From: a virus
Direction: 5' to 3' (one strand)
IMG/VR virus record: IMGVR_UViG_3300025603_000025
Span: 1 to 46,606 of that record
Length of the DNA stretch: 46,606 bases
The notes beneath the pieces are model-generated. The model had not been told where the DNA came from. It was given only the letters and a program-made list of their open reading frames with translations, and made no database searches. Each line of letters begins with the position of its first letter. The stretch's first letter is position 1. Positions 1 to 46,606 of the stretch are shown here, piece after piece. The translations under genes were made by a program, and so were the position numbers.

Positions 1-90
1 ACAATATGTTGGGAGATTAGGTAGCCAAGATGGTGGGAAATTATTAAGTACCAACCAGCCCACCACTGGTTATGGTATTCTAATTATATA
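1..90. other. non-coding left edge
   Basis: No gene is supported here. A weak 6-bp stem-loop (AACCAG at 53-58 with CTGGTT at 66-71) lies just beyond the stop of the leftmost minus-strand gene. There is no good U-run on the minus strand, so it is not called a terminator. Confidence 0.4.
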
Positions 91-2490
91 TTACTTCTTA
101 GAAGCGGCTAAGCCTTTTCCTTTAGTTGGTTTCTTTGGTTTAGCTGGTCGTTTATTTACTAAACCACCTTTAGCCATACCACCAGCAGTGGAAGGACCAA
201 ACCCATCACCATTATTACTAATATTACTTCCACCTCCTGTATTACTTTGAGAAGATCCAGCAGGACTAGCTGGAGTGTCTGCCATTGCGTTGTAACCGGG
301 AGTGTTATTAAAGTTATCATTTACAGCAAAGAAAGCATCCAACGAAGTTGTGTTATCAACGGAGGATGCTGCGTTTGCCGCTGCCACTGCTACATCAGTT
401 GGTGTTGCTCGCGAATTAGAGGACACTTCTTGTGCGGCAGCTTGAGCAGCTGCTACCGCTGCCGGACTATATCCTGCATTTCCTAATGTGGTACCAATAG
501 ATGCATTGTTAGAGTTGATACCTTTTTGTGTGTTAGGATCTACAAAGGCTTTGTAGGCAAGCGCTGTTAAAGGTGCAGGTATTCCAAAAGCTTGAAGACC
601 AAGAACAATAGCACCTTTAACAGCTGGACTGCCAAATGGTGTTGCTTGTAAACCGCTGTTAACGTTAACACCTTTTGAATTGACGGAGCTAAAACCATCT
701 GGAGCATTATTTTGATTATTAGGTGAAGTTGGAGAATCTGATGTCTCGCCATCGTTGCCTTCATAGTTGCCACCACTGTTTAGAATAGTAGATTTATCAA
801 CTTCTTTTGCCGCTGCTTCTTCTTCAGCTTTCTTAGCTGCTGCGTCATCAGCTTCCTTGCCAATGTTCTTAGCTTCAGACTCATCAACCTCTTCATAACC
901 ATCTGGTACGGCAGTCATAGGCTTACCATTAATGTGAGTGATGAACATCACCCTACCTTCATTATTCTTAAAGAAGCGGATATCCAATACTGGGTTCTTT
1001 GGTGCCTTACTCATGTCAGTGCCACTAACGAAACCACCTGAAGCAAACCCTTGCTCTTGGTCAACCTCACCCATGATGTTGTCAATGTCGGCTTCAAAGT
1101 CGCCACTGTCTTCTTCGTCATCAAATGATTCGTCACCGAATGCTTCGTCAGGGTTAGCAACTTCATCAGCATTACCAACTTGACCAATGTCTTCCATACG
1201 GGCTAACCCTTGTTTAGCCTTGTCACGAATAGCCATCAGCTTTTCTAAACCAATGTATCTAACTACGTCAGCAGGGATGACAAACTCACCCTCGCTAAGT
1301 TGTGCAGGGATATCATCAGCAACTTCGTTAGCCATACTACCAGCTGGAACTTCAACACCATTGACAACTTCACCGCTGTCATCCATCATGCCGCCGTCAG
1401 CAAACATCTTCATCTGGTCATTCATAGCTACACCTCCCTGTGCAAATCTTTTTTTATACATAACATTGGCTCTTCTACCACCCATATCATCAGCAGAACC
1501 GCTAAATGTTAAGTTGGAATCTTTACCTGTATTAACTTTGTAAATAGCAGAAATACTATTTATATCTTTACCTTGTTTGGGATTTACGTTTTCTAAATCG
1601 ACAGACAGGTTGCCTATATCAGTTCCTAGTCTAGAAGTTTTAGATGATGTCTTATTTGAAAAACCACCAAGAGTTTGTTCACCGAGAGAAGCGAGTCCTT
1701 GAGAACTTGAGAAAACTTTCTCAATACCACCTCTAATATTCACACCATCAAACAACTTTAACTGACCATCAATAGCAACACCAACTCTCTTTCCGCTTTC
1801 ATCTAAGATCACGCCGTCCTCATACTTCATTGATCTAGAAGATTCAGAAGAAGACATTGATGATTTTAAGTATTGAGAATCATCTCCAGCGGTATATGAA
1901 GCTCTTGCTTCATAATCTGATCCTGAAGATCCACCTGAAGATTGGTAGTCGTATGACAAACCTTTTAATGGATTCTCTTCAGGTATCAAACCACCTTCTG
2001 CAAATTGCATATTGTTTGATTGTTCAGGCTCTGAATCAAACATCTCTGTTGGCTGAATCAATCCAGCATCAACCATATCCTTAAGTTCATCTTTTGAATA
2101 TTCAACACCATCGTATACGGATTGAGCGGTAGCCCATCTACCGTCTTCCATTTGAAATGTTGTAGATGCTTTATTAGCTTGCTGTACGTTACCGTCTCTT
2201 CCATAGTTTGTAGGAGCATTTGCCCCGCCAGCATCAGATTTTCTTACAGCATCATCTACAGCTTCTGTAATGGAACCAAACGATTTATATTGCTTTCCTG
2301 TCTTCAATACATTATCAACAGCCTCATCTTCAGAAACAATTTCACCCTTCCATAGAGAAGGGATGTTTGTGGGTCTGCCCCCATTAAGTCTGCTATCAGT
2401 GACAGTAATACTTACCTCACTCATATCTCTTCCATCAGTATCTTTAACTACAGGAAGACCATCATGAGTTTTTAAATTATTTTGACCCAT
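91..2490 (-). CDS. large virion structural protein, glycine-rich
   Basis: 799 residues from Met at 2490; an in-frame Met at 2499 is the alternative, and both overlap the upstream gene. The N-terminus (about residues 20-48) carries a segment with the core RLNGGRPTNIPSLW that I recognise from marine and freshwater podovirus virion proteins. Near residues 390-420 lies a second conserved block, with core DDIPAQLSEGEFVIPADVV. Short FA(E/D/Q/S)GG motifs recur through the chain, the middle is very acidic, and the C-terminal tail is lysine-rich. It follows the portal in transcription order, where scaffold or head-assembly proteins usually sit. A virion or assembly role is inferred from position and family resemblance; no enzymatic domain is seen. 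Confidence 0.75.
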   Translation of the reverse strand: MGQNNLKTHDGLPVVKDTDGRDMSEVSITVTDSRLNGGRPTNIPSLWKGEIVSEDEAVDNVLKTGKQYKSFGSITEAVDDAVRKSDAGGANAPTNYGRDGNVQQANKASTTFQMEDGRWATAQSVYDGVEYSKDELKDMVDAGLIQPTEMFDSEPEQSNNMQFAEGGLIPEENPLKGLSYDYQSSGGSSGSDYEARASYTAGDDSQYLKSSMSSSESSRSMKYEDGVILDESGKRVGVAIDGQLKLFDGVNIRGGIEKVFSSSQGLASLGEQTLGGFSNKTSSKTSRLGTDIGNLSVDLENVNPKQGKDINSISAIYKVNTGKDSNLTFSGSADDMGGRRANVMYKKRFAQGGVAMNDQMKMFADGGMMDDSGEVVNGVEVPAGSMANEVADDIPAQLSEGEFVIPADVVRYIGLEKLMAIRDKAKQGLARMEDIGQVGNADEVANPDEAFGDESFDDEEDSGDFEADIDNIMGEVDQEQGFASGGFVSGTDMSKAPKNPVLDIRFFKNNEGRVMFITHINGKPMTAVPDGYEEVDESEAKNIGKEADDAAAKKAEEEAAAKEVDKSTILNSGGNYEGNDGETSDSPTSPNNQNNAPDGFSSVNSKGVNVNSGLQATPFGSPAVKGAIVLGLQAFGIPAPLTALAYKAFVDPNTQKGINSNNASIGTTLGNAGYSPAAVAAAQAAAQEVSSNSRATPTDVAVAAANAASSVDNTTSLDAFFAVNDNFNNTPGYNAMADTPASPAGSSQSNTGGGSNISNNGDGFGPSTAGGMAKGGLVNKRPAKPKKPTKGKGLAASKK

Positions 2491-2692
2491 CAGTCTCATC
2501 CTTCAATTGTTTAAGCTTACGTAAAGAATACACAGCACCTTGTGATCTATACATTTCAATAAGGTCGCCGCTTTGCTCAAGCTTCTTGGAATGCATCTCA
2601 ATGTAGGCATCTAACACTTCAGTGAAAGCTATCCACTGACTTTTAGAGGACACCATTGGCTTTAAAGCGCTAAGCCATTTCTTGTCTATCAT
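2477..2692 (-). CDS. small hypothetical protein next to portal
   Basis: 71 residues, soluble and helix-rich, with no membrane segment and no motif I can name. It overlaps the portal stop by 4 bp and the next gene by 14 bp or more, so translation is probably coupled within the head operon. Similar-sized genes of unknown role follow the portal in related phages. A head-assembly accessory role is only an inference. Confidence 0.7.
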   Translation of the reverse strand: MIDKKWLSALKPMVSSKSQWIAFTEVLDAYIEMHSKKLEQSGDLIEMYRSQGAVYSLRKLKQLKDETDGSK

Positions 2693-4767
2693 TGTGGAGC
2701 ACCACTAAATCCTTGTTCACCCGGTGTAGCTACAGCACCAACACCCATGTTGCCACCGCCTCCACCAGTCATATCAGAAACTGGAGGTGGGCCACCAGCA
2801 GGGGGAGCGCCAGCAGGTGGGGCAGGTGGTTGCATACTCTGTAGGGTTAGCGCCATACGAGCAGCCTCATCCATATTGTTAGCAACTAGATCTGGATCTA
2901 AGTCCATACTCTTTGCAATCTCTCGAATGATATAAGGCATCTTAGCGAAAGGAGCAAGCATTGGGTTTTGTACAACCTGCAAGAACTGAAGCAGACGCTG
3001 TGAGCGCACTTCGTTCTGCATCAGGCTCTCAGTACCCCTTGCCTTAACTTCTAAGTCACCAGCTGCATCTGGATCGTAATCAAACTGCATGTTGAAAGCA
3101 AAGAATGCTTCACCCATTGGGCGCAACAAGTAGTCGTCTACGTTCTTGATGACAGTTTTAATACCACCACTAGCAGCGTTCATCAGCATTGAGATGCCAG
3201 ACGCTGTACGTCCTACACCAGCAATACCTGTTTGACCGTGAGAGAATGACGGCAACCCTGTAGATTCATCGGCAAGCTGTCTAGCTTTGTCAAACATCTG
3301 TAAGTTTTCTTGTGAGACGTTAGGAAACTTAGTGCCGAAGATGGCCTGACCCGGAGCGCCGCCTTGTCTGCGAAACACTTTACCGGGGTAGATGGTTAGA
3401 TCTTGACCCGGCACAAGGTTTGTTTCATCAACTTCGAATACAAGGTTGCCCGACAGAACCGCATTATCTACCGACAGACGCATGAAACCATTCATGAGGG
3501 TCTGAGTATCGTCCATGTTTTCGGCGATACCGACACCAAAAAAGGAGTAGGGGTTCAGTTCATATGGTACCGCATAATACGGAATTCTGACGGGCTTAAA
3601 AGGGTTTAACACTAGACGTATAATCTTGCTGCCACAAATCCAGATGTTTGCTTGCAACTCACTAGAGTTTTGTAGTTCTTTGGGAATGTCAATATCATTA
3701 ATCTCTAACATCTCAGTATCAACAACACCCCAATACTCAAACACTTCAAAGCGTTCTACATCGGATACGCTGGTGTAATCGTTAAGATCATCTTCCCAAT
3801 ACTTCTTTACGTAGTTCTCACCTTCATTGACCACTTGGTCAATAACATTGCGCCTAAACATTGGACGGTGCTTCAATGCACGTAGCTGACTGCGAGTCAT
3901 CTTGTGGCGCTCAATGCAATATGCAGCATCATCCATGTTAGCTGCATCAGGATCTGGATAGAAGTTCCACACACTTACGTGTGAAGTTTGTGGCATTGTC
4001 TTAACTATTGGTGAGTAGACACCTTCTTCATCCCATCTTGAGTATTCTTTATCTACAGCAAATGGACCTTTCATAATACCTGTACCGAACAAGGCCATCT
4101 CAAAAGAAGCTGAGCGTAATTGCTTATTAGCATTGCTTTCTTCCAGCTGATCCATAATTTTCTTCTGCATCTTCTTTGCAGCCACCATTGCTGGATGGAA
4201 TGTAATAGATGTTGGCGTTGCGCCGGGGCCATTCTTTACATCTAAGTCTTGCAAGCTTTCTTTCAATGGACCTAATGAATCCATCAATGAAGTTGCTGTA
4301 GCTCCTGCTGGAAACTTTTTACCATCACCTTTAAAACCAAACAATGCGCCAACATCTCTGTCAACCTTTTGCAGGTTAGGGTCAGATTCTAGGTGAACAC
4401 TCTCAACCACACCCTCTGGTAGCGTTGTAGGTTCAATAGACAAAGGGAATGTGTTGTTGGCAAATAAGACATCAGTTATTTGTCCGTAGGCTGCTAGAGT
4501 TTTAGTCTTTGTAACCTTAACAAACACCCTGCTCTTCTCTGTTTCAGTAAACTTAACGTCAGGGCCGTACAAACCTCTGTAGTTTCTGTAGGAACGTAAC
4601 CATCTTTGCTCGTCAATTCTGCGAGAGTCTTCCGATCTAGAGAATCTCTCTTCAACAAAGCTAACAAGTCCACTTACATTAAAGACATCAGAGATGGCAT
4701 CCTTAGCATCGGGTAAGCCTACGGCTTTGTCGTCCATAATATTTACTTTGTCAATGTTTTTAGCCAT
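2689..4767 (-). CDS. portal protein
   Basis: 692 residues, the usual size for podovirus portals. The dodecameric ring forms the DNA channel at one head vertex and docks the terminase. The family is recognised from the N-terminal block around VFVKVTKTKTLAAYGQITDV, the central region NPYSFFGVGIAENMDDTQTL, and the RTASGISMLMNAASGGIK segment. The C-terminus is a proline/glycine-rich low-complexity tail (PPAPPAGAPPAGGPPP). TerL lies immediately upstream with a 2-bp gap, the classic packaging order. Confidence 0.92.
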   Translation of the reverse strand: MAKNIDKVNIMDDKAVGLPDAKDAISDVFNVSGLVSFVEERFSRSEDSRRIDEQRWLRSYRNYRGLYGPDVKFTETEKSRVFVKVTKTKTLAAYGQITDVLFANNTFPLSIEPTTLPEGVVESVHLESDPNLQKVDRDVGALFGFKGDGKKFPAGATATSLMDSLGPLKESLQDLDVKNGPGATPTSITFHPAMVAAKKMQKKIMDQLEESNANKQLRSASFEMALFGTGIMKGPFAVDKEYSRWDEEGVYSPIVKTMPQTSHVSVWNFYPDPDAANMDDAAYCIERHKMTRSQLRALKHRPMFRRNVIDQVVNEGENYVKKYWEDDLNDYTSVSDVERFEVFEYWGVVDTEMLEINDIDIPKELQNSSELQANIWICGSKIIRLVLNPFKPVRIPYYAVPYELNPYSFFGVGIAENMDDTQTLMNGFMRLSVDNAVLSGNLVFEVDETNLVPGQDLTIYPGKVFRRQGGAPGQAIFGTKFPNVSQENLQMFDKARQLADESTGLPSFSHGQTGIAGVGRTASGISMLMNAASGGIKTVIKNVDDYLLRPMGEAFFAFNMQFDYDPDAAGDLEVKARGTESLMQNEVRSQRLLQFLQVVQNPMLAPFAKMPYIIREIAKSMDLDPDLVANNMDEAARMALTLQSMQPPAPPAGAPPAGGPPPVSDMTGGGGGNMGVGAVATPGEQGFSGAPQ

Positions 4768-4769
4768 AA

Positions 4770-6221
4770 TTAATATCCAAATGTAGAATCAGCAATAGTT
4801 ATACCACGTTTTAAAGAGTTTGGGTCAAAATCAAATAAGTTTTGTCCCCTTGGTCTAGACATTACACCGTATCTAAGTGCATCGTATGTGTGGTCATTCT
4901 TTACTTTAGTGTCAATATCCTCTTGATTGCTTTTATCAATAGGAAGTGTAGGAAGATCTGCAATTAGTTGCGTACATTGAGAGAAGATAACCATTCTTGG
5001 TTCTTCTGTGTACTGATCTACTTGCAATCTTCTGTGAACTTCGTTCTTTCCTGCCACCCTGCTACCAGCACTGCGGTCAGAGGGTCTCCAACGACACCCT
5101 TTCATGATCATTCGCTCAGCAATTGAGGGTCCAGTATCACCACGCTTGTGCCAACATGAACTATCTAGCACACCATAGCGAATATTCTCACCTGATTCCA
5201 TCTCCATCACCATAGTTGCAAGGTCTTCTGCCAACACTTTGGTGACATACAGCTCACGATAGACAATAAGTTGGTTATCTGGGGCAACGGCAAACCAAAT
5301 AACAGATGTATAGCTACCATATCCATAATCACATGCCCTAAATCTAGTCCAGTCATGTGGAATTTGATGAGGATCCACCACATGTATAGAACGATTAAAC
5401 TCTGGAAACGCTGCACCCTCTGCAATATCCCAGTTACCATCTAACAATTGCTTACGCTGCTGCTCTGGCAGAGACAACAACATCGTTTCATACTCACCTG
5501 TGGCAGCTAAGTGTGGATTGTCAGAGAGCTTAGCAGGAATAAACCTACGTTTGAACAGCGGCTCACCAGCTCTGCTATGTCCTTCGGGGTAGACCATCGT
5601 CTTACCAGTGTCAGAGTCAGTTGCCCAGAATGATTTACCAGCTGGGGCTGGGTCAATGAACATCTTCTTAACCCAAGCATGACCCCTGTTGCCGGGGTTG
5701 GTGGTGGCTCTCATATAAACTGGTAAGTCTGCTGCTGTAGAACGCAGACGTGAACGCATATAGTTCCACGCAAACGGTGTAGACCATTGTGTCAACTCAT
5801 CAAATCCAATCCATGTAAAGGACAAACCCTGATAGCGAAGTACGTCTTCGTCTCTGTCAAGGTAGGACATCCACAGCTTACCACCAGATGGTGCTTCCCA
5901 TTGCATCTTACGCTCACTCCACTTGATGCCGGGGTAGATCTTAGGAAAGAGTTCTTGGCTCTTCCATATTAGTTCTCGTAGTTCTTCAGTTGTGTGTCGC
6001 AACAGCAACCCAGAGAACTGTGGGTGTGACAAGTAGCGCATTGGGTCGGCAAGAATGGCGTAGCTCTTACCACCACCAGCTGCACCACCATACAACACTT
6101 CCTTATCAGGAGCTGCTAGAAACTCTGTCTGTGGACCTTCATTAGGTTTGAAGATGACATTCTCATGTTCAGTCGTCTGAGCTTGAGAGAAACTCTGCTG
6201 CTCTGTCTCGGATGCTGACAT
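4770..6221 (-). CDS. terL: terminase large subunit
   Basis: Packaging ATPase and nuclease that pumps DNA through the portal. From Met at 6221 the protein has 483 residues. The Walker A motif GGAAGGGKS is at residues 45-53, a Walker B-like WIGFDEL follows, and the C-terminal RNase H-like nuclease shows CDYGYGS, a GVLDSS segment and the conserved DHTYDALRYG. The frame stays open to 6359, but that longer start would overlap the upstream gene by 191 bp. The 6221 start has a GAGAG ribosome-binding site and only a 53-bp overlap, so it is preferred. Confidence 0.93.
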   Translation of the reverse strand: MSASETEQQSFSQAQTTEHENVIFKPNEGPQTEFLAAPDKEVLYGGAAGGGKSYAILADPMRYLSHPQFSGLLLRHTTEELRELIWKSQELFPKIYPGIKWSERKMQWEAPSGGKLWMSYLDRDEDVLRYQGLSFTWIGFDELTQWSTPFAWNYMRSRLRSTAADLPVYMRATTNPGNRGHAWVKKMFIDPAPAGKSFWATDSDTGKTMVYPEGHSRAGEPLFKRRFIPAKLSDNPHLAATGEYETMLLSLPEQQRKQLLDGNWDIAEGAAFPEFNRSIHVVDPHQIPHDWTRFRACDYGYGSYTSVIWFAVAPDNQLIVYRELYVTKVLAEDLATMVMEMESGENIRYGVLDSSCWHKRGDTGPSIAERMIMKGCRWRPSDRSAGSRVAGKNEVHRRLQVDQYTEEPRMVIFSQCTQLIADLPTLPIDKSNQEDIDTKVKNDHTYDALRYGVMSRPRGQNLFDFDPNSLKRGITIADSTFGY

Positions 6222-6639
6222 ATCTCTCACTATTAAAGAAGGACTCGTCACCTTCTTGACCGAGCGCCCTTTCGTAGGCTTGCGCTTTACGGAGGGTTTG
6301 GTCGAGCCTTCTGGTAAGGTTTCGATAATATGTAGCTTTTCTTTTACGCGACTGTTCATTCTTTATTCGTTTACTAAGACCATCCTTAGTTATCTTTCTA
6401 CCTGTTGTTTTATACAGCCAAAGGGCAACCTTCTCATGGCTATACTGTTTAAGCAATTTCTTAGCTTTTGCTAACGCCTCAAGCTCTACAGGAATTGGTT
6501 CAAGAATATCTGGATCATCTTCGCATTCTTTATAACCAAATGGAATATGTCTTGACCCTGCATGTTTAGGAATGTTAATCCAATGATTCTTTACTTCCGG
6601 TTGAGGAAGTATCCAAGCTCCTAAGTTTCTTTCATTCAT
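6169..6639 (-). CDS. helix-turn-helix-like protein between terminase genes
   Basis: 156 residues. An N-terminal block (about 5-55: LGAWILPQPE, HWINIPKHAGSRHIPFGY) is typical of a conserved phage family found just before terL. Residues 60-100 (KKLLKQYSHEKVALWLYKTT onward) look like a resolvase/HTH-type DNA-binding fold, followed by a basic, probably coiled helix. It overlaps the small terminase gene by 8 bp and terL by 53 bp. A packaging-associated DNA-binding role is inferred. The conventional small terminase is the separate upstream gene. Confidence 0.8.
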   Translation of the reverse strand: MNERNLGAWILPQPEVKNHWINIPKHAGSRHIPFGYKECEDDPDILEPIPVELEALAKAKKLLKQYSHEKVALWLYKTTGRKITKDGLSKRIKNEQSRKRKATYYRNLTRRLDQTLRKAQAYERALGQEGDESFFNSERYVSIRDRAAEFLSSSDD

Positions 6640-7009
6640 CCATCGATTCTACACGCTTTGGTGGCAATATCATAATACCGCTTGAACTTTCAATATGCAT
6701 CTTCTCTGTCTTAACAACACCAGCTCTGTCTAGCAAATCTTTGGCAGCGTTAAGCTTCTCTTTGATACCCAGCTCTGTTGGGTCCATGATGCCGTCAACA
6801 ACAGCCATAGCTGCTCGTGGAGCATTGAATGCAACATACATCTGGGTTGCTGAAATGATCTCTTCTTTGATGCTGTTCATAATGTCACGAGTGGGAGTGT
6901 TATCACTATATCCAGCAAGCTTCTTAGCCCTAACAGGATCACCCTTTGCCTCTGCAAACAACACCTCAATAAACTTCTGTTGTTGCTCTGTTAATTGTTT
7001 CTTTGCCAT
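6632..7009 (-). CDS. terS: terminase small subunit
   Basis: 125 residues. The N-terminal helix-turn-helix region (LTEQQQKFIEVLFAEAKGDP..AKKLAGYS) matches the small terminase family that recognises phage DNA for packaging. A central helical oligomerisation region follows, and the C-terminal strand SSSGIMILPPK is conserved in this group. It sits two genes upstream of terL in the same minus-strand operon, separated by an extra DNA-binding-like gene. Confidence 0.85.
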   Translation of the reverse strand: MAKKQLTEQQQKFIEVLFAEAKGDPVRAKKLAGYSDNTPTRDIMNSIKEEIISATQMYVAFNAPRAAMAVVDGIMDPTELGIKEKLNAAKDLLDRAGVVKTEKMHIESSSGIMILPPKRVESMDE

Positions 7010-7011
7010 AA

Positions 7012-7341
7012 TTAAATATTCTGTTTAAATTCTTCTTTAACGGATACAGTGACCTGCACAGAATCTGTAGCAGAAGCCAATCCCCTAATCTTATCCCCAC
7101 GCTCTAACAAAATAGCATCTGTAATCTGAATGAAGCCATTAGCTATGACATTAACAGAATCCATTATTGGATACCATTCATCTTCGATGTGGCTATACCA
7201 GTCAAGGCTTACTGTTGCAGCGTTGCCATTGAGGCTAGTGACAATAACACTAACAACCTCACCATCAAACTTAGGAGGAGCTACATAGATGTCTTGGTTG
7301 CTTGCTGTCAGCTTTACGGACAATGATCTATTCTTTGTCAT
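7012..7341 (-). CDS. minor virion protein candidate
   Basis: 109 residues, predicted mostly beta, with alternating hydrophobic strands and no signal peptide or membrane segment. It lies between terS and other probable structural genes with a 2-bp gap to terS. A small beta-sandwich virion component is plausible from context; I recognise no named domain. Confidence 0.65.
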   Translation of the reverse strand: MTKNRSLSVKLTASNQDIYVAPPKFDGEVVSVIVTSLNGNAATVSLDWYSHIEDEWYPIMDSVNVIANGFIQITDAILLERGDKIRGLASATDSVQVTVSVKEEFKQNI

Positions 7342-7353
7342 CTTCTTTCTTCT

Positions 7354-7548
7354 TCAAGTCATAGTACCGTAAATCACGGAACCATTCAACGTAAATTTAG
7401 TTGTACTGCCTTTTTTCTTTGCAAGCTCTTTTACCAGCTGTGCTTTAGTCATGTCCATTTCAGGTTCTCTCTTTTTCAATAGCGCTGCCATTTGTTTTGG
7501 ATTTGCCGATAACGAAGCACGGGGCTTCACAACTTTTTCTAAATACAT
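7354..7548 (-). CDS. small basic hypothetical protein
   Basis: 64 residues, lysine-rich. The stretch MTKAQLVKELAKKKGSTTKF resembles a short helix-hairpin. It shares a TAATG stop/start overlap with the upstream structural gene, so it is translationally coupled in the late operon. Function unknown. Confidence 0.6.
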   Translation of the reverse strand: MYLEKVVKPRASLSANPKQMAALLKKREPEMDMTKAQLVKELAKKKGSTTKFTLNGSVIYGTMT

Positions 7549-8252
7549 TAGCTAGCAATCAGAATGCCTTCAGCAAAAATACCAACTTCGTTAGTACTGC
7601 TACTACTCTTTGCTTGAAACACTATGTCTGTCTTTTCTGGATAAGCAAAAGGAACAACCCGCTGAATATTCATATTGTTTAAAAACGTTGTCTCTGCAAC
7701 TCTTAATACAGTGCCGCTAGTAGTTATGCTTTTATTTCTAAATAATAGATATTGACTACCGTTAGCTGTTGCACTAAAAACATCAATGCGATATAGATAG
7801 AAGGTATGACCAGCTGGTACTGTATACCAACTAGCTTGACTCTTACCAACACCAATAGCAATCTTAGCGTAGGTGGAACCATCAGACAATGTAATGGTTC
7901 CAACATTATTACCACTAACGACAACAACAGTGTTAATACGTAAGAAGCTGGCTGTGGTTGTAACAGCTATTGTGCCGTTCAAAGCAACAACCTCTTGTAT
8001 ATTATTGTAGCTGGCATCTAATCCAACCACTAACACAGACACTGCTGTATCACTAGCACTACTACTAACAACATCCATCTGCTCTGCTGCTGTAGGGAAT
8101 ACAATGTCTGTAGCGTTCTCCCATAGGCTAACAAAGCTTGTACCTACGCTGGAATTAAAACCAAAGATGTTAACAGGTGTAGCACCCGCAACCATCCCCA
8201 TAGCAACTTGCTGTTCATAAGGCGTTATGTTTGGGGGGTAATGCGTAATCAT
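7548..8252 (-). CDS. virion structural protein, beta-rich
   Basis: 234 residues, threonine/serine/valine-rich and almost entirely predicted beta. Recognisable blocks are EQQVAMGMVAGATPVNIFGF near the start, SDTAVSVLVVGLDASYNNIQ and YTVPAGHTFYLYRIDVF. This type of protein recurs in the head/structural operons of marine and freshwater podoviruses. A capsid decoration or fibre-like surface role is inferred. It is linked by 1-bp TAATG overlaps to both neighbours. Confidence 0.75.
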   Translation of the reverse strand: MITHYPPNITPYEQQVAMGMVAGATPVNIFGFNSSVGTSFVSLWENATDIVFPTAAEQMDVVSSSASDTAVSVLVVGLDASYNNIQEVVALNGTIAVTTTASFLRINTVVVVSGNNVGTITLSDGSTYAKIAIGVGKSQASWYTVPAGHTFYLYRIDVFSATANGSQYLLFRNKSITTSGTVLRVAETTFLNNMNIQRVVPFAYPEKTDIVFQAKSSSSTNEVGIFAEGILIAS

Positions 8253-8635
8253 TATTTTCTATATGCTGCTGTCTTATCAGCAACCTTCTTAGGCTGCTTC
8301 ACCATCTGCTTACCTGCCTTATCACCAGCAGCTTTAGCAGCGTTGGTGGCTTTCTTCTCAGAGATGCTAAGCCCTTCCCATGCCTTCTTTGGTAAATAAC
8401 GCTTCTTACCCTCTGAAGGCTTACCATCAGAAGTTGTCCACTCCTGCTTAGTCCACTTGCTAATACTCTTCTGAGAATCCTTCTTAGCACCGCTATAGCC
8501 ACCACCAGCCTTCTTATACTCAGCAGCTAATAGCTGTGCCTTACGAGCACTCCATTCACCGCTGTCACCACCTTTAGAGGAAGACATAACCTTCTTCTTA
8601 AGGCGTTCTCTAAGCTCAGGCTTGGTGTATACCAT
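8252..8635 (-). CDS. DUF5872-like basic protein
   Basis: 127 residues, rich in lysine and alanine. The segment KWTKQEWTTSDGKPSEGKKR with the following YLPKKAWEGLS block is the hallmark of the small DUF5872-type family known from large DNA viruses and phages, whose function is unsettled. The high positive charge suggests nucleic-acid contact, possibly packaged with DNA. It is coupled by TAATG overlaps on both sides. Confidence 0.75.
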   Translation of the reverse strand: MVYTKPELRERLKKKVMSSSKGGDSGEWSARKAQLLAAEYKKAGGGYSGAKKDSQKSISKWTKQEWTTSDGKPSEGKKRYLPKKAWEGLSISEKKATNAAKAAGDKAGKQMVKQPKKVADKTAAYRK

Positions 8636-9249
8636 TACTTCTTCTTAGCTAGAAATGCTTTGTGCTCTGAAGGAGTTTCACCAGCTTGTCTAGTGTGGTA
8701 TTTCTTACCTTCAAAGGTGAACTCTGATTTACCAGAAGAACGAGCTGCTCTGAAAGCCTGCCCTCTTGGTGAAACACCAGAGCTTTTACCACCACTTGCT
8801 GCTACAGACTTAGGGGCTTCTTTTGATGCAGCCTTCTTCTCGTAAGCAGGACGTTCAATATTTGACAATGGCTTAGAGTCATTGGCTCTAGTGGCAGAGC
8901 GTCTCTCTTGCTTAGCTCTTTGATCACTCTTCTTCTTATCAGCAACTTCCTGTGCAGATGGTCCAGTAATCTTCTTGGTCTCAGTAGCTTCACTCTTAGT
9001 GCTGCTCTTCTTATTATTCTGTGAGGCAATATTAGCACCAGTGGTGGCAATACCAGCAGCAGTGGATACACGAGCCACAGTGTTCTTAACAGGGGGCTTG
9101 CCAAGAACATCAGCACCTGACGTTGTCTGTCTAGCAATGTCTTTAGCATTACCTACGTTCTTACCATTACGAAGGGCTTTAACACCCTTATAAATCTTTG
9201 GAAGAAACTTTGCTGCTGCAATACCTGCTGCGATTAATGGAGCAGCCAT
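8635..9249 (-). CDS. lysine-rich low-complexity protein
   Basis: 204 residues. A short hydrophobic/alanine-rich N-terminus (MAAPLIAAGIAAAKFLPKIY) is followed by a long disordered stretch rich in Lys, Ser and Ala. A compact C-terminal motif around GKSEFTFEGKKYHTR recurs in phage virion-associated proteins. It lies in the late left arm among other basic proteins. A virion or DNA-condensing role is possible but unproven. Confidence 0.65.
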   Translation of the reverse strand: MAAPLIAAGIAAAKFLPKIYKGVKALRNGKNVGNAKDIARQTTSGADVLGKPPVKNTVARVSTAAGIATTGANIASQNNKKSSTKSEATETKKITGPSAQEVADKKKSDQRAKQERRSATRANDSKPLSNIERPAYEKKAASKEAPKSVAASGGKSSGVSPRGQAFRAARSSGKSEFTFEGKKYHTRQAGETPSEHKAFLAKKK

Positions 9250-9251
9250 GA

Positions 9252-9668
9252 TTATTTCTTTCCTTTAGAAGCAGGAACACTAGCACCACACATAGCCATA
9301 CCACCCTTAGCCATACCCATTGGCTTCTTCATAGAAGTGTCACCACCGTATGCCATCTTCTTAACAGCACCACCCTTAGCCATACCCATTGGCTTCTTCA
9401 TAGAAGTGTCACCACCGTATGCCATCTTCTTAACAGCACCACCCTTAGCCATACCCATTGGCTTCTTCATAGAAGTGTCACCACCGTATGCCATCTTCTT
9501 AACAGCACCACCCTTAGCCATACCCATCTTAGGAGATTCATCATAGGCATCTTGCTCAAGCTCTACAGCACGATCAAGATATTCATTGCGAACCTCTTGT
9601 GGCAGCTTCTCGTTCTTAGCATCTTTGCGGTAGCGCTTGATTAAAGCAGCACGTTCTTTGTTATCCAT
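9252..9668 (-). CDS. repeat protein with glycine/lysine 23-residue units
   Basis: 138 residues. The first 45 or so residues are charged and helical (DNKERAALIKRYRKDAKNEK). The rest consists of three identical 23-residue units built on MGMAKGGAVKKMAYGGDTSM plus a partial fourth. The MAKGG/AYGG motifs echo glycine-rich boxes in other virion proteins of this phage. Probably a flexible structural protein; the exact repeats mean copy number may vary between phages or be mis-assembled. Confidence 0.7.
   Translation of the reverse strand: MDNKERAALIKRYRKDAKNEKLPQEVRNEYLDRAVELEQDAYDESPKMGMAKGGAVKKMAYGGDTSMKKPMGMAKGGAVKKMAYGGDTSMKKPMGMAKGGAVKKMAYGGDTSMKKPMGMAKGGMAMCGASVPASKGKK
9302..9539. repeat. perfect 69-bp tandem repeat inside a gene
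   Basis: Units start at 9302, 9371 and 9440 (period 69 bp), with a partial fourth from 9509. The units look identical at the DNA level, which implies very recent amplification or ongoing homogenisation. The period is a multiple of three, so the reading frame is kept. Confidence 0.9.
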
Positions 9669-9677
9669 GATTATCCC

Positions 9678-9947
9678 TTACCATTTAACTTTATCAGCCC
9701 AATAGGCAGCTGACATCTTACCTTTAGAGATGTTGCTAGCATGACGAGCTTTGAAGCTCTTCTGCCTAGCTTTCTCTGACGGCGTTGAAGGGGAACCTCC
9801 AGCACCACTAACACCTTGTTGACCAAAGCGTATTAACTTAACTTCATCACCAGCCTTAGCTAACACAGCATGACTCTTCGTTGGATGATTAGGAGTTTCC
9901 TTTGGTTTGTTATAACCAACAAACTCTTCCTTACCTTTTTTAATCAT
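9678..9947 (-). CDS. conserved small phage protein (FKARH/KGKMSAAYW family)
   Basis: 89 residues from Met at 9947. This start forms an ATGA overlap with the upstream stop and has a GAGGG ribosome-binding site 6 bases before it; Met at 9953 is the alternative but has no spacing for that site. The C-terminal block FKARHASNISKGKMSAAYW is strongly conserved in many aquatic phages together with the FGQQGVSG motif. Function unknown; the basic C-terminus could bind nucleic acid. Confidence 0.75.
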   Translation of the reverse strand: MIKKGKEEFVGYNKPKETPNHPTKSHAVLAKAGDEVKLIRFGQQGVSGAGGSPSTPSEKARQKSFKARHASNISKGKMSAAYWADKVKW

Positions 9948-10126
9948 CCCCATCCCTCAGCTTTCATAGCCTTCTCAATCTGTGGCAAAGGCATTAACAA
10001 TCCTGTCCTAGCCTCTAAGGCTGCTCTAACATAATAAACATCAGAGTGAAACACCTTCACACTCTCCCTACCCTTAGCAAAGCTCTGCATGATGTGAGCA
10101 TAGTAGGAATGAGGAGGAGATGACAT
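9944..10126 (-). CDS. first gene of leftward operon, conserved small phage protein
   Basis: 60 residues from Met at 10126, chosen because AGCAGG lies 4 bases upstream and because the predicted transcript starts near 10168. The frame is open to Met at 10162, which would give 72 residues but leave a leader of only about 6 nt and no ribosome-binding site. The segment VYYVRAALEARTGLLMPL recurs in related phages. Function unknown. Confidence 0.7.
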   Translation of the reverse strand: MSSPPHSYYAHIMQSFAKGRESVKVFHSDVYYVRAALEARTGLLMPLPQIEKAMKAEGWG

Positions 10127-10167
10127 CTTACCTGCTTTTGTTAATTGTTCTCTTGTGTTCATATAAT

Positions 10168-10203
10168 ACTAATTATTATATCATACTAATGGATATATGT
10201 CAA
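10168..10203 (-). promoter_or_regulatory. consensus sigma-70 promoter for leftward late arm
   Basis: On the minus strand TTGACA (10203-10198), a 17-bp spacer and TATAAT (10180-10175) match the consensus exactly, with TGA just before TATAAT as an extended -10. The expected start of transcription is near 10168. It points at the first minus-strand gene of the packaging arm, so the host polymerase should transcribe it strongly. Confidence 0.85.
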
Positions 10204-10235
10204 TGATTATCTTTCAGGCATACCTCGCTAAAGGT

Positions 10236-10258
10236 GGTATATAGCGATCTATATAACC
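10236..10258. repeat. inverted repeat
   Basis: GGTATATAG (10236-10244) pairs with CTATATAACC (10249-10258) with one bulged base and a 4-nt loop. It lies some 33 bp upstream of the leftward -35 box, a plausible operator position. Confidence 0.5.
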
Positions 10259-10299
10259 AACCTGTCCCAATGATGCTAACAACACCTATGATGATGATG

Positions 10300-10325
10300 A
10301 ATACCAATGACATGCTGTTGGTATT
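10300..10325. repeat. 8-bp inverted repeat
   Basis: AATACCAA (10300-10307) and TTGGTATT (10318-10325) are perfectly complementary across a 10-nt loop. Possible protein-binding dyad upstream of the leftward promoter. Confidence 0.5.
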
Positions 10326-10772
10326 AATGATCATATAACCATAAGATACATTGACATAGACTAAGAGACTATTAGCATGCTGTCAGACTACAGTTGACGT
10401 ATGCTAAGAGAACCAGTCGAGATCAATGAAGCATCACCTAGAAATCCCATAAGGAGATTGTTCTTTTATAACTGTAGATAGCTCCACCCCCATCGGCTAC
10501 AGTCTTTAACTAGTGCCCAATACTAAGCCTAGTCTGGTCAACACAAGGTGTAAATGTTGCCAGTATGCCGCATCAAGTGCTGCGTCTTTGTCTACTATGG
10601 GCGATTCAACCCTGATGTCTTTAGAGAGCTGTAGCTGCTCTTGTGTATAGTTATACCATAAAGAGCTGTGGATTGCAAGCGATGATTGTGTTATTGTTAT
10701 CGGTGTTTTTCTATATAACTAAAAGTCATAAGAGAGCTGTTGTAGCTATAGATCGTTGTATATGCTGTGTTA

Positions 10773-10794
10773 TTATTGACCGAGTGGTCAATAA
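10773..10794. promoter_or_regulatory. operator-like dyad
   Basis: TTATTGACC (10773-10781) and GGTCAATAA (10786-10794) form a perfect 9-bp dyad around GAGT. Half-site length and symmetry look like a dimeric repressor operator. No matching repressor gene is recognised in the window. Confidence 0.45.
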
Positions 10795-10926
10795 CGTAGC
10801 TGGGGAGAGATTGTGTAGGTCTGTGTATACGATAATACTTAATCATTACCTAAGTTAGAAATCCTCGTGTGTGGGCGAGGCTGTATATATAACGCCCCTA
10901 CCCCCCAGTGGGCCACGCCCCTCCCC

Positions 10927-11069
10927 AGATCTAAAGATCCGCAGATCTTAGAATACCAGACGCAGATCTTAATAGGGTATTAAAGATCTGCATACCTAGA
11001 TCTACCGAGCATGAAATAAACTCTGTCGAATCAACGCTCTTCTAAAGAAGGGTTACTGATATGAGATCT
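10927..11069. repeat. cluster of six AGATCT sites
   Basis: AGATCT occurs at 10927, 10943, 10964, 10984, 10998 and 11064, plus a near copy AGATCC at 10935. Several sit in the longer context GCAGATCTTA. Such density in 143 bp is far above chance and suggests iterons or a multi-site binding region. Confidence 0.65.
10962..10991. repeat. 13-bp inverted repeat containing AGATCT
   Basis: GCAGATCTTAATA (10962-10974) pairs with TATTAAAGATCTGC (10978-10991) around GGG with one bulged base. The copy at 10941-10950 could pair with the same right arm, so two alternative hairpins are possible. Confidence 0.6.
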
Positions 11070-11260
11070 GCTTCTTTTATGAAAATCACCTGATTTACTG
11101 GTTATTTATACAGTGTTTCAGTGAAAACCCTAACCCCGATGTACAACTTAGAAAAGTAATACTTGGTCATTGCCTTAACGTAGTTAACTCTGTGAAACAA
11201 TCCGTGAAACAATTGCTGATTCCTCTTACGAAGTAAAGAATCGTGCCAACCTTGTTCTTC

Positions 11261-11373
11261 GCAACGAAGTTGCTGTGCAAGCTCGCGCATCATGACGTAG
11301 CGAGGCAGCTTCCCTCCTTTACTTTAGTAATAAAACCGTGCCAGCTTTTCATTGGCAACGAAGTTGCTGTGCA
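11261..11373. repeat. 19-bp direct repeat
   Basis: GCAACGAAGTTGCTGTGCA occurs at 11261-11279 and 11355-11373. Similar CGTGCCA-containing sequence precedes both copies, so the duplicated unit is nearer 45 bp and imperfect. Purpose unknown. Confidence 0.7.
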
Positions 11374-11430
11374 TGATGTACGCTATGATGCGAGAGGCCA
11401 AAATCGATGCTGAGGAGCCGCCAAAACTAC

Positions 11431-11495
11431 GTCATTAGATTTTATATTTTACTCTTGAGCTAAAGCGAAAGAGGTAAAATATTAAATCTAATGAC
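11431..11495. repeat. long 26-bp inverted repeat
   Basis: The arms are 11431-11456 and 11469-11495, separated by 12 nt. They begin and end with GTCATTAG and CTAATGAC and pair at 25 of 26 positions, with one T:T mismatch and one bulged C. No U-run follows on either strand, so it is not a typical terminator. It could form a cruciform or a stable RNA hairpin upstream of the early genes. Confidence 0.75.
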
Positions 11496-11580
11496 TTTAA
11501 GATAACCGATTTCGAATCGTATCGCCGATTCAACAGTAAAGCTGTGAAGCACCACTGTATCAAGCTGTGAAGCTTTAGCT

Positions 11581-11595
11581 TTGTTCTTTAACAAT
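11581..11595 (+). promoter_or_regulatory. boxA-like antitermination element
   Basis: TTGTTCTTTAACAAT closely resembles the boxA region of bacterial rRNA leaders (E. coli core TGCTCTTTAACA). In rRNA leaders boxA recruits NusB/NusE. It lies upstream of the whole early operon, but no promoter upstream of it is identified with confidence, so transcription through it is assumed. Confidence 0.4.
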
Positions 11596-11671
11596 CGTTT
11601 TCAACAGTCAGTATGCTTCAGTGACAGCGAAGCTGAAATTGAGTTGCCCAATCAAGCCGTGGGTTAATGGC

Positions 11672-11701
11672 TTGACCATTCTGGTATATGATGCTGATAA
11701 T
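11672..11701 (+). promoter_or_regulatory. candidate early rightward promoter
   Basis: TTGACC (11672-11677), an 18-bp spacer and GATAAT (11696-11701) form a good sigma-70-like promoter pointing at the early genes. The expected start is near 11708. The transcript would begin with the 11722-11741 hairpin. Confidence 0.55.
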
Positions 11702-11721
11702 ATGCCCAGTACATTGTCATA

Positions 11722-11741
11722 GTAAGACGGGGTCGTCTTAC
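11722..11741 (+). promoter_or_regulatory. 5' leader hairpin
   Basis: GTAAGACG and CGTCTTAC form a perfect 8-bp stem with a GGGT loop about 15 nt after the predicted start of transcription. No U-run follows. It may stabilise the early transcript or bind a regulator. Confidence 0.5.
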
Positions 11742-11843
11742 GAAACTGATGCACTTCCCTAAACGTTTACGTTTATAGTTGTATCAAACAGTGACAATGC
11801 TTCAGTAAGGGTTTACACTCTGTGAGCCTTTACCGTAGCAACC

Positions 11844-11860
11844 TTCCTAAAGGAAACACC
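11844..11860 (+). promoter_or_regulatory. palindromic ribosome-binding site
   Basis: TTCCTAAAGGAA followed by ACACC and ATG. The Shine-Dalgarno AAGGAA is the right half of a short palindrome, a design repeated before the genes at 12077, 12905, 13220 and 14127. Confidence 0.6.
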
Positions 11861-12058
11861 ATGAGAAAAATAGATCATATTTCAGAGACAATTAATGGCA
11901 CTGAATACACTGTTAAAGTGTATCGTGACACTGAATGGAATGAATACATTTGCCGTCTATTCATTGATGGCATTGAACACAAAGATTCATCGTATCATAC
12001 TGATGATAAAGAGGATGCACTGGCTAGTGCCTACAATTTACCTTTCATGACCGCTTAA
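11861..12058 (+). CDS. first early gene, small hypothetical protein
   Basis: 65 residues from ATG at 11861, directly behind the palindromic ribosome-binding site; an upstream in-frame GTG (11822) lacks one and is rejected. The sequence is acidic and probably alpha/beta, with no named domain. As the first gene behind the early promoter it is a candidate host-takeover or anti-defence protein, by position only. Confidence 0.7.
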   Translation: MRKIDHISETINGTEYTVKVYRDTEWNEYICRLFIDGIEHKDSSYHTDDKEDALASAYNLPFMTA

Positions 12059-12059
12059 C

Positions 12060-12076
12060 TTCCTAAAGGAAACACC
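12060..12076 (+). promoter_or_regulatory. palindromic ribosome-binding site
   Basis: TTCCTAAAGGAA plus ACACC precedes ATG at 12077. It is identical over 17 bases to the element before the first early gene. Confidence 0.6.
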
Positions 12077-12805
12077 ATGTACACTGGATTCAAAAGTAAA
12101 AACCTCCTCTCCGTAGGAGCCGATGCCAAGACCGTTAAAGGTGAAGCACTAGGGTTTTTGACGGGTATTCTATACCTTGCTCCAGCCAAGTCATCAGGGT
12201 ATCAAATGTGTCCTATGGCATCAATTGCACAATGTGAAGCATCATGTCTTAATACCGCTGGCAGAGGTCAACAGCGTGGGGTTCAACTGGCTAGGGTCAG
12301 TAAGACATTATGGTTTATGAAAGAGCGAGAGAGCTTCATGCAGCTTCTGGTGAAGAACATCGTTGCTTTGCAACGTAAGGCTGACAAACTCGGTCTCATT
12401 GCCAAAGTTAGGTTGAATGGCACTAGTGACATTCGATGGGAGAGGGTTGAGTTTACCGATGTAGACGGTAAGTATTACGTTAACATCATGGAGCGGTTTC
12501 CTAATGTAAGCTTTTACGATTACACCAAAGATGCTAACCGTGATGACCTACCAACCAACTACGATTTAACTTTCAGTTACTCTGGTGTTGAGGCATACCA
12601 ACCCTTTGTAAACAAAGCTGTCGCCAAAGGTATGAGGATGGCTGTTGTCTTTAGACATGCTGTTGACATCCCCAAAATGTTTATGGGAATCCCTGTGTTG
12701 TCTGGTGACAACAGCGATGTTCGTGACCTTGATCCAAACGGTGTCATCATCGGCCTTTATGCCAAAGGCAAAGCGGTTCACGATCAGTCTGGCTTTGTTG
12801 TATAA
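12077..12805 (+). CDS. Gp88-like phage protein
   Basis: 242 residues. The motif CPMASIAQCEASCLNTAGRG (about residues 45-64), followed by an aromatic/Arg-rich KTLWF segment, matches the phage Gene product 88 family, whose role is unknown. The three cysteines spaced C-x8-C-x3-C could bind metal or an iron-sulfur centre. That is an inference from spacing only. It is expressed among the first early genes. Confidence 0.75.
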   Translation: MYTGFKSKNLLSVGADAKTVKGEALGFLTGILYLAPAKSSGYQMCPMASIAQCEASCLNTAGRGQQRGVQLARVSKTLWFMKERESFMQLLVKNIVALQRKADKLGLIAKVRLNGTSDIRWERVEFTDVDGKYYVNIMERFPNVSFYDYTKDANRDDLPTNYDLTFSYSGVEAYQPFVNKAVAKGMRMAVVFRHAVDIPKMFMGIPVLSGDNSDVRDLDPNGVIIGLYAKGKAVHDQSGFVV

Positions 12806-12826
12806 ATTGTTATAAGGGTTTTCACC

Positions 12827-12881
12827 TATGGCATTGGTTTCGATCAGTGCCATACAATGAATGTCCTGAGCAATGTTGCTC
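12827..12881 (+). promoter_or_regulatory. two stem-loops before a small gene
   Basis: TATGGCA (12827-12833) pairs with TGCCATA (12848-12854), and GAGCAA (12868-12873) with TTGCTC (12876-12881). They fill the 99-bp gap after the Gp88-like gene and precede the palindromic ribosome-binding site TTCCTGAAAGGAA at 12887-12899. Confidence 0.55.
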
Positions 12882-12904
12882 TGCTCTTCCTGAAAGGAAA
12901 CACA

Positions 12905-13057
12905 ATGTTACCGTCAATTAAAATGCTCGAATACATCGCTGACTACGTCAACGAAGAACTGTCTCGTGGCACTGTTATTACAAAGTACATCCTGATGGAG
13001 GCTGTCATGGCCTTTGACGGTGGTGCTGCTGACATGGAGGAAACACAATATCACTGA
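12905..13057 (+). CDS. small hypothetical protein
   Basis: 50 residues from ATG at 12905, behind the TTCCTGAAAGGAA element with 5-nt spacing; an in-frame ATG at 12857 lacks a ribosome-binding site. Acidic, helical, no recognised family. It is flanked on both sides by structured intergenic sequence. Confidence 0.6.
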   Translation: MLPSIKMLEYIADYVNEELSRGTVITKYILMEAVMAFDGGAADMEETQYH

Positions 13058-13219
13058 CAGCCCAAAGGCTGTGACGTTATCATCCAACGGCAGTAAAGCG
13101 TCAATGTTTGCACTGTCTTGACAACCCAGCGCTGATGAACTTACAATGTAGGTTCATCACCGATGTGATTGTCACATCACCGAGCAATCGTGCTCATAGC
13201 TTTCCTTAAGGAACTATCC
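13057..13219 (+). promoter_or_regulatory. array of five stem-loops upstream of the DUF932 gene
   Basis: In order: ACAGCC/GGCTGT (13057-13072); GATGAAC/GTTCATC with an inner TAC/GTA (13134-13158); GATGTGA/TCACATC with a 3-nt loop (13162-13178); GAGCA/TGCTC (13182-13195); and the palindrome TTCCTTAAGGAA (13202-13213), which contains the Shine-Dalgarno. The last four are almost back to back. The array may be a structured 5' leader controlling translation, or a small RNA. Confidence 0.65.
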
Positions 13220-14086
13220 ATGTCTAAGTCTTTAATCTTCTCTCGCAACGGCAACGATTCTGAGCTTGGTGCTGATCGCATCAAACAGCTTGCCCCAGCA
13301 GTGTTCAGCACCTCACACAAAGAGACGCTGAGCAGTAGATACCAGCCCCTTAACACTGCTGACCTGCTACCAGTGCTCAGTGACTACGGCTTTGTCCCAA
13401 CACAGGCTGTGCAGCGATTCGGTCGTAAGACCACTGCAGAGCACAACCACCACATGATTGCATTTGCACACCGAGACAGCCTGTTGCAGACAAGCCCTAA
13501 ACAGGATCGTGGAGAGATCATCCTGTACAACAGCCATGACGGTACTGGTGCTGTGAGGTTGTTTGCTGGTGCTTACCGATTTATCTGCTCAAATGGTATC
13601 GTTGCTGGTGAGGGTTATGACAACCGTATCTACCACAGTCGTAGTGGCCTCAACGGATTCGAAGAGATGCTGGCTAACACTGTGCAGAGCTTGCCTAAGC
13701 TGTTGAATGCCATCACCATGATGAAAGAGAAACCTCTTAATCGTGATCGTCAGGTTGAGCTTGCAACACAAGCTGCACAGGTTCGATGGAAGATGTTAGG
13801 GTCTCAGTTTGAGGATGCTAACATTCGTGGTAGCTTTGCCACTGGACAAACTGTAGCAGACCTGCTGTTGCCAACACGTTGGTCTGATCAAACAGATGAT
13901 GCATGGACTGTGTTCAACAGGGTACAAGAGGGTGTCATTCGTGGTAAGGCTATGATTCAAAGCTTCACTGAGCGTAACCCAGAAGGTGTGTTGCGTAAGA
14001 GTCGTCCCATCTCAAGTGTTGCAGAGAATGTCCGTGTTAACCGTGAGTTGTGGGACATTGCACAAGACGTTGCAGAATTTGCTTAA
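13220..14086 (+). CDS. DUF932 family protein
   Basis: 288 residues from ATG at 13220, which directly follows the TTCCTTAAGGAA element. The middle region (YRFICSNGIVAGEG and neighbouring aromatic/Asn residues) and the overall layout match the DUF932 phage/plasmid-like family. Members are common on mobile elements and some are suspected of antirestriction or DNA-transaction roles; no activity is established. No membrane segment. Early expression and unusually structured upstream RNA suggest tight control. Confidence 0.8.
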   Translation: MSKSLIFSRNGNDSELGADRIKQLAPAVFSTSHKETLSSRYQPLNTADLLPVLSDYGFVPTQAVQRFGRKTTAEHNHHMIAFAHRDSLLQTSPKQDRGEIILYNSHDGTGAVRLFAGAYRFICSNGIVAGEGYDNRIYHSRSGLNGFEEMLANTVQSLPKLLNAITMMKEKPLNRDRQVELATQAAQVRWKMLGSQFEDANIRGSFATGQTVADLLLPTRWSDQTDDAWTVFNRVQEGVIRGKAMIQSFTERNPEGVLRKSRPISSVAENVRVNRELWDIAQDVAEFA

Positions 14087-14093
14087 CCAAACA

Positions 14094-14126
14094 GGGGCAG
14101 CGATGCCCCTTCCTTAAGGAATTAAA
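14094..14126 (+). promoter_or_regulatory. GNRA hairpin plus palindromic ribosome-binding site
   Basis: GGGGCA/TGCCCC closes a GCGA tetraloop (14094-14109), and TTCCTTAAGGAA (14110-14121) follows at once, 5 nt before ATG at 14127. There is no U-run, so a terminator is unlikely. Confidence 0.6.
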
Positions 14127-14303
14127 ATGAAATATTCAATAGAGTTTTGCCGCACCTCTTACGTCAGCTATGAGGTTGAGGGTGAGAGTCAAGACAAAGC
14201 AGAGATCAATGCATGGCAATTGCTTGCCAATGACCACAACGTTGATGATGGCAAAGCCAACTGGGCTTTGGTGTTCATGACACCAGTTGAGGTGAGTGAA
14301 TGA
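14127..14303 (+). CDS. small hypothetical protein
   Basis: 58 residues. Starts with a beta-hairpin-like stretch (KYSIEFCRTSYVSYEVEGES) followed by a helix. This resembles small DpnD/PcfM-type mobile-element proteins in layout, but the similarity is too short to assign. Good ribosome-binding site; stop overlaps the next start (ATGA). Confidence 0.6.
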   Translation: MKYSIEFCRTSYVSYEVEGESQDKAEINAWQLLANDHNVDDGKANWALVFMTPVEVSE

Positions 14304-14401
14304 CCTACGAAGCTTTGTTTGATATTCTTAGCATCATCCTATTCATAGCTTTGCTATTCACTGCGGCAATATGTGTTGCCAAATACTTTGGAGTTGAATA
14401 A
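14300..14401 (+). CDS. 33-residue single-pass membrane peptide
   Basis: Starts in an ATGA overlap and ends in a TAATG overlap with the next gene. Residues 5-28 are almost entirely hydrophobic (ILSIILFIALLFTAAICVA), one transmembrane helix. Coupled translation on both sides supports a real microprotein. Role unknown. Confidence 0.55.
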   Translation: MTYEALFDILSIILFIALLFTAAICVAKYFGVE

Positions 14402-14625
14402 TGACTAACGCAGAACATTTTGCTATTAATCAATGGCTCAGTGATTATCCTGACAACATGACATATGACACCATCATAGAGCGTATGTCTGTCCCTAATG
14501 AGTGGATGGTGAAAGACATAACTGTCTGGGAGTTGGTTGAAAACTGCACAACCGATCAGGTAGCAGAGATGATTGACGACACAAGGCGAGCATATGAGCG
14601 AAGTCTTACATTTGGAGAACAGTAA
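14401..14625 (+). CDS. small acidic hypothetical protein
   Basis: 74 residues, acidic and helical, with no recognised domain. Overlaps both neighbours by one base (TAATG), part of a tightly coupled run of early microgenes. Confidence 0.6.
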   Translation: MTNAEHFAINQWLSDYPDNMTYDTIIERMSVPNEWMVKDITVWELVENCTTDQVAEMIDDTRRAYERSLTFGEQ

Positions 14626-14885
14626 TGATGAAGGAACGAACAATTATTTTAGCGCCCAGCGATAGCTTGCTTGACTTAGTAGTGGAGCAGTATCAACAAG
14701 ACAATTTAGACGGGGATACAACAGCATTCTATGACATACTTGACAGACTACCTAGAGAGGTGTTGATGGGCTACCTATCTCCTAGTAGGCAACGGGAAAC
14801 GATACGAGTCAGCTTGTTAGCAATCAAGTCTAAGCTCTCTGCTCTTGAGGCTGGCGTTATAACTGATGAGGAAGTAAGCGCATGA
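14625..14885 (+). CDS. small hypothetical protein
   Basis: 86 residues, helical, no cysteine. Two adjacent Met codons could serve as start. Coupled to neighbours by TAATG upstream and ATGA downstream. No family recognised. Confidence 0.6.
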   Translation: MMKERTIILAPSDSLLDLVVEQYQQDNLDGDTTAFYDILDRLPREVLMGYLSPSRQRETIRVSLLAIKSKLSALEAGVITDEEVSA

Positions 14886-15082
14886 TTGAAGATTTACCCC
14901 GTAAATATTACATCCAAACCCGTAATATACATGGTTGGCATCGCTTACATCCTGAGAACTACCCGTCCCTGATTGATGCATCACAGGGGTTGGAGCGGTA
15001 TGTTGACAGTATGTTCTTTGAACATGGCGAGACGCTACCGACAGGAATATTTCGTATCGTTAAATGCAAACCAAAGAAATGA
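14882..15082 (+). CDS. small hypothetical protein
   Basis: 66 residues, rich in aromatic residues and histidine; basic C-terminus (RIVKCKPKK). AGGAAG lies upstream inside the previous gene, and the start is an ATGA overlap. Function unknown. Confidence 0.6.
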   Translation: MIEDLPRKYYIQTRNIHGWHRLHPENYPSLIDASQGLERYVDSMFFEHGETLPTGIFRIVKCKPKK

Positions 15083-15104
15083 CAACACAAACAGGAGAAC
15101 ACAA

Positions 15105-15380
15105 ATGAAGACATTCACAATCACCATGTACACTGACAGCGGTCATGGCTGGGGTAAGGTTAAACGTAATGTGTTGCAGAACTTAGGTATCGAAGACCTG
15201 ATCAGCCCCTACAGTTATGAGATGGGTGATAATGTCTACCTTGAGGAAGACTGTGACTTGTCCCATTTAAGGCAGGTGTTGAGTGATAACAACGTTGTTG
15301 TTAGATATGTTGAGAAGCATACTGATGGTGACAGTCGTATCAGGGGATACGAATCATTCAAACCACTACCTGTGTTGTAA
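15105..15380 (+). CDS. small hypothetical protein
   Basis: 91 residues from ATG at 15105, which has AGGAG 6 bases upstream; the longer frame from 14973 runs through the previous gene and is rejected. Mixed alpha/beta, acidic middle, no named family. Confidence 0.6.
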   Translation: MKTFTITMYTDSGHGWGKVKRNVLQNLGIEDLISPYSYEMGDNVYLEEDCDLSHLRQVLSDNNVVVRYVEKHTDGDSRIRGYESFKPLPVL

Positions 15381-15398
15381 ACTTTAAAGGAAATTATT

Positions 15399-15554
15399 AT
15401 GTATATGTTAAACAAAGAGGCCATCAAGACGGTGGCAGATGTAGCTGATGTGCTTGAGATGCTAGGTGTTATGTTGATGGATGATCATCCGTTGGTGCAA
15501 CAGAACCTGCATTTATTGATGCCTTATGTAGGTGATACAAATGAAACTAAGTGA
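15399..15554 (+). CDS. small helical hypothetical protein
   Basis: 51 residues, Met/Leu/Val-rich amphipathic helices, preceded by AAAGGAAA. It overlaps the next gene by 14 bp. No family recognised. Confidence 0.5.
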   Translation: MYMLNKEAIKTVADVADVLEMLGVMLMDDHPLVQQNLHLLMPYVGDTNETK

Positions 15555-15696
15555 CGGCGCTGTCTTCAATCCCTTTGGTTATCGGTTAATCATCCGTTAC
15601 AGGAAGTTTAAGTCGAGGCCATTCGAAGTGATATACGGTGAGTTCTTTAGAGGGATTCACTGGTGTAAGCTTTCAGTATATATATTTCACAGGTGA
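15541..15696 (+). CDS. small basic hypothetical protein
   Basis: 51 residues, strongly basic and aromatic (YRLIIRYRKFKSRPFEVIY). It starts inside the end of the previous gene and stops 6 bp before the ADP-ribosylglycohydrolase start. Possibly nucleic-acid binding; function unknown. Confidence 0.5.
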   Translation: MKLSDGAVFNPFGYRLIIRYRKFKSRPFEVIYGEFFRGIHWCKLSVYIFHR

Positions 15697-15702
15697 AACA
15701 AA

Positions 15703-16536
15703 ATGACAAAAGATCAAGTGTTGGGTTTGTATGTTGGTTGTGCTTTGGGTGATGCCTATGGTGCTCCGTTCGAGTTCATGTATCCAGAGGATGTTGTTGC
15801 ACCCAATGACATGATGTCGGGTGGCTCTCATGGCGTTGACAATGGTGAGTGGACAGATGATACAGCCCTGATGATGTCAGCGTCTGATGCCTACATCAAG
15901 AGCGGTGAGTTCAACCCATCTATGATTGCTAACAACTTCAAGAGTTGGAAAGCATACGGTGACTTCGGCACACGAGATGAGTGCTTTGACATCGGTGCAA
16001 CAACATCCAATGCCATTAGCTTGATGACCCGTGATAATCCATATGCTGGCAGAGCTAACAAGAACGACAGCGGGAATGGTAGTCTGATGCGTATAGCACC
16101 AGCCATTGCTGCCAACCACAACAACAGCCATGCTGCTGTCGGTGAAGCTGTTGCCCTTGCTCTGATGACACACGGTAACAACGACACAGTTAAATACATC
16201 TCTGCCTATGTGGCTCAGATGTTCATTGGCTTTCACAAAGACTTCAAACACCTGCAAAACTGCTGGGACATTCACACTGATGTAGGCACTGGCTCGATCA
16301 TGCACTCTTATGCTGTAACAATGTGGGCAGTACACCGCAGCACCTCATTCAAGCAAGCCATGAAGATGTCTGTGAAGTTGGGCTATGACACTGACACCAA
16401 CTGTGCCATTGTTGGTATGATGTACGGTGGTGTTAATGGCTTCAGCTCTTTGCCAACGGAATGGGTTGAGCAGGTACACCAGATTGATAAGATCAAGTCT
16501 GTTGCTGAGCAGATGTATGTGATTGGTAACAAATGA
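15703..16536 (+). CDS. ADP-ribosylglycohydrolase family protein
   Basis: 277 residues, typical for the DraG/ARH family, which removes ADP-ribose from modified proteins or nucleic acids using two divalent metals. All signature blocks are present: GCALGDAYGAPFEF (12-25), the metal site WTDDT (50-54), GNGSLMRIAP (124-133) and GYDTDT with Asp229 and Asp231. It is therefore probably active. It is coupled by an ATGA overlap to the integrase. Possible roles are reversing host ADP-ribosylation-based defence or resetting the phage's own modification. The target cannot be read from sequence. Confidence 0.9.
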   Translation: MTKDQVLGLYVGCALGDAYGAPFEFMYPEDVVAPNDMMSGGSHGVDNGEWTDDTALMMSASDAYIKSGEFNPSMIANNFKSWKAYGDFGTRDECFDIGATTSNAISLMTRDNPYAGRANKNDSGNGSLMRIAPAIAANHNNSHAAVGEAVALALMTHGNNDTVKYISAYVAQMFIGFHKDFKHLQNCWDIHTDVGTGSIMHSYAVTMWAVHRSTSFKQAMKMSVKLGYDTDTNCAIVGMMYGGVNGFSSLPTEWVEQVHQIDKIKSVAEQMYVIGNK

Positions 16537-17636
16537 TACCGAGTTACATGCAGGTTGTTCAACGTGGGGATGAGACAACCTATCGATACAACCCACCATC
16601 GGATGCAGTTGAGGCAGGTGTTGTCAAGCGTGAACAGCTTGGTACAGACTTGAGCACGGCCTCTGCATATGTTGAAGAGCAAAACATTCTATTGAATGAA
16701 TGGCGTAGGGAGAAAAGATATTTAAAAAACCTAAGTGCAAAGAGCACTGTTGATGACCTGATCAAAAGCTACATCAACAGTCAAACTTTCCTAAGCTTAG
16801 GCGATAAGACACGACAAGACTACGTCTACTACATGAACAGCTGGAAGAAGAGTCGTCTCGGTAGTGTGCCATTACCTAAATCAAAAATAGGAACCATCGT
16901 CACTCCCATGTGCCAACGTATCTATGAAGAACATGCTGATCGTAGCATAAGCATGGCATCACATACGTTGGCAGTGTATCGATTGTTATTTAATTATGCA
17001 ATCAGACATGGCTTCACCAACCACAACCCATTCAGCAAAGTGCAGACACGTAAGCACAAGAGTAGGAAGATTGTGTGGGAGCGTCATCATGTTCGTGCTT
17101 TCCTCAACACAGCGTTCAGTAAGTTTCAATGGCGCAACGTTGGTGTCATTGTTAACATGGCGTATGAGTGGGGACAGCGTCTCGGTGACATGCGAGAGCT
17201 GACATGGGACAGCTACAACTTAGACACTGGTGTGTTGACGTTGACACAAAGCAAACGTGGTGCTAACATTCAAGTTCCAACAAGTGAAGGGTTGCGTAAG
17301 ATGCTAGCTCAACAACATGAAGACTTTGGTTGGCAACCATACATTGCACCCTCACACAGAGTGATACGTGGTGTGGCTAAGCCTTACACGTTGATGTCCC
17401 TCAACCGAATGGGGAACGTTATCATGAAGGAGGCACAGCTACCTGATGAGTTGATGCTCATGGACTTACGCCGCACTGCCATCACTGAGATGGTGGAGGT
17501 TGGTGTTCCCATGTCATCCATCATGGCTGTGAGTGGGCATGCAACTCCTATGTCGCTGAGTCCTTACATTAAACACACCTTGCGTGGTGCAACCAATGCA
17601 CAGCAGATGCGAGGGTTACCGGAGTATTTGATATGA
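16533..17636 (+). CDS. int: tyrosine recombinase / integrase
   Basis: 367 residues: an N-terminal arm-binding region, a core-binding SAM-like domain (about 75-170) and a C-terminal catalytic domain. Catalytic residues visible are Arg216 (GQRLGD), Lys241 (QSKRG hairpin), Arg313 in DLRRT, His336 in SGHAT and Tyr345 in SPYIKHT. The first position of box II, usually His in HxxR, is Met310. Such enzymes integrate phage DNA at att sites. No repressor or excisionase is recognised nearby, so lysogeny is possible but unproven. Confidence 0.9.
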   Translation: MIPSYMQVVQRGDETTYRYNPPSDAVEAGVVKREQLGTDLSTASAYVEEQNILLNEWRREKRYLKNLSAKSTVDDLIKSYINSQTFLSLGDKTRQDYVYYMNSWKKSRLGSVPLPKSKIGTIVTPMCQRIYEEHADRSISMASHTLAVYRLLFNYAIRHGFTNHNPFSKVQTRKHKSRKIVWERHHVRAFLNTAFSKFQWRNVGVIVNMAYEWGQRLGDMRELTWDSYNLDTGVLTLTQSKRGANIQVPTSEGLRKMLAQQHEDFGWQPYIAPSHRVIRGVAKPYTLMSLNRMGNVIMKEAQLPDELMLMDLRRTAITEMVEVGVPMSSIMAVSGHATPMSLSPYIKHTLRGATNAQQMRGLPEYLI

Positions 17637-17645
17637 AAGTAAATA

Positions 17646-18146
17646 TTGTCTAGGGTGTTGATGGCGCTGCTGTTGTTGTTACCAACATCGGCAGATGCTG
17701 TACCATATGCTAAGCAAGCCAAGTGTTTTGCAGACAACCTGCATTACGAAGCAAGGGGTGAAAGCTTAGCGGGTATCAAAGCTGTGGCTAACGTTGTGCT
17801 GAATCGAGTGAAGAGTAAGCGTTGGCCTAATACAATATGTCAAGTGGTGTATCAGCGTAAACAATTTAGTTGGGCCAATTATGCACGAGACAGACACCCC
17901 ACTGGTGTTGCATATACAACACAGGTCATGAGGGTTGTTGCTCTTGCAATGGCGGGTAGGTTGAGAGATAATACACAAACTGCCACCCACTACCACACGT
18001 TAGCTGTCTCTCCATCATGGAACAAGAGGTTGGTTAAGATCAAGGTGATAGGCTTTCATGTCTTCTATCGCTATCCCTTTAAACGAAAAGGAACTGAATG
18101 GAAACATACTCCCAAGGGTATGCTAATGGATATCGAAATCAATTAG
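17646..18146 (+). CDS. secreted SleB-type cell-wall hydrolase
   Basis: 166 residues from TTG at 17646, or 161 from ATG at 17661. A short hydrophobic N-terminus ending in TSADA looks like an export signal. The rest matches the SleB-like Hydrolase_2 domain: NLHYEARGE with the catalytic Glu, AVANVVLNRV, TICQVVYQRKQFSW and a C-terminal HYHTLAVSPSW region. It should cleave peptidoglycan in the periplasm. It is unusual to find it in the early arm directly after the integrase rather than in the late lysis cassette. Confidence 0.82.
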   Translation: MSRVLMALLLLLPTSADAVPYAKQAKCFADNLHYEARGESLAGIKAVANVVLNRVKSKRWPNTICQVVYQRKQFSWANYARDRHPTGVAYTTQVMRVVALAMAGRLRDNTQTATHYHTLAVSPSWNKRLVKIKVIGFHVFYRYPFKRKGTEWKHTPKGMLMDIEIN

Positions 18147-18295
18147 CATTTTGCACAGATAATGATCTATACATGGCAGGGTTTGATGCTGGATCCTTAG
18201 AACTTAAACTAGACATAGAGAAACACAATGAACTACTTAGAAATATTGCAACAAGACATAGCATCACACACTACAATGACAACGATGTCACTTGA
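18098..18295 (+). CDS. small hypothetical protein
   Basis: 65 residues. AAGGA lies 6 bases before the ATG, inside the end of the hydrolase gene (49-bp overlap). The Gly/Tyr-rich start (YSQGYANGYRNQ, YMAGFDAG) resembles short repeated G-(Y/F)-(A/D) motifs of small phage proteins. Function unknown. Confidence 0.5.
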   Translation: METYSQGYANGYRNQLAFCTDNDLYMAGFDAGSLELKLDIEKHNELLRNIATRHSITHYNDNDVT

Positions 18296-18413
18296 GGATC
18301 AACAACAAGTTGTTAGCTGTATTATCCACGATGCAGTGAAGGTGTCGGAGCGAATCAGACGTGACATAGCAGAGCAAGAAGAAGAGCTGTACAAAGTTGG
18401 AGGCACAGACTAA
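18228..18413 (+). CDS. small helical hypothetical protein
   Basis: 61 residues, acidic, predicted coiled-coil. It overlaps the previous frame by 68 bp; the ribosome-binding site (AGAGAAA) is modest. No family recognised. Confidence 0.5.
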   Translation: MNYLEILQQDIASHTTMTTMSLEDQQQVVSCIIHDAVKVSERIRRDIAEQEEELYKVGGTD

Positions 18414-18434
18414 GATGATCAAGGAGAAGAACAC

Positions 18435-18680
18435 ATGAACAGCGAAGAAGTTATTGCAAAGGCACGTGAGGCAATGATGCAACTGTTCACTGACCCCGAG
18501 AACCAGCCTAGTCAGTTCGGTACGGTGACGGTGGAGTACATGAATCGAGAGATTGAAGCCGAGCGTGAGCGCATCTTCGGCGTACTGCTAGACATGCATG
18601 ACAAGACGCAAGGGACGCACAACTACTACCTACACGCAATAATTCACATTAAAACAAGGAGTAACAAATGGCTAAAGTGA
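18435..18680 (+). CDS. small hypothetical protein
   Basis: 81 residues with AAGGAGAAG before the start, a strong ribosome-binding site. Helical and charged with a C-terminal His/Tyr-rich part. It overlaps the next gene by 13 bp. Function unknown. Confidence 0.55.
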   Translation: MNSEEVIAKAREAMMQLFTDPENQPSQFGTVTVEYMNREIEAERERIFGVLLDMHDKTQGTHNYYLHAIIHIKTRSNKWLK

Positions 18681-18868
18681 CAATACTACCTAGGGATGTA
18701 GAGAAGATTAACGAGGTTGTAGAACTAAACAACATTGTGTCTGACATAACAATTGAATGTGATAGCAGCTCAGGTATCGGGTCTATCATAACAATGAGTT
18801 GGGTGACAATATACAATGGTCTCTGTACTACGATGACTGTTAATGTCGCCGATGAAAGTGAGTGGTGA
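18668..18868 (+). CDS. small beta-rich hypothetical protein
   Basis: 66 residues, acidic, mostly predicted beta. AAGGAG precedes the start. Its stop overlaps the next start as TGATG. No family recognised. Confidence 0.55.
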   Translation: MAKVTILPRDVEKINEVVELNNIVSDITIECDSSSGIGSIITMSWVTIYNGLCTTMTVNVADESEW

Positions 18869-19125
18869 TGAACTATGAAGAGATAGGCGCTGAGATGCGT
18901 AATGAAAAGGATGCTTTAATACTGCAAGGGCTTGTTAAAGAGTTCTTTGATAAGTATTTAAATCGCATAGAAGAGAGTGATAGCGGTACTGAGTTCAGCC
19001 CCATTACACTTAGCTGTTGTAGGGTTATGATGTTAGAGCCGTTGAATGATTTATTAACAAAGATGGCAAAGCTGTCTGGTGCAAAAGAGAAGGTGACTTA
19101 TGGACTTAAGGTTAACAATATGTGA
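18868..19125 (+). CDS. small hypothetical protein
   Basis: 85 residues from ATG at 18868; GTG at 18862 is an alternative. Helical, acidic, two adjacent cysteines (SCCRV). It overlaps the next gene by 26 bp. Function unknown. Confidence 0.55.
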   Translation: MNYEEIGAEMRNEKDALILQGLVKEFFDKYLNRIEESDSGTEFSPITLSCCRVMMLEPLNDLLTKMAKLSGAKEKVTYGLKVNNM

Positions 19126-19324
19126 TGATGATGCAGATAAGATTACTGTTTCCAACTTACAGGAGATATTAGAAAACTTACAGCATGGTTTATCTCGTAG
19201 AAAACAAAACGAAGGATTCGCTGTCTTTGATCTAGACAAGAAAAAAGACATTATAGAAATTAAAAAACGAATAAACGCTACTCGTATTATTATTGACTAT
19301 TTTGGAGGATGTATAAATGAATGA
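19100..19324 (+). CDS. small hypothetical protein
   Basis: 74 residues, charged, with a likely helical hairpin (NLQEILENLQHGLSRRKQ). It overlaps both neighbours, in keeping with the coupled microgene block. Function unknown. Confidence 0.55.
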   Translation: MDLRLTICDDDADKITVSNLQEILENLQHGLSRRKQNEGFAVFDLDKKKDIIEIKKRINATRIIIDYFGGCINE

Positions 19325-19661
19325 TGAAGGAACGGGCAACGTAACCCTATTACGTGATAACGTAGATGGCAGTGCTGTTTATCAGTTTGACTTTCCACCA
19401 GAGACAGTATCAGCTTTGACAAGGTTAGGCATACTCACTGCCATAAAGGCAGGGATAGGTGAAGCTAAAAAGCTAGCACCTGACTATGATGCTGTAGAGT
19501 TCACAGAGGAGATTAAAGACCTTGCTGAAGAAGCTGGGTTTAGTATGTGGGAAAATGAAAGCTGGAAGCCAGAGGGTGAGGTAGTGGACTGGGCTAGTAA
19601 GTATGACAAAGAGTTAATAAGGTTTTACCATTTAGTTAAAGAGAAGAATGGTGTGACATAA
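19317..19661 (+). CDS. hypothetical acidic protein
   Basis: 114 residues, strongly acidic, alpha/beta, no membrane segment. GGAGG precedes the start. A DNA-mimic or regulatory role would fit the charge but nothing shows it. It lies directly before the nucleotide-metabolism genes. Confidence 0.6.
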   Translation: MNDEGTGNVTLLRDNVDGSAVYQFDFPPETVSALTRLGILTAIKAGIGEAKKLAPDYDAVEFTEEIKDLAEEAGFSMWENESWKPEGEVVDWASKYDKELIRFYHLVKEKNGVT

Positions 19662-19662
19662 C

Positions 19663-19971
19663 ATGAAGCAACAAAAATCATCGAAAGAAATAATTAATGG
19701 TGTTAAGTATGACAACGATAAACCAGACTACACACTGCTGCCATTCAATGCGGTGGATGAAGTGGTGAAGGTATTGACGTTCGGTGCTAAGAAGTATGAC
19801 CGACACAATTGGAAAAAGGTTGACAACTTGCACCTACGCTATCAGGCTGCTGCTTACAGGCACATGACAGCGTACAGTAAAGGGGAAGTTATTGATGGTG
19901 AGAGTGGACTACCCCACCTTGCACACGCTGTATGTTGTTTGTTATTTTTAATGGAAGCCGAGGAAGTATGA
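19663..19971 (+). CDS. dATP/dGTP diphosphohydrolase-like protein (DUF5664 type)
   Basis: 102 residues. The pattern KYDNDKPDYTLLPFNAVDEV, then VLTFGAKKYDRHNWKK, RHMTAYSKGE and DGESGLPHLAHA matches the phage family described as dATP/dGTP diphosphohydrolase N-terminal domain, an all-alpha NTP pyrophosphatase fold with Glu/Asp/His metal ligands. It would trim purine dNTP pools. It is coupled by an ATGA overlap to thyX. No purZ-like gene is seen, so a 2-aminoadenine genome is not implied. Confidence 0.72.
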   Translation: MKQQKSSKEIINGVKYDNDKPDYTLLPFNAVDEVVKVLTFGAKKYDRHNWKKVDNLHLRYQAAAYRHMTAYSKGEVIDGESGLPHLAHAVCCLLFLMEAEEV

Positions 19972-20588
19972 GTAAAGTTAAACTAGTATGGGCAACACCA
20001 CAAGGTGAAGAGCTTGTTGCTTACATGGCGAGGGTGTCTAACCCAGAAAACCAAGACAACAAAGAAACAGCACCCAAGCTCCTCAAGTATCTAGCTAACA
20101 ATAAACACTGGTCTCCATTTGAAATGGTGAATGTATGTATGGAGATTGAAACAACCAGAGACATTGCTCGGCAGATACTCAGACATAGGAGCTTTTCGTT
20201 TCAAGAATTTAGTCAACGTTATGCAGTGGCTAATGACTACGCTCTGTCTGAGGTGCGTTTGCAGGATGATAAGAACAGGCAGAACTCGCTGCCAACTGAG
20301 GACAGGGAGCTACAGCGGTGGTGGGACGAGATGCAACGCACCTTAATAGCACAGGTTAGGGGTGTCTATGGCGCTGCGCTTAACAACGGCATAGCTAAAG
20401 AGGTAGCGCGTAAGTTGCTGCCTGAAGGATTGACAATGAGTAGGATGTATATGAATGGTACGTTACGTAGCTGGATGCATTACGTTGACATTCGTTGTGA
20501 TGCTGCTACACAGAAAGAGCACCGAGATGTAGCAGATAAATGCAAAGCAATATTAAAGACGGAGTTTCAATCATTATTTAAGGAATGA
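19968..20588 (+). CDS. thyX: flavin-dependent thymidylate synthase
   Basis: 206 residues. Converts dUMP to dTMP with FAD, NADPH and methylenetetrahydrofolate. The ThyX signature RHRSFSFQEFSQRY is intact (residues 72-85), and a C-terminal Arg-rich substrate-binding segment (LRSWMHYVDIRCD) is present. Start chosen at the ATGA overlap with the preceding gene; the longer frame from 19932 is rejected. It supplies dTMP for replication with the downstream nrdA/nrdB genes. Confidence 0.93.
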   Translation: MSKVKLVWATPQGEELVAYMARVSNPENQDNKETAPKLLKYLANNKHWSPFEMVNVCMEIETTRDIARQILRHRSFSFQEFSQRYAVANDYALSEVRLQDDKNRQNSLPTEDRELQRWWDEMQRTLIAQVRGVYGAALNNGIAKEVARKLLPEGLTMSRMYMNGTLRSWMHYVDIRCDAATQKEHRDVADKCKAILKTEFQSLFKE

Positions 20589-22201
20589 ATATGGGGTTTG
20601 CATTAACTCATCAGAAGTGTCTCACTTGCCCCAGCAGTGATGGCTTGTCATACAACGAAGACGGCAGCAGCAAGTGCTTTGTCTGTCACACATATCACCC
20701 ATCCGATGGAACTGTTCAAGTGACCGAACTTAAAAAGAAACCTAAGCAAACTAAAACTCCATCGCAAGTCAAAGAAGATATGGAGGCGGGTTTCATCACT
20801 GGTATCAATGACCGTAAGATTAATATCTCAACATGCGAAACATTCGGTGTTGTTGTAACAGATCGAAGCTACTACTTCCCCTATTACAATGCCGTTAACG
20901 AGTTTATTGGTGCTAAGATTAGGGGTAAGAAGGACAAGACATTTATCAGCGAAGGTCAATGGAGTGATGGAACTTTATTTGGACAGCAGTTGTTCAGCGC
21001 AGGCGGTAAGTATGTAACCATCTACGAAGGTGAGTTTGATGCTATGGCTGGCTATCAGATGACTGGGTCTAAGTGGCCTAGCGTATCTGTTCGCAACGGT
21101 GCTGGCTCTGCATTGCAAAACTGTAAGGACAACTATGAATGGTTGTCATCGTTCGAGAATATCATCGTTTGTTTTGACAACGATGATGCTGGACGTAAGG
21201 CTTCGAGAGAAGTTGCTGAGTTGTTCGGTGGCAAGAGTAAGCTATTCAAGGGCATGAACAACTACAAGGATGCTTGTGACTTCCTAATAGGGGGAGAGAA
21301 GGACTTATTTGTTCAGCAGTGGTGGAAGGCTGATCAGCACACACCGGATGGAATTGTTAGCGGTACATCTCTTTGGGACTTAGTTAGTACACCGCTTGAA
21401 CCAGCACAGTGTAGCTATCCGTGGGAAGGGTTGAATAACATGACCTATGGTATACGTCACGGTGAGCTGGTGACAATCACTGCTGGTAGTGGATTGGGTA
21501 AGAGTCAGTTGTTGCGAGAAATTGTATGGCATTTATTACAGAACATTGACGACAACATTGGCTTGATGTTCTTAGAGGAAAGCATTCGCAAGACTGGCTT
21601 GTCTATGATGTCATTGGCTGCTAACGTTCCGATGCACCTGCCAGACACACCGACCACTGACAAAGAAAGACGTGATGCTTATGAAGCTACGCTCGGCACT
21701 GGTCGTCTGTTCTTATTCGATCACTTCGGCAGCACAAGCGTTGACAACATCGTTAATCGTGTGCGATACTTGGCTAAGGCTTTGTCATGCAAGTATATCT
21801 TTGTGGATCACATCTCAATCATTGTGTCAGCACAAGAGAGTGGTGATGAGCGCAAGGCTATTGACGAGATTATGACGAAGCTTCGTATGCTGGTTCAAGA
21901 AACTAACATTGCTTTGTTTGTGGTGTCACACCTTAAGCGTCCTGAGGGTAGGGGACACGAAGAAGGTGCAGCAACATCTCTTGCTCAGTTAAGAGGTAGT
22001 GGTTCGATTGCACAGCTTAGTGATATGGTTATTGGAGCAGAGAGAGACGGTCAAGCTGAAGACTTAACCGTTCGTAATACAACACACGTTCGTGTTCTAA
22101 AGAATCGTTTCAGTGGTACAACAGGGCCAGCATGTAGCTTGCTCTACACCAAAGAAACTGGAAGGATGTTAGAATACGAACCAATCGAAGACGTTCTTTA
22201 A
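20585..22201 (+). CDS. primase-helicase (T7 gp4-like)
   Basis: 538 residues, close to T7 gp4. N-terminal zinc-binding motif with Cys12, Cys15, Cys31 and Cys34. A TOPRIM primase core follows, with YEGEFDAMAG and CFDNDDAGRKA. The C-terminal RecA-like hexameric helicase has Walker A TAGSGLGKS (299-307), a Walker B region at YIFVDHISI, and SHLKRP with the RGSGSIAQLSD segment. It should unwind the fork and lay down primers. It overlaps thyX by 4 bp. Confidence 0.93.
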   Translation: MNMGFALTHQKCLTCPSSDGLSYNEDGSSKCFVCHTYHPSDGTVQVTELKKKPKQTKTPSQVKEDMEAGFITGINDRKINISTCETFGVVVTDRSYYFPYYNAVNEFIGAKIRGKKDKTFISEGQWSDGTLFGQQLFSAGGKYVTIYEGEFDAMAGYQMTGSKWPSVSVRNGAGSALQNCKDNYEWLSSFENIIVCFDNDDAGRKASREVAELFGGKSKLFKGMNNYKDACDFLIGGEKDLFVQQWWKADQHTPDGIVSGTSLWDLVSTPLEPAQCSYPWEGLNNMTYGIRHGELVTITAGSGLGKSQLLREIVWHLLQNIDDNIGLMFLEESIRKTGLSMMSLAANVPMHLPDTPTTDKERRDAYEATLGTGRLFLFDHFGSTSVDNIVNRVRYLAKALSCKYIFVDHISIIVSAQESGDERKAIDEIMTKLRMLVQETNIALFVVSHLKRPEGRGHEEGAATSLAQLRGSGSIAQLSDMVIGAERDGQAEDLTVRNTTHVRVLKNRFSGTTGPACSLLYTKETGRMLEYEPIEDVL

Positions 22202-22210
22202 GGAAACAAA

Positions 22211-22267
22211 ATGCTAGCAACTATACTTTTATTCTCAATGTTTGTACTACTCCGTTCGATTGGTTGA
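22211..22267 (+). CDS. possible 18-residue hydrophobic leader peptide
   Basis: Sequence MLATILLFSMFVLLRSIG, preceded by TTCTTTAAGGAAACAAA, a close variant of the palindromic ribosome-binding sites of the first early genes. It ends 2 bp before the DNA polymerase start, so it could couple polymerase translation or be a membrane microprotein. It could also be chance. Confidence 0.35.
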   Translation: MLATILLFSMFVLLRSIG

Positions 22268-22269
22268 TC

Positions 22270-24336
22270 ATGGATTGGATATATGACATTGAAACTTATC
22301 CGAATGTGTTTACGTTCTCTGCCATTGATGCCAATGGTGAGAATGAAGTGGCGTTCGAATGCTCAACTCGTAAGAATGATGTAGCTGATCTGCTGTCTTT
22401 TCTTGACAAGCTTCGTAAGAACAAGGACAGGATGATTGGATTTAACAACGTTGGCTTTGACTACCCTGTTGTCCATGACCTCTTGTCTGTTCGTGAGAAA
22501 GCTTTAACTGTCAGTGGTAAGGCTGTAGCTGTACGCACATACAAGAAAGCTCAGATGGTTATCGGTGCTGAGAATGTGTTTCAAAAGATAGTCAGGGTTT
22601 CTGATGAGCATGTTAATCAGGTTGACTTGTTTAAGATTCATCACTTCGACAACAGGGCTAGGTCAACTAGCTTGAAAATGATTGAGTTTAATATGCGATC
22701 AGACACCATCGAAGATCTACCCTATGAGGTTGGCACCAATCTTGAGGATGATCAGATAGATGTATTGCTTAAATACAACATGCATGATGTACGTGAGACA
22801 TTAAAGTTTTATAACCACTCATTACCAATGCTTTCTTTCCGTGAAGAGCTGACTAACAAGTATAAGCGTAGCTTCATCAATCACAACGATACAAAGATTG
22901 GTAAAGATTATTTCATTATGCGTCTTGAAGAAGAGATGGAAGGTAGCTGTTACAAACGTGTTAATAATAAGCGTGTCATTCAACAAACTATTCGAGAATC
23001 AATTAACATCGGTGATTGCCTGTTCAACTACTACGACTTTGAACGTCCTGAGTTTATATCTGTGCTGGAATGGTTTCGCAACAAAGAAATCACAGAGACT
23101 AAGGGTGTGCTAAGCAGCATCCCTGAAGATGAGCTTGGTGATGTTGCACCGTTTGCTGACATGCTTACAAAGCGTAAGAAGTTCTTCTTCAAGCCGAGTG
23201 ATGAGAGTGTTGAAAAGTTCATGGTAGAGCACCCTGCTGGATGGATTGATGCTGTTGAGTTGAAGACAAAGAAGAAGGGTGAAAAACAATTCTCCTATTG
23301 GGGGTGTTGGAATGTCGCTGACAACTTGAATGTTGTTGTCGATGGTTTCCGTTTCGACTTTGGTACTGGTGGCATTCATGGATCAATTAGTGATGCGGCT
23401 GTTGAAGAGGATGATGATCACTTCATCATTGATGCTGACGTTGCTTCGATGTACCCAAACATTGCCATTGCCAACCGTGTATTCCCTGAGCATTTAGGTG
23501 AACGCTTTTGTGACATCTACGAAGACGTATACCAACAACGCAAAAGCTATGCCAAAGGTACTGTCGAGAATGCAATGCTGAAGCTGGCATTGAACGGTGT
23601 ATATGGTGACAGCAACAGTCAGTACAGTCCGTTCTATGATTCGAAGTACACAATGTCAATCACCATCAATGGTCAGCTATCATTATGTTTGTTAGCAGAG
23701 AAGTTGATGGGTATTGAAGGCTTGTCTCTTATCCAAGTTAACACTGACGGCATCACTGTCAAACTTCCTAAGAACAAGAAGGATGTTTATGATATAATCT
23801 GTGATGAGTGGCAGAAGCAAGTTGGTTTAGATTTAGAGTTTGCTTTCTATAGTAAGATGATTGTCCGTGACGTGAACAACTACATTGCTGTTTACACTGA
23901 CGGTAAGGTTAAGCGTAAGGGCGCATACCAATACGAAGGGCTAGGCTGGCATCAAGATCAAGGCGGTCTTGTTATTCGCAAGGCTGCTGAGGCACACATC
24001 TTACATAGAGCTGACATACGTAACTTTATTACAAACCACGAAGACAACTACGACTTCATGATGCGTACTAAGGTGCCAAGAAGTAGCAAGCTCGTGCTAG
24101 TATTAGCTGATGGTACAGAACAGGTTCAACAAAACACCTGTAGGTTTTATGCTTGCAGGGCTGGTGCAGATCTTGTTAAGGTTATGCCGCCGTTGAAGGA
24201 TGATTTAGAACCACGTAGACTTTCAATCGGAGCTGGTTGGGGTATGTGGGTTTGCAATAATGTCAAGGACTTTAATCGTGAAGACCTTGATTATAATTAC
24301 TACGTTGACATGGCTGAGAAGCTTATCATCGGGTAA
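22270..24336 (+). CDS. DNA polymerase, family B-like with 3'-5' exonuclease
   Basis: 688 residues from ATG at 22270. Proofreading domain: Exo I DIET (Asp6, Glu8), Exo II GFNNVGFDYP, Exo III YNMHDVRET. Polymerase domain: motif A DADVASMYPN (388-397), motif B KLALNGVYGD (from 438), motif C NTDGI (491-495). Motif C has Asn where most family B enzymes have the first Asp of DTDS. The second Asp, the metal ligand, is kept, and this variant is familiar from a phage lineage. It works with the adjacent primase-helicase, SSB and exonuclease. Confidence 0.9.
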   Translation: MDWIYDIETYPNVFTFSAIDANGENEVAFECSTRKNDVADLLSFLDKLRKNKDRMIGFNNVGFDYPVVHDLLSVREKALTVSGKAVAVRTYKKAQMVIGAENVFQKIVRVSDEHVNQVDLFKIHHFDNRARSTSLKMIEFNMRSDTIEDLPYEVGTNLEDDQIDVLLKYNMHDVRETLKFYNHSLPMLSFREELTNKYKRSFINHNDTKIGKDYFIMRLEEEMEGSCYKRVNNKRVIQQTIRESINIGDCLFNYYDFERPEFISVLEWFRNKEITETKGVLSSIPEDELGDVAPFADMLTKRKKFFFKPSDESVEKFMVEHPAGWIDAVELKTKKKGEKQFSYWGCWNVADNLNVVVDGFRFDFGTGGIHGSISDAAVEEDDDHFIIDADVASMYPNIAIANRVFPEHLGERFCDIYEDVYQQRKSYAKGTVENAMLKLALNGVYGDSNSQYSPFYDSKYTMSITINGQLSLCLLAEKLMGIEGLSLIQVNTDGITVKLPKNKKDVYDIICDEWQKQVGLDLEFAFYSKMIVRDVNNYIAVYTDGKVKRKGAYQYEGLGWHQDQGGLVIRKAAEAHILHRADIRNFITNHEDNYDFMMRTKVPRSSKLVLVLADGTEQVQQNTCRFYACRAGADLVKVMPPLKDDLEPRRLSIGAGWGMWVCNNVKDFNREDLDYNYYVDMAEKLIIG

Positions 24337-24344
24337 CGTTAATT

Positions 24345-24370
24345 AGGCTAACGTCATAGCCTTTATTTTG
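24345..24370 (+). terminator. weak hairpin with U-rich tail after polymerase gene
   Basis: AGGCTA (24345-24350) and TAGCCT (24357-24362) form a 6-bp stem followed by TTATTTT. It could be a partial terminator or processing site between the polymerase and SSB genes. Confidence 0.35.
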
Positions 24371-24382
24371 ATTGGAAATTAT

Positions 24383-24805
24383 ATGACTGAAGATTTGAAA
24401 GTAAAGATTAAGTGTGACATCTACTGGGCACAAACACACAAGCTGAATGAGATGTCTGGCAAGTACCAACTCAATCTGTGTAACCTAAGCGATAGCGCTG
24501 TGGAAGCATTGGAAAGTATGGGCATCACTATTGCAGAAGACTCAGAGAAGAGGCCTGAGATGGGTAAGTACATCACATGCAAGAGTAACAACCCCATGCG
24601 CTCACATGACTCTGATGGTATGGAGATTCCAGCTGATGTGATAATTGGTAACGGTAGCGTTGGTAAAGCTTTGGTTAGCTCTTACGAATGGAAGTACAAG
24701 AATAAGAAAGGTAACAGCCCATCGCTGAAACGACTGGTGGTTACTGACTTGGTTGAGTATGTTAATGCTGGTGGTGTAGAACTGGATGATGAAGACGTTC
24801 TGTGA
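24383..24805 (+). CDS. single-stranded DNA-binding protein (T7 gp2.5-like)
   Basis: 140 residues from ATG at 24383. Predicted OB-fold core, followed by a strongly acidic C-terminal tail (VELDDEDVL), the feature that lets gp2.5-type proteins contact polymerase and helicase. Position between polymerase and exonuclease supports the call. Direct residue matches to gp2.5 are limited, so this rests on layout, tail and context. Confidence 0.65.
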   Translation: MTEDLKVKIKCDIYWAQTHKLNEMSGKYQLNLCNLSDSAVEALESMGITIAEDSEKRPEMGKYITCKSNNPMRSHDSDGMEIPADVIIGNGSVGKALVSSYEWKYKNKKGNSPSLKRLVVTDLVEYVNAGGVELDDEDVL

Positions 24806-25491
24806 AAATCTTAATAGATGCTGACATCGTAGCCTATCGCTGTGCTGCCGCTTGTGAAAACGAGAAGGTGAGCATGGCTATCATGAACACTAACAGGTCT
24901 CTTGCTGAGATCATTATGTCAGTGGATCATGATGATAGGTTTTACGATGATTGGGATCTCTATCTAACTGGTAAGACTAACTTTAGATTTGATGTTGCGG
25001 TCACTGCCATATACAAAGGTAACCGTGCCAACAAAACTAAACCTCGTCACTTAAAAGATGTTCGTGAACATATGGTTAAGGAGTGGGGTGCAGTTATCTA
25101 CGAAGGTTATGAAGCTGATGATGCAATTACTACTGAGGGTCAAACTCTCAACGGTGATTGCATCATCGTCTCAATTGATAAAGACTTTAAACAGTTCTCT
25201 GGTTGGCATTACAATCCTGTGAAGCGTGAGAAATTCTTCGTCACCCCTTATGAGGGTATGAGGTTTTTCTACATGCAGATCTTGATGGGCGACAGTGCAG
25301 ACAATATCATTGGCCTTGATCGCGTTGGTCCTAAGACAGCTGAGAAGATGTTAAAGAGTTGCGAGACTGAGATTGATATGTATAATGTTTGTATGGAAGC
25401 CTACCAATCTGAAGATAGAATTCTTGAGAATGCAAGATTGCTATGGCTTCGAAGAACACCTAATGAAATGTGGACATCACCGAATGACTGA
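24802..25491 (+). CDS. 5'-3' exonuclease (T7 gp6 / flap nuclease type)
   Basis: 229 residues with a GTG start in a GTGA overlap with the SSB gene. Conserved acidic sites: LIDADIVAY near the N-terminus, GYEADDAI, SIDKDFKQF, then MGDSADNIIGLDRVGPKTA, the helix-hairpin-helix DNA-binding motif. It should remove RNA primers or degrade host DNA for nucleotides. Confidence 0.9.
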   Translation: MKILIDADIVAYRCAAACENEKVSMAIMNTNRSLAEIIMSVDHDDRFYDDWDLYLTGKTNFRFDVAVTAIYKGNRANKTKPRHLKDVREHMVKEWGAVIYEGYEADDAITTEGQTLNGDCIIVSIDKDFKQFSGWHYNPVKREKFFVTPYEGMRFFYMQILMGDSADNIIGLDRVGPKTAEKMLKSCETEIDMYNVCMEAYQSEDRILENARLLWLRRTPNEMWTSPND

Positions 25492-25774
25492 TACCTTTGA
25501 ACTTGAAGACCGAGACACTCTGATCGTTCTTCGTCCTGACCTAGATGCTGAAGGCAAGATGATTCCTAATACGTTAACCATCGTGTCATGCGGTGTTGAA
25601 TCAAAGTTTGAATCTCCAGCAATCTCTATGACTGCATTGTTGTTAACTCTTGTTCCTAATTACTTAGCTACGTATCCAGAAGAACGAGAGAAGCTTATGA
25701 AGTTTATATACGAGAAGCATTCAGACGTTCTTGAAAACTTTCTAACTCGGCACGTTTTTGACAATGAAAATTAA
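25484..25774 (+). CDS. hypothetical protein
   Basis: 96 residues from ATG at 25484, overlapping the exonuclease stop by 8 bp. The longer frame from 25373 lies inside the exonuclease gene and is rejected. Mixed alpha/beta, acidic, no named family. Co-transcribed with replication genes. Confidence 0.6.
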   Translation: MTDTFELEDRDTLIVLRPDLDAEGKMIPNTLTIVSCGVESKFESPAISMTALLLTLVPNYLATYPEEREKLMKFIYEKHSDVLENFLTRHVFDNEN

Positions 25775-25940
25775 CATCCGACTCACCGCTTTTGTGAACG
25801 ACACAGATCTACCTCGTTCACTTCAAGATCCTTTGTACCTTGAAGAAGTTATTCGTGAGAATATTCAAGATGTATTTAGTGGTGCTGATATCAACGACAT
25901 TGATATTGAGTTGCTTCTAATAGAGCGTGAGGAAGATTAA
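25764..25940 (+). CDS. small hypothetical protein
   Basis: 58 residues from ATG at 25764 (TTG at 25758 also in frame). Acidic C-terminus. It overlaps the previous gene by 11 bp and ends directly at the start of the HNH gene. Function unknown. Confidence 0.55.
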   Translation: MKINIRLTAFVNDTDLPRSLQDPLYLEEVIRENIQDVFSGADINDIDIELLLIEREED

Positions 25941-26342
25941 TTGCCAAAAGCAAAACCAGAGAAACCTTTTAACAGTGGTCAATGGACAGCTGCTAGAATG
26001 AACAGCTTCATCAAGGGTGGTATTCGCACACTGTCTAGACGCTGGCCTCCACGATACGAGAGTCTTAATCTTGCTTTGATTGGTAAAAGATTAGATCCTG
26101 CTACTGGTAAGATGAGTAATCGTTACAAGTGTGCTGCGTGTGGTGACATGTTCAAACAAGCTGATGTTCAAGTGGATCACATAGATCCAGTTGTATCAGT
26201 TGAGGGTGGCTTCATTGATTGGAACATCTATATTAAACGGATGTACTGTGAGGTTGATGGTTTTCAAGTTTTGTGTAGTCAATGTCACAATGTTAAAACA
26301 CAGAACGAAAGGAAGAAAAGGAAAGAGAATGCATCTAAGTAA
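25941..26342 (+). CDS. HNH endonuclease
   Basis: 133 residues. TTG start immediately after the preceding stop, with AGGAAG 7 bases upstream. C-terminal HNH nuclease: CAACG, then VDHIDPV, then LCSQCHNVKTQNER, with two CxxC pairs for a structural zinc. The basic N-terminus (WTAARMNSFIKGG) may bind DNA. Being embedded in the replication operon suggests either a phage nuclease for packaging or recombination, or a free-standing homing nuclease. Confidence 0.88.
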   Translation: MPKAKPEKPFNSGQWTAARMNSFIKGGIRTLSRRWPPRYESLNLALIGKRLDPATGKMSNRYKCAACGDMFKQADVQVDHIDPVVSVEGGFIDWNIYIKRMYCEVDGFQVLCSQCHNVKTQNERKKRKENASK

Positions 26343-26359
26343 CTATAAAGGTTTAAGTA

Positions 26360-26563
26360 ATGAATGATGGTCAACACAATTACTTTTTTGAACACGCTTC
26401 AAAAGAAAACAACGTACTAACTAATAAAGAAATGCTGTATATATGTACAGGTGATTCCGATTGGCATGAGATTATCTTACAGTTTGCGGTGTTCTTAGAT
26501 GAGGTTGGATACGTTGGTGTATACGATAAGGTCTCATATCTTCTTGAAAATGATAACAATTAA
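26360..26563 (+). CDS. small hypothetical protein
   Basis: 67 residues, acidic, aromatic-rich, no recognised family. Last gene before the terminator at 26603, so it closes the replication module. Confidence 0.55.
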   Translation: MNDGQHNYFFEHASKENNVLTNKEMLYICTGDSDWHEIILQFAVFLDEVGYVGVYDKVSYLLENDNN

Positions 26564-26566
26564 GGG

Positions 26567-26594
26567 TTGTATTATCTTCAATTTCTGGTATAAC
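26567..26594 (+). promoter_or_regulatory. extended -10 promoter candidate before nrdA
   Basis: TTGTAT (26567-26572), a 16-bp spacer and TATAAC (26589-26594) preceded by TGG, an extended -10. Predicted start near 26601, only a few bases ahead of the terminator-like hairpin. Confidence 0.45.
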
Positions 26595-26602
26595 TATATC
26601 CC

Positions 26603-26628
26603 AAAGGGTACTTTCGAGTACCCTTTTT
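26603..26628 (+). terminator. intrinsic terminator between replication and RNR modules
   Basis: AAAGGGTAC (26603-26611), a TTTCGA loop and GTACCCTTT (26618-26626) form a perfect 9-bp stem ending in a run of five T. It should end transcription of the replication operon unless antitermination operates. Confidence 0.8.
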
Positions 26629-26650
26629 CTTCTCTAAACAAACTTGACCT

Positions 26651-28411
26651 ATGACAATTAAACTAAACATGAGCCGTGATAGTCTCTTCGATACGCTGGG
26701 TCTTCAGCGATTGAAAGAGAGCTACATGATGGACGGAGAGACCAGTCCACAAGAAAGATTTGCCTATGTATCGCAGGCTTTTTCGAGCAGCCTTGAGCAC
26801 GCCCAGCGACTTTATGAGTATAGTTCTAGCCATTGGCTCAGTTATAGCACTCCTATTCTTTCTTTTGGTCGTAGTAAGCGTGGACTTCCTATTAGCTGTT
26901 TTCTTAACTATATGGAAGATAGTGCAGAAGGTTTGGTTGATAATCTATCGGAGACAAACTGGTTAAGTATGTTAGGTGGTGGTGTTGGTGTCCACTTAGG
27001 TATTCGTAACTCAGATGAGAAGAGCACTGGTATCATGCCTCACTTAAAGATGTATGATGCCTCTAGCTTGGCTTATCGACAGGGACGCACACGCCGTGGT
27101 AGTTACGCCGCCTTCTTGGACATTAACCATCCTGACATCATTCAGTTCCTAGAGATGCGTAAGGCAACAGGCGACCAGAACCTACGCACACCTAACCTGA
27201 ATCATGGTGTTAACGTATCAGATGCCTTTATGCAGGTGTTAGAGAAGGCAATGTTAGATGATGACTTTGATGATAGCTGGGACTTAATAAACCCTGCTAG
27301 TAAAGAAGTTGTTGAGACGGTATCAGCTAAGTACTTGTGGCAGAAGTTGTTAGACTTACGTATGCAGACCGGAGAGCCTTACCTTATCTTCATCGACGAA
27401 GCTAACCGTAAGATGCCCTCATGGTTGCAGAAGGAGGGGTTAACAATTAACGGTAGTAACCTATGTACAGAAATCTTCTTACCCACCAGTAAAGATCGTA
27501 CAGCGGTGTGTTGCCTAAGTAGTTTGAACTTGGAGTACTTTGATGAGTGGAAAGGTAATGAGCAATTTATACCGGATGTTATGGAAATGCTTGACAATGT
27601 TATTGACTATTTCATCAGCGGCGCTCCTGATAGTGTTCGTCGTGCAGTTTACTCTGCTACCCGTGAGAGGTCTATTGGAATTGGCGCGTTAGGTTTTCAT
27701 GCGTACTTGCAAAAGAATAACTTAGCCTTTGAAGGTGTGATGGCAAAGATGACTAACAAGGATATCTTCAGCCATATAAACAAGGAGTGTTTGCGTGGAG
27801 ATTCTTACTTGGCTGATAAACGTGGTGCATGCCCTGATGCTGCTATGCACGGGGTTAACAGGCGCTTTAGTCATCACATGGCTATTGCACCCAACGCATC
27901 GTCTTCTATTATCATGGGTAATACCAGTCCTAGCATTGAACCTTATCGGGCTAATGCTTATCGTCAGGATACTTTAAGCGGTGCGTATGTTACTAAAAAT
28001 AAGTGGTTGGCTAGAGAGCTTGCTAAGATTGGGTTGGATGATGATGACACATGGGCAACAATTATCGCCAACGATGGCAGTGTGCAGCATCTGGACATTG
28101 ACGACAATATGAAGGCTGTGTTTAAGACTGCGATGGAACTTGACCAGCGCTGGATTATTGAGCTTGCTAGTGACCGTCAAGTCTATATCGACCAAGGGCA
28201 GAGTGTTAACCTATTCTTCCGTCCAGATGTGCAGATCAAGTACCTGCATGCTGTACACTTCATGGCGTGGAAGAAGGGGTTGAAGAGCTTGTATTACCTA
28301 CGTAGCGATAAAGTGCGTAGGGCAGAGAAAGTAGGCAGTGCAGTTAAGTTAACCTCGATAGACTTATCTGCTATAGTGAACGGAGAATCATGTCTGGCTT
28401 GCGAAGGTTAA
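26651..28411 (+). CDS. nrdA: ribonucleotide reductase class I large subunit
   Basis: 586 residues, shorter than cellular NrdA because no N-terminal ATP-cone is present. Reduces NDPs to dNDPs. Active-site features: Cys83 (PISC), Asn270-Leu-Cys272-Thr-Glu274, partner cysteine at 287/288, a YYLRSDK segment carrying the radical-path tyrosine pair, and C-terminal Cys581/Cys584 for thioredoxin or glutaredoxin. Lacking the cone, it probably escapes dATP feedback inhibition. The ATG at 26651 has no clear ribosome-binding site; Met7 is an alternative. Confidence 0.95.
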   Translation: MTIKLNMSRDSLFDTLGLQRLKESYMMDGETSPQERFAYVSQAFSSSLEHAQRLYEYSSSHWLSYSTPILSFGRSKRGLPISCFLNYMEDSAEGLVDNLSETNWLSMLGGGVGVHLGIRNSDEKSTGIMPHLKMYDASSLAYRQGRTRRGSYAAFLDINHPDIIQFLEMRKATGDQNLRTPNLNHGVNVSDAFMQVLEKAMLDDDFDDSWDLINPASKEVVETVSAKYLWQKLLDLRMQTGEPYLIFIDEANRKMPSWLQKEGLTINGSNLCTEIFLPTSKDRTAVCCLSSLNLEYFDEWKGNEQFIPDVMEMLDNVIDYFISGAPDSVRRAVYSATRERSIGIGALGFHAYLQKNNLAFEGVMAKMTNKDIFSHINKECLRGDSYLADKRGACPDAAMHGVNRRFSHHMAIAPNASSSIIMGNTSPSIEPYRANAYRQDTLSGAYVTKNKWLARELAKIGLDDDDTWATIIANDGSVQHLDIDDNMKAVFKTAMELDQRWIIELASDRQVYIDQGQSVNLFFRPDVQIKYLHAVHFMAWKKGLKSLYYLRSDKVRRAEKVGSAVKLTSIDLSAIVNGESCLACEG

Positions 28412-28488
28412 GGCAGTTGAGTTGGGTAAGGTGGCTAGAGGTGGTCACCTGCCTGCATATTATTAGTAACACATGGAGACAGTGGTGA
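28390..28488 (+). CDS. possible 32-residue peptide after nrdA
   Basis: Open frame overlapping the nrdA end by 22 bp, Arg/Trp-rich and partly hydrophobic (WLEVVTCLHIISNTW). No convincing ribosome-binding site. Listed because the 99-bp gap has nothing else; may be chance. Confidence 0.2.
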   Translation: MSGLRRLRQLSWVRWLEVVTCLHIISNTWRQW

Positions 28489-28510
28489 TGACTCATAACC
28501 CTAACCAACC

Positions 28511-29194
28511 ATGCTAGTAAAGATAGGAAAATATAAATACTGGTTTGGGCCGTATCAACTGGCAGACCTACTTTGCTTTTGGGTAGAAAAAGAAGTCGAT
28601 GATTATGGTTTTAAAAGCAAACCAAAGTGGGTTCATCATTTAGGTGAGTGGCTTGCGTATGGTAGTATAGAGCCTGAAGCAAAAGCTGGAGACATAATAA
28701 AGTGGAGTCTTGACAGGCCGGACACCTTATTATCGAAGTTGTTAAGTTGGGTCTATAGCAAACAGAAACGTATAATTGAAGTGCATATAGATCCTTGGGA
28801 TACGTGTAGCATGGATCATACATTGTCCCTCGTCATACTACCCCTACTGAAGCAACTGAAAGAATCCAGACACGGATGGGGACTTATTGATCTAACTGAC
28901 GTACACAAGGAGCTACACGGCAATGTTGACGAACAGCACCAACAAGGATGGATATGGATACTAGACGAAATGATCTTTGCGTTTGAAAGCAAAATGGATG
29001 ATAGCTGGGAAAAGCAGTTCGTAACAGGAGTCTCAGATTTACAATGGCGTAAACTGGAAAACGGAAACATTGAAATGATTGAAGGCCCTAACCATACTGA
29101 GGTTCACGATAAGAACGGACGTAAGGAATATGAAAAGCGTATTCAAAACGGGTTCAGACTATTTGGTGTCTATTACCAAAGTTTATGGGATTAA
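28511..29194 (+). CDS. conserved phage protein of unknown function between nrdA and nrdB
   Basis: 227 residues, recognisable from many aquatic phages by KIGKYKYWFGPYQLADLLCF at the start, then HLGEWLAYG, a DRPDTLLSKLL segment, KRIIEVHIDPWDTCSMDHTL and the acidic LDEMIFAFE block. No catalytic motif can be named. Constant association with nucleotide and replication genes suggests a role in DNA precursor supply or replication. The tryptophan- and aspartate-rich core is unusual. Confidence 0.8.
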   Translation: MLVKIGKYKYWFGPYQLADLLCFWVEKEVDDYGFKSKPKWVHHLGEWLAYGSIEPEAKAGDIIKWSLDRPDTLLSKLLSWVYSKQKRIIEVHIDPWDTCSMDHTLSLVILPLLKQLKESRHGWGLIDLTDVHKELHGNVDEQHQQGWIWILDEMIFAFESKMDDSWEKQFVTGVSDLQWRKLENGNIEMIEGPNHTEVHDKNGRKEYEKRIQNGFRLFGVYYQSLWD

Positions 29195-29207
29195 CAGAAA
29201 GAGACGG

Positions 29208-30161
29208 ATGAAAAAAGATTTAACACAAGAGCGTACAACGTTCAAACCCTTTATGTACCCTTGGGCATATGACGCATGGCTAGAGCATGAGCAGAGCCAT
29301 TGGTTACACACAGAGGTTCCTATGGGTGAGGATTTGAAGGACTATCAGAAGAAGTTGGGTACAGACGAGCGAGAGTTCCTGACTAAGATACTACGGTTCT
29401 TTGTGCAGGGTGACCTAGACATTGGTGACGGTTACTACACCCATTACATTCCAGCGTTCAAGCAACCTGAAGTGCGTATGATGATGAGTGGCTTTGCTGG
29501 ACGGGAAGCTCTACACGTTGCCGCCTATGCCCACCTGATTGAGACGCTAGGACTGCCTGAGAGCACCTACAACGAGTTCATGCAGTACGGTGAGATGGTA
29601 GATAAGCATGAGTACTTTAAGACGTTAGGCGACCTACCTATGGCTGAGAAGATTGCAACCATCTCTGCCTTTGGTGAGGGTATGCAGTTGTTCTCATCCT
29701 TTGTTATGTTGTTGAACTTTGCACGTAACGGTAAGATGAAAGGCTTAGGTCAAATCATTGCATGGAGTGTTGTTGATGAGACAATGCATGCTGAGGGAAT
29801 GATAAAAGTTTATCGTGAATGGGTTAAACAAAACCCCGGTGACAGCAGCGCTGCTAACATCAAGCAGATTGCACGTAACATGGTGGATCTCGAAGACCAA
29901 TTCATTGACTTAGCTTTTGGATTATGTAACATTGAAGGGTTGACAAAAGAGGAAGTTAAAGAATACATCCGTTATATTGCTGACCGCCGTTTAATCAGTA
30001 TGGGTATGAAAGGAGTGTTTAAGGTTAAGAAGAATCCTCTACCTTGGGTGGATGGAATGCTAGGTGTTAGTCATACGAACTTCTTTGAACAACGTGTGAC
30101 TGATTATTCAAAGGGTGCTACAACAGGCACTTGGGCTGACGTATGGGGGAAAGCAGCATAA
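29208..30161 (+). CDS. nrdB: ribonucleotide reductase class I small subunit
   Basis: 317 residues from ATG at 29208; the frame is open to 29079 but that part overlaps the previous gene. Di-metal ligands by analogy with E. coli NrdB: Asp69, Glu100, His103, Glu157, Glu191 and His194. The radical tyrosine is present at Tyr107 in LHVAAYAHL. It should form the tyrosyl radical passed to NrdA. Confidence 0.93.
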   Translation: MKKDLTQERTTFKPFMYPWAYDAWLEHEQSHWLHTEVPMGEDLKDYQKKLGTDEREFLTKILRFFVQGDLDIGDGYYTHYIPAFKQPEVRMMMSGFAGREALHVAAYAHLIETLGLPESTYNEFMQYGEMVDKHEYFKTLGDLPMAEKIATISAFGEGMQLFSSFVMLLNFARNGKMKGLGQIIAWSVVDETMHAEGMIKVYREWVKQNPGDSSAANIKQIARNMVDLEDQFIDLAFGLCNIEGLTKEEVKEYIRYIADRRLISMGMKGVFKVKKNPLPWVDGMLGVSHTNFFEQRVTDYSKGATTGTWADVWGKAA

Positions 30162-30625
30162 TGAAAGACCTCACTGGATTAGAAACATTTTTAGAATATA
30201 ACCCTGACAATGGACTGTTTAAATGGATAAATAATAAAGGTAAGCACAATAAGGATTGGTTTGCAGGGACACAAAAGAAAAATGCATTGCATATTCAGCA
30301 TAAAAAAAGTAAATATTTAGCTCACCGAATAGCCTTTTATTTGATGACAGGAAGTTGCCCCGCCCTTATAGACCATATTAACCAGAATCCATTTGATAAC
30401 AGGTTTGTCAATTTAAGACCAGCCAGCCGTTCTTTAAATGCTTTGAATTCATCTAAAAGAAAAGGTGTAGATTTTCATAAACACACAGGAAAATGGAGGG
30501 CACGTATTAGGTATCGAAATTTACGCACAGAGTTAGGGCAATATGCTACAGAGCAAGAGGCTGTTGAAGTATATTTGAAAGCTAAAGAAGAATTAATAAA
30601 TAACATTTTGAAAGAGACAGCTTAA
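30161..30625 (+). CDS. HNH-AP2 homing endonuclease
   Basis: 154 residues, TAATG overlaps on both sides. N-terminal HNH_3-type nuclease (AHRIAFYLMTG, then IDHINQNPFDNRFVNLR) followed by an AP2-like DNA-binding domain (GKWRARIRYRNLRTELGQYA). The gene is visibly more A-rich than nrdB and phoH around it, a sign of recent acquisition. Free-standing homing nucleases often sit beside conserved RNR genes. Confidence 0.9.
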   Translation: MKDLTGLETFLEYNPDNGLFKWINNKGKHNKDWFAGTQKKNALHIQHKKSKYLAHRIAFYLMTGSCPALIDHINQNPFDNRFVNLRPASRSLNALNSSKRKGVDFHKHTGKWRARIRYRNLRTELGQYATEQEAVEVYLKAKEELINNILKETA

Positions 30626-31362
30626 TGGTAACTCGTAAAAAAAAGACAATTGAAACAGAACCAACCAAGCCTCAACATGGACTGAAAATGAGGTTGGATG
30701 ATATGATGACGATTAGCCCTAAAACAGAGAAGCAGCAAGATTTCTTTGATGCCTACCAACAGGGTCATTACTTCTGTGCCTTGTCTGGTGTAGCTGGTAC
30801 AGGTAAAACTTACATTGCCTTCTACAAGGCGCTGGAAGAGGTTATGGACAAGAGTAACCCCTATCAGAAGTTGGTTATTATCCGGTCTAGTGTACAGAGT
30901 AGGGAGATGGGTCACTTACCGGGAGATGCAGCGGAGAAGATGAACCAGTTCACAGAGCCGTATAAGCAGATAGCCGCTGAGTTATTTAAACGTAAGGACG
31001 CTTGGGATAGGTTGGTAGAGCAGGGGTTCGTTGAGTTCTTGTCTACATCGTTTATTCGTGGTACTACGTTTAACAATGCCATTGTCATTCTAGACGAGAG
31101 TCAAAACTGTACAATGCATGAGTTGGATACCATTATTACCCGTGTAGGTCATACAAGTAAGTTCTTCTTATGTGGTGATTATCGTCAGGTGGACTTGAAG
31201 AAGAGGGATGATAAAAGCGGCTTGTTGGACTTCTTAACCATTATCCGTAACATGAAGGAGTTCACCGAGATTGAGTTCTCTGTGTCTGATATTGTGCGTA
31301 GTAGTTTGGTTAAGAATTACATTGTTGCTAAACTGAAATGGGAGGATGAGAATGTCAATTAG
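30625..31362 (+). CDS. phoH: PhoH-like ATPase
   Basis: 245 residues. P-loop GVAGTGKT (55-62), Walker B IVILDESQN, arginine-containing REMGHLPGD and the GDYRQVDL segment define the PhoH family. Common in phages of nutrient-poor water, where its role is still unclear (RNA metabolism or helicase activity proposed). TAATG overlap with the homing nuclease gene. Confidence 0.92.
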   Translation: MVTRKKKTIETEPTKPQHGLKMRLDDMMTISPKTEKQQDFFDAYQQGHYFCALSGVAGTGKTYIAFYKALEEVMDKSNPYQKLVIIRSSVQSREMGHLPGDAAEKMNQFTEPYKQIAAELFKRKDAWDRLVEQGFVEFLSTSFIRGTTFNNAIVILDESQNCTMHELDTIITRVGHTSKFFLCGDYRQVDLKKRDDKSGLLDFLTIIRNMKEFTEIEFSVSDIVRSSLVKNYIVAKLKWEDENVN

Positions 31363-31537
31363 CTTTGGATTACGTCAAGGTATAGGTATTGACATAGAGT
31401 TTAATGACAATGTATTTCATATTGTAGATTCTGATGAAAATGAAGACGGTGAGATGGCTTTGTTTATTGGAATGATTGTGAAGATACCCTTCATGTATTT
31501 CTACTTTGGAGATTTTTATTTAGAGGGAAGTGATTGA
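31352..31537 (+). CDS. small beta-rich protein, paralogue A
   Basis: 61 residues from ATG at 31352, 6 bases after GGGAGG, overlapping the phoH end by 11 bp. Shares layout (RQGxGxDIE, then VFHI/CHI, then an IVKIPF/ILKLPF strand and a YxGD motif) with the next gene, so the two are paralogues. Function unknown. Confidence 0.65.
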   Translation: MSISFGLRQGIGIDIEFNDNVFHIVDSDENEDGEMALFIGMIVKIPFMYFYFGDFYLEGSD

Positions 31538-31582
31538 ATCATTGATGTATAATAAATATGTTCAACTTAAAAGGATTTTACA

Positions 31583-31774
31583 ATGGTAGTGTTTAGAATA
31601 CGACAAGGTATGGGATTAGATATTGAATACTCCAGAGACATCTGTCACATCACTGAGGATGAAGATGGTCAAGAAAGACTTCTGGCATTCAATGGATTGA
31701 TATTGAAGCTGCCATTCTGTCAAATCTATTACGGAGATGCTGTGTATATAGACAAACCGGAGGACAATGAATGA
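31583..31774 (+). CDS. small beta-rich protein, paralogue B
   Basis: 63 residues, AAAGGA before the start. Paralogue of the preceding gene (RQGMGLDIEY, CHITEDEDG, LILKLPF, IYYGDA). Tandem duplication then divergence. Function unknown. Confidence 0.65.
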   Translation: MVVFRIRQGMGLDIEYSRDICHITEDEDGQERLLAFNGLILKLPFCQIYYGDAVYIDKPEDNE

Positions 31775-32247
31775 TTGAAGTTACCATCACTGACGACATG
31801 TTGTTAACCGCTAGAGATAAAGCATCAGAGATGGGCACTCTTCATAACAGCATTACGAGAGGTGGTGGTAACATCGCTGGTTTTATTGGAGAGGCTATTG
31901 CTCAGAAAGTATTGGGCGGTGTTCTTAACAATACATACGACTACGATCTAGTATTGGATGATGGTACAACTGTAGATGTTAAAACTAAACAGACATCAGT
32001 GGAGCCTAAAGATTCCTATGACTGTTCTATATCAGCGTTTAATACTAAACAGAAGTGTGACATGTATTGCTTTGTCCGTGTTAAAATAGACTACAGTGTT
32101 GGTTGGTATCTAGGTGTCTATGGTAAGGAGGCGTACATGAAAGACGCTGACTATATGGAGAAGGGAACTACTGATCCATCTAATGGATATGTTGTTAAGA
32201 GTAACTGTTATAATCTTAAGATTAAAAATCTAAAGGAGAAGCAATGA
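31771..32247 (+). CDS. PD-(D/E)XK nuclease-like protein
   Basis: 158 residues. GFIGEAIAQKVLG provides a helix with Glu41, followed by DYDLVLDDGTTVDVKTK, a hairpin with Asp59 and Asp69-Val-Lys71. This is the usual restriction-endonuclease-fold active site. Phage proteins of this type act as resolvases or DNA-degrading nucleases. ATGA overlaps on both sides. Confidence 0.7.
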   Translation: MIEVTITDDMLLTARDKASEMGTLHNSITRGGGNIAGFIGEAIAQKVLGGVLNNTYDYDLVLDDGTTVDVKTKQTSVEPKDSYDCSISAFNTKQKCDMYCFVRVKIDYSVGWYLGVYGKEAYMKDADYMEKGTTDPSNGYVVKSNCYNLKIKNLKEKQ

Positions 32248-32435
32248 GAGAAGAACGATCACCACCTTTATCGTTTCAATTCAAAGAGGGTTATTATGCT
32301 TTCAGCAGGGGCTGGCTTAATAACAAGTATGAGAGTACAGCAAGCAAAGGATTAGAGTGGCAAAGAGGTTTTGACAGAGCCTACTTTGACAACCTTCACA
32401 AACTAAATCAACGTGTCCTTAGCTCAGTTGGATAG
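32244..32435 (+). CDS. small hypothetical protein ending inside the tRNA gene
   Basis: 63 residues, ATGA overlap with the nuclease gene. Contains an (A/S)FxxGWxNxxYxS-like aromatic motif (FSRGWLNNKYES). The last eight codons and stop lie within the first 23 bases of the tRNA-Arg gene, so transcript processing would remove its 3' end. Function unknown. Confidence 0.55.
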   Translation: MREERSPPLSFQFKEGYYAFSRGWLNNKYESTASKGLEWQRGFDRAYFDNLHKLNQRVLSSVG

Positions 32436-32489
32436 AGCAACAGCCTTCTAAGCTGTAGGTCAGAGGTTCAAATCCTCTAGGACGCACCA
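32413..32489 (+). tRNA. tRNA-Arg(UCU)
   Basis: 77 nt including encoded CCA. Acceptor GTGTCCT/AGGACGC (one U-G pair), D stem GCTC/GAGC, anticodon stem ACAGC/GCTGT with loop CTTCTAA (anticodon TCT, reads AGA), T stem AGAGG/CCTCT with TTCAAAT. All arms are complete. It may support AGA-rich late genes, or mark an att site for the integrase. Confidence 0.95.
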
Positions 32490-32496
32490 TCTAAAA

Positions 32497-32520
32497 AGCC
32501 AGCATTGCGCTGGCTTTTTT
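32497..32520. terminator. bidirectional terminator at convergent junction
   Basis: AGCCAGC (32497-32503) and GCTGGCT (32509-32515) form a 7-bp GC-rich stem with a 5-nt loop, flanked by A-run and T-run. It serves the rightward early arm and the leftward late arm, whose last stop codon is at 32523. Confidence 0.9.
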
Positions 32521-32522
32521 CA

Positions 32523-34217
32523 TTAACGAATTACTAATCCACCCCTATTAAACTGATCAGTAAGTTTCAACATCGCTTCGTTACTCTTTGTACGAACTGG
32601 ATTCTTACTATCTGGTCTAAGCTTAATTGATTCACCAAGCTTTATTGTGTCATAAGCTTCAATGTTATCAGCCCTAGCTGTCATACCATTCTCTCTAAGA
32701 ACCTTAGCCAGCTTCTTTAACTCTGTGCTGTTCATGCCAAGCTTAACAAACTCTCGTTGGTATCGTTGACCAGCACCACCTGTCACAGAAGTAGCCTTGC
32801 TCATCTTGCTGACAGCTTTAACATAGTCTCTAATCAAGTTGTATTTCAACACAGCTTCTTTCTTAGTGCTAACTTCTGTACCTACACCAATCTTTCCACG
32901 TAGCTTATTCAAATCTCCCTCTAAAGAAAGCAATCCCTCTTGAACTTCTTTAACTTGGCTTGTAGATTTCTTCAGAAGATAATTATCTCTAAGCTTCTCT
33001 GCTTCAACGAATGTATCTTCTGTTTCCTTAAGTCTACCTCTAGGGATTCCCAATGGCCTAGTTGTCTTAGGATCACCACTGATTGTTTTTAAGATTACGT
33101 TCATGTTCATTTTATCGTAATCCTTCTCAGACATGTCAACCTTTAAGAACTTATACTCTGGATATGGAAACTCCACTGACAAGTATGATGATGGATCTCT
33201 ACCACCAAAAGCATCTTTCTCTATAAAGCCAAGATTTAAATCTTTAGTGAATGATGTAGCATTCATGTTAAGCTCAGCTTGGTTACCTTTGTCTGGAGAG
33301 AATCCCTCTGACTTAATCAGGTTTGCATCACCTCCACCTGCTGATCCATGAAACAGTTTAATTGGTGGATTATCTTTATACTTGTTACGCAACACTTCAA
33401 GTAATGATTGTTGTCTCTCAGCAATAGATTTGAATTGAGCTACATCATCTTTGTTAGATGGAATAAACTCTCTACCAGTTGCTGCTCTAAACTCACCTTG
33501 AGTTTTACCAAGAACAATGTCATCATACTCAGCGTATTCCAATCCCTTTTTAAGGTCTCCGAACAACGCAGTTCTTAGTTGCTTAACTTCTCTAATAAAC
33601 TTATCTCTTTGATCTCTTCGTTGAATACCAATGGGGTCTCCCATCTTTGCAATAGGTGATACAGCCTCTGCTCCCTTTGTAGCAATCTCAATGGCTTGCT
33701 TATCAGCAGCTTCCTTCTTCTTTATATTAGGGTCAATGTAAAATGGATTAGCCTTCTCAGCAGCAATCTTCTTAGCCTTCTTAAACCCAGCATCGGATAG
33801 CAACTCTCCTTGATCAGGAAAGTCTTCGTCCATTGGGTATGGTATAGACTTGTCACCGCTCTTCTTTGAGAAGCTCCACTCCATTGCTAGTTCATTAGCA
33901 AACTGCTGAGGGGCTTGATCAATCAGCTCATCCACTGACATACCGTAGTCGCTGGCGATCTTCTTCTCCATTGCTGAGATTTCAGTATCATCAATACCAG
34001 TGAACCAATCATTGTATCCAGACCCATCAGGGCCAACATACTTACCCTTTGAAACTGGTGTCATCACCTCAGCTTCAAACGGAGATGGAACTTCAGCAGC
34101 CTTCTGCATGTCACCCATCAGCTTCTTTGATGGGGACACTACTTCTTCAAGAACATCTCCAGATATCCTGCTTAAGTTCTTTGTAGCTTTACCTATTGCT
34201 TTATTAAATAGTCCCAT
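32523..34217 (-). CDS. internal virion protein with possible ADP-ribosyltransferase domain
   Basis: 564 residues. Helical, charged N-terminal half (1-280). Residues 285-420 include LFHGSAGGG (His290) and, about 30 residues on, NATSFTKDLNLGF (Thr321-Ser322) and SSYLSVEF (Tyr345, Glu349). The order H-G-(S/T), TSF and a later acidic residue resembles the H-Y-E or R-S-E cores of ADP-ribosyltransferases. The helical C-terminal part ends NRGGLVIR. It is last in the late arm, downstream of a 1119-residue virion protein (1-bp overlap), so it may be packaged and ejected. The domain call is an inference. Confidence 0.55.
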   Translation of the reverse strand: MGLFNKAIGKATKNLSRISGDVLEEVVSPSKKLMGDMQKAAEVPSPFEAEVMTPVSKGKYVGPDGSGYNDWFTGIDDTEISAMEKKIASDYGMSVDELIDQAPQQFANELAMEWSFSKKSGDKSIPYPMDEDFPDQGELLSDAGFKKAKKIAAEKANPFYIDPNIKKKEAADKQAIEIATKGAEAVSPIAKMGDPIGIQRRDQRDKFIREVKQLRTALFGDLKKGLEYAEYDDIVLGKTQGEFRAATGREFIPSNKDDVAQFKSIAERQQSLLEVLRNKYKDNPPIKLFHGSAGGGDANLIKSEGFSPDKGNQAELNMNATSFTKDLNLGFIEKDAFGGRDPSSYLSVEFPYPEYKFLKVDMSEKDYDKMNMNVILKTISGDPKTTRPLGIPRGRLKETEDTFVEAEKLRDNYLLKKSTSQVKEVQEGLLSLEGDLNKLRGKIGVGTEVSTKKEAVLKYNLIRDYVKAVSKMSKATSVTGGAGQRYQREFVKLGMNSTELKKLAKVLRENGMTARADNIEAYDTIKLGESIKLRPDSKNPVRTKSNEAMLKLTDQFNRGGLVIR

Positions 34218-37200
34218 TATTCGAAGCTTCCTTTTTTAACAAGGTCAAGTTCAAACTTGTACCAGTCAACATCTTGGTAGTCATTGGCTTCTTCCATTGT
34301 CATACCATAATCTTTATTGTATCTCTCATTAATGAATCTTCTTGTAAGATCTGGCAGTTTGTTGAACTGAAGCTTGTAGTATTTATCTCTCTTCTCATCG
34401 TCCCACTGCATCTCATCCATAACCCTACCTTTAATGAAGCTTACAGATTCACGAATCACTTCATGCATTGCAATCTTCTTCTCAAGGAATGTAGCGCGTT
34501 GATACTCTTCATCTGCAATCAATTCTTTAACAAGAGGTAGGACATCTTTGTTGATCTCTCTAACGATCTTGTTATCAAACTCTTTACTTCCAGTTGATCT
34601 ACCATACACTGAGTATGGATTGATTTGAAGTCTTGTTATTTCTTTCTCAGCACCACTCTTATTAGGCATCTGTCTAATACCAATTAGACGGTTAAACAAC
34701 TCACCCTCTTTGTAGATGTTCTCACTCTCTCTGAATCGTGGTGCTGCCTCTGGTAAGTATTCTTTAAGAATAGGAAGTTTGTTCATGATTCTCTGAACAG
34801 CAGCAGTACCACCACCTTCACCTTCATCTAACACGTTCGGATCTCTAGCGAGTGACCCTTCTTCTCTTAGCATATCAATGGTGTCATATGCTTGTTTGAA
34901 AACAAAAGGCTGTGAGAATCTACCAACGTAATCACCAACTACTTTACCGATTGCAATTTGCAATTGATCAGCTGACTTCTCAGAGTCCATTGCAGCGGCT
35001 ATGTTATCAAAGAAATAACCTGATGTACCTGCTGGCAACTTCATACCAAGAAACGACTCAATCATATCACCAGTCTTTGCTGGCTCACCCTTGTCCATCT
35101 TAACCATGAAGTCAGCAACTGCCATGTATGGGCCAATAGGGAACAGAGATCTAACGTCTGTTATACCACCCTCTGTCAACTTAACATTGAACCAATCTTC
35201 ACCTTGATTATTTTCTCTGTAGTTGTAAGCTGCATAGAGAGCTGATGTTCCAACAACACCCTGTGCAAACTTCATGTTAGCTTGACGGAACATTACCTGT
35301 GAAGCTTCTTCCTTACCTTCTTTTTGCAGTGCTCTGGCAGTTAGGAAGTCTCCACCAGCACCAAAGAGTCCACCAGCAGGGCTATACCTGTACTGAAAAG
35401 CCATAGCGTTTGCCATGAATCTTGGGAAAGGAATAGCTAATGATGATAAAGGAATTGTTTCAACTAGTTTAACAATCATCGATGCTCCAGTCTCACCCAT
35501 TGTCTCTAAGTTTCTTACACCCTTCTTAGTCTCTTTAGGCATATAAGAGAACGTTGACTTCAATGAATCATTCATTGCTCTTTTAATAACAGGAGCTGGT
35601 ACAACTTTATTCTTTGCCAAGATGTCAGTGTACAGATCAATACCTTGATCCTTAAGCTGCTTAGCAACAGAGTCTGTAAACACTGCCCTACGGAATACAC
35701 CGTCAACAGCAACGTTCATTGTGTTAGCCCATCGACCAAGCTTACTAATGTCTTGCTCTCCAGTCTCTTGTAAAGACTTGAACAATGTATCTCTAGCTGT
35801 TGGGTTGAACTTCAGAATCTCTTCAGCAGTTTGGTATGACAGATTCTTCTTCTTTGTATCCACTAAATTAAAGAACACACCAACAGCATCAGCATATGAT
35901 TCTGATATTATCTTTGTTGCATCTCCAGTTTTAACACCTGTCAAAGCTCCTTTAACACCAACACCTGCTGCGTAAACAATACCCTCAAGCATTGTTGAAC
36001 CAGCTTTCAATGTCATACCTATACTTGTACCGACAATGTTTCGCATAAGAGTGTCAATACCGGATGTGATCCAAACCTTACTCTCTCTATCAATTCTTCT
36101 AAGGAAGTCTATGCCTTTAGCAAAAGCACCAACACGCTCATCTTCTGAACCGTAAAGCTCATCAAACTTCTTCTTAAGAGCGGTGTCTTCCTTTGTTACA
36201 TTCTTTGCAAATTGAGAAAGAGCATTAAGAGTTTGACCACTGGCTGAGCCAGATGCTAAGAACATACCAGCGTATTCATTCTTACTAATACCAAGCTGCA
36301 TCAAACCTTGCTCAACAGCAGTGTCGTCAAGAGCATCGGATGATGTGATGATTCTAGCGATAACATCTTGAACTCTCTCACCCTTCATCTTTCCATACTC
36401 AGCAGGGTTTGATTGCCACATCTTATATGCAGCCTGTGCTGTAATCCTAACGTAATCTACTTTAACTCTTGGATCTGTGATAATACCTTCAGGGTCTAAA
36501 GCATCTACAATACTATTACCGTGAGCCTTCATATACCCTTCAACGGCCTCGTCCATGCCATCGCTGATTGGCCCCATCACTATCTCTTCTAGCTTTGTTG
36601 GAGGCTGTGCAATGGTGTCAGCAACCTTTGCTTGACGCTTCTTGATCTCTTCGTTTATCAAGTTCATTGTCTTGGATGGATCTTTGTTAACACCTGCATA
36701 CGTAGATATACCACCCAGTGCAGCACTAACAACACCTACAAGACCAACAACACCCCAGTTAACTTCTTCAGGTTCTTCGTCAAGCTTTTCTAGAACAGTG
36801 TTAGAAAGATTCTGATCTGTAATGGCAGCAGCAGCACCAATGAGACCTTCTGATACAGCACCATACCCAGCAGCTTTCTTAGCAACTTGCTTTAGTCCTT
36901 GCTCTGCAAGTTCTTTTGTTGCAGCTGTTCCAGCAACTCTGGCAGCACCAGCTGTTGCAATCTTACCAACACCAAATCCAAGATAAGACACTGGGTCTAC
37001 TGCAATAGCTTTGATGATGTCGTAGTATGGAGAGATGCCACCTTGACCACCCTCTTCATAGAAGCTGGCAGTGTTACCATAAACCTTACGAGCAAGTGCA
37101 GACTTCCTAGCTTCTTCAGGATCAGCGTTCTTAATATATGACAACTCACTGATCGTACCGTATGTGTTAAAGTCAGTGAATCGTTGATCAGCTAGAAACT

Positions 37201-37576
37201 CATTAACAAAGTCTTCTCTGCTATCACCTTCTTTAAACTCTTTATCCTGTCTAAGCTTCTGCACATCTTTAATAACACCAAAGAGGCTTTCGTCTTTAAC
37301 CAAGTTGCTGACAGAAAACTGCTTAGAGAAGTCTAAGTCAGCAACGTCAACACCTTTGGAGACATCAGGTATGTCAACTTCATCTGGTTGATCTAACAGT
37401 TTGAAAGCTCTTTGACGCTCAGCTTCAATGTCAACTGGAGCCACATCTTCTACAACTGGAGCTACATCATTGTTGATACCAAATGCAAGATCTGTCTGAT
37501 TGTCAACAAACAAAGCATCATTGTCCAACAATTTAAATGCTCGTTGTCGTTCTTCTTCTAGTTCTTCTGGGGTCAT
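34217..37576 (-). CDS. large internal virion protein
   Basis: 1119 residues, the largest gene. The N-terminus holds a duplicated ERQRAFKLLD motif in an acidic, disordered stretch. Around 190-300 is an alanine/glycine-rich, partly hydrophobic part (GVVGLVGVVSAALGGISTYA) that could insert in a membrane. The remainder is helical. Size and position fit the gp16-like ejection proteins of podoviruses, which form the channel for DNA entry. No transglycosylase motif is visible. 1-bp overlap with the downstream gene. Confidence 0.7.
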   Translation of the reverse strand: MTPEELEEERQRAFKLLDNDALFVDNQTDLAFGINNDVAPVVEDVAPVDIEAERQRAFKLLDQPDEVDIPDVSKGVDVADLDFSKQFSVSNLVKDESLFGVIKDVQKLRQDKEFKEGDSREDFVNEFLADQRFTDFNTYGTISELSYIKNADPEEARKSALARKVYGNTASFYEEGGQGGISPYYDIIKAIAVDPVSYLGFGVGKIATAGAARVAGTAATKELAEQGLKQVAKKAAGYGAVSEGLIGAAAAITDQNLSNTVLEKLDEEPEEVNWGVVGLVGVVSAALGGISTYAGVNKDPSKTMNLINEEIKKRQAKVADTIAQPPTKLEEIVMGPISDGMDEAVEGYMKAHGNSIVDALDPEGIITDPRVKVDYVRITAQAAYKMWQSNPAEYGKMKGERVQDVIARIITSSDALDDTAVEQGLMQLGISKNEYAGMFLASGSASGQTLNALSQFAKNVTKEDTALKKKFDELYGSEDERVGAFAKGIDFLRRIDRESKVWITSGIDTLMRNIVGTSIGMTLKAGSTMLEGIVYAAGVGVKGALTGVKTGDATKIISESYADAVGVFFNLVDTKKKNLSYQTAEEILKFNPTARDTLFKSLQETGEQDISKLGRWANTMNVAVDGVFRRAVFTDSVAKQLKDQGIDLYTDILAKNKVVPAPVIKRAMNDSLKSTFSYMPKETKKGVRNLETMGETGASMIVKLVETIPLSSLAIPFPRFMANAMAFQYRYSPAGGLFGAGGDFLTARALQKEGKEEASQVMFRQANMKFAQGVVGTSALYAAYNYRENNQGEDWFNVKLTEGGITDVRSLFPIGPYMAVADFMVKMDKGEPAKTGDMIESFLGMKLPAGTSGYFFDNIAAAMDSEKSADQLQIAIGKVVGDYVGRFSQPFVFKQAYDTIDMLREEGSLARDPNVLDEGEGGGTAAVQRIMNKLPILKEYLPEAAPRFRESENIYKEGELFNRLIGIRQMPNKSGAEKEITRLQINPYSVYGRSTGSKEFDNKIVREINKDVLPLVKELIADEEYQRATFLEKKIAMHEVIRESVSFIKGRVMDEMQWDDEKRDKYYKLQFNKLPDLTRRFINERYNKDYGMTMEEANDYQDVDWYKFELDLVKKGSFE

Positions 37577-37585
37577 TGTTTTCCT

Positions 37586-39073
37586 TTACGCTCCACCGAT
37601 TGGACTATCTGGTTGGAATTTATTTTGATTTGGCATAGAGCCACGATCCATTGCTGGTGGCATTACCGCTGCTGGAGGATTCACTTTAGCAACACGATCA
37701 ATCTCTTCTTGAGTGTACCCCATAGACAACATCGTTGCATCGCTAATGTTCTGATTCTTAAGCCTTGACACTCTCATATCTACAGCTTCTGGACCTTGCT
37801 GCCTTGTTGCATCCAAAGCTCTTTGTGCTTTTTCACCATCTGTGAGAATAACGAAACCTTCACCTCTTTGTTCAACATCAATACCTCGATCAGAAAGTAA
37901 AGATCTAACACGCAAAGTGTTATTCTTTGACAGCTTTCCGTTGTCATCAATTGCACCAGCCATCTTAAGCTTATCTAAAATCTTAGCATTAATTGCAGCG
38001 TTGTAAGCTCTTGCAAACTCTGGCGTTCCTTCTCTCAGTGCATCCTTACCTTGACCCCAAGTCTTAAGCTTTGTACGAGGGTCGGTAAAGATATTAAGGT
38101 TAACGGCATCTTTAACACCGTTGATCATTGAGCTAATAACATTCCATTTATTTTCTGGATTATTTTCAGAAGCCGCTCTGCTAGCATCGGCAACATCTTT
38201 AGCATGTAACAATTCACGTTGTAGCCAATTCTTAGACCACTGTCTTTCTTCATCTGTATAATTAGTTGGCTCTCTTTGAATCATTAATGCTTTTGCATTG
38301 TCTTGCTGTAGCTGCTGAGTAGCGCTCATGGTTGACTTTTCTAAGTCATTTAACTTATTTTGCAAAGCCTCTGTCTCAGGAGCATCACGTCCATTATTAC
38401 GGATAGAATCATAGATGTCTTGCTTGAGAGTTTCAAGTTGCTCACTGCTGCTGTCTCTTTTAGTAAGAGTTGCAGCCGTCAATCCACCATACGCATCTGG
38501 TGAAGATGCCTTATATCCTTCGTATGACAACAACTCTGCTGCACTAGCACCAAACGCTGAAGCCAAAGTCTCCATCTTCTTATTAGTTGGTGATGTATTG
38601 GCAAAGAATGTGCTATTCATCTGACGCTCTTGCACCTTGCTTTGATCAATTGTTGGACGCTGATCAAGACTAGCAATATAGTCTTGAGCTGTTTTAAACT
38701 TTTCAGGTATCTTATCTTTATTAGCTATAATAATCTTATCAAGATTAATACGGCTAACACCTTCAACGTCTGTAAAGGTTTCAAAGTTCTTAGATTCATG
38801 AATTGATTTCAACTGAGCTGTAAGCATTGGATTGGAGGCAATAACAATACGTTGCGCTTCTGTTGCGTGTGGTGCAATAGTGTTGAGGTATGATAGATTG
38901 TTTCGTGCAAGGTCAATCTTCTCTTTGTTCTCAGCATCAACCACTGACTTGTTAGCGGCAGCTATTCTGAAACGATTAAGCATTAAAGCTTCTTCATCTT
39001 TACGTTCTCTGTCAATCTTTTCACTAGTTGCTTTAGAGAAACCAGTGATTAGTCCCATCATCTTTACGTTCAT
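37586..39073 (-). CDS. internal virion protein, coiled-coil
   Basis: 495 residues, highly charged, almost entirely helical with long predicted coiled-coils, and a proline/asparagine-rich C-terminal tail (NPPAAVMPPAMDRGSMPN). Met at residues 5 or 6 could be the true start. Position upstream of the 1119-residue protein fits a gp15-like internal core or ejection protein. It overlaps the gene before it by 4 bp. Confidence 0.65.
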   Translation of the reverse strand: MNVKMMGLITGFSKATSEKIDRERKDEEALMLNRFRIAAANKSVVDAENKEKIDLARNNLSYLNTIAPHATEAQRIVIASNPMLTAQLKSIHESKNFETFTDVEGVSRINLDKIIIANKDKIPEKFKTAQDYIASLDQRPTIDQSKVQERQMNSTFFANTSPTNKKMETLASAFGASAAELLSYEGYKASSPDAYGGLTAATLTKRDSSSEQLETLKQDIYDSIRNNGRDAPETEALQNKLNDLEKSTMSATQQLQQDNAKALMIQREPTNYTDEERQWSKNWLQRELLHAKDVADASRAASENNPENKWNVISSMINGVKDAVNLNIFTDPRTKLKTWGQGKDALREGTPEFARAYNAAINAKILDKLKMAGAIDDNGKLSKNNTLRVRSLLSDRGIDVEQRGEGFVILTDGEKAQRALDATRQQGPEAVDMRVSRLKNQNISDATMLSMGYTQEEIDRVAKVNPPAAVMPPAMDRGSMPNQNKFQPDSPIGGA

Positions 39074-39534
39074 AGCTGATCACCTTTACTCATTAAGCCC
39101 TTCTTAGCAGGAACTTCTTCTTTAATTTTAGCAACACCTTCTGCTATAACCTTACGCATTGTTTCTTCATCAATCATAGTGGTGTCAATGATGTCTTCAT
39201 CATCCATCACATACTTAACATCAGAGATATCACCAATTGTTTTGATAAGTTCAACAAGGACTGGAACAACCATAGTACCTAAGTCAATTGAATGAATACC
39301 CTTCATAACACCAGACAACATCATTGTTTCAGCCAAGCTGATAACAGAGATGTTATTACTCAATGCATTAGAGATTGTTGTAATAGAATTAGTTGTAACA
39401 AGAGCATCTGAATAGTAATCAACAACATCTGTCATCTCAGAAAACTTAGGAGGTTGCTCCCACGGATTGTTACCGGGTTCTCCAGTCAATGACATTCCCG
39501 GAATAGGACCATTTAATAAAAACTTATCTTCCAT
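39070..39534 (-). CDS. conserved small virion-associated protein
   Basis: 154 residues. The N-terminus (PIPGMSLTGEPGNNPWEQPP) and MLSGVMKGIHSIDLGTMVVPVLVE block are recognisable from other aquatic podoviruses, always among internal virion genes. Function unknown. Couples to its neighbour by ATGA overlap. Confidence 0.7.
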   Translation of the reverse strand: MEDKFLLNGPIPGMSLTGEPGNNPWEQPPKFSEMTDVVDYYSDALVTTNSITTISNALSNNISVISLAETMMLSGVMKGIHSIDLGTMVVPVLVELIKTIGDISDVKYVMDDEDIIDTTMIDEETMRKVIAEGVAKIKEEVPAKKGLMSKGDQL

Positions 39535-39721
39535 TTAAAACCTCTTGCTTTTGTTTTCTAATCATAGACACGTATCTAGCTAGATTAGCTGTTGCTGAAG
39601 AATCATTAGAAGCTTTCTTCTCAGATGGTGACAACAACCCATTGATTGAAGTCTTCTTTTTACTAGATTGATTTTCAATATATGTATCAATCTGCTGTAT
39701 CATTTTAGTATATTTGTTCAT
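39524..39721 (-). CDS. small hypothetical protein
   Basis: 65 residues from Met at 39721, chosen because AGGAT lies 6 bases upstream; the frame opens at 39745. Lysine/serine-rich helix pair. Overlaps the downstream gene by 11 bp. Function unknown. Confidence 0.6.
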   Translation of the reverse strand: MNKYTKMIQQIDTYIENQSSKKKTSINGLLSPSEKKASNDSSATANLARYVSMIRKQKQEVLNGR

Positions 39722-39731
39722 ATAAATCCTA

Positions 39732-42146
39732 TTACCATGCAGCAATTACCGCACCAACAGCATTCCACATATCACCTTCAACTTCCGTCTGAGCTGCCTC
39801 TTTAGTGGCGTTACCTGCTATAGTTGCTTTTGCAAGTCCAACAATTCTTTCCTGTTCGTTCTCATAAGCTTGGAAGACATTGGCTATTTGATCACGATAA
39901 AACTGTGATTGATTATTATACTCCGTCACAGTCATCTGTTGTAAGTTTTGTGCATTGAGATAGTTGGATGCATTAATTGATGCCGTGTCTGCTGTAGAGA
40001 TTTCTCTTCTCCACTGTGCATTAGACTGGTCAATGACTAGTCTGTTCTGAGAATTAAACTCTTGTCTAGCAGTCACCTGCTCAACATTAAACTTAGACAA
40101 CGCATTAACTTGATCAGTGTTAAACTGTGACAATGCATTCTGTTGAGCATTATTAAACTGATTAACCTGTGTAGTCATCGTAGCCATAAACTGATCTGTT
40201 TGATTCTGTGAAGAAGAATTGAACTGTTTAGCAGCATTTTCAGCAGCAACGTCTGTTAACAATGCTTGGCTAATCTGTTGAGCTTTAAACAAAGACGTTT
40301 GCTGTGAGTTGTTTAAGTTAGTTATGTCCATCTGTAAGAAGTTCTGAGCATTAACTACAGCAGCTTGTTGTCTATTGTTTAGATTGGTTGTTTCAAGAGA
40401 AGCAATCTGTGCAACCTCAGCCATAACTACAGCTTGTTTGTTGTTTAGATTAGCAAGATCAACAGTTTGTGCCATCCTTGCATTCTCAAGAACAACCTGC
40501 TGTTGAGCATTGAAGTTCATGTTGGCAATGTCTGACACCTTAGAGGCGTTGATAACCTTAGTTTGAAAGGCTTGATCAAACTCTTGTCCCATGAACTGAG
40601 CACGTTGCTGAGCTGCCAACACAGCAGACTGTTGACGATTGCTCAAGTTCTGTGAAGCCATCTGTTGGAACGCTTGTGCATCAGCAGAAGCAATAGGCAA
40701 CGCAGACTCCATTGCAGCTTGAACAATAGCTTGACCAGCCATGCTAGACGCTGACAACCCTCTAGAGGCCAACATTACGTTAGCTGCTCTGACAGCACCT
40801 GCTGCCCATGATGGTGGGTTGCTAGCATCAAAGTTGTCTGTCAGTGTAGACAGCTGACCTTGAACTGTCATCTTATCTGTGACAGTTCCCTGTGCAGCGG
40901 TGGCAGCTGTTTGAGCAGCAAGCTGATTAGCCGCTGCCATATCAACACCACTGCTAACCATCTCACCAGCTTGTGCTGTACGTGTTGGAGCACCTTGAAC
41001 TGTCTGTGCAAGGCCAAGTAGGGAAGGCTGTACCGTACCAACTTGTGTCGTTGTTGGTGATTGTGTTTGAGCTGCAACTTGTGCGTCTTGAGATACAGCA
41101 CCCTGTGCAGCATTAACACCATCCATTGCTGTTTGCATAGCAGGTGTTGCAGTTGATGCATTAACTGTAGAGGTTGTGATGGGTGCAGGGGCAGCAACAT
41201 CGGCTGCTAATGTAGCCTTATCGATACTAGTTTGAGTAGCTGAATCAGGAGCTAAAGATGATGTCCCTACTAACTCATCAGACTTTGGAGCACCAATTGT
41301 TGCAGCTGTTATGTTAGCTGCTTCTGGAGCTAATGGGACACCCTCACTGTCAGTCTTAACAGCACCACCACCAGTTAGACCAGCAGCAGCTCTAGCATCA
41401 GCAGCAGCTTTAGCATCAGCAGCAGCTTTAGCATCAGCAGCAGCTTTAGCATCAGCAGCAGCTTTAGCATTAACATATGCTTGTGTATCACCCGGCTTCA
41501 AGTATGTACCCATTGCTTGATCTATTTGATCGTTGCTATAGCCTTGTGACTGAGCATAGTTGTACAGCTCTTGTTCTGTTGTTTTACCAGAAGCTGCTGC
41601 TCTTCTCTTAGCTTCAGCAAATATAACATCTTGCTCAGCTTTAGTGAAGTCAGTCTTAACAGCAACAACATCATCTGGAGCCGGCAACCCAATGCGGGGA
41701 GCTGTCTCTGGATGCAGCACATTGCGGGGAGCTTCATCTGGATACGGCAACCCAATGCGGGACACATATTCTTCTGTATCACCCGGCTTCAAGTATGTAC
41801 CCATTGATTGATCTATTTGATCGTTGCTATAGCCTTGTGACTGAGCATAGTTGTACAGCTCTTGTTGCGGTGTTTTACCAGAAGCTGTCGCTCTTTTCTG
41901 TGCTTCAGCAAATATAACATCTTGCTCAGCTTTAGTGAAGTCAGTCTTAACAGCACCACCAACAGCATACTTGCGTTTAACCATGCCACCCTTAGCCATC
42001 TTCTCCACATACTTATTAGTAACAGCAGAATACTTAGCCTTTAAAGCAGGAGAGCTTTCTAAGAATTGATCAAAGCCTTGCATAGGCCCATCATATCCCA
42101 TCTTTTTAGCAATGATTGCTCGTTGTTGATTTGTAAATTTTTTCAT
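39732..42146 (-). CDS. large repetitive virion protein, Ala/Gln/Asn-rich
   Basis: 804 residues. N-terminus with KGG/VGG boxes and a duplicated unit of about 60 residues (KTDFTKAEQDVIFAEA to YLKPGDT), then five 6-residue KAAADA-type repeats, a Thr/Ala-rich linker, and from about 430 on a long helical Q/N-rich part with recurring NLNN(R/K/S)Q motifs. Such proteins recur next to internal virion genes in aquatic podoviruses. A flexible internal or tail-associated role is inferred. Confidence 0.7.
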   Translation of the reverse strand: MKKFTNQQRAIIAKKMGYDGPMQGFDQFLESSPALKAKYSAVTNKYVEKMAKGGMVKRKYAVGGAVKTDFTKAEQDVIFAEAQKRATASGKTPQQELYNYAQSQGYSNDQIDQSMGTYLKPGDTEEYVSRIGLPYPDEAPRNVLHPETAPRIGLPAPDDVVAVKTDFTKAEQDVIFAEAKRRAAASGKTTEQELYNYAQSQGYSNDQIDQAMGTYLKPGDTQAYVNAKAAADAKAAADAKAAADAKAAADARAAAGLTGGGAVKTDSEGVPLAPEAANITAATIGAPKSDELVGTSSLAPDSATQTSIDKATLAADVAAPAPITTSTVNASTATPAMQTAMDGVNAAQGAVSQDAQVAAQTQSPTTTQVGTVQPSLLGLAQTVQGAPTRTAQAGEMVSSGVDMAAANQLAAQTAATAAQGTVTDKMTVQGQLSTLTDNFDASNPPSWAAGAVRAANVMLASRGLSASSMAGQAIVQAAMESALPIASADAQAFQQMASQNLSNRQQSAVLAAQQRAQFMGQEFDQAFQTKVINASKVSDIANMNFNAQQQVVLENARMAQTVDLANLNNKQAVVMAEVAQIASLETTNLNNRQQAAVVNAQNFLQMDITNLNNSQQTSLFKAQQISQALLTDVAAENAAKQFNSSSQNQTDQFMATMTTQVNQFNNAQQNALSQFNTDQVNALSKFNVEQVTARQEFNSQNRLVIDQSNAQWRREISTADTASINASNYLNAQNLQQMTVTEYNNQSQFYRDQIANVFQAYENEQERIVGLAKATIAGNATKEAAQTEVEGDMWNAVGAVIAAW
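41383..41472. repeat. 18-bp tandem repeat (five units) coding for KAAADA
   Basis: Five consecutive 18-bp units within the 804-residue gene; the inner three are identical. It encodes an alanine-rich helix that may vary in length. Confidence 0.85.
41484..41955. repeat. duplicated 181-bp segment
   Basis: Copies at 41484-41664 and 41775-41955, about 60 codons each, very similar in DNA and protein. The 110-bp linker carries its own small repeat (GLPxPDxAPR-type). Confidence 0.8.
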
Positions 42147-42442
42147 AAAGGTTTTATTGTATCTACTACATGGTCTAACATATGTTTATTGTCTTTTAAT
42201 AAAGCTATAATTCCTACAGCTAAACAATAAACTTGTCTCTCAGAAAGCTTAGTCTGCATACATTCATCTATTGCATGTATGCATTCATGTAACAAAGTGT
42301 CTAGTTCTCTGGGCTTTGTCTGTCCTTGTCTGATATAAATGGCGGACTTTTCATAATCACATAAACCACTTTCATTTATATCTTCCTTAACTATTATATC
42401 AAAATTGCGTCCTAATATAGACAATGTTGATATATTGATCAT
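42143..42442 (-). CDS. small zincin-like metallopeptidase
   Basis: 99 residues. HECIH (52-56) is a canonical HExxH zinc-protease motif inside a predicted helix (LDTLLHECIHAIDE). Preceding strands and a following helix fit a minimal zincin fold. No signal peptide. A late, virion-linked or processing protease is plausible; the substrate is unknown. It overlaps the 804-residue gene by 4 bp. Confidence 0.75.
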   Translation of the reverse strand: MINISTLSILGRNFDIIVKEDINESGLCDYEKSAIYIRQGQTKPRELDTLLHECIHAIDECMQTKLSERQVYCLAVGIIALLKDNKHMLDHVVDTIKPL

Positions 42443-42448
42443 AATGAG

Positions 42449-42907
42449 TTACCAATCTGCAAGAGCATACACTGTACGTTTACCGTCTTTCTGTGCTGTC
42501 ATCTTCTTCTTAGCATTACCTTTGGCATCATATGAACAATGAATCCATCCACTATTAATAACACCATCATCATAAAATTCTAATATCAATTGATCGTAGT
42601 TTAGATTGTCAGCAATCCACATAGCAACAACCTTGTTATCGATACCAGCCACTTCAAAGTCTGCTGCCTGTCCTTTGCAATGATCACTGGTTGTGCTACC
42701 ACCTACAGCTTTATTTAGCTCAGGCACTCTCAATCCACTGGTTATTGTCACAGTACCAAACTGGTCTCTTACAGGTTGTAACACACAATCAACTAAGTCT
42801 TGTAAACATTGTAATTGTTCTGGTGTTGGATTGTTATCAATGCCTAGCTTTATAGCTGTAGAACTGTCTGTTAATTCTTGCAATGAAAAGTTTTTACTTA
42901 ATTTCAT
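42449..42907 (-). CDS. peptidase M15-type endolysin
   Basis: 152 residues. Zinc-binding pattern of the M15A family: SDHCKGQAADF with His76 and Asp83, and WIHCS with His123; also the TSGLRVPELN motif. It should cut peptide stems of peptidoglycan. It sits in the late cassette with holin-like genes and is the likely lysis enzyme. No signal peptide, so holin-dependent release is expected. Confidence 0.88.
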   Translation of the reverse strand: MKLSKNFSLQELTDSSTAIKLGIDNNPTPEQLQCLQDLVDCVLQPVRDQFGTVTITSGLRVPELNKAVGGSTTSDHCKGQAADFEVAGIDNKVVAMWIADNLNYDQLILEFYDDGVINSGWIHCSYDAKGNAKKKMTAQKDGKRTVYALADW

Positions 42908-43107
42908 ACGTCTGTACTATCCGCTTTCTTTGGCTCTATAACAATACATGTTGTTTGAAATGCTTGTATGTTATCATCATTTTTAAACTGTTGTTCAGCA
43001 CCTTGATTCTGAGCAGTACATATATCTAAATCAGTAGTAAGCTGTCCTTGAGTAAACACACAAATTCCTGTTACTGTACAATAAAACGCAATTGGTAAAA
43101 ATATCAT
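42904..43107 (-). CDS. small secreted or membrane-anchored cysteine protein
   Basis: 67 residues. Hydrophobic N-terminus (MIFLPIAFYCTVTGICVF) followed by a polar part with two more cysteines. Position between holin-like gene and endolysin fits a spanin-like or lysis accessory role, but no lipobox is clear. ATGA overlaps on both sides. Confidence 0.6.
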   Translation of the reverse strand: MIFLPIAFYCTVTGICVFTQGQLTTDLDICTAQNQGAEQQFKNDDNIQAFQTTCIVIEPKKADSTDV

Positions 43108-43535
43108 TTCATACCTATTTTCTTATCTATTACTTTCTCTAACAAACCACGTAGACCGTATATAACAACAACCATACCAATAACAATGTATTGATACCAA
43201 ACTGGCGTAGAAGCTATAACAGCAAAGCCAGCCAATGCATATACACCCATACCCGGAATGAAAGCCATAAACATAGGAGTTAAGAAGACGATAAGAATTA
43301 GTTCATCTTTCCAGCTCTTAGCCATGTTCTCCATAGCTAGCTTATCTAGATCATAGTTTTGTTCTTGACCTTTCTCAGCCCTGCTCATAGCACTGATAGC
43401 ATGAGCAACTTTGATATCAGCTTCTGCTTTTATAACTGCAACTTCAGCATCTGTCTTAGCCTTAGCCACTTCTTGCCTGCTTTGAATCCAACCACCTAAG
43501 ATGGAAGCTGCTGGTTTAATTAATGCTTGCCACAT
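43104..43535 (-). CDS. holin-like 3TM membrane protein
   Basis: 143 residues. Helical charged N-terminal half (coiled-coil, 20-70), then WKDELILIVFLTPMFMAFI and two further hydrophobic helices, and a basic C-terminus. Layout matches the 3TM holin family of gene-transfer agents and phages. Its place directly upstream of the small cysteine protein and endolysin supports a holin role. Confidence 0.78.
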   Translation of the reverse strand: MWQALIKPAASILGGWIQSRQEVAKAKTDAEVAVIKAEADIKVAHAISAMSRAEKGQEQNYDLDKLAMENMAKSWKDELILIVFLTPMFMAFIPGMGVYALAGFAVIASTPVWYQYIVIGMVVVIYGLRGLLEKVIDKKIGMK

Positions 43536-43536
43536 A

Positions 43537-43974
43537 TTAGAATTGTCCTTTAGTTATGATAGCCCATACTAAGCCTACAACAGCAAACAATCCAGTGCTT
43601 ACTAAGATTATTGCTAGAGATGTATTGATAATATCTTTTATCAATTGTATTTGTTTATTCTTCTTTAATAAAACTTCTCTTGCTTCAGCTTCTCGTTTTC
43701 GTCTAGCTTCCACTTGGAAGGCTAACCAATCATCCCACAGTCCTGCTCTTCCTATATAGATCATCAGCTCCTTAAGCTGTTGTTCATTTTGTTTAATAGC
43801 TTCTAAAGCAAAGAAAGCTTCTGAGTCAGAGCTGTTGGCTTTCTTTACTAGCTCAGACTTATTATCAAAGAATGTAAACACACTAGCACCTGCTGCTAAG
43901 ATGTCACCACCATTAGCTATTGTTTCTTTTATAACTGCATACGCAGCATTAGCAGCAGCAAGTTCAGCTAGCAT
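43537..43974 (-). CDS. conserved membrane protein of lysis cassette
   Basis: 145 residues. N-terminus ELAAANAAYAVIKETIANG and the GLWDDWLAFQVEARRKREAE block are common in aquatic phages. A single C-terminal transmembrane helix spans about 115-140. Could be spanin-like or a holin partner; function not established. Confidence 0.7.
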   Translation of the reverse strand: MLAELAAANAAYAVIKETIANGGDILAAGASVFTFFDNKSELVKKANSSDSEAFFALEAIKQNEQQLKELMIYIGRAGLWDDWLAFQVEARRKREAEAREVLLKKNKQIQLIKDIINTSLAIILVSTGLFAVVGLVWAIITKGQF

Positions 43975-44201
43975 TATTTACCTATCTTTAATTCTGCATA
44001 CATAATGCCGATAGCAGCTACAACACCACCAATCCATAACAAAGGCTTAGCAGCTTTAGCTATCCAGCCTAAGACAGTGAAGGCACCTTCAACAGCATTA
44101 AAGGCAGCTACCATTGTTTTAGTCTCTGCTATGTTGGTATCCACCTTAGCCTCGACAGATATTAGTCTCTCGTAAATCTCTCTGTGTGTCACGTCTTCCA
44201 T
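43974..44201 (-). CDS. small membrane protein of lysis cassette
   Basis: 75 residues. Amphipathic coiled-coil start (YERLISVEAKVDTNIAETK) then one or two short hydrophobic helices (LLWIGGVVAAIGIMYAEL). TAATG overlap with the previous gene. Probable holin or antiholin component by layout and place. Confidence 0.65.
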   Translation of the reverse strand: MEDVTHREIYERLISVEAKVDTNIAETKTMVAAFNAVEGAFTVLGWIAKAAKPLLWIGGVVAAIGIMYAELKIGK

Positions 44202-44204
44202 ACA

Positions 44205-44450
44205 TTAAGGCTGTTCTGGAGTAACCCAACCTTCTACCGCCGCCCAAGCACCATCATAGGTGTACTTATGACCATACCACTCTTCGGGAGATGTAACGTT
44301 AGAGTGTAAGGTTGTGTTAGTGCTATTACAGTCGCTAATGATGAACTTAGGGGGGGCTCCTACTGTAATGTTTGTATCCGTAATGTCTAGAACTTCCTCA
44401 TCCTCAAAGATGTAGATGCTGACGTTGCTTAAGTTAGTTAGAGTTTTCAT
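44205..44450 (-). CDS. small tail-associated protein, copy B
   Basis: 81 residues, nearly identical to the 84-residue protein at 46134-46388 (shared NITVGAPPKFIISDCNSTNT core). Starts one base after the stop of the repeat tail protein. Recurring pairing with that tail gene suggests an accessory or assembly factor, by context only. Confidence 0.7.
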   Translation of the reverse strand: MKTLTNLSNVSIYIFEDEEVLDITDTNITVGAPPKFIISDCNSTNTTLHSNVTSPEEWYGHKYTYDGAWAAVEGWVTPEQP

Positions 44451-44451
44451 G

Positions 44452-46137
44452 TTATCCCTTGATGATTAATTTAGTTGCTGAAAGTGCCGTACCCGCTAGC
44501 ACTGATATAGTGTCGGCTGTCGTTGCTAATGTACCGTCTCGTTGTACGTAGTATGCTGTACCTGCTGTAAGGCTAGATTGTGCGTCATCTACAGAGCCTA
44601 CGGTTTGAATAGTTGCTGTCGCTGTGTCGGAATAAATTGCATCAGAAATACCAATGTAGTTAGTAGCTGTTAGGTTGGTAGAAAAGGAAGCATTCTGAAA
44701 CACCACGCTTGTTCCATAATCAGAGTTACCCTCATCCGTATAAGCAATAACTACTTTCTGTGCATTAGCATCATATGTTGCTGATATGTATTCACTACCA
44801 GCACTTTCAAATACAACAGCAGTGCCAAACGATATGCTTGTACCACTTACAGTCCCTACAATAGCTGTACCATAACCAGAGTTACCATTATCCCTATAAG
44901 CAATAACTACCTTCTGGGCATTAGCGTCATATGTTGCTGATATGAAGTCACTAGTAGCGCTCTCAAATACAACAGCAGTGCCAAACGATATGCTTGTACC
45001 GCTTACAGTTCCTACAATAGCTGTACCATAATTAGAGTTACCAACATCCCTATAAGCAATAACTACCTTCTGGGCGTTAGCATCATATGTTGCTGATATG
45101 TTGGTACTATTAGCACTTTCAAATACAACAGCAGTTCCAAACGATATGCTTGTACCACTTACAGTCCCTACAATAGCTGTACCATAATTAGAGTTAGCAT
45201 TATCCCTATAAGCAATAACAACCTTTTGGGCGTTAGAGTCATATGTTGCTGATATGTAGTAACCACTAGCGCTTTCAAATACAACAGCAGTGCCGAAGCT
45301 AATACTTGTACCGCTTACAGTTCCTACAATCGCTGTACCATAACTAGAGTTACCACCATCCCTATAAGCAATAACAACCTTTTGGGCGTTAGCATCATAT
45401 ATTGCTGATATGTAGTCACTAGCAGCGCTTTCAAATACTACAGCAGTGCCAAACGATATGCTTGTACCTGAAACAGTTCCAACAATCGCTGTACCATAAT
45501 CAGAGTTACCACTATCCCTATAAGCAATAACAACCTTTTGGGCATTAGCGTCATATGTTGCTGACATGTAGTTACTTTGAGCGCTTTCAAATACTACAGC
45601 AGTGCCGAACGATATGCTTGTGCCGCTTACAGTCCCTACAATAGCTGTTCCATAATTAGAGTTACCAATATCCCTATAAGCAATAACTACCTTCTGGGCG
45701 TTAGCATCATATGTTGCTGACATGTAGATACTACTAGCGCTCTCAAATACAACAGCAGTGCCTATATCTTGAGTTACAGATGACCCAGCCACAACACTTA
45801 CAGTACCATCAGCGTTGACAACAACTAAGTCACCATTAGCTAAAGCACCTGATGCTGTCGCTGTAGCCACACCCGCACCCGGAGCTGCCGTTTCCCAAGT
45901 CGCATCTCCGTAGGCATCCGAAGTAAGCACCTTTGCTGCACCAGCACCTGTAGTGATTTTCACCGCAGTCATTGTCTGCTTGTCGGTGAAAGTGTTAGCC
46001 GCTGTGGATGCAACTGTTGAGCCAATGTCAGCATCAACTAAGATAGTGGCATCGTAGGCTTGTACATTAACACCAATGTCAGCGTCAACAACACCAGTGG
46101 CTGCTGAAAAGTTAGCTAAGTCTCTTGCTTTACTCAT
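44452..46137 (-). CDS. repeat tail protein, probable seven-bladed propeller
   Basis: 561 residues from Met at 46137 (ATGA overlap with the small upstream gene); the longer frame to 46185 is rejected. N-terminus MSKARDLANF with ADIGVNVQAYDATI-type motifs is usual for aquatic phage tail or fibre proteins. Residues about 125-490 are seven 52-residue repeats with core SATYDANAQKVVIAYRD, each able to form a four-stranded blade. The C-terminus ends LSATKLIIKG as in other tail proteins. Receptor binding is inferred. Variability is confined to a few fixed positions. Confidence 0.78.
   Translation of the reverse strand: MSKARDLANFSAATGVVDADIGVNVQAYDATILVDADIGSTVASTAANTFTDKQTMTAVKITTGAGAAKVLTSDAYGDATWETAAPGAGVATATASGALANGDLVVVNADGTVSVVAGSSVTQDIGTAVVFESASSIYMSATYDANAQKVVIAYRDIGNSNYGTAIVGTVSGTSISFGTAVVFESAQSNYMSATYDANAQKVVIAYRDSGNSDYGTAIVGTVSGTSISFGTAVVFESAASDYISAIYDANAQKVVIAYRDGGNSSYGTAIVGTVSGTSISFGTAVVFESASGYYISATYDSNAQKVVIAYRDNANSNYGTAIVGTVSGTSISFGTAVVFESANSTNISATYDANAQKVVIAYRDVGNSNYGTAIVGTVSGTSISFGTAVVFESATSDFISATYDANAQKVVIAYRDNGNSGYGTAIVGTVSGTSISFGTAVVFESAGSEYISATYDANAQKVVIAYTDEGNSDYGTSVVFQNASFSTNLTATNYIGISDAIYSDTATATIQTVGSVDDAQSSLTAGTAYYVQRDGTLATTADTISVLAGTALSATKLIIKG
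44700..45775. repeat. seven tandem 156-bp repeats in tail gene
   Basis: Period exactly 156 bp: the AACAGC marker ends at 44820, 44976, 45132, 45288, 45444, 45600 and 45756. Units are nearly identical apart from clustered variable codons. The repeats could recombine or confuse assembly. Confidence 0.9.
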
Positions 46138-46388
46138 GGTTGGCCTTCTTGAGTAGGTGACACCCAACCTTCTACCGCAGCCCAAGCACCATCATAGGTG
46201 TACTTATGGCCACACCACTCTTCAGGAGATGTAACGTTAGAGTGTAAGGTTGTGTTGGTGCTATTACAGTCGCTAATGATGAACTTAGGGGGTGCTCCTA
46301 CTGTAATGTTAGAAGATGTAATGTTCACCGCTTCACCGTCTTCAAATAAATAGATGCTGACGTTATCTGTGTTAGTTAGAGTTTTCAT
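46134..46388 (-). CDS. small tail-associated protein, copy A
   Basis: 84 residues, paralogue of the 44205-44450 protein; shares a 4-bp overlap with the repeat tail gene downstream. Begins two bases after the stop of a partial tail gene, repeating the same tail/small-protein order. Confidence 0.7.
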   Translation of the reverse strand: MKTLTNTDNVSIYLFEDGEAVNITSSNITVGAPPKFIISDCNSTNTTLHSNVTSPEEWCGHKYTYDGAWAAVEGWVSPTQEGQP

Positions 46389-46389
46389 G

Positions 46390-46606
46390 TTATCCCTTGA
46401 TGATTAATTTAGTTGCTGAAAGTGCTGTACCCGCTAGCACTGATATAGTGGCGGCTGTCGTTGCTAATGTACCGTCTATTTGTACGTAGTATGCTGTACC
46501 TGCTGTAAGGCTAGATTGTGCGTCATCTACAGAGCCTACGGTTTGAATAGTTGCTGTCGCTGTGTCGGAATAAATTGCATCAGAAATACCAATGTAGTTA
46601 GTAGCT
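46390..46606 (-). CDS. partial tail protein, C-terminus only
   Basis: Open frame running off the right edge; 72 codons seen, ending in the same LSATKLIIKG tail. DNA over 217 bp is nearly identical to 44452-44668. It is the C-terminus of a second repeat tail protein whose body lies outside the window. Confidence 0.8.
   Translation of the reverse strand, partial: ATNYIGISDAIYSDTATATIQTVGSVDDAQSSLTAGTAYYVQIDGTLATTAATISVLAGTALSATKLIIKG

Follow-up and report, generated by a model that had tools for sequence, protein, structure and literature searches.

A seven-bladed beta-propeller with hypervariable loops, predicted to share one face, in a probable phage tail adhesin

The WD40 propellers of fungal HNWD proteins are built from repeats that evolve in concert, and in each repeat four positions on the interaction face are under positive selection (PMC4986451). 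Beta-propellers that are highly repetitive, having been amplified from single blades, are known across life, viruses included (PMC9218822). In marine phages, host-recognition genes located in metaviromic islands differ among otherwise near-identical phages (PMC3909814), and the adhesins diversified by diversity-generating retroelements (DGRs), such as Mtd of BPP-1 and the tentaclins (PMC10743442), display a hypervariable surface for host recognition on a constant scaffold. The viral gene described here belongs with the highly repetitive propellers in that its near-identical blades are predicted to close a ring, and like the DGR adhesins it combines a constant scaffold with hypervariable positions.

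The window, that is, the whole stretch of DNA analysed, is an entire IMG/VR virus record of 46,606 bases, which also encodes portal, terminase, endolysin, DNA polymerase and ribonucleotide reductase proteins. The propeller gene consists of a short tail-fibre-like N-terminus, seven blades of 52 aa and a C-terminal domain, and is flanked as follows.

44205..44450, minus strand: 81-aa gene, function not assigned, 3' of the propeller (open reading frame; family D2)
44452..46137, minus strand: propeller gene, 561 aa (open reading frame, repeats, AlphaFold model and Foldseek matches)
44452..44676, minus strand: C-terminal domain, 3' of the propeller (weak phrog_13371 match)
44677..44832, minus strand: blade 7 (repeat alignment; final 8 residues divergent)
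44833..44988, minus strand: blade 6 (repeat alignment)
44989..45144, minus strand: blade 5 (repeat alignment)
45145..45300, minus strand: blade 4 (repeat alignment)
45301..45456, minus strand: blade 3 (repeat alignment)
45457..45612, minus strand: blade 2 (repeat alignment)
45613..45768, minus strand: blade 1 (periodicity of 156 and repeat alignment)
46134..46388, minus strand: 84-aa paralogue of the 81-aa gene (open reading frame; family D2, 90% identity)
46390..46606, minus strand: C-terminal part of a second propeller gene, lying upstream and truncated by the window end

The small 81/84-aa gene is thus duplicated along with the propeller gene in the window, and it also lies 3' of the propeller genes in the related records L003, L005, L006, L007 and L008. 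Positions 1-127 and 8652-8770 of contig L009 match window positions 1-127 and 46488-46606 exactly, and this contig probably supplies the remaining ~8.5 kb of the same virus. Since L009 bridges both window ends, the phage is probably ~55 kb long and carries a tandem pair of propellers in its tail-fibre region. L009 encodes a major head protein, a tail protein and an open reading frame of at least 1173 aa in which tail-fibre PHROG matches are followed by a seven-bladed propeller; the second propeller gene, truncated in the window, is seen there as a tail-fibre stem joined to seven blades. PHROG matches likewise place a tail-fibre stem upstream of the propeller in L005, so that these fusions, together with the head and tail genes of L009, link the propeller to the tail module.

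The preliminary description of this locus had recognised seven 52-residue repeats in a tail protein, and the DNA repeat period of 156 on the minus strand of gene 44452-46137 bears this out. Mean identity among the seven blades is 86%. In the AlphaFold model (pLDDT ~97 across the blades), the repeats are a closed seven-bladed beta-propeller and no fibre. Foldseek matches to this model are beta-propellers, with the seven-bladed Photorhabdus PLL/PHL lectins among the top PDB matches, along with sialidases and WD40 proteins. Among 127 related proteins with at least six detected repeats, seven is much the most frequent count and some have 14, as expected if they form one or two seven-bladed propellers. 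One scan confirmed at least 567 propeller relatives. Two scans of bacterial and archaeal genomes in the genome_contigs collection confirmed none, and no meaningful relative emerged when PDB sequences were searched with phmmer and with profiles. Matches to Pfam and NCBIfam families (Vwaint, DUF1923, Anillin, MakE, tautomerase) were short or weak and were judged to be repeat-composition noise. The cultured Lentibacter phage vB_LenP_ICBM2 (L059) encodes distant propeller relatives (28% identity) in three places of its record; they are annotated as hypothetical and sit among genes called tail assembly chaperones.

Variation in the blades is concentrated at a few codons. All 28 codons listed earlier for four variable positions are exact, and the third base is indeed constant in 25 of them; the three exceptions (CAA, GAA and GAG) each change the amino acid. 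The pattern exceeds chance: in the window, the pairwise difference at bases 1 and 2 is 0.63 at these four codons versus 0.018 in the framework, in which the AAC codon singled out previously is constant in 7/7 repeats. The four positions are real, but the set was incomplete: across 48 internally similar related proteins (344 blades), the columns of highest amino-acid entropy are 12, 14, 15, 32, 34 and 38, which adds columns 15 and 32. According to the DSSP strands of the model, columns 12, 14 and 15 fall in the D-A connection, between strand D and strand A of the next blade, and columns 32, 34 and 38 surround the B-C turn, whereas the A-B and C-D turns are far less variable. Standard propeller topology puts the D-A and B-C connections on a common face, so all six hypervariable columns would share one face of the propeller. 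Their loop neighbours G35, N36 and S37 are conserved among related proteins. The window clade (13 proteins, 90 blades) has 89 distinct six-codon combinations among its 90.

Strong selection acting on exposed loops, one of two causes put forward at the outset, is supported by these data, given that the sites map to connections predicted to lie on one face and that bases 1 and 2 of the variable codons change more than four-fold silent sites do in 46 of 48 proteins. The pairwise differences within proteins are 0.577 for the former and 0.338 for four-fold silent framework sites (Jukes-Cantor ratio 2.4), values that are descriptive, since blades recombine, with parsimony counts being approximate. 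The count by codon position across relatives, which had been proposed as a check, again places third-base change below base 1 and 2 change. The former amounts to 0.385 of the latter, and 0.20-0.40 is expected from nonsynonymous opportunity alone; selection on amino acids thus accounts for roughly the asymmetry seen between codon positions. Third-base constancy holds in the window, but the view that it is peculiar to variable codons does not, as the framework drifts equally across relatives: in the 48 proteins, the variable codons have a pairwise T/C third-base difference of 0.188 and the framework one of 0.197. The apparent signature mostly reflects code degeneracy together with a silent-site freeze specific to one clade.

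Whole propeller alleles and single blades are also exchanged, as indicated by swapped alleles, likeness that is independent of blade position, and near-identical blades in divergent paralogues. Between L005 and L007, nearly all 200-nt segments of the ~2.5 kb upstream are 100% identical, whereas the propellers are 82-88% identical; of their 42 hypervariable codons, 39 encode a different amino acid, and the framework carries 58 silent differences. Identity between the window and L003 is 98-100% along ~2.2 kb downstream and 83-92% for the propeller itself, a pattern similar to that of L008 and L009, while L007 and L008 have one propeller in common and unrelated upstream DNA. Blades of different proteins are as alike at unequal positions (0.66) as at equal ones (0.66). 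Paralogues whose C-terminal domains are only 35-50% identical, with saturated silent sites, yet possess near-identical blades. In two recently copied blade pairs, the copy ends near columns 39-42 and the differences inside it fall mainly at hypervariable codons. A recent copy within one propeller is seen in L013 (2655-4229) and in L014, where blade 2 equals blade 6 across the compared region. Some chimeras are possible in metagenome assemblies of repeats. Selection against recombination between blades was tested and set aside, identical runs not being shorter within proteins than between them, at 25.4 against 23.6 nt (p 0.25).

Taken together, the gene probably encodes a receptor-binding adhesin, a propeller on the phage tail shaped by diversifying selection and blade exchange. 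The seven-bladed ring would form the tip of the tail apparatus that contacts the receptor, and some six hypervariable residues per blade would display ~42 variable side chains on one face of a constant scaffold. Ordinary mutation would supply the diversity and strong diversifying selection at the hypervariable residues would drive it, while recombination redistributes it by swapping whole alleles between otherwise identical phages and by copying blades or part-blades among positions and paralogues. This explanation leaves one feature of the window clade unexplained, namely the freeze of silent sites in two blocks (islands) of ~30-36 nt each, columns 11-20 and 28-39, which contain the hypervariable codons.

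Silent variation in this clade amounts to 0.038 for the blocks versus 0.282 for the linkers (p 2e-5), and none of 41 shifted masks matches the observed contrast; for the window gene alone, the values are 0.000 and 0.311. The block edges are abrupt and coincide with the loops, and the linkers drift, including the middle linker between the two blocks. Among 246 proteins, the silent block/linker ratio is 0-0.35 for the 13 proteins of the window clade and L102 and centres at ~1 for the rest; L187:762 also has a low ratio, but its blades are divergent and it was left out of the clear cases. A reverse pattern, with block silent variation exceeding that of the linkers (ratio 1.9-2.7), occurs in L064, L066, L077, L078 and L080, as expected of old exchanged alleles. 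The frozen third bases of the window clade differ from those of L102, and such clade-specific states speak against a constraint on codons or RNA that applies universally; they favour re-homogenisation from a sequence particular to the clade. A universal codon constraint is ruled out by these differing states and by the opposite ratio in the L064 group, and an overlapping frame by the free variation of bases 1 and 2 and by the lack of any plus-strand open reading frame of at least 80 aa in this region. With edges this sharp and a middle linker that drifts, the freeze is accounted for neither by simple recency nor by a contiguous template.

One alternative, which we regard as unlikely, is a targeted process, carried by the phage or borrowed, that is not limited to adenines, has no detected reverse transcriptase and rewrites two blocks of ~30-36 nt per blade from a master sequence specific to the clade, keeping silent bases and randomising the first two bases of set codons. 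Low ratios in the 13 clade proteins and L102 against ~1 elsewhere, abrupt edges that no shifted mask reproduces, and frozen states that differ between clades all favour it. Against it, a template and a candidate enzyme were looked for and not found, codon families ending in purine suggest a stepwise history, third-base nonsynonymous change proceeds at about the expected rate, and the unfrozen middle linker does not fit a contiguous template. At least as improbable is recent homogenisation, which amounts to the adhesin explanation plus an account of the freeze: blocks would have spread by gene conversion through the blade pool of the clade and then undergone fast selective re-diversification. 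Both ingredients, blade exchange and selection, are strongly evidenced, and the two copied blade pairs ending near columns 39-42 point the same way. This scheme requires, however, exchange tracts of ~30 nt with identical edges everywhere, and the in-block framework nonsynonymous rate is about equal to the silent rate, an equality that simple recency does not predict.

Adenine-directed mutagenesis by a DGR, the other cause initially suggested, fared poorly. Such a system, acting in cis or in trans from the host or a co-infecting phage, would mutate template adenines and rewrite the blades, and the variable codons are indeed Asn-rich and AAT/AAC-like, with stable third bases and frozen silent sites around them, as template copying would leave them. 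No reverse transcriptase or template repeat had been visible in the window, and the wider search proposed at that time detected neither. A DGR-type reverse transcriptase (PF00078, RVT_1) was found in 0 of 88 records, comprising the window and 87 related ones of up to 208 kb, including the bridging contig L009, in scans that detected the positive controls; template-like copies of the islands, with up to 6-7 mismatches allowed, were found only within blades. Four-fold silent A sites are no more variable than average, differing in 0.289 of pairs versus 0.305 overall, and adenines adjoining the variable codons are frozen at S17, A18 and N36, the third A of the S17 TCA codon being retained in 89 of 90 blades of the window clade. 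Changes in the blades are not confined to template adenines: of five fresh hypervariable changes between recently duplicated blades, two are T/G. Residues encoded by 6-27% of codons per variable column are unreachable from AAY by changes at bases 1 and 2, and CAA, CGA, CGG, GAG, CAG and TGG all occur. A canonical DGR is consequently very improbable. Equally hard to credit is relaxed constraint on exposed loops without selection for change, which such loops are expected to tolerate, in view of base 1 and 2 change that outpaces the four-fold silent sites in 46 of the 48 proteins and of the conservation of the adjoining G35, N36 and S37.

Compared with the DGR adhesins, the propeller has the same stable third bases at NNY-type codons; it differs in having no reverse transcriptase or template repeat, in changing beyond adenines, and in placing the variation across seven repeats of a propeller instead of in a C-type lectin fold. 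Unlike that of the genes of metaviromic islands, its variation is concentrated at set codons of a repeat scaffold. With the highly repetitive propellers of PMC9218822, a paper in which the words "phage" and "hypervariable" are absent, it has near-identical blades in common and additionally keeps a hypervariable face. No description of a phage tail propeller with such a face was found in the literature searched, many subscription papers lying outside its scope. The gene may represent a widespread adhesin scaffold resembling a display library of natural origin, in which a fixed ring of seven blades would carry ~42 variable residues on one predicted face, and the silent-site freeze of its clade poses a testable question, selection alone versus an unrecognised targeted process. 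The closest analogue is provided by the HNWD NOD-like receptors (het-d/het-e) of Podospora anserina, whose conserved repeats evolve in concert within and between family members; as judged from descriptive counts, the phage blades likewise show few fast-changing positions per repeat and concerted repeats. The phage blade has 52 aa and about six variable positions, as against 42-43 aa in HNWD proteins, and belongs to a tail protein and not to a cytosolic immune receptor. Pfam and NCBIfam scans of the propeller gene detected no NACHT/STAND domain with WD40 repeats, so the likeness is an analogy in how the two work, a parallel with fungal self/non-self propellers that may reflect convergence of unrelated systems.
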